From Chlorobiaceae bacterium (GTDB lineage Bacteria; Bacteroidota; Ignavibacteria; UBA10030; SZUA-254), in NCBI GenBank assembly GCA_013824245.1, contig PNNN01000072.1, positions 1 to 48,382 of the forward strand: a stretch of DNA of 48,382 bases. Direction: 5' to 3'. Below the pieces are notes generated by a model. That model saw nothing but the letters and a program-made list of their open reading frames with translations. It was not told where the DNA came from and ran no database searches. This document shows positions 1-48,382 of this stretch, piece after piece. The stretch's first letter is position 1. The number at the start of each line of letters is the position of its first letter. Made by a program: the position numbers and the translations under genes.

Positions 1-298
1 TGGAAAGCTGGAGATATCATTAAGTAGAATATATTAAAGTTAATTGAATTATTACTGAAAATTAACAAAAGTGAATATGTTAACCAAATACTGAATAAGT
101 TTGGAAAATCGGGAGTTGCGAAGGTCGGGAATATCAGGGAATATTTATAACAAATCTCGATCGATACTATAGAAATGATAAAATTGATAAATGGGGAAAT
201 GAGGCAATCGAGAAATAATTGTTATTTATTTAAAAGATCGTTAATTTGTGGCACATTGATAATCCAATAAACTAATCACCATAGATCGCGATTGAATC
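1..298. other. Leading stretch, possible 3' end of an upstream gene
   Basis: No complete gene is visible here. Read in frame 1 of the + strand, the first eight codons give WKAGDIIK followed by TAG at 25-27, which could be the tail of a gene starting outside the window. The same frame then stays open to a TAA at 148-150, but without a credible start codon. The rest (151-298) is AT-rich and is presumably the upstream region of corA; no clear promoter or Shine-Dalgarno sequence was recognised. Low confidence. Confidence 0.3.
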
Positions 299-1294
299 AT
301 GGTAAACATCTATCATTATCTGAACAATGCTGTTAGAAAACTAACGATCAAAGAACTCAATCAATTCCTGCAACAGCCCGATGGATTGGTGTGGGTAGAT
401 ATGGAAGATCCGCAGGAAGCGGAGGAAGAGACTATTTTGATTTCACTTCTCGATTATCATCCGCTCGCTATCGAGGATTGTCAGAATGGGAAAGAAGAAG
501 AAGGCCATCTTCCCAAGGTGGAGGATTTTGACGATTACCTCTTCATTATATTCAATCCGGTTGAATCTGTTGTAGTAGATGATGAAGGCAGAAAGCGAAT
601 GGAGATTAAAACTTCGCAGGTGAGCGCTTTCCTTTCGAAAAAAATACTTGTAACACACCATCACAAACCCCAGCGCTCTATCAATCACGCGGCACAGATG
701 GTATCGAAAAATCCGATGATGCTCGGGAAAGGACCTGATTTTCTTTTTCATCTGATAATCGATGATATCGTTGACAGCTATTCGCCGATACTCGACACGC
801 TCGATTCATCTATCGATGCGATGGAAGATGAGGTGTTCCATTCTCCCACTCAGCAATCGATGGTTGAGATTCTTAATATGAAAAAAAATATCATGACCGT
901 TCGTCGTGTCGCTGTCTATCAGCGGGAAATGTTGAACCGATTGTCCCGCGGTGAGTTTACGCTGATCACGGAGGAAGAAACAATTTACTACCGCAATGTT
1001 TACGATCACCTCGTACGCATGAGCGACCTTGCAGATTCATACCGTGATATGGTCGCAGGTTTGTTGGATGCTTATTTATCGGTCACATCTAATCGGCTCA
1101 ATCAGGTGATGAAGGTTTTAACAATTATCTCTACCATTTTCCTGCCATTAAGTTTTATAACGGGATTTTTTGGAATGAACTTCAGAGTTATTCCACTGGC
1201 AGAGATGGAGTGGGGAATAGGTATTGCAACGCTCTTTATGGCAGCGGTGGCGGGATTTATGTTGTGGGTATTTAAGAAAAATAAGTGGCTTTAA
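299..1294 (+). CDS. corA: CorA-family magnesium/divalent cation transporter
   Basis: A 331-residue inner-membrane channel protein that would move Mg2+ (or Co2+/Ni2+) into the cell as a pentamer. The long charged cytoplasmic N-terminal domain is followed by two C-terminal membrane segments (about 268-290 and 305-325). The family signature GMN is at residues 292-294, in GFFGMNF directly after the first membrane segment, and the C-terminus is basic (FKKNKWL) as usual. The length is normal for the family. The ATG start lacks a clear Shine-Dalgarno sequence. The gene is monocistronic and faces the Smr-like/TSUP pair convergently. The family assignment is firm; the exact ion is not determinable. 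Confidence 0.95.
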   Translation: MVNIYHYLNNAVRKLTIKELNQFLQQPDGLVWVDMEDPQEAEEETILISLLDYHPLAIEDCQNGKEEEGHLPKVEDFDDYLFIIFNPVESVVVDDEGRKRMEIKTSQVSAFLSKKILVTHHHKPQRSINHAAQMVSKNPMMLGKGPDFLFHLIIDDIVDSYSPILDTLDSSIDAMEDEVFHSPTQQSMVEILNMKKNIMTVRRVAVYQREMLNRLSRGEFTLITEEETIYYRNVYDHLVRMSDLADSYRDMVAGLLDAYLSVTSNRLNQVMKVLTIISTIFLPLSFITGFFGMNFRVIPLAEMEWGIGIATLFMAAVAGFMLWVFKKNKWL

Positions 1295-1351
1295 AAAAAC
1301 AAGGCAAAATTAAAAATTCAAAAGGAAAAAAATAAGTCAACCTGTCGAAGG

Positions 1352-1678
1352 TCATTTCACCCAAATAATCGTAATCCCGTCATTCGAAGCTTCCAAATCT
1401 GAATCGGGGAATTGTCCAACCTCATCACGCATTTCTTGTGTTGCTTCATCGAAGATAGAGTAATTCTCTCCATAAATTATTCCGCGTAAATGGCGGCGCT
1501 TGTTGTATGCCCAGTTCCGAACTGTCTGTTTAGTCTTTCCGCTTTGTCCGTGGATGATCTTTATTATTCGAAGAGAGGAAGAGGTTCGTACTTGTGAAAG
1601 CGTTTCTTCAAGTTGTTGCTCAACCTGTTCCGGTTTTCGCGGGGGATGAGCAACATCCACTGTTAAAACAGTTTCCAT
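1352..1678 (-). CDS. Small Smr-domain-like protein
   Basis: A 108-residue protein. Its first strand (ETVLTVDVAHPPRKPEQ) leads into a helix and then LRIIKIIHGQSGK, resembling the HGxG-type core of Smr (small MutS-related) domains, which bind or nick nucleic acids. The following segment VRNWAYNKRR also fits the 'v..wL' helix of that fold. The C-terminal part (GEDYSIF-like region to TIIWVK) does not add a recognisable domain. It starts 24 bp after the TSUP gene on the same strand, so both are probably co-transcribed, though no functional link is obvious. The Smr call rests on the single HGxxG motif and is tentative; otherwise it is a conserved hypothetical. Confidence 0.6.
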   Translation of the reverse strand: METVLTVDVAHPPRKPEQVEQQLEETLSQVRTSSSLRIIKIIHGQSGKTKQTVRNWAYNKRRHLRGIIYGENYSIFDEATQEMRDEVGQFPDSDLEASNDGITIIWVK

Positions 1679-1702
1679 TATTTGTTCAACAAGAGTTTAT
1701 GC

Positions 1703-2461
1703 CTAAAAATAATTCTGATACAATAACTTAAGTGTAGTCAGAATAACGATTGTAATAAAGACAGGTCGGATTAGTTTTGCACCTTTGCGAATGACGAGAT
1801 GTGCACCGATAACTGAACCGACAATTTGTCCGGCACCCATAACGAGTGCAATCAGGAACCAGACATTCCCGCCGATGAGAAACATAACGACCGAGACAAT
1901 GTTACTTGTAAAATTCATCAACTTAGTGAAACCAGTCGCCTTCCTCAGATTGAATCCAAGAAGCATAACGAAAGCGAATGCCCAAAACGACCCAACTCCC
2001 GGACCGAAGAAACCGTCATAAAAACCGAAAATCAATCCAAAGAAAAAGAAGAAAGTATTCTTAGGAAGTTTCGGCTCGCTGTCTTTATCGCTGAACTTTG
2101 GTGTTATAAAAGTATAGATCGCAATCGCCAGTAACAGCCATGGTATAAGATAACCTAAAATATCAGAGGCAATCTGTTGGACAAGCCATGCGCCAAGAAC
2201 CGTCCCGACTGCTGTAAAAATTACGCCAACTAACCCTTCTCGAATGCTGACAACATTGTGTTTCCTATAATACATCGTTGATGTGAAACTGCCGAAGCTT
2301 GATTGAAATTTATTTGTACCGAGCGCGGCGTGGGGCGGAAGTCCCATACCGAGCAGGACTGGCAGTGTGAGTAAGCCGCCGCCGCCAGCGATGGAATCGA
2401 CTAAACCGGCAGTGAGACCGGTTGCGAAAAGAAGCGGTAAAAACCAGATAGATTCAAGCAT
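1703..2461 (-). CDS. TSUP/TauE-SafE family membrane permease
   Basis: A 252-residue polytopic membrane protein (about eight hydrophobic segments) of the TauE/SafE (formerly DUF81) family, whose members export sulfite, sulfoacetate or related organosulfur anions. The first half carries the typical glycine-rich motif (GLVDSIAGGGGLLTLP, about 19-34) followed by ALGTNKFQSSFG, and the second half repeats the pattern (GFYDGFFGPGVGSF ... RKATGFTKLMNFTSN), the internal duplication expected for the family. It is the first gene of a probable two-gene minus-strand unit with the Smr-like gene. The substrate cannot be deduced. Confidence 0.92.
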   Translation of the reverse strand: MLESIWFLPLLFATGLTAGLVDSIAGGGGLLTLPVLLGMGLPPHAALGTNKFQSSFGSFTSTMYYRKHNVVSIREGLVGVIFTAVGTVLGAWLVQQIASDILGYLIPWLLLAIAIYTFITPKFSDKDSEPKLPKNTFFFFFGLIFGFYDGFFGPGVGSFWAFAFVMLLGFNLRKATGFTKLMNFTSNIVSVVMFLIGGNVWFLIALVMGAGQIVGSVIGAHLVIRKGAKLIRPVFITIVILTTLKLLYQNYF

Positions 2462-2509
2462 GATGATTTTAATAAAAATAGATAGGTTTTCCTAAAAGTC
2501 TTTGTGAAC

Positions 2510-2600
2510 CTTCGTGTTCTTAGTGTCTTAGTGGTGGTAGATTTGTTTTCAATTTATAATCAAAACATATTTACCACTAAGTCACTTAGTTCACTCAGAA
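2510..2600. repeat. Imperfect inverted repeat of CTTAGTG-type units
   Basis: The gap between the TSUP and M49 genes holds two facing copies of a simple, roughly 7-8-bp periodic sequence. CTTAGTGGT at 2527-2535 is exactly complementary to ACCACTAAG at 2573-2581, and pairing continues imperfectly outward (2519-2525 with 2583-2589). The loop is AT-rich. Similar 'accactaagacactaag' strings are common intergenic repeats in many environmental genomes. It could form a transcript-ending hairpin for the M49 gene upstream on the minus strand, but there is no clear T-run. Confidence 0.55.
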
Positions 2601-2630
2601 ATATTATTTTTTGGTCAACCAGTAACTTAA

Positions 2631-4214
2631 TTATTTTTCTGCCAAAGGATAATGTGGTGCAATATCAACCGGTACATCGGTTAGATTATCGAGTATCTTC
2701 TGCATCGAAGGATTCATAACGGCATACTTATCTAACATCGCCTTAGCTTTGTCGTAACTTCCTTCCGCTTGGATTGTCATAATCTCGCCGGTCAATTTTT
2801 TCATTCCATCCTTAATTTTCTCAAAGTTCACACTGAACCTGTTTGTTTTCTCATCGTACTTAAACGCTCCTTCATCAAGAAGATAATTGAACTGCAATGC
2901 CATTCCTTTTCCATGCGCTTCTCTGATGCCGAACCGGATCGAGCGGAATGCACCTGCAAGGTATGTTGCATACATTTTTTTCTCAAATGATTTTTCAATC
3001 TTATTATTATCGATGAGGTATTGCAACAAGAATAATCCTGAGATGTCGGCTTTAGCTTCTTCAAAAGCTGAATTCAGTTCTTTCAACATTTGTCGTACTG
3101 TAGTTTGTTTGCCATAGACTGTAATATTTTGCGGACCAAGTCCATGCATCAGTTCATGAGCGAGGATGTGTGTGAAGAACTGTTCGAATGAAATCAGCTT
3201 CTGCTGCTCTTTATCCATTGCAACTTTTGAAATGGGAATTAGCGCCTTGTTAAACTTCGCTTCCTGAACATTCTTCAGCATTACCCGCTTGCTTCCTTTT
3301 TCTGCCGTAACTTTTTCATCGTTAGGAAGATTGAATGCCGCAGTTTGTACACCTGCACGGCACTCGCCGCCCGTTACTATCAAATCGACAACGCGAATAG
3401 GGGATGACTCGCCCAACTTAGGATTGCGATACTTTGGATCGATTGGAAGATTGTTTTCAATTTCTTGCAAGTAAGAAGAGAACTTTGCAAGCTTCTTAGT
3501 CTCAACATCGTTGCGCAGAGTGATGAATGCTTCGAATGCGGCTTTATAATTGAACATCTCATCCATATAAACTTCGTAAGGACCAATTGTCGGCTCGATA
3601 GGGCTATCTAATTCCATCCATGCCACATCGCTGTCGTAATAATCATTGCTGAGGAAAGCATCCGCACGTTTATTGAGGTAGTTCTTCAATGTCACGTTAT
3701 CAGTTAGTTCAGCCGCTTCCTCCAAAAGCTTCGCGGCAGGTGCGAGTAAATCTTTGTACTCTTCGCTGTAAGGAACATTCTTGAACATACCATCCTCTTC
3801 AGCGTGGATTGTGTAGAAGAAGCCGGTTGCTTTACTTTTCTCGGCATCGGGAAGCATCGCGAGCCATTTTTCAAATTCTTCCTTCTTCATATCTTCGGGA
3901 TAGTAATTCGCTCCGGGTGGACGCGGATTTGGCGCTCCTTCGATGAACGGTTCCTGATGGTCGATGCCTGACCAAGGGCTCATGTTTATGAGGAAGTAAT
4001 GTAAGCGTTCTTTACTTCCGGGGGATTTATCTGCGCGTAATTTATGAAGTAGATCTGTATTGCCGCTCCAGACTTGCCGGAGGTATAATGAGTCCATAAT
4101 CTTTGCGGCGTCAATCAGTTTGGCGAGTGCTTTGCGGTCGCCTTTTGAAAGTTTCGAGATATTTCCTTTAATTTCCGTGGGAGCGAAACGTTTGATTTTT
4201 TCTTTGAGCGTCAT
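2631..4214 (-). CDS. M49-like (dipeptidyl-peptidase III type) zinc peptidase
   Basis: A 527-residue protein without a signal peptide, so probably cytoplasmic. Zinc ligands are visible as HELMH (353-357) and, 28 residues later, EEAKAD (385-390), which matches the second motif (EExxA[ED]) of dipeptidyl peptidase III, family M49. Classical M49 enzymes carry a six-residue HExxGH motif; here it is the five-residue HExxH form, known in a minority of bacterial members. Homologues in related genomes are often annotated loosely as Zn-dependent hydrolases. An in-frame stop three codons upstream fixes the ATG at 4214. Expected activity: release of dipeptides from peptide N-termini. The family is likely, the activity untested. 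Confidence 0.8.
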   Translation of the reverse strand: MTLKEKIKRFAPTEIKGNISKLSKGDRKALAKLIDAAKIMDSLYLRQVWSGNTDLLHKLRADKSPGSKERLHYFLINMSPWSGIDHQEPFIEGAPNPRPPGANYYPEDMKKEEFEKWLAMLPDAEKSKATGFFYTIHAEEDGMFKNVPYSEEYKDLLAPAAKLLEEAAELTDNVTLKNYLNKRADAFLSNDYYDSDVAWMELDSPIEPTIGPYEVYMDEMFNYKAAFEAFITLRNDVETKKLAKFSSYLQEIENNLPIDPKYRNPKLGESSPIRVVDLIVTGGECRAGVQTAAFNLPNDEKVTAEKGSKRVMLKNVQEAKFNKALIPISKVAMDKEQQKLISFEQFFTHILAHELMHGLGPQNITVYGKQTTVRQMLKELNSAFEEAKADISGLFLLQYLIDNNKIEKSFEKKMYATYLAGAFRSIRFGIREAHGKGMALQFNYLLDEGAFKYDEKTNRFSVNFEKIKDGMKKLTGEIMTIQAEGSYDKAKAMLDKYAVMNPSMQKILDNLTDVPVDIAPHYPLAEK

Positions 4215-4525
4215 CGGCTTCTATTGTGCAATTGATTGGATGGAAAAAGTAATAGAACAAATAATAAGGATGCTTAATAACGATTTCATATATATCTCGA
4301 TGAAGTTTGTGATAATTATTTTACCCCTCAGCGTTCTCTGCCTGCCCGCCGCTATGTTCTGGCAGGCGGGCGCCTCAGCGGTAATTTTTCACCGCAGAGA
4401 CACAGAGATCGCGGAGAGAGTAGCCATAAAATAGGGGATAAGAGTGGGAAAAGCAAACCAAAAATAAAGATATATTATTTTCAATGAACAATACAAAAGT
4501 ATGAGCAATCATGGTTTTATGAGCA
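4215..4525. repeat. Intergenic region with nested GC-rich palindrome and CAGAGA-type repeat
   Basis: This 311-bp gap contains a strikingly GC-rich patch in AT-rich surroundings. An 8-bp direct repeat CCTCAGCG (4326-4333 and 4373-4380) encloses a palindromic segment in which GCCCGCC (4344-4350) faces GGCGGGC. To its right (about 4389-4415) lies a 'caccgcagagacacagag' string, a widespread class of short-period intergenic repeat. The arrangement suggests a small REP-like unit inserted in an older repeat. No gene was seen here. Confidence 0.5.
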
Positions 4526-4894
4526 TTACTTCTTTAATGCTTTCTCAATCGAGCTTATAAGATCATCCCGCATGATCGGTTTTGCCACAAAATCATCGGC
4601 ACCCATATTCTTTGCATCGACAGCGAGTTTGAGATCGGCATAACCTGTGAGCATTATGACTTTGGTTGTTGGATTTTTCTTCTTAACAAATTTCAATACT
4701 TCGAAGCCGTCAACAGTCGGCATCTTAATATCAAGAAGTATCATGTCGTATTTGTGCTTTTGAAGAAGTGTTATAGCTTCACTGCCCTCGGAAGCAGCGC
4801 TTACTTTATACCCTTGTTTAGAAAGTATCTCTTCAAGAATAATCCTGAAAGAATCATCGTCGTCCACCGTCAGGATGTGCATCTGTTTTTCCAA
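4526..4894 (-). CDS. Single-domain response regulator (CheY-like)
   Basis: A 122-residue receiver domain and nothing else. The acidic pocket DDDD is at 11-14, the phospho-acceptor aspartate is D55 (LLDIKMP), the switch threonine is T83 (MLTGYA) and the conserved lysine is K105 (VAKPI). With no DNA-binding or enzymatic output, it must act by protein contact or as a phosphate shuttle for a sensor kinase. It lies 87 bp downstream of a second receiver of identical length and the same residue spacing, so the pair probably arose by tandem duplication and may share a transcript. The cognate kinase is not adjacent. Confidence 0.93.
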   Translation of the reverse strand: MEKQMHILTVDDDDSFRIILEEILSKQGYKVSAASEGSEAITLLQKHKYDMILLDIKMPTVDGFEVLKFVKKKNPTTKVIMLTGYADLKLAVDAKNMGADDFVAKPIMRDDLISSIEKALKK

Positions 4895-4981
4895 TTATAC
4901 CCCGCTTGTTTCTTCCCAATAAATCCCATGATATTATCAAGATTGATTAAAGAAATTATAATGTTTTATTTATAATTCGAT

Positions 4982-5350
4982 CTATTTTTCAAGTACATTT
5001 TGAATCGCGTCTAAAATTTCTTTGATGCCGGATGGCTTTGGCAGCACAATCTCAGCGCCGTACTCTTTACACTTTTTAATATTCTCAGGGAATGCATGTC
5101 CGCTGAGGATAATCACTTTGGTGGCGGGTGAGGTTTTTTTGATAGCTTTTAAAACATCGAACCCGTCTATTTTCGGCATATAAAGATCAAGAATGATTGC
5201 ATCATATTTGCCTTTACTCATCAATGATATCGCTTCTTCACCATCGAATGTCGTTTTAACATCATACCCTTCAATGAATAAATGTTCCTTCAAAGGATCA
5301 ATGATATCGGGTTCGTCATCTGCCAAAAGAATCCTTATAGTTTCTGCCAT
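4982..5350 (-). CDS. Single-domain response regulator (CheY-like), paralogue
   Basis: Another stand-alone receiver domain, 122 residues from the ATG at 5350: acidic pair DD at 11-12, phospho-acceptor D55 (ILDLYMP), S83 in place of the usual Thr (ILSGHA) and K105 (LPKP). The reading frame is open upstream to an ATG at 5455, but the extra 35 residues precede the normal first strand of the fold and look non-coding, so the internal start is preferred. No clear Shine-Dalgarno sequence is present. It is the upstream member of the pair with the 4526-4894 regulator. Confidence 0.9.
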   Translation of the reverse strand: MAETIRILLADDEPDIIDPLKEHLFIEGYDVKTTFDGEEAISLMSKGKYDAIILDLYMPKIDGFDVLKAIKKTSPATKVIILSGHAFPENIKKCKEYGAEIVLPKPSGIKEILDAIQNVLEK

Positions 5351-5640
5351 AAGTAATATATTTTCAGAATGTTTAAATGACTGCAAAATATATGAAAGAA
5401 AAAGTTTATAGTCAAAAATTATCTGGTTGATTTTATCCCGGGTGTCACGGTTCATACAATTACACTCAAAAAGGATTGAGTTTCTGAGTTATCCGTGATG
5501 GAATGATCAATGCCGACAAGCCATTTTTACTCAATAACTGATGTTGTGCAGATTATTTTTCGCGCTCTTTGTTTAAATAGCCCCGATCCGCTTAAGGCGG
5601 ATAGGATCAATCTGGAGTATCAAGAGAACCTTTTTTGACA
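5351..5640. other. Intergenic region with a short palindrome
   Basis: No coding sequence is supported here. The only clear structure is a 6-bp stem ATCCGC (5586-5591) and GCGGAT (5597-5602) with a 5-nt spacer; ATCCGCCTTAAGGCGGAT-like palindromes are common in related genomes. The part nearest 5350 is the leader of the response regulator pair on the minus strand. Confidence 0.5.
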
Positions 5641-5800
5641 GTCTTGAGGGGGATGAGTATACACCGGAACTCAGTCCCTCGTTAGTATCACTGTGTGGAC
5701 TGCGACATCCGTGAGAATGTTTCGTTGCAATCTTTGCATCGCTTGCAAGGGGGAAGGTCAGATAATCGCTTGATCTCTTCCCGTAGCGGTGGATGTCATT
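5641..5800. ncRNA. Candidate structured RNA element of unknown family
   Basis: This non-coding block shows several nested complementary segments. GAGGG (5646-5650) pairs with CCCTC (5676-5680), with TGAGT (5654-5658)/ACTCA (5669-5673) inside it. GACATCC (5704-5710) is an exact complement of GGATGTC (5791-5797) and would close a domain containing TTGCAA (5725-5730)/TTGCAA (5743-5748) and GGGAAG (5751-5756)/CTTCCC (5777-5782). The result is a one-hairpin plus three-way-junction layout. No promoter was identified and the transcribed strand is not clear. It does not match any riboswitch or housekeeping RNA that I recognise, so the call is structural only. Confidence 0.4.
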
Positions 5801-5832
5801 ATTGAATTATCTGTTAATTTTGAAAATAAGTA

Positions 5833-5861
5833 TTGACATCAATCGTCAAAATCTTTATATT
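5833..5861 (+). promoter_or_regulatory. Sigma70-type promoter for the T9SS protein gene
   Basis: A perfect -35 TTGACA (5833-5838), a 17-nt spacer and -10 TATATT (5856-5861). Transcription would begin near 5868, giving a leader of about 160 nt before the ATG at 6027. This is the best promoter-like sequence noticed in the window. Confidence 0.7.
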
Positions 5862-5894
5862 CTAACTGTTAAAAAAATCATTCTTCCTTTTGAA

Positions 5895-5950
5895 CGAAGT
5901 TCGACTTAAACTTCGGGGGCATTATTCATGCCGTGTTAATTACGGTATGA
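5895..5950 (+). promoter_or_regulatory. Leader with alternative hairpins upstream of the MBL/T9SS gene
   Basis: The leader contains a stem CGAAGTT (5895-5901)/AACTTCG (5909-5915). After it come two mutually exclusive stems: GGCAT (5918-5922)/ATGCC (5928-5932), and a longer one pairing 5926-5934 with 5942-5950 (nine pairs including one G-U). Because 5928-5932 is used by both, the RNA could switch between folds. No ligand class is recognised, and no T-run follows, so transcription termination is not obvious. Confidence 0.4.
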
Positions 5951-6026
5951 TTAAATCTTATTCTCTTGTCTGCATGAAAATATCCAATCTAAATCACCAC
6001 ATCAAAAATCATTACATGAGGTTCTC

Positions 6027-8297
6027 ATGAAATATTTTTCATATGTTGTACTATTCATTTTTCTGTTTGCATTCTCGTTATTTGCACAGGAATTAACAAT
6101 TTACCATCTCAATGTTGGTCAGGCAGATGCAACACTGATTAAATCACCCACCGGTGTTACAATGTTGATCGATGGAGGAAACACCGGCAATGGCACAGGT
6201 ATAATTCTTCCATATCTGTCATCTCTCGGTATCACCTACTTGAATTATGTCGTTTGCTCTCATTACCACGCCGATCATCTTGGCGGGCTTGATGAAGTTA
6301 TTACTGGCTTGGGTACCGCAAATATAGGTGCTGTATATGATAGGGGAAGCGATGCTCCGTTGCCAACAACAGTTGCATTTACCGATTATGTAACTGCGGC
6401 AAATTCAACAGGGCGTAGATATAAAGTTGCTCTTGGTCAAACACTTGATCTTGGCGGTGGAGTTACCATGCAATGCTTGGCTACCGACGGTGAGGTTTAC
6501 AATTACGGGGTTGTACCCAATGCAACCGGTAGTGAGAACGATTTAAGTATAGGTTGGCGTTTGAATTATAATTCATTTCAATATTTTACTGGTGGCGATT
6601 TGGGTGGAGAGGCAACTTATTACGCAGATAACGAAACACCACTTGCTCCACAGGTTGGAAATGTAGATGCTTTTAAGATTAATCATCATGGAAGTCAGTA
6701 TAGCACCAATCAAGTCTTTGTGAATACATTACAGCCCGAAGTCGGCATCATTCCTGTTGGAATAAACACATACGGACATCCTACTCAATTAATAATAGAT
6801 CGTCTCGATGCAGCAAATTGTTATATGTATCAAATCGCAACCGGCTCAGGCGGAACAATCCCATCGGGTGCGGGAGTTGTGGCAAATAATCATGTCATAT
6901 TAAGAACTTCCGGAACAACTTTCACCGTATCTTATGGAACGACTACAAATAGCTATCCCGGAGACGGTGTAGTTGATGTAACTCCACCCGTTATTTCTGC
7001 TGTTACTTCATCATCAATTACATCATCGAGTGCTGTTATAACCTGGACTACTAATGAAGCATCAAACTCGGTTGTGGAATATGGTCTCACAACATCTTAT
7101 GGTTCTACAGTTACAAATGCAACGATGGTTACAAGTCATAGTGTATCACTCACAGGATTAACTGCAAGCACGTTATACCACTATCGAGTGAAGTCAACTG
7201 ATGCGGCAAACAATACAGCCACATCAACCGACTATACATTTACAACCTCAGCACCACCGGTTCCAAAGTTAATCGATTCATTTGCCGATGGTAACTTTAC
7301 AGCTAGTCCTGTCTGGGGCGGAACAACTTCAACATGGACGGTAACTACAAGCAGTGATGTTGCGGCAGGTGCGACGAATTCATATACTCTTCGTTTGAAT
7401 GTTACTACAGCAGTGGCAGGTACGCAGTATCTCAGAACTCAACGGACAACAACATGGGGAACATCTCAATCGTGGTCGTTCTGGCTCGGCAGACGTGCGC
7501 AAGCGGCTACATTAGCAAACAGCAGTATTGTTTGGCTCTGGGCAAATGAAACAAATCTAACCTCATCCACTGTAGACGGCTACCGCATCCGGTTTGGAGA
7601 TGATTCAGGTGGAGATAACATAGTGCTTCAGCGAGTTACAAATGGTGTCTCAACAGATATTCTAACATCATCTGGATCGGTTACGAATGGTTTACTGGAT
7701 ATTGGTTTCATGGTCCGTGTTACACGTACAAGCGGTTCGGTATGGACTGTTTACACTTCAACCTTGCCGACTGCAAGCGGAGGTGGGGCAATTGCAACCG
7801 CAGTTCCAACGGCTGCTAATACTACAGTAAGTCAGGGCAGCGTAACAAATTCAACTTATACTACATTCACAAACGGATATTTTGGTTTTATGGCGATTCA
7901 TTCTTCCGGTGCTGATGGACGGGCAGGAGCAGAATTCGATCAGCTCTACTTCGATACAACCAGCACATCACCGCTTGGCAAAGCAGTGTTAAGTCCTGAG
8001 ATTGCTTATGAACCGTCAATCTTTAAATTAAATCAAAATTATCCCAATCCTTTCAATCCATCTACAACAATCAGTTTTGATTTAGCTGAGGATGCCGTTG
8101 TAACATTAAAAGTGTATGATGTTATTGGACGGGAAGTTGCGATTATTGTGAATAACGAAGACCGTTCTGCCGGCACGCATCAAATGCGCTTTGATGCTTC
8201 ATCGCTCGCGAGCGGTGTTTACTATTGCAAGCTAAACGCCTCAACCGTAACAGGCAAATCATTTACAGACACAAAACGATTGATGCTAGTGAAGTAA
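6027..8297 (+). CDS. Secreted metallo-beta-lactamase-fold protein with Fn3 and T9SS sorting domain
   Basis: A 756-residue exported protein. The signal peptide (1-20, ending LFA) is followed by a ComEC/Rec2-type metallo-beta-lactamase domain (about 22-305) with HxHxDH at 79-84, D191 in GGDLGGE, H220/H221 and H251, so the metal site looks complete. Then come a fibronectin type III domain (about 319-408), a beta-rich segment resembling a carbohydrate-binding or laminin-G-like fold (about 415-650), and a C-terminal T9SS type A sorting domain (666-756) starting FKLNQNYPNPFNPS. It is therefore expected at the cell surface or in the medium. The substrate is unknown; phosphodiester or lactone hydrolysis would fit the fold. 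The start is supported by GAGG 6 nt upstream and by a strong promoter. A perfect terminator follows. Confidence 0.9.
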   Translation: MKYFSYVVLFIFLFAFSLFAQELTIYHLNVGQADATLIKSPTGVTMLIDGGNTGNGTGIILPYLSSLGITYLNYVVCSHYHADHLGGLDEVITGLGTANIGAVYDRGSDAPLPTTVAFTDYVTAANSTGRRYKVALGQTLDLGGGVTMQCLATDGEVYNYGVVPNATGSENDLSIGWRLNYNSFQYFTGGDLGGEATYYADNETPLAPQVGNVDAFKINHHGSQYSTNQVFVNTLQPEVGIIPVGINTYGHPTQLIIDRLDAANCYMYQIATGSGGTIPSGAGVVANNHVILRTSGTTFTVSYGTTTNSYPGDGVVDVTPPVISAVTSSSITSSSAVITWTTNEASNSVVEYGLTTSYGSTVTNATMVTSHSVSLTGLTASTLYHYRVKSTDAANNTATSTDYTFTTSAPPVPKLIDSFADGNFTASPVWGGTTSTWTVTTSSDVAAGATNSYTLRLNVTTAVAGTQYLRTQRTTTWGTSQSWSFWLGRRAQAATLANSSIVWLWANETNLTSSTVDGYRIRFGDDSGGDNIVLQRVTNGVSTDILTSSGSVTNGLLDIGFMVRVTRTSGSVWTVYTSTLPTASGGGAIATAVPTAANTTVSQGSVTNSTYTTFTNGYFGFMAIHSSGADGRAGAEFDQLYFDTTSTSPLGKAVLSPEIAYEPSIFKLNQNYPNPFNPSTTISFDLAEDAVVTLKVYDVIGREVAIIVNNEDRSAGTHQMRFDASSLASGVYYCKLNASTVTGKSFTDTKRLMLVK

Positions 8298-8322
8298 TAA
8301 ATATTTCTCATTTAAACTTGAA

Positions 8323-8351
8323 GGGCAAACATTTTTGTTTGCCCTTTTTTT
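8323..8351 (+). terminator. Rho-independent terminator
   Basis: A 9-bp perfect stem GGGCAAACA (8323-8331)/TGTTTGCCC (8336-8344) with a 4-nt loop and a T-run to 8351, directly after the T9SS protein gene. Confidence 0.9.
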
Positions 8352-8436
8352 ATTTCAGCTGAAAACCCACACGGCACCTTTCGCTTCATTTTTCTGTTCT
8401 TTATAAAAACAACTCATCATTTTTATAAGGATTATT

Positions 8437-9141
8437 ATGAAGTTTTATGGGTACGTGTTTATATTATGTTTGATAATTGCATCCAATGCGGCCGCGGATA
8501 ATCGGAGGTATGTTTGGACTTATGAATACCAGACTCTTTCTGCGGGAAAGGGCGAATTCGAGATGTATACAACCCTATCTTCTCTCGATATGCAGCATTC
8601 AAAAGGGAACACGATTGCGGAACATCAGCTTGAGTTAGAAGTTGGAATGACAGACAGGTTTGATTTCGGAATTTATCAGGTATTCAAACAAAATCCCGGT
8701 GAAGCATTGAGTTATGACGGATATAAATTACGTGGACGGTATCGCTTAGGTGAACGCGGAAAACATTTCGTTGATCCGCTTCTTTATCTTGAATACAAAG
8801 GCAAAGCCGATTTTTCGGAACATGAGATTGAAGGGAAAATTATTCTCGCTAAAGATTTCGGGAAATTGAATATAGCTTTGAACCCAATCTTTGTTTATGA
8901 GTATGAAGATAAATGGGAATATCAAACAGAATACGCATTAGGTACCAGTTATGAAGTTAGCGATATATTCAAGATTGGAATGGAGGCAAAAGGAGGAAAG
9001 AGCGGGAATTACATAGGACCTGTTATCGCGCACGGAACAGAGAAATTTTGGATGACCATCGGTTCGGCGTTTAAAGTTGGAACTGTGAAAGAAGGAAAGC
9101 CGGAATTTCAAATTCGTCTGCTATTAGGTGTAGAACTTTGA
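8437..9141 (+). CDS. Exported protein, probable outer-membrane beta-barrel
   Basis: A 234-residue protein with a signal peptide (about 1-20, ending NAAA). The mature part consists of alternating amphipathic strands rich in Tyr, Phe and charged residues (YVWTYEYQTL, LELEVGMTDRFDFGIYQVF, FQIRLLLGVEL), and it ends in an aromatic-poor but strand-like C-terminus. This pattern fits a small outer-membrane barrel or a barrel-like periplasmic protein; no named family is recognised. The start is supported by AAGGA upstream of the ATG. It follows the T9SS gene but has its own terminator, so it may be a separate unit. Confidence 0.75.
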   Translation: MKFYGYVFILCLIIASNAAADNRRYVWTYEYQTLSAGKGEFEMYTTLSSLDMQHSKGNTIAEHQLELEVGMTDRFDFGIYQVFKQNPGEALSYDGYKLRGRYRLGERGKHFVDPLLYLEYKGKADFSEHEIEGKIILAKDFGKLNIALNPIFVYEYEDKWEYQTEYALGTSYEVSDIFKIGMEAKGGKSGNYIGPVIAHGTEKFWMTIGSAFKVGTVKEGKPEFQIRLLLGVEL

Positions 9142-9174
9142 CAATCTGATTTTATAAACTATTTATTTTTAAAT

Positions 9175-9201
9175 GGCAAACATTACTGTTTGCCCTTTTT
9201 T
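9175..9201 (+). terminator. Rho-independent terminator
   Basis: Stem GGCAAACA (9175-9182)/TGTTTGCC (9187-9194), loop TTAC, then a T-run. The stem is practically the same as that of the terminator at 8323-8351. Confidence 0.85.
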
Positions 9202-9289
9202 GTTTCAACTGAGATGTACCTAAGCCTGGCTTATATAATTGACGTGGGATCGTTTTACTTATAGATGAAAGAACAAATAAGACAGTTCA

Positions 9290-9562
9290 TCAATCTTGTG
9301 GAAGACGTTTCTTGAGCCATTCTTGTACATGCTCAAGCCCTTGACCTGCAAATGGATAAGTGAGCGTTACAATAAACAAGTGAGCATTTTCGCTGAGAAA
9401 TGGCATTATCTTGTGGAAAATCGTTGTTGTCTTTTCATCCGTTTCGATCGCGTATGAACTTTCAGAAAGTTGAACATGGTTGTAATTTTTAACAAACTGC
9501 GGTACGGGCTCAGCCAACGGACTCATTTTGCTGTGATCGTAAGTTATTAACAGTATATTCAT
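9290..9562 (-). CDS. SinR/Cas2-like small protein, last gene of a small-protein operon
   Basis: A 90-residue protein starting MNILLITYDHSK. The pattern is a first strand ending YD, a helix, then VQLSESSYAIET, a helix, and HLFIVTLTYPFAGQG before a C-terminal WL helix. This is the ferredoxin-like pattern of Cas2/SinR-family proteins, which are often annotated as SinR family and have no firmly known role outside CRISPR. The frame is open further upstream to 9670, but that part overlaps a separate 50-codon gene, and the ATG at 9562 has a GGAG Shine-Dalgarno sequence 6 nt away, so this start is preferred. There is no CRISPR array or cas1 nearby. It is likely co-transcribed with three upstream small genes. 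Confidence 0.65.
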   Translation of the reverse strand: MNILLITYDHSKMSPLAEPVPQFVKNYNHVQLSESSYAIETDEKTTTIFHKIMPFLSENAHLFIVTLTYPFAGQGLEHVQEWLKKRLPQD

Positions 9563-9578
9563 TGTTATCTCCGATTTC

Positions 9579-9731
9579 TTATTCTTTCTTCTGATATTTC
9601 CCCGGCAAATCCTGGGGAGTCTGTTCCATTGGTCGAAGTCCCAGCACCCATTTGTCAAAACCTCTTTCAACCTCTTCGATTGGAGGGGAGCTTCCCCTCG
9701 GGTGTTTTGCTTGATAATTATTATTCTGCAT
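9579..9731 (-). CDS. Small hypothetical protein (50 aa) in small-protein operon
   Basis: Fifty codons from ATG at 9731 to TAA at 9579, too short for usual gene calling. The start overlaps the end of the 74-residue gene upstream by 11 bp, and the stop is 16 bp before the SinR/Cas2-like gene, which strongly suggests a compact operon. The product is hydrophilic, with a Pro/Gly-rich N-terminus (HPRGSSPPIEEVERGFDKW) and a charged C-terminus; it has no membrane segment or known motif. The reading is supported mainly by gene packing. Confidence 0.5.
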   Translation of the reverse strand: MQNNNYQAKHPRGSSPPIEEVERGFDKWVLGLRPMEQTPQDLPGKYQKKE

Positions 9732-9945
9732 GGCGAATTATTTCCTTTCCGTAATCTTCACACTTAATTTGATTTGCAAATGCCAGCGCTTGTTGCTCAT
9801 CATTGAACCAATCTGTTGAGATTAGTTTTTTGAACCACATTAACTTTGTCCAGCGCTTAACAATCCAAGAGCTTGGATCAGAGTGACTGTGAGTAAGCGT
9901 AATGAAACAACTTTTAACATTTGATATTACAGTTGTGTTTCTCAT
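9721..9945 (-). CDS. Small hypothetical protein (74 aa) in small-protein operon
   Basis: Seventy-four residues with no recognised domain. The middle part is rich in Trp, Phe and Lys (WIVKRWTKLMWFKKLI) and is followed by an acidic/Ala helix (DEQQALAFANQIK), so it could contact nucleic acid, membrane or a partner. Its ATG overlaps the stop codon of the upstream 59-residue gene in an ATGA arrangement (9942-9945), the usual sign of translational coupling. It is the second gene of the four-gene unit. Confidence 0.55.
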   Translation of the reverse strand: MRNTTVISNVKSCFITLTHSHSDPSSWIVKRWTKLMWFKKLISTDWFNDEQQALAFANQIKCEDYGKEIIRHAE

Positions 9946-10121
9946 TGCTTAGATCCTTTCTCTGCGGTTTCCAGAATTTCCATGAAAAATCTTCTTCGTA
10001 TTGCAACATATAGAGCATTCCATCTTTGCAATGCGTTTTTGTCTTCACTAATTTGTTCGATAGCAGACGTTTTGAATTCTCTAAGTGAGTTGTGATCTTT
10101 TGTGTCTATTTTTTTTGTCAT
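9942..10121 (-). CDS. Small hypothetical protein (59 aa), first gene of small-protein operon
   Basis: Fifty-nine codons from ATG at 10121. The product is charged and helical (DKNALQRWNALYVAIRRRFFMEILETAEK) and ends one base short of the next start through an ATGA overlap. It has no Shine-Dalgarno sequence and no recognised family. Coding is supported by the coupling to the 74-residue gene and by the protein-like composition with an amphipathic helix. It may be a regulator or antitoxin-like partner, but nothing shows this directly. Confidence 0.5.
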   Translation of the reverse strand: MTKKIDTKDHNSLREFKTSAIEQISEDKNALQRWNALYVAIRRRFFMEILETAEKGSKQ

Positions 10122-10604
10122 AAATTATTTTTCAGTTAAATGAAATGGCAATTGAACATGCCGTAGATTAGAAAAGCAGCTTGAATGTAATCGAGGTAGG
10201 CTTACAACGAATACTGTTTAGTATAACAACCACTGCGAGCCTATTAGAGCCATCGCCCTTGTGATAATGGCGAGTACAGTAGCTAATAGTTACTATATCA
10301 ATATCGGCATACTTAATGCCAATAACGAGACATATATTTTATTTATTATTAGCATTAAAGCGTTATTCTGATATTGTGGCACGGGTACGATAAACACCAT
10401 ACAGGCATTCACTTAGATGATAACTCATCTAATTTTGGAGGAATGGATTAACCGGCACAGAAAACAGAGAAGTTAGAGAACTATTTCAATCGTAAGTAAA
10501 GAAGGTTTACCTTTTGCTTTTATTCAATAAAAAATGTTTATTATACGCGAAGAAGAAAACCAACCAAATTATATTAATAATATAGTCAGTTCGGAGTATT
10601 TAAT
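10122..10604. other. Intergenic region between divergent small-protein operon and TPR-MBL gene
   Basis: A 483-bp gap without a convincing gene. It must hold the divergent promoters of the small-protein operon and the TPR-MBL gene. One short hairpin is clear: GGCAT (10306-10310)/ATGCC (10316-10320), the same stem as in the leader at 5918-5932. A 34-codon frame starting with the ATG at 10267-10269 was considered but lacks support. No tRNA or known RNA was recognised. Confidence 0.5.
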
Positions 10605-12746
10605 ATGACTGAACAGCAAAAAAAAGCACGACAAGAAATTATTAAGCGATATCTGGATGATTATAAATACATCCACAAAAAAGAAGAAACGATTACCTTC
10701 TTGCAAAAAGAAATTGAAGAAGCACACAAGTATAATCTCGATGATCTTATATATTTTTTCGATGGGAGATTGGATGCTCTTGAAGAAAGATATGAACTTG
10801 CGATTCAGAAATATCAGCAAGCGTTAAAGATCAATGAAAAATTCTCCTATCCCTGGAACGGACTTGGGAATGTTTATTATAACCAGAAGGATTACGAGAA
10901 GGCAAAAGAGGCATACGTCAAGGTGATTGCTCTTGACGAAAAATACGCATCTCCCTGGAACGGACTTGGGAATGTTTATTATGATCAGGAGGATTACGAG
11001 AAAGCAAAAGAGGCATACGTCAAGGCGATTGCTCTTGACGAAAAATACAAAGATCCTTGGAACAACCTTGGGAATGTTTATGTAAAGCAGAAAGATTACG
11101 AGAAGGCAAAGGAGGCATACCTCAAGGCAATTGCACTTGACGAAAAATTCGCATATACCTGGAACGGACTTGGGTATGTTTATTATGTGCAGAAGGATTA
11201 CGAGAAGGCAAAAGAGGCATACCAAAAGGCGATTGCTCTTGACGAAAAATTCGCACATCCATATAGAAATTACGGTCTTCTTTTAGTTGATATGAACGAT
11301 CTCGAAGAGGCTCGTATCTATTTCGGAAAGGCAATAGAAGCTTATAAATCTGAGGGTGAAAATTACTGGCTATCTTTAACGGAAAAAAATCTTGAGGCAG
11401 TCAAAGAGAAACTCAATGCCGAAAAAGTTGTTAAGAGAGTTAGAGATTCTATAAAGGTTGAGGATCCAATAGCAATTTTGTTGTCTGAAACCGAGCGTTT
11501 CGAAAAGGAGATTTTTGAAAAGCAAAAGAAATTCCAGTTCTTTGTTGAAAAAGAAAAAGATGGAGAAAATGAACTACAATATTTGAAAGTGCTTCGTCGG
11601 TGGAATTCTTACACTCCTATCGTTGCTGATAATTACCACATAAGTAAAGGCGGCGGATATTTTTTGAAAATAAAGGGATATGGTGTGGTGATAGATCCCG
11701 GATTTAACTTTATAGACAATTTCAAGGGAGCCGGTCATTGTTTTGATGAGATTGATGTTGTCATCGTATCTCATGCTCATAATGATCATACATCGGACAT
11801 TGAATCTATACTCACACTGCTCAATAACTGCAACAAAAGGCGCAAAGGGCTAGTGGATTTTGTTAGCGAAAATACCGTGCGTGCCGATATTGCTAAAGGT
11901 CGTGGAGTTGGTATTAACAATATAACTGAAGAGGAAATTGAGAAAGCTTTTATGATATCCACTCGTCGTAAAACCATCGATCTCTATATTTCAAAGAGCG
12001 TGGATAAGAAATTCGCCGGAATGCTTAATCTTTATTCGAAAGATGATTACAAGTATCATGTCATAGAAAAGGATGACGAGAAATCACTCCTTGATGGACT
12101 TTTAAAGATAAAAGTTATTGGCGCAAAACACGATGATATTATTTCGGATCAAGATTCAGTTGGCGTATTGTTCTATTTTGATGATACTGTACTTGTGTAT
12201 ACAGGAGACACAGGGTGGAGTAATGAGATCGAGAAACAATATATAAACATTCACAAAGATATCAAGAGCAAACATATCGTTCTTCTTGCTCATATAGGCG
12301 GTCTCAAGGAGTATGAGAGTAAATATCTAATCCCAGAAAAACGCAACGAAGCTTTTTATAAGAATCACCTTGGGAGAATTGGACTTGGAAAGTTAATATC
12401 AGTTTTAAAACCAAAAATATGTTTAATATCGGAATTCGGGGAAGAGTTGAGAGGACATCGGCAGGAACTTGCAGAAATCTATAACAGTGTTTTTAAAAAT
12501 ACTACGCTTTTTCTTCCAGCGGATATTGGACTTGAATACCATCTTCACGATAATAAGATCCGCGCTATCACAGAACTTGATGTTGATAAATATGAGTATA
12601 AGACTGCACTTTTTGAAGCTGATAGGGTAAAGACGTCTCTTTTAAGAAAGGATTATTCGCTTCATTACTACGATGCGAAAGCTTCATTCAAAGAAGGCGA
12701 CCTCATACAGGTGCTCATAGAACAGTTTGATAGGAGTACTAGATAG
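10605..12746 (+). CDS. TPR protein fused to metallo-beta-lactamase-fold hydrolase
   Basis: A 713-residue, apparently cytoplasmic protein (no signal peptide). Residues about 50-250 are tetratricopeptide repeats, four of them almost identical 34-residue units (PWNGLGNVYY..KDYEKAKEAY). A coiled linker (about 255-330) leads to a metallo-beta-lactamase domain (about 343-600) with HxHxDH at 390-395, a later TGDTG aspartate and an LAHIGG histidine, so the metal site appears intact. A C-terminal region of about 100 residues has no recognised motif. GGAG 8 nt upstream supports the ATG. TPRs usually mediate protein contacts, so the hydrolase may be guided to a partner. It is flanked by accessory modules, which hints at a conflict or stress role, but this is inference. 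Confidence 0.85.
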   Translation: MTEQQKKARQEIIKRYLDDYKYIHKKEETITFLQKEIEEAHKYNLDDLIYFFDGRLDALEERYELAIQKYQQALKINEKFSYPWNGLGNVYYNQKDYEKAKEAYVKVIALDEKYASPWNGLGNVYYDQEDYEKAKEAYVKAIALDEKYKDPWNNLGNVYVKQKDYEKAKEAYLKAIALDEKFAYTWNGLGYVYYVQKDYEKAKEAYQKAIALDEKFAHPYRNYGLLLVDMNDLEEARIYFGKAIEAYKSEGENYWLSLTEKNLEAVKEKLNAEKVVKRVRDSIKVEDPIAILLSETERFEKEIFEKQKKFQFFVEKEKDGENELQYLKVLRRWNSYTPIVADNYHISKGGGYFLKIKGYGVVIDPGFNFIDNFKGAGHCFDEIDVVIVSHAHNDHTSDIESILTLLNNCNKRRKGLVDFVSENTVRADIAKGRGVGINNITEEEIEKAFMISTRRKTIDLYISKSVDKKFAGMLNLYSKDDYKYHVIEKDDEKSLLDGLLKIKVIGAKHDDIISDQDSVGVLFYFDDTVLVYTGDTGWSNEIEKQYINIHKDIKSKHIVLLAHIGGLKEYESKYLIPEKRNEAFYKNHLGRIGLGKLISVLKPKICLISEFGEELRGHRQELAEIYNSVFKNTTLFLPADIGLEYHLHDNKIRAITELDVDKYEYKTALFEADRVKTSLLRKDYSLHYYDAKASFKEGDLIQVLIEQFDRSTR
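10851..11258 (+). repeat. Tandem 102-bp repeats encoding TPR units
   Basis: Four in-phase 102-bp units begin at about 10851, 10953, 11055 and 11157 and share long identical stretches (for example GATTACGAGAAGGCAAAAG). The high DNA identity points to recent duplication within the TPR-MBL gene and to possible copy-number change by recombination. Confidence 0.9.
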
Positions 12747-12779
12747 AAGTTAAGTAAAAGTGAGACAATCCTTAAATAT

Positions 12780-12809
12780 TTATGAACCTCCAATCCGAAA
12801 TCCTCAAAG
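12780..12809 (+). repeat. Left copy of 30-bp direct repeat flanking the AbiE module
   Basis: TTATGAACCTCCAATCCGAA and the next ten bases repeat, with one mismatch (T12794 versus A14501), the sequence at 14487-14516, which contains the start codon and first nine codons of the HEAT-like gene. Here the reading frame stops after 16 codons, so this is a vestigial gene start. The toxin stop codon (12804-12806 on the minus strand) lies within it. Confidence 0.85.
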
Positions 12810-13739
12810 CTGTTTCCATTTCCAATCTATAGCTTCCCAACTAGAGTCCTTAAGATTTGGATCATTGCTGCATACCGATTCAAGAAATAGCTCAAGCTTA
12901 TTCATCGCCTCAGAAAAACTTTCGTTAACGGTCAACCGATTTCTACTTAGAAATGCTATCCATTGTTTTTGTTTATCGGAATCCAATTTAAAATCAATTC
13001 CAAATATTACTTTTCGATCTTCAAGAGGTGTACCTCTGTGTTGAAAAGTGGCAATAATGGCTTCACGAATATTATCGAATAAGAATGTTTCATTCTGAGC
13101 TTGAAACAGGATATCATAAATATCTTTCATCCGGCTCGAGACAAAACTAAGCTTCACAAGCGCTTCGAACTTCTCGGCTATAGAAGATTCAATAGAGTAA
13201 ACGTTAATCTTAGGTACAGGCATTTCCTCAAGGAGAACGGGAAAATCTGTTTGGTGCGGTCCAGCTATAATTTTGTCACCAAAAGCAACATCCATCCAGA
13301 GTACTTCTTTCATCCCGCCTAAAGATGCCTCAACACGCACCCGAATACCATTATAATCTGCGTTCTCTGCAATTTCGTCGACAGTAATATTTTTATGATC
13401 GAATATCACACAGTCTTTGCAATCAATTGTAACAATCTCCTGTATTATTTTTTTGATATTGTCAGGAGCATTGGAAAGACCTTGTCCCAAAAAATCAATA
13501 TCTCTTGTCGGTCGGAGGCGGGACATCCGCTGAGTTAGAAGTAGTAGTGCACCTTTGAGTATGAATCCTGTTTGATATTGGGAAATAGATAATCGGTAAA
13601 GGAATCGTTCTTGAAAATATTGTAAAAGAACTGCGTTGAAATCACGGTTGGTTTGCTTTGCGATATTAAGAAGCCGGGCTTTGACGGAAGCGGTTAGGTC
13701 TTTAATTTGCTTGCTTCGGTTTGTCGGTTCACTCTTCAT
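12804..13739 (-). CDS. abiEii: AbiEii-type nucleotidyltransferase toxin
   Basis: A 311-residue toxin of the AbiEii/DUF1814 nucleotidyltransferase family (type IV toxin-antitoxin and abortive infection systems); related toxins transfer nucleotides to tRNA or other targets and halt growth. The family motifs are present: LKG at 61-63, TRDID at 78-82 (catalytic aspartates D80 and D82) and EKFEALVK...SSRMKDIYDI at 189-210. The frame is open to 13790, but the ATG at 13739 overlaps the antitoxin stop in a TAATG arrangement and is clearly the coupled start. The gene ends inside a 30-bp direct repeat. It looks intact. Confidence 0.93.
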   Translation of the reverse strand: MKSEPTNRSKQIKDLTASVKARLLNIAKQTNRDFNAVLLQYFQERFLYRLSISQYQTGFILKGALLLLTQRMSRLRPTRDIDFLGQGLSNAPDNIKKIIQEIVTIDCKDCVIFDHKNITVDEIAENADYNGIRVRVEASLGGMKEVLWMDVAFGDKIIAGPHQTDFPVLLEEMPVPKINVYSIESSIAEKFEALVKLSFVSSRMKDIYDILFQAQNETFLFDNIREAIIATFQHRGTPLEDRKVIFGIDFKLDSDKQKQWIAFLSRNRLTVNESFSEAMNKLELFLESVCSNDPNLKDSSWEAIDWKWKQL

Positions 13740-14332
13740 TATCCAACAATTGCTTTCACATAAGGCATCATTACAGTTTTCACCTGACAAACCTCCGCAT
13801 ACTTACTGAGCTTATTGATGTTCGCTTCTTTTAGTTTGAGATAACTTTTAAGTCCTTCAAGTGCAATGTCAATGCCAAGTTTATTTCTGTAGCGGAACAT
13901 ATCGCAAACTGTTTTTTCTTTATTGTAGACTCTAATAGTACCACTCTTGATCTGTATCTTCTCAATCCCAGGTGAATAGAAGGCATTTGGGAAATAAAAT
14001 ACACGGATTGGTGGATATTTAATTTTAAACCGGTCAGTATTATGCGGTACTGCCACCGTTACCTCTGATGGATTGAATGTTGTCAGATTATAATATCGTA
14101 GTGCTGAGGAGAGGCAGATGACTGTCGCTTTATTCGCATGACAGATATCTATCAGACTGCTGTTTTCATTCCATGGATAATCGATAAGCTTGTAAAGACC
14201 GGGCTTTATTTTTTCGATCAGATTGTTAGAAACTGCTTTCGCAATATCTCTAGTATGGATTTTAGCTACTTTCATATCCTGCATTCTGCCATAGCCACCA
14301 TGTTTCTTGAAAAACCTAACTATTTGGTCCAT
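13739..14332 (-). CDS. abiEi: AbiEi-type antitoxin with winged-helix domain
   Basis: A 197-residue antitoxin of the AbiEi family, which binds its own promoter through an N-terminal winged helix and neutralises AbiEii. The N-terminus (MDQIVRFFKKHGGYGRMQDM) matches the winged-helix start, and the core shows the family pattern HANKATVICLSSALRYYNL, PIRVFYFP and NKEKTVCDMFRYRNKLG. The frame extends to 14374, but AAGGAT just upstream of ATG 14332 and a perfect inverted repeat at 14359-14385 make the internal start better. It is translationally coupled to the toxin and divergent from the HEAT-like gene. Confidence 0.9.
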   Translation of the reverse strand: MDQIVRFFKKHGGYGRMQDMKVAKIHTRDIAKAVSNNLIEKIKPGLYKLIDYPWNENSSLIDICHANKATVICLSSALRYYNLTTFNPSEVTVAVPHNTDRFKIKYPPIRVFYFPNAFYSPGIEKIQIKSGTIRVYNKEKTVCDMFRYRNKLGIDIALEGLKSYLKLKEANINKLSKYAEVCQVKTVMMPYVKAIVG

Positions 14333-14358
14333 TTTATCCTTAATATGCGGTTCATATT

Positions 14359-14385
14359 CAAGGCAGATAAACATTATCTGCCTTG
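14359..14385 (-). promoter_or_regulatory. Probable AbiEi operator (perfect 12-bp inverted repeat)
   Basis: CAAGGCAGATAA (14359-14370) and TTATCTGCCTTG (14374-14385) are exact complements with a 3-nt spacer, 27 bp upstream of the antitoxin start. AbiEi antitoxins are known to repress their own promoters by binding inverted repeats, so this is the likely autoregulatory site. A TTGGTT-like -35 lies just beyond it on the minus strand. Confidence 0.7.
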
Positions 14386-14486
14386 TTTTAGAACCAATAT
14401 AATATTATTTCCCCAAAAATCAAATACGACTTCAATCTTACAGAACAGATTTGAATATTCTCCAAAATCTTGTTAATTTTCTTCAC

Positions 14487-14516
14487 TTATGAACCTCCAA
14501 ACCGAAATCCTCAAAG
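14487..14516 (+). repeat. Right copy of 30-bp direct repeat at start of HEAT-like gene
   Basis: This contains TTATG and the first codons of the intact HEAT-like gene; it is 29/30 identical to 12780-12809. Together the copies bracket the AbiE module exactly. Confidence 0.85.
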
Positions 14517-15022
14517 AACATTCAAAGCGGCAGGTTGTAAAAATTGCCGGATGGATCGGCAGCAACCCGAACCGTTTTAAAAAATTGATGGAGCTTTTCC
14601 TCCATGGCGAACCGATTGAATCGCAGCGTTCTGCATGGATAGTCGGCTATTGCGGCGAGAAACATCCGGAGCTAATAACGCCGTGGCTTTCTGCAATGCT
14701 GAAGAAAATGCAAGAGCCGGATGTTCATTGTGCCGTTAAGAGAAATGTAACGCGCACACTTCGGTATATTGAAATTCCCCGCAAACATCTCGGTAAAGTA
14801 GTAACCATTTGTTTTAACGAGATTGCGAATCCAAGCAGCCCAGTGGCTATCAGAGTATTTTCGATGTACGTGCTGGCGGAAATTGCTAAACAAGAACCGG
14901 CAATTATCAATGAATTGCGCGTAACAATTGAGCAGTTACTTCCGTATGCCGGTGGAGGACTTCTTGCATGCAGTAGGAAGGTTTTGAAACAAATAGATAA
15001 AATGAAAAAAATAGTTGTTTGA
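14489..15022 (+). CDS. HEAT-repeat-like protein
   Basis: A 177-residue helical protein starting MNLQTEILKEHSKRQ. Paired helices such as SQRSAWIVGYCGEKHPELITPWL, HCAVKRNVTRTLRYIEIP and SSPVAIRVFSMYVLAEIAKQEP look like HEAT-type units, and the family is common as a conserved hypothetical in Bacteroidota. A role as a scaffold or regulator is possible; no catalytic residues are seen. Its 5' end is duplicated 1.7 kb upstream because of the AbiE insertion, yet the gene itself is complete. Its stop overlaps the promoter of the dcp gene. Confidence 0.75.
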   Translation: MNLQTEILKEHSKRQVVKIAGWIGSNPNRFKKLMELFLHGEPIESQRSAWIVGYCGEKHPELITPWLSAMLKKMQEPDVHCAVKRNVTRTLRYIEIPRKHLGKVVTICFNEIANPSSPVAIRVFSMYVLAEIAKQEPAIINELRVTIEQLLPYAGGGLLACSRKVLKQIDKMKKIVV

Positions 15023-15047
15023 CTTTTAGCAATAATTGCCGTATCAT
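15019..15047 (+). promoter_or_regulatory. Promoter for the M3 peptidase gene
   Basis: -35 TTGACT (15019-15024), 17-nt spacer, -10 TATCAT (15042-15047), about 65 bp upstream of the ATG; it overlaps the end of the HEAT-like gene. Confidence 0.55.
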
Positions 15048-15112
15048 CAATTCGTTATAATCCCATTAATCATTAAATCCAACACAATAAATCGTCTTTA
15101 CAAGGAGAACAA

Positions 15113-17215
15113 ATGAAAATAGTATGGTACACCGTTGCCTCCATATTGTTGCTTTGTGCGCTCACTTTTGCACAGGATAAAAAAAATATGGATAACCCTT
15201 TCTTTAAAACTTGGACAACCCCGTTTGAAACGCCGCCCTTTAACGATATTAAGGTGGAGCATTTTATGCCTGCCTACGAAGAAGGGATGAAGCAGCACGA
15301 TGTTGAAATCGGCGCTATTACACACGATCAAGAAGACCCGACATTCCAAAACACAATAGAGGTATTAGAAAAAAGCGGCAAGCTTTTAACAAAAGTCGAT
15401 TATATATTTGCCAGTTTGAACGATGCGAACACAAACGAGGAGATGCAGAAAATTGCAAAGACAATTGCGCCAATCCTCTCGAAGCACAACGACGACATCT
15501 CTCTAAACTCGAGACTATTCGATCGTGTTAAACAACTCTACGACGATAGGGATAAACTTGATCTAACCACAGAGCAGAAAACTGTTCTCGATAATTACTA
15601 TCAGGGTTTTGTCAGAGGTGGCGCGAATTTAACAGATGAAGCGAAAGATAAATTCAGAAAAATCAACGAAGAACTCAGCATTCTTTCTGTGAAGTTTTCG
15701 GAAAATCTGTTGAAGGAAACTATCGCGATGGGATTGGTTATAGATAATAAAGCTGATTTGGCAGGGCTTCCCGATGATGTAATTCAAGCTGCCGCTGAGA
15801 TGGCAAAGTCAAAAGGTCAGGAAGGTAAGTGGGTGTTCACGCTTCAGAAACCGAGTTTTATTCCTTTCCTCCAATATTCAAATAAGCGCGAACTGAGAGA
15901 GAAATTGTTCAGAGCTTATATCAGCCGAGGTAATAATAACAACGAGAATGATACCAAAAAAATATTATCAAGAATTGCCGCACTGCGAGTTGACAGGGCA
16001 AACTTACTCGGATTCAAAACCCATGCAGATTTTGTGCTCGACAGGTATATGGCAAAAAAACCTGAAAACGTTTATAAGTTTTTGAATGACCTTTGGAAAC
16101 CGGCATTAAAACGGGCGGGGACAGAAGTTGATGATTTGCAAAAGTTGATTAATAAAGAAGGCAATAAATTCAAACTCGAAGCGTGGGATTGGGTGTATTA
16201 TGCCGAGAAGGTAAAGAAAGAAAAATATGCTCTCGACGAAGAAATGCTGAGACCCTATTTCAAGATGGAAAATGTACGCCAAGGAGCTTTTGATGTGGCT
16301 GCAAAATTATACGGAATACAATTCATCGAGAGAAACGATATACAGGTCTATCACCCGGATGTAAAAGTGTACGAAGTTAAAGAAGCAGATGGTAAACATA
16401 TCGGTATTTTCTATTCGGACTATTTCCCGCGCGACAGCAAAAGAAGCGGTGCTTGGTCGGGCAGTATCAGAAACCAGTCGAACATGGATGGCAAGTATAT
16501 CACACCGGTTGTTTTTAATGTAGGTAATTTTGCAAAGCCGACTGCAGATAAGCCATCGTTGATGAGTGTTGATGATGTTGCTACATTATTTCATGAATTA
16601 GGTCATGGTCTTCACAGCTTGCTGTCGAACACTGTTTATCCGAATGCACAATCAGTTCCTCAAGATTTTGTGGAGCTTCCTTCACAGATAATGGAAAACT
16701 GGGCAATGGAACCTGAAGTTTTAAATATGTATGCGAAACATTACAAGACTGGCGAGCCGATGCCGAAAGAATTAATTGACAAAATTCGAAACTCCCAGCT
16801 TTTCAATCAGGGTTTTGAAACTGTTGAATATCTCGCCGCATCTTTCTTAGATATGGATTGGCATACACTGACGAACGATACAGAAAAGGATGTCCCGACA
16901 TTCGAGAAGGAATCGCTCACAAAAATCGGTTTGATTCCGCAGATTGAATCGCGGTATCAAAGCACCAATTTTTCCCATATCTTTTCGGGCGGTTATTCTT
17001 CAGGGTATTACAGTTACATCTGGGCGGCTGTTCTTGATGCGGATGCGTTTGAAGCTTTTAAAGAAACAAGTTTATTCGATCAAGCTACCGCAACCTCGTT
17101 CAGAAAAAATATTCTTGAAAAAGGCGGCAGCGAAGATGTAATGGTTGAATATAAGAGATTTAGAGGTGCGGAACCTAAAGTTGATGCTCTTTTGAAGCGA
17201 AGAGGCCTAAATTAA
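15113..17215 (+). CDS. dcp: Peptidyl-dipeptidase (M3 family), exported
   Basis: A 700-residue zinc metallopeptidase of the M3 family (Dcp/oligopeptidase A type) that removes C-terminal dipeptides from short peptides. The N-terminal signal peptide (1-20, ending TFA, then QDKK) places it in the periplasm. The zinc motif HELGHGLH is at 494-501, within the usual FHELGHGLHSLLS context, and the downstream glutamate region (VELPSQIMENWAMEP) supplies the third ligand. The helical N-terminal half and overall length are normal. A strong AAGGAG 5 nt before the ATG fixes the start. In this window it is one of several exported peptidases, suggesting peptide scavenging. Confidence 0.95.
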   Translation: MKIVWYTVASILLLCALTFAQDKKNMDNPFFKTWTTPFETPPFNDIKVEHFMPAYEEGMKQHDVEIGAITHDQEDPTFQNTIEVLEKSGKLLTKVDYIFASLNDANTNEEMQKIAKTIAPILSKHNDDISLNSRLFDRVKQLYDDRDKLDLTTEQKTVLDNYYQGFVRGGANLTDEAKDKFRKINEELSILSVKFSENLLKETIAMGLVIDNKADLAGLPDDVIQAAAEMAKSKGQEGKWVFTLQKPSFIPFLQYSNKRELREKLFRAYISRGNNNNENDTKKILSRIAALRVDRANLLGFKTHADFVLDRYMAKKPENVYKFLNDLWKPALKRAGTEVDDLQKLINKEGNKFKLEAWDWVYYAEKVKKEKYALDEEMLRPYFKMENVRQGAFDVAAKLYGIQFIERNDIQVYHPDVKVYEVKEADGKHIGIFYSDYFPRDSKRSGAWSGSIRNQSNMDGKYITPVVFNVGNFAKPTADKPSLMSVDDVATLFHELGHGLHSLLSNTVYPNAQSVPQDFVELPSQIMENWAMEPEVLNMYAKHYKTGEPMPKELIDKIRNSQLFNQGFETVEYLAASFLDMDWHTLTNDTEKDVPTFEKESLTKIGLIPQIESRYQSTNFSHIFSGGYSSGYYSYIWAAVLDADAFEAFKETSLFDQATATSFRKNILEKGGSEDVMVEYKRFRGAEPKVDALLKRRGLN

Positions 17216-17338
17216 ATAGATTGATATTAAATATCAGCAAGACGATATAACTTTTATTGCGGTGAAGTATCGATAGAGGCAACTCTTCGAAAAAATCGAC
17301 ATCACATATTTAAATCATTATAGTGAAATAAAAATATC

Positions 17339-17572
17339 ATGACTCTAAAAAGCTTTCGGAGAATATTTATTGCCATTGCCGGTTTCACAGTTCTGCTCAT
17401 AGGTATCGTGATGATATTTCTTCCAGGACCTTCGATCCTAGTTATACCTGCCGGTTTAGGGATATTGGCTACAGAATTTGTATGGGCAAAAGTATTATTG
17501 AATAAGATGAAAGAAAAGATTTTTAGAAAGAAGAAACCTCAGATGCCGGAAACGCCAAAGGAGATACAATAA
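17339..17572 (+). CDS. PGPGW-family small membrane protein
   Basis: A 77-residue protein with two hydrophobic segments (about 10-30 and 33-50) joined by FLPGPSILVIPAGLGILATEFVWAK. This matches the PGPGW transmembrane family (TIGR02611-like), whose function is unknown. The C-terminus is strongly basic (KMKEKIFRKKKPQ) and presumably cytoplasmic. It has no clear Shine-Dalgarno sequence and is convergent with the cold-shock gene, separated by a shared terminator. Confidence 0.8.
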   Translation: MTLKSFRRIFIAIAGFTVLLIGIVMIFLPGPSILVIPAGLGILATEFVWAKVLLNKMKEKIFRKKKPQMPETPKEIQ

Positions 17573-17573
17573 A

Positions 17574-17606
17574 AAACCCCGCCTCGAATTAATCGAAGCG
17601 GGGTTT
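17574..17606. terminator. Bidirectional terminator between PGPGW and csp genes
   Basis: CCCCGC (17577-17582) pairs with GCGGGG (17598-17603), with TCGA/TCGA pairing inside. An A-run lies on the left and T's on the right, so it can serve both convergent genes. Confidence 0.85.
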
Positions 17607-17636
17607 GTTGTTAAACGTGATTGTATCTATCGCAGC

Positions 17637-17840
17637 TTACGATATTACGGATACGTTTGAAGCCTGAAGTCCTTTTGGGCCGTTTTCAACTTCAAATTTC
17701 ACTTGGTCGCCTTCGTTAAGGTTTTTGTAACCTTCTCCGACGATCGATTTGTGATGGACGAATACATCTTCGCCACCTTGACGTGAAATGAAGCCGTAAC
17801 CTTTTGCTCCGTTGAACCATTTGACTGTTCCTTTTTCCAT
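17637..17840 (-). CDS. cspA: Cold-shock domain protein
   Basis: A 67-residue single cold-shock domain, a five-stranded OB fold that binds single-stranded RNA/DNA and melts RNA structures. RNP1 (KGYGFI, 13-18) and RNP2 (VFVHH, 26-30) are intact, and the start [17 protein letters not shown] is typical. AAGGA lies 7 nt upstream of the ATG. The gene is preceded by a long non-coding leader on the minus strand, as is usual for cold-regulated csp genes. The symbol is used in the family sense; the number of paralogues in the genome is unknown. Confidence 0.96.
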
Positions 17841-18130
17841 GGAACTATCCTTTCTATTATCCCGCCCTTGGCGGAATTGTTTTGTTTTGAAATGACCCCT
17901 GTTACAGGATCGGTAAAGTGTACGCCGGAAACCGTGGCTTTTATATAAAATACCGCTTTATCGGAGTTTATCCGACTCTGCGTGTTTCGATTGCTGGCGA
18001 CTCTGACCTTGAAAGGAGACAACGGGTACATCAGCTGGTGTTAAAAGCGTGCGAATACTGCAGAAAAACGTGTTCAGTAAACAACCCCGAAGGGTTGTGC
18101 TAACGGTGTACTGTTATTTGACTATATAAC
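17841..18130 (-). promoter_or_regulatory. Probable csp leader region with UUCG hairpin
   Basis: The region upstream of csp on the minus strand holds no supported gene. Minus-strand hairpins include ACAACCC/GGGTTGT (18081-18087 with 18092-18098), capped on the minus strand by a stable CUUCGG-type loop, and CCGCC/GGCGG near 17864-17876 just before the ribosome-binding site. A possible -35/-10 pair on the minus strand lies between about 18120 and 18150 (TTGATT, 16-nt spacer, TATATA). Long structured leaders are typical of csp genes. Confidence 0.45.
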
Positions 18131-18219
18131 ATACATTAAATTCCAATCAATAGCAATTATTACCTTAATTGTAATACCCAACAGTCTTAATGAGCTGTTA
18201 TACCATAAGAAATTTTAGT

Positions 18220-18248
18220 TTGTATTGTCTTTAAAAAAGTATTATAAT
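18220..18248 (+). promoter_or_regulatory. Promoter for ilvE
   Basis: -35 TTGTAT (18220-18225), 17-nt spacer, perfect -10 TATAAT (18243-18248); the leader to the ATG at 18317 would be about 60 nt. Confidence 0.65.
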
Positions 18249-18316
18249 TCAATATCGTAAATCATCTTTACCGTTCTTTTCTCAATCCCAGAGTATAACA
18301 ATTATGATTAAAAATT

Positions 18317-19381
18317 ATGCAGATTAAAATAGAAAAAACGAAGAATCCCAAACAAAAACCAGATCAATCAAATCTCGGTTTTGGGAAATATTTTACAGAT
18401 CATATGTTTATCGTCGATTATGCTGAAGGTAAAGGATGGCATGATGCGCGTATCATTCCATACCAACCCCTTTCCCTCGATCCGGCAACCTCGGTGTTTC
18501 ATTACGGACAGGCAATATTCGAAGGCATGAAAGCTTATCTTTCGGCAGAAGGTAAAATCCTCCTCTTCCGTCCGCGCAAAAATATGGAACGCATCAACAG
18601 CAGCGACGATAGAATGTCGATGCCTCTCATTGATGTTGACTTTGGTGTCGAAGCTATAAAAACTTTAGTGAAGCTTGATAGAGATTGGATTCCGACTGCA
18701 GATGGAACTTCGCTTTATATTCGTCCATTTATTATTTCTACCGATCCGGCACTCGGAGTGCGAGCGTCGAACACTTACAAATTCATCATAATCCTCTCGC
18801 CGGTTGGGGCATATTATCCTCAAGGAATAGCACCGGTAAAAATTTATGTTGAACCGGAATATGTTCGTGCGGTTCGCGGAGGAACAGGTTACGCCAAAGC
18901 CGCGGGTAATTACGCAGGCAGTATGAAAGCACAATCTATTGCTGCAAAGAAAGGATATGTGCAGGTACTTTGGCTCGACGGTGTTGAGAGAAAATATATC
19001 GAAGAAGTTGGTGCGATGAATGTCTTTTTCAAAGTCAAAGGCGAGGTTGTTACTCCGGCGCTTGAAGGAAGTATTCTCCCCGGCATTACGCGCGAGTCTG
19101 TTATATTTCTCTTGAAACATTGGGGGATGAAAGTGAGTGAACGCAAGATATCTATTCATGAACTCCAAGAGGCGCATAATAAAGGAGAATTGGAAGAAGC
19201 ATTCGGAACCGGAACCGCCGCTGTAATTTCTCCGATAGGTGAATTGAGTTGGAATGGGAGTCGGATGGTCTTAAATTACGGCAACACCGGCGATGTAGCC
19301 CACAAACTTTATGACATGCTCACAGGAATACAATTCGGGCGCTTGAAAGACGAATTCGGCTGGACGGTAAAGGTTGAATAG
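18317..19381 (+). CDS. ilvE: Branched-chain amino acid aminotransferase
   Basis: A 354-residue class IV PLP aminotransferase that interconverts leucine, isoleucine and valine with their 2-oxo acids using 2-oxoglutarate/glutamate. It is the longer, type II form: an N-terminal lead (FGKYFTDHMFIVDY) and FHYGQAIFEGMKAY are present. The PLP lysine is K194 in GGTGYAKAAGNYAGS, followed by YIEEVGAMNVFF and GSILPGITRES, which bind cofactor phosphate and substrate. It acts in the cytoplasm. It stands alone with its own promoter and terminator, away from other ilv genes. Confidence 0.95.
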   Translation: MQIKIEKTKNPKQKPDQSNLGFGKYFTDHMFIVDYAEGKGWHDARIIPYQPLSLDPATSVFHYGQAIFEGMKAYLSAEGKILLFRPRKNMERINSSDDRMSMPLIDVDFGVEAIKTLVKLDRDWIPTADGTSLYIRPFIISTDPALGVRASNTYKFIIILSPVGAYYPQGIAPVKIYVEPEYVRAVRGGTGYAKAAGNYAGSMKAQSIAAKKGYVQVLWLDGVERKYIEEVGAMNVFFKVKGEVVTPALEGSILPGITRESVIFLLKHWGMKVSERKISIHELQEAHNKGELEEAFGTGTAAVISPIGELSWNGSRMVLNYGNTGDVAHKLYDMLTGIQFGRLKDEFGWTVKVE

Positions 19382-19407
19382 AGCGACCTTCATATTCTAA
19401 TTTCGGA

Positions 19408-19438
19408 ATGGCAAGAAAATAAACTTGCCATTTTTTTT
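19408..19438 (+). terminator. Rho-independent terminator after ilvE
   Basis: Stem ATGGCAAG (19408-19415)/CTTGCCAT (19424-19431), 8-nt loop, followed by eight T's. Confidence 0.9.
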
Positions 19439-19571
19439 GATTGGATGAAACCGATCAGATTTACGCTGCTGATATCACTAAAACAGTCATATACCCACGG
19501 GTAATGTCAACGGAAATCTATTTATTCCGTCTAACCAGAATAAAGAAGTACTAATTATCATAAAGAATCAA

Positions 19572-20990
19572 ATGAGATACATATCAATTATCACGTTATT
19601 ACTCTGTAGTCTATTCATAATCGACTCTACAAAATCTTACGGGTCAATTCAATCGGATCAGGAGAAAATATCTTCTAAAATAATTGAATCATATATTGAT
19701 GCGTTTAATAGTGACGAAAACGGAATGAGTAAATTTATTCTGGACAATGTATCGAGCAATGCCTTGAGTGCAAGACCTCTCGAATCTCGCCTTGCCATCT
19801 ACAAACAGTTAAGGAGTGATATGGGGAGTATTGAACTAAAGAAAATCGAAGCAACTTCTGAATCGATGATTTCGGCGATCGTCCACACTCAAAAAGGTGA
19901 ATGGTTTAGATTTACATTCGAGCTTGATTCTGGATTGTCGAATAAGATTGTAGGTATTCGCATCGAAGATACTGATGAACCTGAATTATCAAAGTCAGCT
20001 AAAATGTCGGAAAGTGAAGCTTTGCAATCAATTGCCAAATATCTCGATGCCCAGACAATGAAAGATCAATTTTCAGGATCAGTTTTAGTTGCAAAAAATG
20101 GTAAGCCGATTTTTAAACGTGCTTACGGAGAGGCGAATAAAGAATTCAATATCCGCAATCATCCTGATACAAAATTCAATCTCGGATCGATAAATAAAAT
20201 ATTTACTCAGATTGCAATAGGTCAGCTTTATGAAGATGGTAAGCTTTCATTCAGCGATCCTATCATTAAATATCTCCCCGATTATCCGAACAAAACGGCG
20301 GCAGAAAAAGTAACAATCCGGCATCTGCTCGATATGTCGTCGGGTGTTGGAGATTTCTTCGGTGAGAAATTCGAGAACACACCGAAAGATCGTTTACGCA
20401 CTATCGGTGATTTCCTGCCGATGTTTGCCAATGATTCGTTAAAGTTCGAACCCGGAACGCAGCGGCAGTACTCAAACGGCGGATTTATTGTCTTAGGAGC
20501 GATCATCGAAAAAGCATCCATGCTAAGTTACTACGATTACGTTAAAGAGCACATCTTCAAACCTGCCGGTATGGTGAATACAGATTCGTACGAGGCGGAT
20601 ATTCCCATTCCTAATCTTGCTGAAGGATATACTCGAGACAGTTTGAATCAGCCATGGCGAAAAAATATTTACTCAAGGCCTGCACGGGGAAGTTCCGCGG
20701 GTGGAGGTTATTCTACTGTCGAAGATTTGCTGAAATTCATAGTTGCACTTGAAAAGGGGAGCTTCTTTGCAAAAACAGATACATGGAATATCCTTAAAGG
20801 TGAACCTGCGAACAAGGATAGTAAGAAGCAGGGAGGTATGGGGATTTTCGGTGGAGCTCCAGGAATAAATTCCGGAATCGAAACAAATATTGGAAAAGGG
20901 TATACTGCGATTGTGATGTCGAATTACGATCCGCCGGCGGCGCGAGATGCAATAAAAAAGATAGGTTCTATCTTACGCTCAATTCGTTAG
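19572..20990 (+). CDS. Exported serine hydrolase, class C beta-lactamase-like
   Basis: A 472-residue protein. A signal peptide (about 1-25) precedes an N-terminal domain of about 120 residues that resembles a small SnoaL/NTF2-like or substrate domain, and then a serine beta-lactamase-like/penicillin-binding fold (about 160-470). S206-x-x-K209 (GSINK) and Y300-x-N302 (YSNGG) are the catalytic motifs. The usual KTG/HxG third motif is replaced by a glycine-rich GIFGGAPG stretch, as seen in esterase- or D-aminopeptidase-like members. True beta-lactamase activity is therefore unlikely. It is a periplasmic or surface esterase/peptidase of unknown substrate. Confidence 0.9.
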   Translation: MRYISIITLLLCSLFIIDSTKSYGSIQSDQEKISSKIIESYIDAFNSDENGMSKFILDNVSSNALSARPLESRLAIYKQLRSDMGSIELKKIEATSESMISAIVHTQKGEWFRFTFELDSGLSNKIVGIRIEDTDEPELSKSAKMSESEALQSIAKYLDAQTMKDQFSGSVLVAKNGKPIFKRAYGEANKEFNIRNHPDTKFNLGSINKIFTQIAIGQLYEDGKLSFSDPIIKYLPDYPNKTAAEKVTIRHLLDMSSGVGDFFGEKFENTPKDRLRTIGDFLPMFANDSLKFEPGTQRQYSNGGFIVLGAIIEKASMLSYYDYVKEHIFKPAGMVNTDSYEADIPIPNLAEGYTRDSLNQPWRKNIYSRPARGSSAGGGYSTVEDLLKFIVALEKGSFFAKTDTWNILKGEPANKDSKKQGGMGIFGGAPGINSGIETNIGKGYTAIVMSNYDPPAARDAIKKIGSILRSIR

Positions 20991-21168
20991 ACGATTATAA
21001 TCTGTTAAATTTATTTTATTGGCAAGTCGCTAAATTATTCTTCGAATTATCGAAAAGAATAAATGGATATTTGAATTTCACGACGCCGCATTTCCTCCGA
21101 ATATAAAAGTTGGTGAGATATTGTATATGCGGAAGAAGTAATTTGCAAAATAATATTGTTACTTCAGA

Positions 21169-21205
21169 AAAAATGCGGCTCGCAATTTATGTGAGCCGCA
21201 TTTTT
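21169..21205. terminator. Bidirectional terminator between serine hydrolase and RRM genes
   Basis: A 13-bp perfect stem (21169-21181 with 21193-21205; core ATGCGGCTC/GAGCCGCAT) with an A-run before and a T-run after, suited to terminate both convergent genes. The rest of the 20991-21230 gap shows nothing else. Confidence 0.9.
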
Positions 21206-21230
21206 CGTAATAAATGGAATTTTCACCGTG

Positions 21231-21590
21231 TTAGAATCGTCGACCGCCGCCACCGCCGCCACCACCGCTGCGTCGACCGCCGCCACCACCACCACCGAAT
21301 CCGCCTCTTCCGCCTCTGCGACCGCCGCCACCACCACTACCGCGTTCTTCGCGTGGACGGGCTTCGTTCACAACAATCTGCTTGCTGTCTAATTGTTTGC
21401 CGTTGAGGGCTTTCATTGCGGCTTCTGCTTCTTCCTTCTTCGGCATTTCAACGAATCCAAAACCTTTGGATTCTCCGCTAAACTTGTCTTTGATGATCTG
21501 GATGCTCTTTATCTCACCAAATGCCTGGAATTCTGCGCGCAAGTCGTCTTCACTTACTCCGTGCGACAAATTGCCTACAAATAAATTCAT
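21231..21590 (-). CDS. Glycine-rich RNA-binding protein (RRM)
   Basis: A 119-residue protein with one RNA recognition motif (about 1-78) and a Gly/Arg-rich tail. RNP2 is LFVGNL at the N-terminus and RNP1 is KGFGFVEM; the tail consists of glycine runs with RR pairs (GGRRGGRGGFGGG). Such RRM proteins in cyanobacteria, Chlorobi and Bacteroidota are linked to cold or stress and to RNA binding in the cytoplasm. The ATG at 21590 has AAGGAG 6 nt upstream; a TTG at 21596 in the same frame is less likely. The leader carries a hairpin that may be regulatory. Confidence 0.93.
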   Translation of the reverse strand: MNLFVGNLSHGVSEDDLRAEFQAFGEIKSIQIIKDKFSGESKGFGFVEMPKKEEAEAAMKALNGKQLDSKQIVVNEARPREERGSGGGGGRRGGRGGFGGGGGGGRRSGGGGGGGGRRF

Positions 21591-21633
21591 ATACAACTCC
21601 TTTAGTGTTAGTTTTTTTTAAAGCAATACCCTG

Positions 21634-21704
21634 GTGCAGAACTCAGGTTTACCTCCACCGGATAATGCACATGTTAAATATAGGAAAAGATTTTGATAAA
21701 CCAA
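21634..21704 (-). promoter_or_regulatory. Promoter and structured leader of the RRM gene
   Basis: On the minus strand a -35 TTGGTT (21704-21699), 16-nt spacer and -10 TATATT (21682-21677) predict a start near 21670. The RNA would begin with GTGCA (21670-21666), which pairs with TGCAC (21638-21634), forming a hairpin at the very 5' end of an 80-nt leader. RRM genes in Chlorobi are known to carry a conserved leader motif (Chlorobi-RRM); whether this is one cannot be judged by eye. Confidence 0.45.
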
Positions 21705-21769
21705 TAACAAATCTTTCAATTTTTGATGTAATTTATAAATTAATCAAAATTAAGCAAAAAAAGGCATAT

Positions 21770-23014
21770 TTAGCAATGTTTTTTTGATGATTCAGGTTCG
21801 ATGCGCAATCGCTGGATAGATCCATAAGTCAATGAGCGCCAAATCCATTCAATCGGCCCGAATCGAAATTTATTTAGCCACCAGTTACTGAAACCGATTT
21901 GGAAAATAAACATGCCAGTAGAAAGTAGAATTCCACACGCCGGTTCGATCTCACCGTACAATCCAAAACCATATCCATAAAAAATGGTCGTGAAGAAAAT
22001 TGAATGGAATAGATAATTAGTGATAGCCATTCTGCCAACATACCCGATGGGTGCGAATATTTTGTATAACTTAACATTTTGAATGAGTTGGAGGATGGCT
22101 ATCGCATAACCGAAAGCAAGCAGTGGCACACTGTAAACATTTAAACAAAGAGTTGCGAGTTTTATTAGCGGATAAGTATCATCGTGTGGGAAAGAAAATT
22201 CATCGGCTGTTACGCGTAAAAATTGCCCGGCAAATCCGATCGCTAAAAAAAACCACATAAAATTTTTCAATAGTGGCAAATGTTGTTTTATGTTCTGAAT
22301 GACTCCCTTCCTCCATAAAAATAGTCCCAATACCATCATTGAAAAAGCACGGACAGTGAATGAATCGAGTCCGCTTATATAAAAGTGCAAAACTTCTGCG
22401 GCTCTGTAATCGGTAATTTGTGAAAATGATCCTTTGCCGTAAACAAACAATTGGCGCATTGCCTGCGTGTAATAATTCGTTGATCCATCCTCAGGACTGC
22501 TATTCAATGTCGTCATCTCGAATACCTTTTTTACAACCGGGATGATGATAGGAATTGAAATAGAAATTATCGCATAAAGAAGAAGGCGATTCGGAGTGTG
22601 ATTTCTTATTAAAAGGAGAATAAATCCAAGGATAGAATAAATAACCAAAACGTCACCGGACCAAATAAGAAATCCGTGAATTAGTCCGATGATGAAAAGT
22701 ACAATTAGTCGTCGTGAATAGAACGATGAGAAATCGGTGTTGCGCGATTTAGTTCGCTCCATCATTATTGAAAAACTGACACCGAAAAGTAGCGCGAATA
22801 AATGATAGAATTTATCTTTAACGAAAAAGACAGTGAACCAATTAGCTAAAACATCCATAGTGCTGGGCCAAGGATGGGTGGAAACATCGAACATTTTAGT
22901 AGGTAAGCTAAAGATTACAATGTTCATCAGAAGGATCCCGAAAATTGAGAGACCTCTGAGAATATCAATATAATCGATACGCTCTGTTTTTGTGGTTGGA
23001 GTGATCGTTACCAA
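21770..23014 (-). CDS. DUF418 family membrane protein
   Basis: A 414-residue polytopic membrane protein with about ten hydrophobic segments. The opening ERIDYIDILRGLSIFGILLMNI is the signature of the DUF418/YeiB family, and the C-terminal half (GRMAITNYLFHSIFFTTIFYGYGFGLYG ... WWLNKFRFGPIEWIWRSLTYG) is the DUF418 domain itself. The molecular role is unknown, with suggestions of transport or envelope functions. The likely start is TTG at 23014, because a stop lies two codons upstream and the next ATG is inside the first membrane segment. It lies 32 bp downstream of the S9 peptidase on the same strand and is probably in one operon with it. Confidence 0.88.
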   Translation of the reverse strand: MVTITPTTKTERIDYIDILRGLSIFGILLMNIVIFSLPTKMFDVSTHPWPSTMDVLANWFTVFFVKDKFYHLFALLFGVSFSIMMERTKSRNTDFSSFYSRRLIVLFIIGLIHGFLIWSGDVLVIYSILGFILLLIRNHTPNRLLLYAIISISIPIIIPVVKKVFEMTTLNSSPEDGSTNYYTQAMRQLFVYGKGSFSQITDYRAAEVLHFYISGLDSFTVRAFSMMVLGLFLWRKGVIQNIKQHLPLLKNFMWFFLAIGFAGQFLRVTADEFSFPHDDTYPLIKLATLCLNVYSVPLLAFGYAIAILQLIQNVKLYKIFAPIGYVGRMAITNYLFHSIFFTTIFYGYGFGLYGEIEPACGILLSTGMFIFQIGFSNWWLNKFRFGPIEWIWRSLTYGSIQRLRIEPESSKKHC

Positions 23015-23046
23015 ATTTTAAATATAATTGTTAATGATTGTCTGAT

Positions 23047-25116
23047 TTATTTAATGAATGCCTGGTTACGTATCATTTTGATCATATCGTATGGAGCTGG
23101 ATCGCCTCCTAAATATTTGTGAAACCAATCCAGATGAGCGTTATAATACAATGGCATCGATTTTACGCTCGAGGGCCAATGCCCATCGTTGGGGAAAACG
23201 ATTAATCGTGACGGGACTTTCATCTTTTGCAGATGGGTAAAGAATTCCAAACTTTGTGTGTAAGGAACTCTATAGTCGCGTTCGCCCGTTATAACCAAAC
23301 ATGGTGTTTTAAAATTTTTCACAAAATTATTGGGTGACCATTTTTGATATAAATCTGATTCCCATGGTGCACCGCCCAAATCCCACTCAGGGAACCACAA
23401 TTCTTCGGTGGCGCCGTGCATTGCAGTCAAATTATAAACCCCCATCATAGAAACGATTGCCTTAAAGCGATTTGTATGACCCTCCAACCACATCATCATG
23501 TAACCACCATACGACCATCCCATTGCACCTATACGATTTTTATCGACCCATGGAATATTCTCTAACGAATCTGTCACTGCCATAACATCCTCATACACTT
23601 TTCCGCCCCAATCTTTTGAAATTGCCGCTGTGAATTCTTGTCCGTAACCGGTTGAGCCGTGAGGATTTGGGAAAGCAACGATGTAGCCGGAACCCGGATA
23701 TACTTGCCAATCTCCTCGGAACGCATCAGCCCATTGCGATTGCGGACCGCCATGAACATTCAGAATCAGCGGATATTTTTTTGCCGGATCAAAGTTATGC
23801 GGTTTTACAATGAATGTGTGTATCTTTTTTCCGGTGGGTGAAGGAATCCAAATCTCTTCGGCTGGACGAATATCTACCCGATCAGCAACTTCTTTGTTGA
23901 TGAATGTTAACTGCTTTACTTTTTTTCCGTCGGATGAGCAACTCCAAATTTCCACGGGCTCGCCAACTGATCGCCTCGTGAAGATAAGTTGTTTTCCGTT
24001 CGATGATAATGAGAAAGCATCGATCGTTTTTGTATCCAAAATTTTGGAAATTGATTTCGATTTTAATTCAACCTTAAATATCGGGACGTGCCCCTCAACT
24101 TGTGCGGTGAAGTAAATACTCTTAGAATCATGTGTCCACGTGAAATCGCTTACCCAGTTATCAAAATTATCTGTTAACTTTGTTAGTTCGCCGGTCTTCC
24201 GGTTATAGAGTCCGATGCTGAATCTGTCCGCTTCGTATCCCGGGATGGTTTGATATTTATAAGCAATGTATTTGCCGTCGGGTGAATATTGCGGGTTACC
24301 GTCGTACGCTTTATTATCTTGAGTGAGATTTTTTAATACATTATCCTCCAGAGATAGAATAAATAAATCTTTATTCGTCGATTCTGCCTGATTAACATCA
24401 TGATTTGAAACGAAACAAATTTCTTTTCCGTCCGGTGAGAATGTAAAACCGCCCCCCCCCTGTTCCCACGCCGGAGAATCGTAATTACCCGGAGTAAGAT
24501 CAGAATAAATTTTGGTGTTGAGATCATATCCTATGATATGTGTTTTTTTACCGTCTTTCCAATCGGTCCAATGGCGATATAACAACTCATCCGCCATATG
24601 CGCTTGTATGGGACCGCTTGTCATCGTGCTATCTGTAAATTTATTGCAATCTCCGCTTATCGGGCAATCAGGGAAGATATCGCTCGCAAATATGAGTGTA
24701 TTATAGTTTGGAGATAGTTCGGGGTCTGCAATCCCCATCGGAAAATCGGTCATCTGGTTCGGCTCTCCGCCCGTGATTGAAACCTGCCAGAGTTGAGGAC
24801 CGTTTTTACGTGTTGAAACAAAATAAATATTTTTTGAATCGGCAGACCATCGCGGGTGATTATCTGCTGCCGAATGATCTGTGAGTTTTTTTGCGTTGCT
24901 TCCATCTGCATCCATTATCCATATATCTTGATTGGATTTTCCTTTGTCTAAAAAGCTTTCAGTTACGACATATACAATCATTTTACCATCGGGAGAAATT
25001 TGGGGCTCGCTAACACCTTTTAATTTATAAAGATCTTCGATAGTGAAAGGACTTTTTTGACCCATAACGATAAATGGAAACGACATAATAAAAAACAAGA
25101 CGAAAATCTTTTTCAT
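23047..25116 (-). CDS. Exported S9-family prolyl oligopeptidase / acylaminoacyl peptidase
   Basis: A 689-residue serine peptidase. The signal peptide (about 1-19, ending VMG) precedes a seven-bladed beta-propeller built of PD40-type repeats (SPDGKMIVYV, SPDGKEICFV, SPDGKYIAYK), which gates access, and a C-terminal alpha/beta-hydrolase domain (about 440-689). The triad is S535 in GWSYGG, D614 in GERDYR and H646 in NDGHWP. It would cut short oligopeptides or remove N-terminal dipeptides or acyl residues in the periplasm. A run of nine G's (24452-24460, residues 220-223) inside the coding strand is a potential slippage site, but the frame is intact. Confidence 0.94.
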   Translation of the reverse strand: MKKIFVLFFIMSFPFIVMGQKSPFTIEDLYKLKGVSEPQISPDGKMIVYVVTESFLDKGKSNQDIWIMDADGSNAKKLTDHSAADNHPRWSADSKNIYFVSTRKNGPQLWQVSITGGEPNQMTDFPMGIADPELSPNYNTLIFASDIFPDCPISGDCNKFTDSTMTSGPIQAHMADELLYRHWTDWKDGKKTHIIGYDLNTKIYSDLTPGNYDSPAWEQGGGGFTFSPDGKEICFVSNHDVNQAESTNKDLFILSLEDNVLKNLTQDNKAYDGNPQYSPDGKYIAYKYQTIPGYEADRFSIGLYNRKTGELTKLTDNFDNWVSDFTWTHDSKSIYFTAQVEGHVPIFKVELKSKSISKILDTKTIDAFSLSSNGKQLIFTRRSVGEPVEIWSCSSDGKKVKQLTFINKEVADRVDIRPAEEIWIPSPTGKKIHTFIVKPHNFDPAKKYPLILNVHGGPQSQWADAFRGDWQVYPGSGYIVAFPNPHGSTGYGQEFTAAISKDWGGKVYEDVMAVTDSLENIPWVDKNRIGAMGWSYGGYMMMWLEGHTNRFKAIVSMMGVYNLTAMHGATEELWFPEWDLGGAPWESDLYQKWSPNNFVKNFKTPCLVITGERDYRVPYTQSLEFFTHLQKMKVPSRLIVFPNDGHWPSSVKSMPLYYNAHLDWFHKYLGGDPAPYDMIKMIRNQAFIK

Positions 25117-25176
25117 AAAATACTCCGTAATGATATAATAAAATGGTAATGAATATCGGAAGAAATATAATCATTC

Positions 25177-25209
25177 CTGAGGATGGATTCAATTCCAATC
25201 CACCCTCAG
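25177..25209 (-). promoter_or_regulatory. Inverted repeat between secreted-protein and S9 peptidase genes
   Basis: CTGAGG (25177-25182) and GGATT (25185-25189) pair with AATCC (25197-25201) and CCTCAG (25204-25209), giving a strong interrupted stem. There is no T-run in either direction, so it may be an mRNA processing or attenuation structure between the two minus-strand genes rather than a plain terminator. Confidence 0.45.
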
Positions 25210-25258
25210 ACCTTGGAGAGATATTTCAAGATGAAAAATTCAAGTTTTCACAGTATCA

Positions 25259-25807
25259 TTAAGAATATTCAACTGTGATAACACCAATTCCAAAAAATTC
25301 ATCGATTGGAGCGAAAGGAGAGATAGTCGGATTCCCGCCGATGTATATCATCGCACGCTCACCATCGTTGGGGAAGTTGAACCTAAACCCATTCTCGGGA
25401 TTAAAAAATTGATAATTTCCATTCGTTGGGTTAAATAAACTTCCTGAGAGGTGATCGTAAGTCATGTTGACAACGCCGCTTCCTTCATTTCTTGGATATA
25501 ATTTCCGTGGGAGCGAAAAGTTGACAAAAATTTGAGCATTGGGCGCACCTTCGATTTCTATCAGCGCGGGCGAGAACGATTCTTCTCCATTGAATCTATT
25601 GATATTTTCAGCCACGCCATCTTCGATGGCAATTGCTTCGTAAGAAACTCCCGGTATCAGATTTTCGTAGATTGCCCCGTTAACAACTGCAACTGCGAGC
25701 GGGGTTTGAACTATTGTTACGGCAAAATCAACTACTCCTATCTCCTGTGCGGAACTTAGTTCGATCATGATTACAAGAAATAGCAAGGCGTATATTGTTT
25801 TCATCAT
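25259..25807 (-). CDS. Secreted hypothetical protein
   Basis: A 182-residue protein with a signal peptide (about 1-21, ending LSSA, then QEIG). The mature part is beta-rich (VDFAVTIVQTPLAVAVVNG, NAQIFVNFSLPRKL, ERAMIYIGGNP, FGIGVITVEYS), similar in pattern to DUF4402-type surface proteins, but no family can be named with confidence. Codons from a GTG at 25816 are open, but ATG at 25807 has GAGGT at good distance and is chosen. It lies upstream of the S9 peptidase on the same strand, with an intervening hairpin. Confidence 0.7.
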   Translation of the reverse strand: MMKTIYALLFLVIMIELSSAQEIGVVDFAVTIVQTPLAVAVVNGAIYENLIPGVSYEAIAIEDGVAENINRFNGEESFSPALIEIEGAPNAQIFVNFSLPRKLYPRNEGSGVVNMTYDHLSGSLFNPTNGNYQFFNPENGFRFNFPNDGERAMIYIGGNPTISPFAPIDEFFGIGVITVEYS

Positions 25808-25931
25808 TATTTTCACACCTCATAAAATTGTCGAAATATTTTGACAAAATATGTGAAGAAAATGAGAAACAGTATGTTAATCTAATCACTCTTAGTGTGG
25901 AAGATCACGCTGTTTTGCCATACAGGATGAT

Positions 25932-26102
25932 ATGATTCTGTTAGTAGACGGGATTTTTTATGACATAAATGATCTTGAAAAGTCGAGGATTATTTTATCG
26001 AGAGTGCCGGGCGTCAACTTTATTAGAGAAATAATCCTCGGAAAAGGGGAAGAGTATTTTGTAAAGAATTGTATAATCAAAACCAATGATACTTTTGAAT
26101 GA
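25932..26102 (+). CDS. Possible small protein (56 aa)
   Basis: An open frame of 56 codons with ATG at 25932 preceded by a GGA-containing ribosome-binding-like sequence, and TGA at 26100-26102, just 15 bp before the end of valS (convergent). The product is protein-like in composition (LLVDGIFYDINDLEKSRIIL, GKGEEYFVKNCIIK). An exact 12-bp inverted repeat, CGAGGATTATTT (25984-25995) and AAATAATCCTCG (26029-26040), lies within it, which could instead mean that the region is a hairpin element or terminator and not a gene. No homologue is recognised. Confidence 0.35.
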   Translation: MILLVDGIFYDINDLEKSRIILSRVPGVNFIREIILGKGEEYFVKNCIIKTNDTFE

Positions 26103-26116
26103 TGTTGAATCAACAG

Positions 26117-28876
26117 TTAAAGTTGATTCAGGTTATTCTTTAATTTTGCATATGATTCTTTGAAGTTGGTTAATTTCATCCGTTCTTTTTCTACAACATC
26201 TTTGGGGGCTCTGCTTACGAAATTATCGTTCGATAATTTGTTTTCAATACCTTGTATCATGGTTTCAATATGTTTCAACTCTTTTTCAATTCGTTCTTTC
26301 TCTACTGTGGTATCGATGATTCCTTCAAGTGGAATAAATATTTCACCGCCTGCAACAACTGCGCTCGCCGCCTGATTAGGTTTGGTTCCATCGGGGGAAG
26401 ATGTAATATTGTTAACGCGAGCCAACCGTTGAAAATATTTCTGATATCGTTTTATGATATCTTCTTTTGTTTTATCTGTAAATTTCAAAATCAGCGATAT
26501 TTCTTTTGAGGGTGGAACTGTTAATTCACCGCGAATATTTCGGATACTGTTGATCGCGTTTTGCACATACTGCATTTCCAACTCGGTATTTTTATCTATC
26601 CAGTTTTGATCGGATTTTGGAAATGGAGAAACCATGATAGAAGAACCATCTGGACGTTTAGAAAGATGTTGCCAGAGTTCCTCAGTCACGAACGGCATGA
26701 ATGGGTGCAATGACCGGAGTGCCTCATCAAAAATTGAGATTGCGCGGTCAAGAATGATTGATTTAATTTCATCAGACTCTGTACCATACAATCTTCCTTT
26801 GATCATTTCAACATACCAGTCACAGAAGTCGTGCCACAGGAAGTCGTATAACATTTTTGTGGCAATATTTATGTCGAACGAATTAAGGGCAGAGGTTAAC
26901 TCAGAAATAGTCGAATTTAGGCGCGAGAGAATCCAGCGATCTGCTAGATCAAGATGGAGGTCGGAAATTTTTTGACTCGAATCGGCAGTTGGTGAAAAAT
27001 TTTCTGCCAACTGCGATTTGTTCATTAGTAAAAACCTGCCGGCGTTCCAAATCTTGTTTGCAAAGTTTCTTCCTATCTCACACTTTTCATTTGAATACAG
27101 CACATCCTGTCCGAGAGGCGCAAGGTAAAGAACAGTGAATCGCAAAGCATCGGCTCCGAATTCTGAAATTACATCCAACGGATCGGGCGAATTGCCGAGC
27201 GACTTACTCATCTTTCTTCCCTGCATGTCCCGTATTAAGCTCGTGAAATAAACATCCTTAAAAGGAATTTTTTGTTCGATTGATAATCGAGGAGTGCCGT
27301 CTACTTGTGGAATTTCTCCCATTACTTCTATACCAGCCATTACCATCCTGGCAACCCAAAAGAAAATTATGTCGGGTGCGGTTACCAAAGTATCTGTAGG
27401 GTAAAAATATCTAAGCTCTTTATTATCATTGGGCCAGCCCAGTGTGGAAAAGGGCCAGAGCCAAGATGAAAACCATGTATCAAGCACATCTTCATCCTGA
27501 CGAAGATTCGTTGATCCGCAATGCGGACATTTATCCGGTGCGGATTTTGAAACGATCGGTTCTTTGCATTCAAGTTTACACTCTGCATCTCCAACGCAGT
27601 ACCAAACCGGAATTCGATGACCCCACCAAAGTTGTCTTGAGATACACCAATCGCGGATGTTATTCATCCAATGTTCATATGTTTTTGTCCAGCGATCGGG
27701 ATGGAAATGAATGTACCCTTCGGTTACTGCCTGAAGAGCCGGCTGTGCGAGCGGTTTCATTTTTACGAACCATTGATCCGATAGATAAGGTTCAATTACC
27801 GTATCACATCTGTAGCAACGGCCGATATTATTAGTATATACATCAACTTTGATCAGTAATCCGGATGAATCGAGATCTTTCACGACTAACTTCCGAGCTT
27901 CGTATCTATCCAATCCTCTGTATTTTTGAGGAACATTATCGTTCGTTCGGGCTGAGATATCAAAAATATTTATGAATGGCATCTGATCTGATGCATTGGT
28001 GTGTTCATTGTATCTCTGCGCAATCCAATAATCATTCGGATCGTGAGCGGGAGTTACTTTCACCATTCCTGTGCCGAATTCCGGATCTACAATTTCATCT
28101 GCGATTATAGGTATCTCTCTATCGGAAAGAGGAAGGAGAACTTTTTTGCCGATTAGATGTTGAAATCGTTTATCATTTGGATTAACCGCAACCGCGGTAT
28201 CGCCGAGCATTGTTTCGGGACGTGTTGTGGCAACTGTGGCGTAATCATTCGATCCGATAATGGGATATTTTATGTACCACAAACTGCCGCTTTGTTCGGC
28301 GAAATTCACCTCATCATCACTGATTGCTGTGTGATCTTTCGGGCACCAATTAATTATATATTTTCCGCGATAGATCAATCCTTTTTTATATAAGCGAATA
28401 AAAATTTCTTGAACAGCTTCTGACAACCCCTCATCCATTGTAAAGCGTTCACGATTCCAATCGCAAGAAGTTCCCAGTTTTTTTAGTTGTTTAATAATCG
28501 TATGCCCGTACTGTTCGCGCCACTGCCATACTTTTTCAATAAATTTTTCTCTGCCTAAATCGTGGCGGGTTTTTCCCTCCTTAGCCAGAGATTTCTCAAC
28601 AACATTTTGTGTCGCTATGCCCGCATGATCGGTCCCGGGCATCCAGAGAGTTTCGTAACCTTCCATTCGCTTCCAGCGGATAAAAACATCCTGAAGAGTG
28701 TTGTTCAGTACATGTCCCATCGTTAATATGCCTGTAATATTAGGCGGAGGTATTACGATTGTGTAATGTTTTTTACCGGCTTTTACAGATGCACGGAAGA
28801 AACCGTTATCTTCCCAATAGGAATACCATTTCGACTCAGCTTCGTGAGGATTAAATGCTTTTGGAATTTCGGACAT
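26117..28876 (-). CDS. valS: Valyl-tRNA synthetase
   Basis: A 919-residue class Ia aminoacyl-tRNA synthetase that charges tRNA-Val in the cytoplasm. The HIGH-type motif is in PPPNITGILTMGHVLNN, the CP1 editing domain follows (TTRPETMLGDTAVAVNP), a zinc-finger-like CPHCG segment lies in the middle (DKCPHCGSTNLRQDEDVLDTW), and KMSKS is present as GRKMSKSLGNSPDPLDV. The anticodon-binding helical domain and the C-terminal coiled coil (KERIEKELKHIETMIQGIENKL) are complete. The length is typical. It lies 54 bp downstream of the M23 peptidase gene, so the two may be co-transcribed. Confidence 0.98.
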   Translation of the reverse strand: MSEIPKAFNPHEAESKWYSYWEDNGFFRASVKAGKKHYTIVIPPPNITGILTMGHVLNNTLQDVFIRWKRMEGYETLWMPGTDHAGIATQNVVEKSLAKEGKTRHDLGREKFIEKVWQWREQYGHTIIKQLKKLGTSCDWNRERFTMDEGLSEAVQEIFIRLYKKGLIYRGKYIINWCPKDHTAISDDEVNFAEQSGSLWYIKYPIIGSNDYATVATTRPETMLGDTAVAVNPNDKRFQHLIGKKVLLPLSDREIPIIADEIVDPEFGTGMVKVTPAHDPNDYWIAQRYNEHTNASDQMPFINIFDISARTNDNVPQKYRGLDRYEARKLVVKDLDSSGLLIKVDVYTNNIGRCYRCDTVIEPYLSDQWFVKMKPLAQPALQAVTEGYIHFHPDRWTKTYEHWMNNIRDWCISRQLWWGHRIPVWYCVGDAECKLECKEPIVSKSAPDKCPHCGSTNLRQDEDVLDTWFSSWLWPFSTLGWPNDNKELRYFYPTDTLVTAPDIIFFWVARMVMAGIEVMGEIPQVDGTPRLSIEQKIPFKDVYFTSLIRDMQGRKMSKSLGNSPDPLDVISEFGADALRFTVLYLAPLGQDVLYSNEKCEIGRNFANKIWNAGRFLLMNKSQLAENFSPTADSSQKISDLHLDLADRWILSRLNSTISELTSALNSFDINIATKMLYDFLWHDFCDWYVEMIKGRLYGTESDEIKSIILDRAISIFDEALRSLHPFMPFVTEELWQHLSKRPDGSSIMVSPFPKSDQNWIDKNTELEMQYVQNAINSIRNIRGELTVPPSKEISLILKFTDKTKEDIIKRYQKYFQRLARVNNITSSPDGTKPNQAASAVVAGGEIFIPLEGIIDTTVEKERIEKELKHIETMIQGIENKLSNDNFVSRAPKDVVEKERMKLTNFKESYAKLKNNLNQL

Positions 28877-28930
28877 AAAATAAATTGTTTATATAATAAA
28901 TTGAAAAGAGATAGTAAATAAGTTATAGAT

Positions 28931-31225
28931 TTATTTCACAACAAGTGATCGGGCATATTCAGCGGAATTTTTCACCTTGTCTTTAATCGATATGCGTAAC
29001 TGATGTTTTCCTTTAGCGATCGGTGTGCTTCCATCATAGAATGCGCGATGATGTTCACCATCGATTTCAGGAATTATCGGCACATCATCAATGTACATTT
29101 TTATTTCATCTGTATCAACGCCCGATAAATTATCGTAGTAACGGAATGAAACGTTTAAGTATCCTTTCGGCGCAGAAACTTTTAGCCGACCCAATGAGGG
29201 AGGATTTTCGTCTCTGAGAAGTGTAATATCTCCGAGTGTTCTGGTGAATATTGCGCTGAGCGTGTTGGTATTCGAATCAACTGTTGCGTTCTGAAACACC
29301 CAGCCACCGTTTAATCTATAATATATTCCTGTTTTCTGATCTTGTGTATTTAAAGGGATGGTTGCTTTTATCCCGCCATGCAGTAAAATATTCGTCGGTG
29401 TGAGTGAATAAATTGGTAAACGATTGTTCTTTTCTTGTTCGATGTTAAATATTAACGGTGTATAAACAGAAGCCGAATCATAGTTGATTTTTATACCTTC
29501 GTCAAAGGTGGAAAACTCACCGGAATTTTCGGGGGAGATTATGAAAAACGACATAATCGACTCGTCTTCGGATAATTTCCCATTCACTTCTGCATTCACT
29601 TTTAATACGCGAACCCCTTGGTATGATGTTGACGGTGTAAATATTCCTTCGTACTTCGATAGGTCGATAGCATTAACAGCAACCGTTTGGTATGTTGAAC
29701 CTTCCTGAATTAGCACTTGAGGAATTTCGGTGAAAACGCCTGGCGTAGTAACAGTAACGACGATTTGGGTTGCAATAATTTTCCAATCGATAAAAACTGT
29801 GCGAGGCGGTCCGAATGATTTTTTAACGAAATGATATATTGGATTAGACCGAGATCCATTCTTGGTTTCTGCCACAATGCGAACTACATCGTAAGGTTTT
29901 AAATTGATCGGTAGTTCAATGATAGAATCTTGTGCGGAAAATCTACTTCGGTCCAAAGTATGCGTAGTCCAATTTGTTTGGAAAGCTCGTTTGCCTGAGA
30001 TAACGAATTGTTTGATAGAGCCGGCTTGTAATGATGAAATTGAAATATGATTCACATCGAAGCCGGAGAAATCGATTTTAGGACTATGATTGGCGAAAAT
30101 TTTTCCACGTAATTCGCTTTCGTTGCCTTGTATATCTGCAACTAATATCTTGTAGTCGTGCTCGCCCTCTTTAAGTCGGTCTGTGTGGATGATACCCGTA
30201 CCGTTAGGTTGGTGACTGAAGAACGGCAAAGAATTTCCATCGGAAATGTATAATTTTTGAAATCGTCCAAGCCCTTCAAGCAAAAGTGGGAGGTCGTAAT
30301 GCAAATCTATCTGTTTAGTTTCGAGTTGTGGTATACGGTTTAATTCCATTGAGTAAATGAGAGAATCGTCGATGAAAAATTTCATTCGATATATTCCGGT
30401 TTCTCTCCAATTTCCGATCGAACGATCTTCAGCATCGATACCAAATCCCACATCGCCATGTATTCTAATTGTCTGCGGTATAATATATGATCCATGTCGC
30501 CTCGGTATCCTGCTGAAAAATTTTGGCTCGGCATCGTTGTTCACCATGGAATTATATGAAAGCGGAGAAACAACGATCCTTCTGATAAAGGGTGGTAGAT
30601 TATCGGGGATGTTATAATTGCTTATCAACAGAGGATTGACCGGATTTAAATTTTCATCCCGCAATTCAAAGTGCAAATGAGGCGGACCAAATCCTGTATC
30701 GCCGGTGTAAGCAATTACTTCACCCTTATCAACCGGCACAGAGTTCGGTTCGAGTTGAAGATTAATAGCGTAAGTACCTTTTCGATATTGTTCTTTTGAA
30801 GCAAGCTCGTTGATTTTCTCGCTGAACGATTTCAAGTGAGCGTAGGTGCTGACATATCCATCGGGATGTCTTATGTATAACATTTTTCCATATCCGTTTG
30901 GCGTAATCCAAATTCTTTCAACATATCCTTCACGAACAGAAAAAACTTTATATCCTGTCTGTCCGTTCGTGCTTATATCAATGCCGCCGTGGAAATGTTT
31001 CGTCCGGTATTCGGCAAATGAAGAAGTGATTCGATCACTTGCATCGGTGGGCCAGAGATATTGAGATAAATCTGACTTTACTGTATCGAAGTTACAACAG
31101 TTGACAAGATTATCCGGTTGTGCCGAAATATTTTCCATCTCAGTATCTAATGTCGGATGTACCGAGATATTCAATAATCCTATCAAACAAGTTAATGCTC
31201 TGAATGTTAAATGTTTAATGAGCAA
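28931..31225 (-). CDS. M23-family metallopeptidase with large beta-rich C-terminal part
   Basis: A 764-residue envelope protein. A hydrophobic N-terminus (about 7-22) is a probable signal sequence. The LytM/M23 peptidase domain (about 55-205) shows HFHGGIDIS and GFGPPHLHFEL, the zinc-binding H..D and HxH motifs, so it is expected to cut peptidoglycan cross-links. The remaining 550 residues are beta-rich and include several Ig-like segments such as KEGEHDYKILVADIQGN and SGVDTDEIKMYIDD, perhaps for binding cell wall or partners. The TTG start at 31225, with GGAG upstream inside the previous gene, is the best available. It starts 2 bp after the FAH-family gene, so the two are translationally close. 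Confidence 0.9.
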   Translation of the reverse strand: MLIKHLTFRALTCLIGLLNISVHPTLDTEMENISAQPDNLVNCCNFDTVKSDLSQYLWPTDASDRITSSFAEYRTKHFHGGIDISTNGQTGYKVFSVREGYVERIWITPNGYGKMLYIRHPDGYVSTYAHLKSFSEKINELASKEQYRKGTYAINLQLEPNSVPVDKGEVIAYTGDTGFGPPHLHFELRDENLNPVNPLLISNYNIPDNLPPFIRRIVVSPLSYNSMVNNDAEPKFFSRIPRRHGSYIIPQTIRIHGDVGFGIDAEDRSIGNWRETGIYRMKFFIDDSLIYSMELNRIPQLETKQIDLHYDLPLLLEGLGRFQKLYISDGNSLPFFSHQPNGTGIIHTDRLKEGEHDYKILVADIQGNESELRGKIFANHSPKIDFSGFDVNHISISSLQAGSIKQFVISGKRAFQTNWTTHTLDRSRFSAQDSIIELPINLKPYDVVRIVAETKNGSRSNPIYHFVKKSFGPPRTVFIDWKIIATQIVVTVTTPGVFTEIPQVLIQEGSTYQTVAVNAIDLSKYEGIFTPSTSYQGVRVLKVNAEVNGKLSEDESIMSFFIISPENSGEFSTFDEGIKINYDSASVYTPLIFNIEQEKNNRLPIYSLTPTNILLHGGIKATIPLNTQDQKTGIYYRLNGGWVFQNATVDSNTNTLSAIFTRTLGDITLLRDENPPSLGRLKVSAPKGYLNVSFRYYDNLSGVDTDEIKMYIDDVPIIPEIDGEHHRAFYDGSTPIAKGKHQLRISIKDKVKNSAEYARSLVVK

Positions 31226-31227
31226 AA

Positions 31228-31893
31228 TTATTTTTCTCCTGCAACTTCATGTGTTATCTTTCCAATGCCAACAATTTCGGCTTCGATTATATCTCCCGGT
31301 TTCACTTCAGAAACTCCTTCGGGTGTGCCGGTAAAAATCAGATCTCCTTTTTCGAGCGAGATATATTTTGAAATAAATTCAATTATCTGAGGAATCGAGA
31401 AAATCATATTCCCGGTATTGCCGTTTTGCCGAACTTCTCCGTTTACACTACAGATCATACGTAAATTGTGTGGATTGGGTATATTAGAAATAGAAGCTAT
31501 ATCGGATATGGGAGCCGAAGTATCGAAACCTTTCGCAAGTGTCCAAGGTAAACCCTGTTTTTTTGCCTCAGACTGCAAATCGCGCAGAGTCATATCAAGT
31601 CCCACGGCATATCCAACGATATGCTCATATGCTTTTTCTTGAGGAATGTTTTTCCCGTCTTTGCCAATCACCACCACTAATTCAATTTCATGATGCATTT
31701 CTTTAGAAATCAATGGTCTAACGATTTTTCCATCGCCATTTATGATTGCTGTTGCCGGTTTCATGAATATAACCGGTTGTTTTGGTGCGGTTGCGTTCAT
31801 TTCTTTAGCATGTTCGGCATAGTTTCTACCGAGGCAAAGAATTTTTCTTACCTCAACATACTCATTTGTATCGATTATCTTGATTTTTTTCAT
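31228..31893 (-). CDS. Fumarylacetoacetate hydrolase (FAH) family enzyme
   Basis: A 221-residue protein of the FAH fold, shared by 2-hydroxyhepta-2,4-diene-1,7-dioate isomerase, acylpyruvate hydrolase and oxaloacetate tautomerase/decarboxylase. The N-terminal LCLGRNYAEHAKEM, the metal-binding EIELVVVIG region, GLDMTLRDLQSEAKKQGLPWTLAKGFD and ISLEKGDLIFTGTPEGV are typical of the short FAHD1-like members. It probably acts on 3-acylpyruvates or oxaloacetate in the cytoplasm. It is the first gene of a minus-strand run with the M23 peptidase and valS, and divergent from purM. Confidence 0.93.
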   Translation of the reverse strand: MKKIKIIDTNEYVEVRKILCLGRNYAEHAKEMNATAPKQPVIFMKPATAIINGDGKIVRPLISKEMHHEIELVVVIGKDGKNIPQEKAYEHIVGYAVGLDMTLRDLQSEAKKQGLPWTLAKGFDTSAPISDIASISNIPNPHNLRMICSVNGEVRQNGNTGNMIFSIPQIIEFISKYISLEKGDLIFTGTPEGVSEVKPGDIIEAEIVGIGKITHEVAGEK

Positions 31894-31972
31894 ATAGCTA
31901 TTTTAAAATATCTAAAATTTAGGGAAAAATGCTGATTGTTGCAAGGAAGTGTGATAAAAAATCACTTAAATC

Positions 31973-32002
31973 TTGCATTATTTAAAATAAAATGATTATA
32001 TT
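31973..32002 (+). promoter_or_regulatory. Probable purM promoter
   Basis: -35 TTGCAT (31973-31978), 18-nt spacer, -10 TATATT (31997-32002), about 35 bp upstream of the purM start. Confidence 0.45.
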
Positions 32003-32036
32003 AATCGAAATTAATTCATAATGATAAAGGATTTGC

Positions 32037-33071
32037 TTGGTTAAACGTTATGCACAAGCGGGAGTTAACATCGATGCCGGAAATGATTTCGTTAAACGGA
32101 TCAAAGAAAAAGTCGCCACAACATTCTCTGATGCTGTTTTGGCAGATATCGGAGCTTTCGGTGGATTCTTTAATGCTAAATTTGGAAAAATTCAAGATCC
32201 GGTTCTTGTCTCAAGTGTAGATGGTGTTGGCACAAAATTAAAGGTTGCATTCCTTCTTGATAAGCATGATACAATTGGTCAAGACCTTGTTAATCATTGT
32301 GTGAATGACATAGCCGTTTGCGGCGCTCAACCATTGTTCTTCTTAGATTATTTTGCCACGGGTAAACTGAAACCTCAGGTTGCCGAGAGTGTGGTTGCCG
32401 GTATGGTTAAGGCATGTTGTGAAAACGGTTGTTCTCTGATAGGCGGAGAAACCGCTGAGATGCCAGGATTTTATCGAGATGATGAGTATGATATAGCCGG
32501 AACAATTGTTGGAGTTGTTGAAAGAAAAAAAATATTCGATGGTAAGAAAGTAAAAGTTGGCGATGTTCTCATAGGTTTACCTTCTAACGGACTTCATACA
32601 AACGGATATTCGCTGGCGCGCGAAGTATTATTTGAACGATATGAAGTTGACGATTATATTGATGAACTAGGATCAACAGTTGGTGAAGCTTTATTGATGA
32701 TACATCGCTCATACCTGGGAGCGATTCGATTAATATCATCCGTATCGGAGGTACATGCATTTGCCCACATAACGGGTGGAGGAATTGTTGGAAATACCAG
32801 GCGGGTTATTCCTCCCGGGTCTTCTCTTAAAATCGATTGGACCCGTTGGGAACGCCCGGCAATATTTCGGGTGATTCAGAAAACCGGAAATGTACCGGAA
32901 GACGAGATGCGAAAAGTTTTTAATTTGGGGGTCGGGATCGTGATTATTGCTTCAAAGCGTGGGGTTGATAAAATCACGGAAATACTGCGCGGGGCAAACG
33001 AGGCACCATTTATTATAGGTGAGGTAGTCCATGATCAAGATCATATTCATAACCCAAAGAGGATACATTGA
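32037..33071 (+). CDS. purM: Phosphoribosylformylglycinamidine cyclo-ligase (AIR synthetase)
   Basis: A 344-residue enzyme converting FGAM to AIR with ATP, the fifth step of purine synthesis, in the cytoplasm. It has the PurM/SelD-like ATP-binding fold: the N-terminal AGVNIDAGNDFVKRIK, SSVDGVGTKLKVA, GQDLVNHCVNDIAVCGAQPLFFLDY, GGETAEMPGFY, GLPSNGLHTNGYSLAR and ITGGGIVGN are all conserved. The start is a TTG at 32037 with AAAGGA 5 nt upstream. Its TGA stop overlaps the TTG start of a histidine kinase (TTGA), an unusual partner. Other pur genes are not in the window. Confidence 0.97.
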   Translation: MVKRYAQAGVNIDAGNDFVKRIKEKVATTFSDAVLADIGAFGGFFNAKFGKIQDPVLVSSVDGVGTKLKVAFLLDKHDTIGQDLVNHCVNDIAVCGAQPLFFLDYFATGKLKPQVAESVVAGMVKACCENGCSLIGGETAEMPGFYRDDEYDIAGTIVGVVERKKIFDGKKVKVGDVLIGLPSNGLHTNGYSLAREVLFERYEVDDYIDELGSTVGEALLMIHRSYLGAIRLISSVSEVHAFAHITGGGIVGNTRRVIPPGSSLKIDWTRWERPAIFRVIQKTGNVPEDEMRKVFNLGVGIVIIASKRGVDKITEILRGANEAPFIIGEVVHDQDHIHNPKRIH

Positions 33072-34888
33072 TAGACAAATTTCATCCAGTATCGAAAGAA
33101 TCAAAAACTACAGAAAACGTCAAAGAAAAGGTACAGGGGAGAGTTGTACATGGCAGCGGTTTGCTTCAAAAGCTGAATACGATACACGACGTGGCATCGA
33201 AATTTGATAACACAAAATCGCGTGAAGAGATTCTGAAGATTTTACGATCCGAAGCAAAATGGCTGCTCAATTATGATGTGTGCTTCATTGCTTTGCTCAA
33301 TAAAACCCGAACCCATTATGCTTTTTATTCACTGTCTCCAATTGCCGACGCGAGCGAGCTTGATCATAAACATTTTCTAATCGATGAAGGAATCTCGGGC
33401 TGGGTGGTGAAAAATCAAGCGTCTTTTATCGGAGATATAGAGTCGGCGCCGAAATTCAATCATGCCATAGAAGGACGACTGCAAGAGCTTGGCATTCGTT
33501 CAATACTCGTTGTCCAGTTGAAAACCGGAAACGAAGTTATCGGAACTTTGACATTCGGTTCACTCAAGTTGCATCTCTATACTGAAGAAGATGCCGCAAT
33601 TGCTCAGTTGATCGGATTGTATGTGGCAACATCTTTGAGGGATGCTTCGATATTTGAAGACACGCGGAAACGTATCACTCAAATCGAATTAATCAATAAC
33701 ATATCGCAGCAAATGAGTTCAACTCTTCAGTTGGATGAGTTGTTAAAAACTGCGGCATCAACTGTTCAAAAAACATTCAATTATTTTGATGTTACCGTTT
33801 TTCTTAAAACGGAGGATAGCTCGTTAGTTGAACTGGCTGCACACGCGGGAAGTTTTGTAGATTTTCTTCCGCATAATTACAGGCAAAGCGTCGACAAAGG
33901 ATTAATCGGTTGGGTTTTCAGAAATGGAGAGAAAATTTTATGCAACGATGTTCTGCAAGACGAGCGTTATCTTGCTTACGAATACCACAATACACGATCC
34001 GAATTGGCTGTGCCAATAATGATCGAGAAGGAAGTTGTCGGCGTTTTGAATATTGAAGATACCAAACTTCACGCATTCGACGAGACAGATGTTGTAGTTT
34101 TAGAAACACTTTCCGATCAGCTTGGAAGCGCGATTAAGAATGCTAAACTGTATGATGAAATACGTAAAGCGAATATGAAACTTACCGAGCTTGATAAGAT
34201 GAAATCTGAATTCCTCGGAATTGTATCGCACGATTTTCGTTCGCCGCTATCGAGCATTATACTTGCAGGACGTGCCCTGTTGAAAAATGAAGCGGTTGAA
34301 CAAGTACCCCGCATCAAAGAATATCTTCAGATTATAGTTGATCAGGCGAACAGGTTGAATCAATTGGCTGAAGACACTCTTTCCATCACGAAGATCGAAT
34401 CCGGACAATTAAATTATTTCTTTAAAATTGTCAACATAGAAAGATTAGTTCAAGACGCTGTCTCGATGGTTCGATATTCAGCGCGGCACAAGGTGGAATA
34501 CAAAATTGATCCGAATGTTGCCTTCATCAAAGGTGACCAGACGAAACTTCGTCAGGTTATTCAAAACTTAGTCAGCAATGCGGTCAAATATTCTCCTCGT
34601 GGCGGGCAGGTTACAATCACAGTCGATGATTTGTCTCCCGAAAAATTATTACTCTCCGTTTCCGATCAGGGGATTGGAATTCCAAAAGATCAAATAGGAA
34701 AATTATTCCATAAATTTTCAAGAGTTGAAACGGGGTTATCGCGGGATATTAAAGGCGCAGGATTAGGACTCTGGATATGCAAAGAGATCGTTGAAGCACA
34801 CGGCGGGAAAATCTGGGCTGAGAGCGATGAAGGAAACGGAACTTTAATGAAATTTACATTAAATAAAGCTCAAGATGGGATAAGCTGA
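33068..34888 (+). CDS. Sensor histidine kinase with two GAF domains
   Basis: A 606-residue cytoplasmic (no membrane segment) histidine kinase. Two GAF domains (about 45-195 and 215-360) would bind a small molecule. They are followed by a HisKA dimerisation domain with the phospho-acceptor H388 (IVSHDFRSPLSS) and an HATPase domain with N (NLVSNAVKYS), G1 (DQGIGIP) and G2 (GAGLGLWI) boxes. The start is TTG at 33068, overlapping the purM stop and preceded by AGAGG, so its translation is coupled to purM. No response regulator is adjacent; the stand-alone receivers at 4526 and 4982 are far away. The signal is unknown. Confidence 0.93.
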   Translation: MIDKFHPVSKESKTTENVKEKVQGRVVHGSGLLQKLNTIHDVASKFDNTKSREEILKILRSEAKWLLNYDVCFIALLNKTRTHYAFYSLSPIADASELDHKHFLIDEGISGWVVKNQASFIGDIESAPKFNHAIEGRLQELGIRSILVVQLKTGNEVIGTLTFGSLKLHLYTEEDAAIAQLIGLYVATSLRDASIFEDTRKRITQIELINNISQQMSSTLQLDELLKTAASTVQKTFNYFDVTVFLKTEDSSLVELAAHAGSFVDFLPHNYRQSVDKGLIGWVFRNGEKILCNDVLQDERYLAYEYHNTRSELAVPIMIEKEVVGVLNIEDTKLHAFDETDVVVLETLSDQLGSAIKNAKLYDEIRKANMKLTELDKMKSEFLGIVSHDFRSPLSSIILAGRALLKNEAVEQVPRIKEYLQIIVDQANRLNQLAEDTLSITKIESGQLNYFFKIVNIERLVQDAVSMVRYSARHKVEYKIDPNVAFIKGDQTKLRQVIQNLVSNAVKYSPRGGQVTITVDDLSPEKLLLSVSDQGIGIPKDQIGKLFHKFSRVETGLSRDIKGAGLGLWICKEIVEAHGGKIWAESDEGNGTLMKFTLNKAQDGIS

Positions 34889-34925
34889 TTTTGTAGATAG
34901 AACTCTCAGCGAGCAAATAAGTTAG

Positions 34926-34957
34926 AGGCAGTGGTTTTTTAATGTCCACTGCCTTTT
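34926..34957. terminator. Terminator shared by kinase and MFS genes
   Basis: AGGCAGTGG (34926-34934) is an exact complement of CCACTGCCT (34946-34954), followed by a short T-run. The MFS stop codon (34939-34941) lies in the loop, so the hairpin overlaps the 3' end of that gene and ends the kinase transcript. Confidence 0.75.
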
Positions 34958-36255
34958 AATTTAGATTGAGGGACAACATTCCATAATTTCAACATCAACA
35001 CAGCACCAACGGCTGCAAAACCTATCATGCTTGGTCCCCAAATTCCCCAGCCGAAATTTTCCAGCATCCAACCCATTCCGGTGCCTACTGCGGCGCCGCC
35101 GATATATTGCATACCATCGAACATGCCTGTTGCTGAAGCGGCAGCTTTTTTTCCGCCGAAATCCATAGATGCAGTTCCTGAAAGCATTGAGTGAACAATA
35201 CTGATGGCGAACGAGTTTAAAACGAACGCGCCGATAATTAATTCGAGCGATGGCGCCCACCAAATAACTCCTAACGAAATAAGCTGAAGAAAATAACCAA
35301 CGAAAGCCACAGGAGGACGGCGAGATTTAAAAACCCAGTCCGAAATTGTTCCTGCCGCAAATGCTCCAAATATTCCTGCGATGACCACACTCATCGCTCC
35401 TCTTTGAAACACTACAGAGTCAAGTGGCAGATGCTGAGCTTCTTGCATGTATCGTGGAAACCATTGCTCAAAGCCATGACGAACGAATCCTGTACAGAAT
35501 TCGGCAACGGCGATTGTCAGGGTTATCGGATTAGTAAACACTTTTTTTATAAGATATTTCATGTCTACCTTATCAGTGTCACCGCTCGAAGCATCAGCCG
35601 TATCGAATGCAGGATGACCGGTATCTTCCGGATTATCCCGCACAAAATAATATGTAAGTATTCCCATCAAAAACATTATCCCGGCAGGAATGAAAAATAC
35701 CCATTGCCATGGAAGAAAAGTAACGGCAATTCCTCCGATGAAAAATATTAATGCTCTTCCGCTCTGGATCATCGATCCGAAGATGGCGGAAAAAACTCCG
35801 CGTTCGCGGACATGAAACCATCCCGAGTTAACTTTAATCAAAGCGAGAGCGCTGTACGATTGGAAGTACATATTCATTGCCCATGCCGTTGCAAAGTATC
35901 CGATCAACAAGGTTCCTGTTCCCAAGAATCCTATGTATGCGCCCAATCCGAATGCGATATTAAAAACTACAGCTCCAAACACTCCGATGAGCATCGCTTT
36001 TCTTCCGCCAATACGATCTGCAATCGGTCCGTTGAACAAAGCCGAAATTCCGTAAATGGATAATGCTATCGTTATGATCGATCCAATTTGTGTTTTATCC
36101 CAGCCATAAGTATCGGAGAGTGATTTGTTGGCAAAAGATAAGTTATACCTTCCCATATACATCGAGGCATAAGTGAATCCGAGCGTTAGCCAATTAAGCG
36201 CCCTTCGTCGTTTGAATTCCCGACTATGGTTAATATGGCGTTCGAATATCGTCAT
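34939..36255 (-). CDS. MFS transporter, organophosphate:phosphate antiporter (GlpT/UhpT-like)
   Basis: A 438-residue protein with about twelve hydrophobic segments. The N-terminal region (MGRYNLSFANKSLSDTYGWDKTQIG) and GPIADRIGGRKAMLIG are characteristic of the OPA branch of the major facilitator superfamily, which exchanges glycerol-3-phosphate or hexose phosphates for phosphate. The second half has GTISDWVFKSRRPP, the equivalent loop. It sits near the DUF47-Pit phosphate uptake pair but is divergent from it, so a phosphate-related role is plausible. The substrate cannot be told from sequence. The end of the gene lies in a terminator hairpin. Confidence 0.92.
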   Translation of the reverse strand: MTIFERHINHSREFKRRRALNWLTLGFTYASMYMGRYNLSFANKSLSDTYGWDKTQIGSIITIALSIYGISALFNGPIADRIGGRKAMLIGVFGAVVFNIAFGLGAYIGFLGTGTLLIGYFATAWAMNMYFQSYSALALIKVNSGWFHVRERGVFSAIFGSMIQSGRALIFFIGGIAVTFLPWQWVFFIPAGIMFLMGILTYYFVRDNPEDTGHPAFDTADASSGDTDKVDMKYLIKKVFTNPITLTIAVAEFCTGFVRHGFEQWFPRYMQEAQHLPLDSVVFQRGAMSVVIAGIFGAFAAGTISDWVFKSRRPPVAFVGYFLQLISLGVIWWAPSLELIIGAFVLNSFAISIVHSMLSGTASMDFGGKKAAASATGMFDGMQYIGGAAVGTGMGWMLENFGWGIWGPSMIGFAAVGAVLMLKLWNVVPQSKLKGSGH

Positions 36256-36430
36256 AAGTTTTCCTTGTTTATTTTCGCGGAAACGATTATTTAGGAAAAA
36301 TTGAGAAGCGAAGAGGATACGCTTTTATAAGAACTGTTGATCTTAATAACGCCACAATATATGAATTCTTTTTTTAAATAGCGAGTTCAGATATCGAAAA
36401 TTTCAGCTTGAGAATTTTTTTTATTGAGTC

Positions 36431-36459
36431 TTGAATTTCATCAACAGAATAAGTATATT
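36431..36459 (+). promoter_or_regulatory. Promoter for DUF47-pit operon
   Basis: -35 TTGAAT (36431-36436), 17-nt spacer, -10 TATATT (36454-36459). The leader to the ATG at 36503 would be about 37 nt. No Pho-box-like repeat was recognised. Confidence 0.55.
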
Positions 36460-36502
36460 TGAACGCTATTAACACTCCTTTTAATTTTGTTCGAGGATAT
36501 CA

Positions 36503-37147
36503 ATGAAACTTGATCGTTTTATTCAAATGTTTCTTCCACACGACAATTTGTTCTATAATTATTTTTCAAAAGCAACTAAAAACCTTGTGGAAACTTCTGA
36601 ACTTCTCATGAAAATTCCTAATTCTTCAGAAAATGAGAGGCAACAACTTGTCATACAAATTCAAGACAAAGAACATCTGGGTGATGCACTAACACATGAC
36701 ATTTTTTCTGAATTGAATAAATCGTTTATTACTCCGATAGATCGTGAGGATATTCATATACTAACATCAGCCATAGATGACGTGCTTGATAATATTAACG
36801 AGGTTGCAACCCGTTTTTCATTATATAAATTAAAGGAATGTCCTCCTGAAGCTAAGAAGCTTATTGAAATAGTGCATCATTCAATATCGGAACTGCATCG
36901 AGGAGTCGAATTGATTAAAAATCTTAATCAGCCCGATCAACTCCGAATCGTACTTAAAAAAATAAATGAATATGAGAATGAAGCCGATCATGTTTTTGAA
37001 ATAGCTGTCGCCGATTTATTCGAAAACGAAAAAGACCCGATTAAGATCATTAAGATTAAAGAAATATATGTTGGTTTAGAAACGGCAACCGATAAATGTG
37101 AAGACGCAGCAAATGTCCTCGAATCAATTTTAATCAAACACGCATAA
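36503..37147 (+). CDS. DUF47 (PhoU-like) phosphate transport regulator
   Basis: A 214-residue all-helical protein of the DUF47/TIGR00153 family, related to PhoU. It shows the family pattern at the N-terminus (MFLPHDNLFYNYFSKATKNLVE) and the metal-binding DKEHLGDALTHDIFSELNKSFITPIDREDI. Such proteins regularly precede Pit-type phosphate permeases and probably control them or bind divalent metals. It is 16 bp upstream of pit, so they form an operon with the promoter at 36431. Cytoplasmic, no membrane segment. Confidence 0.95.
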   Translation: MKLDRFIQMFLPHDNLFYNYFSKATKNLVETSELLMKIPNSSENERQQLVIQIQDKEHLGDALTHDIFSELNKSFITPIDREDIHILTSAIDDVLDNINEVATRFSLYKLKECPPEAKKLIEIVHHSISELHRGVELIKNLNQPDQLRIVLKKINEYENEADHVFEIAVADLFENEKDPIKIIKIKEIYVGLETATDKCEDAANVLESILIKHA

Positions 37148-37163
37148 AAATTAGAGTTTCTGC

Positions 37164-38153
37164 ATGTTGGAACTAACTATCTTCATCATCTTCTTGGCGC
37201 TTCTTTTCGATTTTTTGAACGGTATGAATGATGCCGCAAACTCAATAGCTACCGTTGTTTCAACAAGGGTATTATCACCTCGGATGGCAGTTGCGTGGGC
37301 TGCATTTTTTAATTTTGTCGCTGCATTCGGCTTTGGTGTTCATGTGGCAAATACGATTGGGAAAGGTATCGTTCATATGGAGGTTGTCTCAGAATGGATG
37401 ATTCTTTCTGCCTTAGTTGGAGCGATTATTTGGACACATTTTTGTACTCATTATGGTTTGCCTATCAGCGTCTCGCACGCTCTGATCGGTGGTTTAACCG
37501 GCTCAGCGATTATGAAAGCTGGTTTTGGTTCTCTTGTTACGAGTGGATTAATAAAGGTTACAATTTTTATCTTTCTTTCTCCTTTGATTGGACTCATCTT
37601 AGGTGCAACGTTAATGATAGCGGTAAACTGGATATTTCGGCGATCAAATCTTAGACGCGTGGACCGCCTTTTCCGTGTAGGTCAATTAATATCCTCAGCA
37701 GCGTTTAGTCTCGGACATGGAACAAATGATGCACAAAAGACAATGGGTATCATAGCTATCTTATTGTACACGGGTGGTTATCTTGGCACTGAATTCTATG
37801 TCCCTTATTGGGTTGTTCTTATTGCACATACTGCCATTGGACTTGGAACACTTATGGGCGGGTGGAAGGTAATTCGAACAATGGGAATTAAATTAACCCA
37901 TCTGAAACCTGTAGGGGGCTTTGCCGCTGAAACAGCAGGAGCTGTAGTATTAGTTGGGACTGCGATAGCAGGAATTCCAGTTAGCACCACTCATACTATT
38001 GCTGGTGCAATCATGGGTGTTGGCTCAACTCGACGTATTTCGGCAGTAAGATGGGGTATTGCAGGGAAAATTGTATGGGCATGGGTACTTACAATCCCCG
38101 CATCTGCAATAGTCGGAGCCATAACTTACAAACTTATCTCAATTTTTTTATAA
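37164..38153 (+). CDS. pit: Low-affinity inorganic phosphate transporter (Pit family)
   Basis: A 329-residue membrane protein with about eight to ten hydrophobic segments. The two inverted halves each carry the PiT signature: FDFLNGMNDAANSIATVVSTRVLSPR near the N-terminus and FSLGHGTNDAQKTMGI in the second half, containing the key NDAANS and NDAQK motifs. It would import phosphate (as metal-phosphate with H+, or with Na+). It is shorter than the E. coli protein and lacks the big central loop, as common in Bacteroidota. It is paired with the upstream DUF47 regulator and convergent with a lipoprotein gene. Confidence 0.96.
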   Translation: MLELTIFIIFLALLFDFLNGMNDAANSIATVVSTRVLSPRMAVAWAAFFNFVAAFGFGVHVANTIGKGIVHMEVVSEWMILSALVGAIIWTHFCTHYGLPISVSHALIGGLTGSAIMKAGFGSLVTSGLIKVTIFIFLSPLIGLILGATLMIAVNWIFRRSNLRRVDRLFRVGQLISSAAFSLGHGTNDAQKTMGIIAILLYTGGYLGTEFYVPYWVVLIAHTAIGLGTLMGGWKVIRTMGIKLTHLKPVGGFAAETAGAVVLVGTAIAGIPVSTTHTIAGAIMGVGSTRRISAVRWGIAGKIVWAWVLTIPASAIVGAITYKLISIFL

Positions 38154-38174
38154 TTCGAATTAGTGTAATTAATA

Positions 38175-38534
38175 TCATTTTATCTGATTCGTCTTCTCTT
38201 TTTTGATTATATAAGAGTGTTGTAATGCTTCCAGTCTTGTTATAACTTTACTGAACAATGAATCCCATCTCGATATATTCCCCCTAAAAAAAACATGAGA
38301 TGATTCAATTTCCTCAATTGAGCATTTATGGAAGGATCGAACTGAATCAACTTTATTATTCCACACAGCCGAATCCATCCCAACAATTCTTCTGGTTTCT
38401 TGCAAAATTAATGAATCTGCAAAATATGCAACAAATGTCGACTCGGGAAGTACGCCAATCGATGGGTTTGAATTATTTGTACAACCGAAAATGACGATTA
38501 TAGTGCAAAATGCGATATATGTGAAGTATTTCAT
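38175..38534 (-). CDS. Lipoprotein, DUF4296-like
   Basis: A 119-residue protein with a lipoprotein signal peptide: the hydrophobic stretch (about 4-16) ends in IFGC, with Cys18 as the lipidated residue, then an Asn/Ser-rich linker. The following part (VLPESTFVAYFADSLILQETRRI ... KCSIEEIESS) resembles DUF4296, a small domain of Bacteroidota lipoproteins of unknown function. It is divergent from efp and convergent with pit. There is no obvious terminator toward pit. Confidence 0.8.
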   Translation of the reverse strand: MKYFTYIAFCTIIVIFGCTNNSNPSIGVLPESTFVAYFADSLILQETRRIVGMDSAVWNNKVDSVRSFHKCSIEEIESSHVFFRGNISRWDSLFSKVITRLEALQHSYIIKKEKTNQIK

Positions 38535-38589
38535 AATATAAAATTGGAATTATAGTATGAATCTTTTGGCATAAAAGCAATTCGAATCC

Positions 38590-38638
38590 TTGACTTTCAA
38601 CTTCATTCTTTGTATTTTGAAACTCCAACAAATACAAA
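38590..38638 (+). promoter_or_regulatory. Promoter of efp with an inverted repeat over the -10
   Basis: -35 TTGACT (38590-38595), 17-nt spacer, -10 TATTTT (38613-38618), start near 38625. TTTGTATTT (38609-38617) and AAATACAAA (38630-38638) are exact complements with a 12-nt spacer and overlap the -10 and the start point, as an operator or a leader hairpin would. Confidence 0.55.
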
Positions 38639-38670
38639 ATCTGCAAAATATTTAAATCCATTGGAGTTTT

Positions 38671-39234
38671 ATGGCATCAACATCCGATTTTCGAACCGGT
38701 TTAACAATACGCATGGACAATGACCTCTGGACGATCGTTGAGTTTCAACACGTGAATCCGGGTAATTGGCGTGCGTTCGTTCGAGCTAAATTAAAGAGTC
38801 TAAAATCTGGCAAAGTAATTGAAACACGCTTCAGGGCAGGTGAATCAATTGAAGTTATTCGCATTGAATCAAAAGAATTTCAATATTTATATCACGATGG
38901 CACAAGTTACGTCTTCATGGACAAAGAAACGTACGACCAGATTAATGTTGATGCAAAAATAATTGGCGACGGGGCAAAGTTCTTGAAAGAAACCGAAAGT
39001 ATAATGATAAACTTTAACGGAACTGATATAATTTCTATAGAAATTCCTTTGAACGTAACACTAAAAATTGTGGAAACAGTTCTCGGTGTTAAAGGCGATA
39101 CCGCCACCGGTGCTCAAAAACCAGCTAAAGTCGAAACCGGAGCTATGGTCAATGTTCCTCTCTTCATAAACGAAGGCGATACTATTAAGGTCGATACGAG
39201 GACCGGTAATTATTTGGAACGGGTCAAAATTTAA
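38671..39234 (+). CDS. efp: Translation elongation factor P
   Basis: A 187-residue, three-domain EF-P that relieves ribosomes stalled at polyproline. The N-terminal KOW-like domain, central OB domain and C-terminal domain ([38 protein letters not shown]) are complete. The loop that reaches the peptidyl-transfer centre reads [14 protein letters not shown], with Asn32 where E. coli and many others have the modified Lys (or Arg). Therefore lysylation, hypusine-like or rhamnosyl modification at this residue is not possible, though unmodified family members exist. It heads a co-directional cluster with accB and accC, a common arrangement. Confidence 0.96.
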
Positions 39235-39269
39235 CCAAACCTCTTTATTCACTTATTTTAGGAGATCGT

Positions 39270-39746
39270 ATGGATATTACGTATCTGAAAAAATTAGTAA
39301 AGATTGTTGAGCAAAGTACGGTTGATGAAATCGAGATCGAAGAGGAGGGATTAAAAATCCGGGTTGCAAAAAATCCGCATCAAAATTCATCGCCTGGTTA
39401 TATGGTGCAACAACCTCAATTTGTATCTGCTCCTGCGCACATGCTGCCAAAGGAAGATACTTCGGCGGCATTGCCACCTGTGGTTGTTCCTAAAGCGGAA
39501 TCAAATTTAATCGAAGTCAAGTCGCCTATCGTAGGTACATTTTATCGTGCGCCCGCGCCGGATGCCGATTCTTATGTCGAGGTCGGTGCTGTGGTTCAAC
39601 CTAAGCAGGTTCTCTGCATAATTGAAGCTATGAAATTGATGAACGAGATAGAATCTGATGTATCAGGTCGGATTGTAAAGATATTAGTTGAAAATGCCCA
39701 ACCGGTTGAATATAATCAAGCGCTCTTTTTAATCGAACCGGTTTAA
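39270..39746 (+). CDS. accB: Acetyl-CoA carboxylase biotin carboxyl carrier protein
   Basis: A 158-residue BCCP subunit of acetyl-CoA carboxylase, the first step of fatty acid synthesis. The N-terminal helix ([27 protein letters not shown]) and a Pro/Ala-rich flexible linker (about 45-78) lead to the biotinyl domain (about 80-158) with the biotinylated lysine K122 in [14 protein letters not shown]-containing ribosome-binding site (AGGAGATCGT) precedes the ATG. It is followed 41 bp later by accC, the enzyme that carboxylates this biotin. Confidence 0.97.
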
Positions 39747-39787
39747 TCTAATTCTCAAACTGTTCCGATTATCAATGAAAGAATATC

Positions 39788-41128
39788 GTGTTTAAAAAAG
39801 TTCTCATAGCGAACAGGGGAGAAATTGCGCTCCGAGTTATTCGTGTATGCCGCGAGCTTGGATTGAAAACAGTTGCTGTTTATTCCGAGGGTGATCGCGA
39901 ATCGTTGCACGTCAAGTTTGCAGATGAAGCTGTTTGCATCGGTCCACCGCCAAGCCGTGAAAGTTATCTTCATATCCCAAGAATTATATCAGCGGCTGAT
40001 ATCACAAATGCAGATGCAATTCATCCAGGTTACGGCTTCCTCGCCGAGAACGCCCAATTTTCTGAAATCTGTCAATCACAAGGAATAAAATTTATCGGTC
40101 CATCTCCCGAGGCAATCGTTGCGATGGGTGATAAAGCGCTTGCCAAAGATACGATGCGCAAAGCCGGCGTACCTGTTGTACCTGGCAGTGATGGAGTTAT
40201 AAGGGATGTGAAAGAAGCTTTAGAAATTGCCAAATCTATCGGTTTTCCGGTGATGGTAAAAGCGACTGCGGGTGGTGGTGGTAAAGGGATGAGAATAGTA
40301 GTTGAAGAAGCTGATTTTGAAAAATTATTCCAGATGGCAAGCAACGAAGCAGGCGCCGCATTCAACAATCCCGATCTGTATATTGAAAAATTTGTAGAGC
40401 AACCAAGGCATATAGAAATACAGGTGTTTGGCGATCAGTATGGTAATGCCATCCATTTGAATGAACGCGATTGCACCATCCAAAGGCGTCATCAAAAACT
40501 TGTTGAAGAATCTCCATCACCGATAGTCGATCCTAAAATGCGTCTTGCGATGGGAACCGCAGCAATTAAAGGCGCCAAAGGAGTGAGGTACGAAGGCGCA
40601 GGGACAATGGAATTTATCGTGGATAAAAACAAAAATTTTTATTTCATGGAGATGAATACCAGAATTCAAGTTGAGCATCCGGTTACCGAGCAGGTTACTG
40701 GCATGGACTTAATTAAGTTGCAAATCGAAATCGCGATGGGAGAAAAACTGCGCAAGAAGGAATTCAAGCCGCGCGGTCATGCAATAGAATGCCGGATAAA
40801 CGCGGAAGATCCGGATCATGATTTCAGACCATCGCCCGGGCAAATTACCGGATTCCACCTTCCCGGTGGATATGGCGTTCGTGTTGACACACATTGTTAC
40901 GCCGGTTATAAAATTCCTCCGTTTTACGATTCGTTGATGGCGAAGTTGATTGTATTCGCTCAAACGCGGGATGAAGCTATAGATAAAATGGCGGGAGCCC
41001 TTGAAGAGTTCACCATCGAAGGCGTTCACACAACAATCCCGTTCCATCGTAAGGTTATGCAGAACAAAGTTTTCCGCAGTGGCATTTATGATACAAGTTT
41101 TATTGAAAAACATTACAACAAAGACTAA
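39788..41128 (+). CDS. accC: Acetyl-CoA carboxylase biotin carboxylase subunit
   Basis: A 446-residue ATP-grasp enzyme that carboxylates the biotin of AccB with bicarbonate and ATP. The biotin-carboxylase N domain ([22 protein letters not shown]), the glycine-rich loop [12 protein letters not shown] (about 158-169), [33 protein letters not shown] and [16 protein letters not shown] are all conserved. The start is GTG at 39788 with a weak upstream A/G-rich site. It shares a strand and close spacing with accB and gcvH. Because it consumes bicarbonate, the carbonic-anhydrase-like gene downstream may support it. Confidence 0.98.
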
Positions 41129-41151
41129 CTAAATTTTCAGAGGTGATTCTT

Positions 41152-41532
41152 ATGACGTTTCCAGAAAATCTAAAATACACGAAAGATCACGAATGGATTC
41201 GTGTTGAAGGAGATACCGGTATTGTCGGTATCACCGAATATGCTCAAGGTGAACTTGGCGATGTTGTTTTCGTGGAGTTGCCGCAAATCGGGAAACAGGT
41301 GAACAATGGTGATAGTTTTGGAACCATTGAAGCGGTCAAAGCGGTTTCTGACCTTTTTGCACCCATTACCGGTGAGGTAGCGGAAATCAACATAGAACTT
41401 GAGAAAGCCCCAGAGCTTGTTAACAAAGATCCATACGGCAAAGGATGGATGTTAAAATTGAAGATTACCAACAAATCGGAATTAGATGGGTTGCTCGATG
41501 CGAAAGCGTATCGGGAATTAATCGGCAAATAA
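41152..41532 (+). CDS. gcvH: Glycine cleavage system H protein
   Basis: A 126-residue lipoyl carrier of the glycine cleavage complex that shuttles the aminomethyl group between P, T and L proteins. The hybrid motif with the lipoylated lysine K63 is in [20 protein letters not shown]; the N-terminal [13 protein letters not shown] is typical. AGGTGA 6 nt before the ATG at 41152 supports this start over an upstream GTG at 41143. It is 23 bp after accC, and the carbonic-anhydrase-like gene and gcvP follow; gcvT is not in the window. Confidence 0.97.
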
Positions 41533-41547
41533 CATTAATCACCACTT

Positions 41548-42099
41548 GTGAATCGGCTGGTAAAAATAATTTCAAGAGAAGATATCTTCCCAGAGTACAG
41601 AAATAGCCCGATAGATCTTCTTTTACAATATCATAATCTTGGCTTACCATTTGAAAACGTAACCAATGCACAAATGTTGATTGGAATGTGCATGGACAAC
41701 AGAAAGTATCTTCGTATTCCAGACAATTTTGCATTTATAATTCGTACCGGAGGTGCGAATCTCCGTTACAGCGAATTCAAGATTTCTTATGCTATTTCGG
41801 TGGGTGAAGTTTCTTCATTAGCACTTATCGCTCACAATCGATGCGGTATGGTAAATATCATAGAACGAAAAAATCAATTTGTGCAGGGTTTGATAGATAG
41901 AGCCGGATGGGACAGGATTTCTGCCGAAGAACATTTTCGTCAATACTCACCGATGTTTGAGATTGGAAATGAAATTGATTTTTTGTTAAGCGAGGTAAAT
42001 CGCCTTCGTCTTCGCTATCCAAAAATCCTGATGGCACCGCTTTACTACAACGTTGATGACAACCTTCTTTATCTGGTTAAGGAGGGAAGAAACACTTGA
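41548..42099 (+). CDS. Beta-carbonic-anhydrase-like protein
   Basis: A 183-residue cytoplasmic protein with the main marks of beta-class carbonic anhydrases, which interconvert CO2 and bicarbonate. C48-x-D50-x-R52 in GMCMDNRKYL matches the CxDxR zinc/catalytic motif; FAFIIRTGGANLR matches 'viRNAGn'; H96-x-x-C99 in LIAHNRCGMV gives the other two zinc ligands. GTG at 41548, 15 bp after gcvH, is the likely start. Its placement between gcvH and gcvP and downstream of accBC suggests a role in supplying bicarbonate to AccC or handling glycine-cleavage CO2. The divergence from typical enzymes leaves room for another activity. Confidence 0.75.
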   Translation: MNRLVKIISREDIFPEYRNSPIDLLLQYHNLGLPFENVTNAQMLIGMCMDNRKYLRIPDNFAFIIRTGGANLRYSEFKISYAISVGEVSSLALIAHNRCGMVNIIERKNQFVQGLIDRAGWDRISAEEHFRQYSPMFEIGNEIDFLLSEVNRLRLRYPKILMAPLYYNVDDNLLYLVKEGRNT

Positions 42100-42206
42100 T
42101 GAGTGCATCGGGTTTTTCTCAATTAAATCGTGCAACCATTTTGCTTTTTTATTTTCCAATCTATTTTTTAAAACTTATCCTGAACAATTTAGCCCAATGA
42201 ATATTT

Positions 42207-45080
42207 ATGTCAGATCAAATTAATTATAAAGAATTATTCTCAGACCGGCACAACGGTCCAGATCAAAAAGAAATCGACTTAATGCTGACGGAAGTCGGTG
42301 CTCGCTCACTCGATGATTTCATTGATAGCGTGATACCGAAACAGATCCGATCTTCACGTCCGTTAAAATTAAAGAATCCCTCGTCGGAACTTGAAACTTT
42401 AAACGAGTTGAAAGCAATAGGTTCTCAAAATCACATTTATCGCTCACTAATCGGCATGGGATTTTCCGATACAATTACCCCATCGATAATTCAAAGAAAT
42501 ATTCTTGAAAGTCCGGGATGGTACACGCAATACACCCCGTATCAGGCAGAAATTGCTCAAGGAAGGATGGAAGCTCTTCTCAATTATCAAACGATGATTT
42601 TAGATTTGACTTCCATGCAAATTGCAAATGCCTCGCTGCTTGATGAGGCAACTGCTGCTGCAGAGGCGATGACGATGTTTTACCTTGTCAAAGGAAAACC
42701 GGATGGTGGAATATTTTTTATATCTGATGAATGTCATCCGCAGAATATCGAAGTGGTTCGAACACGGGCAAAACCGTTCGGCATTAAAATCGTTTTGGGG
42801 GATTGGAAAAAATTTGAATTTTCATCAAAAGTATTTGGAGCATTTTTACAATACCCGACAACGGACGGAGCGATCCATAACTATAAATCGTTTTGCGATA
42901 AAGCTCACGCAGCCGGTGCGTTTGTTGTAGTTGCTGCGGATATTCTTAGTTTAACGCTTCTAACACCCCCCGGAGAATTCGGTGCCGATTGTGCCGTCGG
43001 ATCTACACAACGGTTCGGCGTGCCCCTTATGTATGGCGGACCTCACGCGGCCTATTTCACTACCAAAGAAGAATTTAAACGATTCATCCCGGGACGGATC
43101 ATCGGTGTCTCGGTTGATTCACGCGGTGAGCGTGCTTTACGCATGGCACTGCAAACACGCGAGCAGCACATCCGCCGTGAAAAAGCCTCGTCGAATATTT
43201 GCACTTCACAGGTACTTCTTGCAATCATGGCAAGTATGTATGCAGTCTATCATGGTCCGAAAAGAATCAAAGCTATCGCAGAACGAATCCATAATCTCAC
43301 CAAAGTGCTAGCGGGTGGATTGAAGCATCTTGGGTATAAAATTATTCACGATGATTATTTCGATACGCTCCACATTGGGTGCGATAGAGAAATGAAATTG
43401 TATCTGGAACCGGCTCTGCATTCTCAAAAAATCAACCTTCGCTGGTTCGATGATTGTTCGTGTGGGATCTCTCTGGATGAAATTTCTAACATCGACGAAG
43501 TCGATTCATTGCTCAAGATATTTGCCCATAAGAAATCAATTGAGCTTGACGCGCATAAAATATTCGAAAAAGAAGCAGGTGGATACAACGGTAAGATGAA
43601 ACGGACTTCCGCTTATCTTAAACATCCGGTTTTCAACACGCATCATTCTGAAACAGAGATGCTGAGATATATTCGTTCACTCGAATCGAAAGACTTGTCA
43701 CTCACATTCAGCATGATCCCACTTGGTTCCTGCACAATGAAATTGAACGCAACCACAGAGTTGCTGCCGGTTAGTTGGCGTGAATTTAGTTCGCTTCATC
43801 CGTTCGCACCCGTTGAACAGGCAAAAGGGTATCATCAATTATTCCAAAAGCTCGAAGCGATGCTGAAAGAAATCACCGGCTTCGATGCGATTTCATTCCA
43901 GCCGAATTCCGGTGCACAAGGTGAATATGCTGGCTTGCTTGTAATAAGAGCGTATCAGGAAAATAGAGGACAAGCACACAGAAATGTTTGCTTGATCCCG
44001 TCATCAGCACACGGTACAAATCCTGCAAGCGCAGTTATGGCAGGGATGGATGTGGTTGTTGTGAAAGCTACGAGCGATGGTTCAATAGATATAAAAGATT
44101 TAGAAGAGAAGGCAAAACTGCACAAAGATAAACTTGCCGCATTGATGGTGACATATCCATCTACGCACGGCGTGTTCGAGGAAGGAATCAAAAATATCTG
44201 CCGCATCGTTCACGAAGGCGGCGGACAGGTATATATGGATGGCGCAAACATGAACGCGCAAGTTGGCTATTGCAGGCCTCAAGAATTAGGCGCAGATGTT
44301 TGTCATTTGAATCTGCATAAAACTTTTGCTATTCCGCACGGCGGTGGCGGACCCGGTGTTGGTCCAATTGGTGTTGCAAAACATCTCATACCTTTCCTTC
44401 CAACTCATCCGGTCATTCCAATTAATGGCGGCAAAGGAATCGGTCCGGTTGCGGCGGCGCCTTGGGGTAGCGCGGGAGTTCTTGCGATCTCATGGGCTTA
44501 CATCAGAATGATGGGAGCCGATGGATTGAAACGTGCGACTGAAATCGCAATCCTCAATGCAAACTATATGGCGGCGAGATTAAAAAACTATTATCCGATT
44601 GTTTACACAGGTATGAACGGAAGAGTTGCACACGAGTTCATTATCGATCTGCGGCAAATCAAAGCAAGCGCCGATATTGAAGTGGAAGATGTTGCAAAAC
44701 GGTTGATAGATTACGGTTTCCATGCGCCAACTACATCCTTCCCTGTCGCGGGTACACTGATGATTGAGCCGACTGAAAGTGAATCGAAGGAAGAGCTTGA
44801 CAGATATTGCGATGCTCTGATTGCAATCCGAAAGGAAGTAGAAGAAGTCGAAACAGGAAAAGCCGATAAAGTAAATAACGTTCTTAAGAACGCTCCCCAC
44901 ACTGCCGATATTGTGGTTGCAGATAATTGGAAGTTTCCTTACTCACGTGAGAAAGCTGCTTATCCTACACAGTGGACACGAGAAAGAAAATTCTGGGTTC
45001 CCGTCGGACGTGTGAATAATGTTCAAGGCGACCGCAATCTAATTTGTGCATGTCCGCCTGTCGAATCATATCTTGATTAA
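42207..45080 (+). CDS. gcvP: Glycine dehydrogenase (decarboxylating), P protein
   Basis: A 957-residue single-chain P protein that decarboxylates glycine with PLP and passes the aminomethyl group to GcvH. Both halves are present: the P1-like N-terminal half ([33 protein letters not shown]) and the P2-like half with the PLP lysine K705 in [19 protein letters not shown]. The C-terminus [25 protein letters not shown] is standard. Fused P proteins are usual outside organisms with split GcvPA/PB. Remarkably, its last 30 codons recur as a diverged copy at 45733-45837. Confidence 0.97.
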
Positions 45081-45139
45081 AAGATTTAAACATGGAAATT
45101 ATTCAATCGGTGGTGATGGGCTATATTTAATTAGCGAAT

Positions 45140-45168
45140 TTGAATTTGATTTGTAAATTGACTATCAT
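45140..45168 (+). promoter_or_regulatory. Promoter for the DUF4258-like/DUF2283 pair
   Basis: -35 TTGAAT (45140-45145), 17-nt spacer, -10 TATCAT (45163-45168). The predicted start point (about 45174) coincides with the first ATG, so the transcript may be leaderless. Confidence 0.45.
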
Positions 45169-45173
45169 TTGAA

Positions 45174-45494
45174 ATGATGACTGAGGAAGTAATTTTTAGC
45201 GTAGTTACACAATTAGATTTTTCAGTTTCGATTTCACGGAGTCGATGGGATTTAATAACCAAAACCAAACATCCGGTAATGACTGGTAAAGAAAATACAG
45301 TAAAGGATGTGCTACAATTTCCAGACGAGATTCGGCGGAGTCGGAATGATTCTTCGGTCTACCTCTTCTATAAATTAGAACACTCAGGTCGTTGGATTTG
45401 TGTAGTTGTTAAGAGGATGAATAATAATGGCTTTATAATCACCGCATATCCAACGGATAAGATTAAAGAAGGAGATAAAATATGGAACAAGTAA
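45174..45494 (+). CDS. Probable toxin, DUF4258/PBECR-like
   Basis: A 106-residue protein with the pattern of small RelE-superfold ribonuclease-like proteins (DUF4258 or PBECR class): an N-terminal beta-strand and RSRWDLITKTKHPVMTGKENTVKDVLQFPDEIRRS, then SSVYLFYKLEHSGRWICVVVKR and [21 protein letters not shown]. The His in KHP and the C-terminal GFIITAY are the most conserved features of such families. Its end overlaps by 13 bp the start of a DUF2283 gene, a typical antitoxin partner, hence the toxin call. Two ATGs (45174, 45177) are possible starts. Catalysis is not proven. Confidence 0.7.
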   Translation: MMTEEVIFSVVTQLDFSVSISRSRWDLITKTKHPVMTGKENTVKDVLQFPDEIRRSRNDSSVYLFYKLEHSGRWICVVVKRMNNNGFIITAYPTDKIKEGDKIWNK

Positions 45495-45694
45495 AAGTTT
45501 ATTACGATCATGTGGGAAATACGATAACTGTTTGGCTCGGTGATCCTAAAGAAGAACACTTATGTGAAGAGATTGGCGATGATGTGATCTTGATGAAAGA
45601 TAAAGCGGGCAAGGTGATTGGTTTTGAGAAAATCAATTTCAAGGTGCCTGCCGAAGAACAGATGCGGATCGCGTTTGAAGCTGTGCATGAGTAA
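45482..45694 (+). CDS. DUF2283 family antitoxin
   Basis: A 70-residue DUF2283 protein: [19 protein letters not shown] at the N-terminus and [21 protein letters not shown] match the family pattern. DUF2283 genes are regularly found after DUF4258-type toxin genes and are thought to neutralise them. GGAG 7-8 nt upstream lies within the toxin gene, and the two frames overlap by 13 bp, so they are translationally coupled. The pair sits between gcvP and a duplicated gcvP tail. Confidence 0.85.
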
Positions 45695-45732
45695 TGAATT
45701 ACTTGAAGGAAAGTGCGACTCACTTAAAAATT

Positions 45733-45837
45733 AAATTCTGGGTGTCGGTCGGACGTGTAAATAATGTTCAGGGCGACCGCAATCTGATTTGTGCTTGCCC
45801 GCCTATAGAAGATTATATCGAATCGGATAAAAAATAA
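45733..45837 (+). pseudogene. Diverged copy of the gcvP 3' end
   Basis: Thirty-five codons reading [18 protein letters not shown] and onward to [12 protein letters not shown] with a TAA at 45835-45837. It is clearly the C-terminus of a P protein, matching 44988-45080. Most nucleotide differences from the intact gcvP are synonymous (for example GTT/GTG, CAA/CAG, CTA/CTG, GCA/GCT, TGT/TGC), so it came from a functional but diverged gcvP rather than a fresh tandem duplication. There is no start codon or upstream part. Between 45695 and 45926 nothing else was seen. Confidence 0.9.
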
Positions 45838-45926
45838 ATAAATGAAATTAGTCGACACATTGCATCTGGTGCAATTATTAAGACCAATGAACAGCATTGT
45901 CCGTCCAATGGCCGAGATATCCAGGT

Positions 45927-46499
45927 ATGACGGACGATAAGAAAATTTCCAAATCTTTGCCTGATCGAAGTACTGGAGATAAATTAGCCCTTGAGCTTCG
46001 TGAGCTTCTCGGTGAGTTTGTTATTAGATTTAATTCGCTTGAATCTTCTTTGTTATTTTCTATACATTATCTCGGCGTAAGAAATTATCCCCTTACCTTG
46101 TGTTTATTGGGCGGGGCTGATTTTACTGTTCTATTAGAGAAATTGACGAACATTGTCCATTACACTGTTCGAGAAAAAGAAATCCTCTCCGAATACTCGG
46201 ATGTAAAAGAAGCGCTCGTGTCTATCAATAAGGCGAGAAATGAATTTATCCATACGCATGATTGGACGCTCAGAGATAACAAGATTATCAGAATCAAACC
46301 TAAACGACAAATCGGTCAATCCGATGGTAAATATTATACCCATGAAGCGAACTTCGACATCAATCGGCTGAGAAAACTTCCAAAAGAAGTTAGTAATGCG
46401 CGAGAGAAGTTGACTGCTTTCATTGACAAACACCAAGAAATATTTTTTAAGAAATTGGTGGAAAATTATGATGACCCCGACCCACAAAAAACAAAATAA
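45927..46499 (+). CDS. HEPN-like protein
   Basis: A 190-residue mostly helical protein. Paired helices (LALELRELLGEFVIRFNSLESSL ... DVKEALVSINKARNEFIHTHDW) end in R104-x4-H109 (RNEFIH), the Rx4-6H signature of HEPN nucleases and HEPN-like toxins. The rest (KPKRQIGQSDGKYY, helical C-terminus) shows no other domain. The frame is also open from TTG at 45897; ATG 45927 is preferred, although its ribosome-binding site is weak. The 3' end overlaps the start of a 50-residue gene, giving a three-gene unit. A role in defence or RNA cleavage is inferred from the motif and neighbourhood. Confidence 0.6.
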   Translation: MTDDKKISKSLPDRSTGDKLALELRELLGEFVIRFNSLESSLLFSIHYLGVRNYPLTLCLLGGADFTVLLEKLTNIVHYTVREKEILSEYSDVKEALVSINKARNEFIHTHDWTLRDNKIIRIKPKRQIGQSDGKYYTHEANFDINRLRKLPKEVSNAREKLTAFIDKHQEIFFKKLVENYDDPDPQKTK

Positions 46500-46620
46500 A
46501 TCTCGAAAGAGTAGAAAATTCGATCCACCTCTCAAGCTCGATATTAGTTTTGAGGAGGCGTTAAAGCGTCTTGCACATACTAAGCCAACCGCGAAAAAAC
46601 ATTGTGGGGATAATCTATGA
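46468..46620 (+). CDS. Small basic protein (50 aa) with LKLDISFEEALKRL motif
   Basis: Fifty residues: a strongly basic N-terminus (HKKQNKSRKSRKF) followed by DPPLKLDISFEEALKRLAHTKP, a motif seen in a class of very short bacterial proteins of unknown function that often accompany accessory genes. The start ATG (46468, or 46471) has GGTGG 6 nt upstream and lies inside the HEPN-like gene in another frame. The frame is open from 46423, but that part has no ribosome-binding site. Its stop overlaps the next start in an ATGA arrangement. It may be a regulator or antitoxin of the unit. Confidence 0.65.
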   Translation: MMTPTHKKQNKSRKSRKFDPPLKLDISFEEALKRLAHTKPTAKKHCGDNL

Positions 46621-46874
46621 CCAACGAAGAGGATCAAAAACAAAAAGAAGCACTTGCTAAAAAAATGAGCAATTATGAATTGCAGAAAGCGTTGGAATCT
46701 CAAACTCATTCGGGAGATTGGCATAAGACTGCTCTAAAAGAAATTCTTAGAAGGAAGGAAGAGAAAGATAAGAAAGATGATCACCGTCAGAGCCGAATAG
46801 AATATTATACTTTCGTAATCCTCATACTGACGATTTTTCTTGCCGTACTTGCCCTCAGAGAGTGTTTTCATTAG
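46617..46874 (+). CDS. Small protein with C-terminal membrane anchor
   Basis: Eighty-five residues. The first 60 are highly charged and helical (EDQKQKEALAKKMSNYELQKALE, KEILRRKEEKDKKDDHRQSR), and the last 25 form one membrane segment (YYTFVILILTIFLAVLALREC). So it is a tail-anchored protein with a cytoplasmic charged domain. It overlaps the 50-residue gene by 4 bp (ATGA) and closes the HEPN-like unit. No family was recognised; membrane effectors of this shape occur in defence systems, but this is only suggestive. Confidence 0.65.
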   Translation: MTNEEDQKQKEALAKKMSNYELQKALESQTHSGDWHKTALKEILRRKEEKDKKDDHRQSRIEYYTFVILILTIFLAVLALRECFH

Positions 46875-46948
46875 TGATCTGTACATAGGAAATATTAAAA
46901 TCCAAAGTCTAATGCAATTAATCATAACACTATTATCGAGATATTAAA

Positions 46949-48271
46949 ATGAGACAAATTCGTATTCTTTTCTTCTTTCTCCTTTGCTTAAACATATCTT
47001 TTGCACAAGAACTTGAACCAGAACAACTCTATAAAAAAGTTTTACCTTCAGTTATGACTTTGAAGGTCAAGGAGATTAACGGTGACTCTAGGATTGGTAC
47101 CGCTTTTATGACAATCAAAGATGGTATCGCTGCAACTGCATGGCATGTGATTGAGGATGCAAGTAGTGTGACAGCAAAATTTTCCTCTGGGGAAGAGTTT
47201 GATGTCTCCGGTGTGATAGATATAGATGAAGAAAGAGATATTGCTCTTATTCTTGTTAAAGGTTTTAGGCGACCCTTACTTAAATTAAGTGACAAAAATC
47301 CTAAAGTTGGAATGAAGGTTTATGTTATCGGTACACCCAAAGGACTTGAGTTTTCGATGAGTGATGGTATTGTCAGCCAGATCCGAATGATTGACACTGC
47401 AAAGTTATATCAATTCACATGTCCCGCTTCACCGGGAAATAGTGGAAGTCCTCTTTTGAATTCAAAGGGGGAAGTAATTGGAATTGTGAGTAGACAAATA
47501 AGTGAAGGACAAAATCTCAACTTTGCTACACCAGCAGACTATATTTTGGGACTAGCTACGTCTAATCCAGCAACACCGTTCATAATCTCTAGTTTATTTC
47601 CTCAAAAGCTTGAAAACATTCTCAAAAAACATTATGAGGCGCGGGGCGGATTGAAGAACATCAAAGCTGTTCAAACAATTCAAACGACCGGCAAGATTAC
47701 GATGATGGGAAAAGATTATCCAACAACCATCTACCAGAAACGCTCCGGTGGTTTTCGCTCGGATATGGTGATGGGTAAAGCTAACATAGTTCAGGCATAC
47801 GATGGTAAAATCGGTTGGCAGATTATTCCGATGGCGGGAACATTGGACCCGATAGATATGAAAGAGCAAGAATTGCAGAGCATAAAAGAACAAGCCGATC
47901 TGGATGGATTTCTGGTCGATTGGAAAGATAAGAATTATAGACTTGAACTCGTAGGAAAAGAAAAGATCGACGAGAAGCCGGTTTACCACATCAAGGTAAT
48001 CCGCCAAGATACAACCGAACACCATATTTACCTCGATGCTAAAACATATCTGCCCGTTCAAGAGACGGAGAAGATGAAAATGATGGGTAAAGAAACCGAA
48101 ATTGTTACCTCTCTCGGCGATTACCGGAAAGTGGATAAGCTAATGATGCCGTTTTCTCAGGAAGTTGGCGGAGCGATGCCGCAAAAAATTAAGTTTGATA
48201 AAATAATTTTCAATGAGGAGATTCCAGATTCGATTTTTGTAAAACCGGCAGCAAAAAATGATTTAAGATAA
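46949..48271 (+). CDS. Exported trypsin-like serine protease fused to LolA-like domain
   Basis: A 440-residue protein with a signal peptide (1-19, ending SFA, then QELE). Residues about 25-210 form a trypsin-like (S1C/DegP-type) protease with H66 (TAWHVI), D97 (ERDIAL) and S165 (SPGNSGSPL) as an intact triad; no PDZ domain follows. Residues about 225-435 (YEARGGLKNIKAVQTIQTTGKI ... YLDAKTYLPVQETEKMKMMGKETEIVTSLGDYRKVDKLMMPFSQEV) are beta-rich and resemble the LolA/LppX-like outer-membrane lipoprotein-sorting fold. It would act in the periplasm. The fusion of both parts is unusual. A terminator follows. Confidence 0.88.
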   Translation: MRQIRILFFFLLCLNISFAQELEPEQLYKKVLPSVMTLKVKEINGDSRIGTAFMTIKDGIAATAWHVIEDASSVTAKFSSGEEFDVSGVIDIDEERDIALILVKGFRRPLLKLSDKNPKVGMKVYVIGTPKGLEFSMSDGIVSQIRMIDTAKLYQFTCPASPGNSGSPLLNSKGEVIGIVSRQISEGQNLNFATPADYILGLATSNPATPFIISSLFPQKLENILKKHYEARGGLKNIKAVQTIQTTGKITMMGKDYPTTIYQKRSGGFRSDMVMGKANIVQAYDGKIGWQIIPMAGTLDPIDMKEQELQSIKEQADLDGFLVDWKDKNYRLELVGKEKIDEKPVYHIKVIRQDTTEHHIYLDAKTYLPVQETEKMKMMGKETEIVTSLGDYRKVDKLMMPFSQEVGGAMPQKIKFDKIIFNEEIPDSIFVKPAAKNDLR

Positions 48272-48289
48272 TTTAAGAAATTATTTTTC

Positions 48290-48325
48290 AAAGCCCATTC
48301 TGATGAAAGTCAGTGTGGGCTTTTT
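48290..48325 (+). terminator. Rho-independent terminator
   Basis: AAAGCCCA (48290-48297) pairs with TGGGCTTT (48316-48323), with CTGA/TCAG pairing inside, and a T-run follows. Downstream of it to the window end nothing was seen. Confidence 0.85.
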
Positions 48326-48382
48326 ATTGATGAGAAGGGTAGAAGGGGTGTGGCGATTAGTTAATAAGAGACATCTGAAAAA

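Follow-up and report, generated by a model that had tools for sequence, protein, structure and literature searches.

Cis-regulatory leaders of multi-operon regulons, whether riboswitches or protein-binding leaders, combine a conserved 5' element with a shared pool of downstream genes. The locus described here, from a genome of the Ignavibacteria, shows the same feature: a conserved 5' element, putatively transcribed, stands ahead of several operons of one gene pool, among them an operon of four very small genes. It differs from known leaders of this kind in that it has no Rfam match and no covariation support. Single members of the pool touch on other described families. P90, the last gene of the operon, gives a match to phrog_1090, whose members are phage proteins, and is here chromosomal, behind the leader and in company with P59, P74 and P50. 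A ~95-aa pool protein found behind some leaders weakly matches the beta-flower proteins (PF21784 and PF21785), of which the operon itself has none; in the accessible part of PMC10584680, which gave the beta-flower fold its name, the role of that fold is not established.

Comparison between genomes places a conserved element of ~160 nt in front of operons whose small genes come from one common pool. Our main reading, to which we give a probability of roughly 0.55, is that the operon belongs to a set of small-protein operons in one order of Ignavibacteria, a set that is lineage-specific and probably co-regulated. What had looked like an isolated cluster of tiny ORFs would thereby become a testable regulon, in which P59, P74, P50 and IVGLN, an unnamed small pool protein, recur behind one leader. 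Among the literature titles found, none describes the leader element or these small-protein families; the print record may hold more.

Four small genes in an accessory island

The window, by which we mean the whole stretch of DNA that was analysed, is 48,382 nucleotides long and contains the following features.

P59: 10121-9942, minus strand, 59 codons
P74: 9945-9721, minus strand, 74 codons; ATGA (4-nt) overlap with P59
P50: 9731-9579, minus strand, 50 codons; 11-nt overlap with P74
P90: 9562-9290, minus strand, 90 codons; 16-nt gap after P50
Accessory island: 9236-14443, strand not applicable; operon, TPR/metallo-beta-lactamase gene and AbiE; absent from G001
AbiEii and AbiEi: 12804..14374, minus strand; neighbours outside the operon, recognised by PF08843 (E 4.2e-38) and PADLOC

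An earlier sequence-only reading had described four small minus-strand genes with these overlaps and this gap, and all coordinates and lengths were reproduced. The frame of the 90-aa protein is open further upstream to a TTG, which would extend it to 126 aa; the equivalent ORF in genome G006 begins at the equivalent ATG and has a length of 90 aa. G006 carries all four genes in identical order, with identities of 54, 79, 88 and 81% for P59, P74, P50 and P90, respectively. Between the two genomes, dN over dS (Nei-Gojobori) is 0.313/1.076 for P59, 0.101/0.367 for P74, 0.075/0.768 for P50 and 0.13/0.625 for P90, giving ratios of 0.29, 0.28, 0.10 and 0.21 from a single pair and without a significance test. 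All four genes lie at a low 0.10-0.29. Because the order is the same in G006 and the ratios fall in this range, the comparison establishes the four ORFs of the window as real and correctly placed genes. At least two of them are shorter than the usual gene-calling limits, as might be expected of ORFs that arose by chance in intergenic DNA; such an origin is strongly disfavoured, and in our view extremely improbable, because their order is kept in G006, their dN/dS ratios are low and relatives occur across the order.

The operon had also been called unrecognised, and it is so: searches of Pfam, NCBIfam and PADLOC returned no family above chance for P59, P74, P50 or P90. Even at E<=10, PADLOC, a search that reaches described systems only, gave 0 families for each of the four proteins.

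Its placement in an accessory island next to AbiE was likewise borne out. In G001, a genome of the same genus, the flanks align and the positions matching 9235 and 14444 are ~30 bp apart, forming an empty site; P90, P74 and the leader are all without a match in that genome. The PF08843 match lies within 12807-13790, and PADLOC recognises AbiEi (E 6.6e-62; 13742-14374) and AbiEii (E 7.9e-87), with Pfam AbiEi_4 just under its cut-off over 13742-14374. In G006, AbiL and AbiEi adjoin the four-gene set. In the window and G006 loci alike, one flank holds AbiEi (60% identity) together with what is, by eye, a similar gene of 170-177 aa, and the opposite flank holds a metallo-beta-lactamase gene, again by eye. 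The two four-gene loci are apparently orthologous, and for that reason their Abi neighbourhoods count once. Adjacency to AbiE is local to the window locus, and a location next to defence genes can mislead.

Two repeat structures were seen in and beside the island. The AbiE pair is flanked by the two copies of a 30-bp direct repeat (12780-12809 and 14487-14516; 97% identity), and since the right-hand copy forms the beginning of the gene for 177 aa at 14489, AbiE may have arrived with a duplication of that start. The TPR/metallo-beta-lactamase gene (10605-12746) contains 102-nt tandem repeats at 10734-11345, and Pfam detects TPR units there.

A conserved leader and a shared gene pool

Conservation does not end with the first codon of P59. 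Between the window and G006, ~350 nt of upstream DNA (10468-10123) are 76.6% identical by blastn, and the ~160-nt core of this region is conserved also with loci that carry other downstream genes. The element had been absent from the sequence-only account. Its two parts are as follows.

Leader: 10174..10331, minus strand; noncoding, ~160 nt, in front of the operon; aligned in 12 loci
Further upstream noncoding DNA: 10332..10468, minus strand; conserved with G006 at 0.68-0.82 identity per 40 columns

From 5' to 3' the leader consists of a promoter-like start, a segment ACTCGCC...GGGCGA and a segment TAGGCT...AGCCTA, and its conserved blocks 1 and 2 are 52-54 nt apart in 12 of 12 sequences. Rfam gave 0 matches to the window at the gathering threshold and only three to positions 9900-10620, all with E>=2. 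From the 12 aligned loci we built a covariance model, R1, with 162 positions and 11 pairs, which is mainly a sequence profile since so few pairs are spread over that length. R1 detected 24 leader copies in 18 of the 98 genomes of the order, with 1-3 copies per genome and a single copy in the window's own. In a class-wide sample, searched with the stricter filters that apply above 40 genomes, the leader was present in 12 of 294 genomes, every one of this order and every copy already known.

Half of the 24 copies formed the model-building set. These 12 are not counted as evidence because they were used for R1 and had been picked beside P74 or P90. It is the remainder that carries the argument: 10 of the 12 non-model copies precede pool families defined beforehand. 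Five of them (L050, L054, L055, L056 and L062) lie at places already known from the P90 or P74 searches; at the seven wholly new places, pool families follow in five (L052, L057, L058, L060 and L063). The genes behind non-model leaders comprise P74 (L062, L055, L056), a short P74 paralog (L050, L063), P50 (L052, L062, L063), IVGLN (L055, L063), P59 (L054, L056), P90 (L054), a beta-flower-like gene (L057, L058) and a VOC fragment (L060). The leader of L061 precedes a family of ~80 aa that is found behind the L052 leader too (HVPRRQWVSSEDIYAIVE; L052:1994-2218 and L061:1704-1928), with a weak Mrr_N match, and behind the leader of L053 no pool family follows. Two genomes, G011 and G058, have three copies apiece, each ahead of a different gene set. 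Where a locus has pool genes, the leader precedes them in the same orientation. Leader copies before a shared pool of small genes form the pattern of a regulon, and the regulon reading has good support from comparison between genomes.

Whether the four genes travel together, a check proposed by the earlier reading, received a divided answer. Smaller combinations are widespread; the complete set was seen in the window genome and G006 only, among the genomes examined, and there at what is apparently one orthologous locus. In the order, 44 genomes out of 98 contain relatives of P74 (E<=0.01; the window's own is one of the 44), and some of these relatives are divergent and have different neighbours. 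With the P74 alignment as query, 10 genomes of a phylum sample of 345 match, all of the same class, and the 15 P74-search loci that bear names, all from MAGs, are labelled Ignavibacteria, Ignavibacteriae, Ignavibacteriales, Bacteroidetes or Bacteroidota. Near P74 we counted, over 22 clear loci, P50 in 17, the leader in 12, P59 in 7, IVGLN in 6, VOC/glyoxalase in 5, beta-flower-like genes in 5 and P90 in 2. These loci comprise 16 from the 98-genome search of the order, 4 from a further search and 2 from the phylum sample, and the count takes genes on the same strand within 2.5 kb, at E<=0.01 for P59, P50 and the leader and at 1e-4 for the remaining pool genes. The weaker P74 matches of the 98-genome search were excluded, as was L078, where P74 alone was seen (its inclusion would give P50 17/23, leader 12/23 and P59 7/23), and counts for 'P74p' were set aside as mostly P74 matching itself. 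No leader was detected at 10 of the 22 loci, one of which (L020) ends near the expected leader position. P90, for its part, occurs at 9 places in 8 of 60 genomes, its own included, and the leader precedes it at five of the nine (window, L002, L003, L005 and L009). Because P90 accompanies P74 in only 2 of the 22 loci, the set of four, as judged from these genomes, is not a recurring unit.

Several features of the wider pool are recorded here as seen. At L018 and L023, the DNA in the P59 position just upstream of P74 is partly homologous to L012 and read in another frame, the product being a different 79-80-aa protein; this is a frame change or overprinting. Head-to-head with the divergent P74 relatives of L030, L033 and L038 is a gene that by eye resembles ArfB-type ribosome rescue, and a search for the leader at these three loci detected none.

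The proteins of the operon

P90 is the only one of the four with a clear database family. It matches phrog_1090, a family whose function is not known, at E 2.6e-8 (residues 1-86 on profile positions 1-87 of 90), and the same family is matched by 9 of 9 aligned members, P90 and 8 relatives. We take P90 and phrog_1090 to be SinR-like from a resemblance judged by eye; proteins at L154 and L156 look SinR-like in the same way. A phage or plasmid home was considered and set aside: tblastn of P90 against 50,697 phage records (E<=0.01) gave no match, P74 had none among plasmids, and the viral contigs held no confirmed relative of P74 or P90.

The 'Cas2/SinR pattern' attributed to P90 stood in one part. 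Its LLITYD start does resemble that of Cas2, and hhalign aligns 60 columns from there, but no match to PF09827 (Cas2) was listed among the 9 aligned members of the P90 family at E<=10 or found in the window's genome. Membership of Cas2 is not supported because the hhalign probability between 11 P90-like proteins and 13 Cas2 sequences from the order is 4.5% (E 0.009 for this single comparison). No CRISPR-like repeat was found in the window between 9100 and 14700. The predicted structure of P90 (pLDDT 47.4, from 2 sequences) is too poor for fold comparison, and a PDB sequence search yielded no match better than E 0.28. A Cas2-like fold is possible and stays putative.

P59, P74, P50 and IVGLN are all without a Pfam match. 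In one genome, a single ORF (L073:3878-4201) encodes P59 fused to P74, and because of this natural fusion we propose that the two would act together. A structure predicted for the fusion (pLDDT 77.7, 14 rows) shows P59 as one helix and P74 as four strands and a helix; the underlying alignment consists of P74 rows only, without relatives of P59. With the P74 part of the model, VIA-align placed 6d7k_D at the top (Z 8.2 over 58 residues, rmsd 2.0), followed by PARP1/2 chains (Z 6.5-7.1) and a Borrelia Pur-alpha (4.5), Z values that may reflect merely a common arrangement, the fold matches of P74 lying below the level of homology. The chain 6d7k_D is the methane monooxygenase inhibitory subunit (MmoD), and the matched PARP1/2 chains are the DNA-binding WGR domain. 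The small domains of MmoD, PARP1/2 WGR and PUR-alpha have their strand-helix arrangement in common with the P74 model; P74 differs from them in lacking any PDB sequence match, and its best Foldseek hit, a PURA chain, reaches E 0.049, with none at E<=0.001. WGR is absent from the Pfam matches of P74 (E<=10) and of 15 relatives (E<=1). It is tempting to regard P74 as a tiny domain that possibly binds nucleic acid; this role is only a guess because the Z values may mean no more than a shared arrangement.

P50 would be a disordered partner, and P90 a SinR-like accessory protein added in the window version of the operon. P50 carries the RGSSP motif but not the WQDDGGE tail present in some of its longer relatives. 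A conserved C-terminal tail WQD[DN]GGE was seen in the P50 relatives of L002 (oriented ~1279), L012, L013, L022, L023 and L024; in G006 this stretch persists past the P50 stop codon, and in the window copy it was not found.

Proposed mode of regulation and possible function

The 5' start of the leader resembles a promoter, with TTG, about 20 nt and TAnnTT. The first ~40 nt would then hold the promoter, and the rest of the element would be transcribed as a 5' leader, with one signal acting through it to control these operons. In hand-counted leaders, 14-15 bases separate the promoter-like halves. A search of 15 genomes for the promoter-like pattern with 16-19 bases between the halves gave 12 matches against 27 in the reversed control; no known leader is among the 12, those at L107 and L114 seem to lie within coding sequence, and because the spacing differs from that of the leaders the search is uninformative about a wider regulon. 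An RNA structure of the leader was not supported, neither stability nor covariation exceeding that of shuffles. Single-sequence folds of nine leaders gave z of -0.97 to 1.82, indicating no extra stability; RNAalifold returned 11 pairs, of which three are altered on both sides, and its covariation term is 0.05. A named two-helix structure has one pair changed on both sides, as many as 142 of 500 shuffles reach, and its cells are paired at 89.8% versus 89.4% when shuffled and 24-45% when slid.

Several accounts of the element have to be weighed against each other. That its conservation reflects a DNA regulatory region, a promoter with activator sites, in place of a regulatory RNA is a real possibility, if short of even odds: the ordinary stability and the covariation no higher than shuffles point that way, as does a NarL-type regulator near several loci, whereas conservation runs ~100 nt past the likely promoter with the 52-54-nt block spacing kept in all 12 sequences, and the regulator is missing from 4 of the family's 9 genomes with a leader. 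These odds overlap with those of the main reading because only the mechanism changes and the regulon stays. A bolder proposal would make the leader a new class of cis-regulatory RNA, so far seen only in this order, which senses stress through a ligand or an RNA-binding P74 and switches on modular small proteins, with P59-P74-P50 as the core effector complex; we offer it tentatively and consider it rather unlikely. The leader might instead be a cassette-like site of recombination or insertion with the small genes as interchangeable cargo behind it, as the varying gene sets and the accessory island of the window copy would allow. We rate this as very unlikely, given that one family pool keeps recurring (10 of 12 non-model copies), that leader-bearing genomes have only 1-3 copies, and that pool genes, where present, lie downstream of the leader in the same orientation.

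The sequence-only reading had left the choice between a conflict and a regulatory module. The regulatory half is favoured by the conserved leader; the conflict half is weak, its Abi genes being placed at one apparent orthologous locus, and 'regulatory module' fits the evidence better. A toxin-antitoxin or abortive-infection module with P90 as a Cas2/VapD-like nuclease would suit small, overlapping genes in an accessory island beside AbiE, a G006 copy adjoining AbiL and AbiEi, and the phage origin of the phrog_1090 proteins. It is nevertheless unlikely: none of the four has a PADLOC match, the window and G006 loci seem orthologous (partly by eye) and so make one case, and other neighbours are often found beside P74 and P50. 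Within the best 25 of 82 PADLOC families among the flanking proteins, the clear abortive-infection genes that could be placed were AbiE in the window and AbiL with AbiEi in G006; Csa3, CARF/RtcR-like, PD-T4-6 and mad6 appeared as well, with no locus assigned, so defence genes may lie near other loci too.

Returning to the co-regulated set of operons as the main reading, we suggest that the whole would serve stress or envelope adaptation, because its parts often neighbour a NarL-type regulator and GH130/GT-like genes. A NarL-type response regulator, GT-like, GH130 or SPFH-like gene is present around 9 of 19 leader or P74 loci, or 7 of 17 once two loci fetched because of the regulator are dropped, a count that comes without a background frequency and covers stretches of ~10 to 20 kb (48 kb for the window) with queries from three of the 19 loci. 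Around 10 of the 19, the window included, no such gene was found. At L066, L068 and L072, GT and GH130 genes adjoin P74. A scan of the flanks of 18 loci took in 131 ORFs, of which 15 were dropped by eye (pool genes and likely antisense ORFs); among the 116 flanking proteins scanned, response-regulator domains were the commonest family with 10 members, again without a background count. The NarL-type protein was tried as a dedicated regulator and rejected, since at E<=1e-30 it is not found in G005, G006, G007 and G009, four of the nine genomes in the family that bear the leader. Stress survival rather than phage defence may be what these operons provide. Should the leader prove to be an RNA switch, or be acted on by a single regulator, its signal would suggest a function for all the families together, some beta-flower-like proteins included.

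The names used for neighbours differ in their basis. Response regulator, VOC, BRCT (weak), Mrr_N (weak) and beta-flower are backed by family search, the last below threshold (34.5 bits against a curated cut-off of 38 in one family and 22.7 against 25 in the other), and GH130 is backed by a match to PF04041. KdpC/KdpA, SPFH, glycosyltransferase (GT), ArfB-like, YyaL-like and branched-chain aminotransferase are names that we presume by eye. At L006 and L007, P90-like genes stand upstream of what by eye are apparent kdpC and kdpA genes, a neighbourhood that gives a hint of osmotic or potassium stress.
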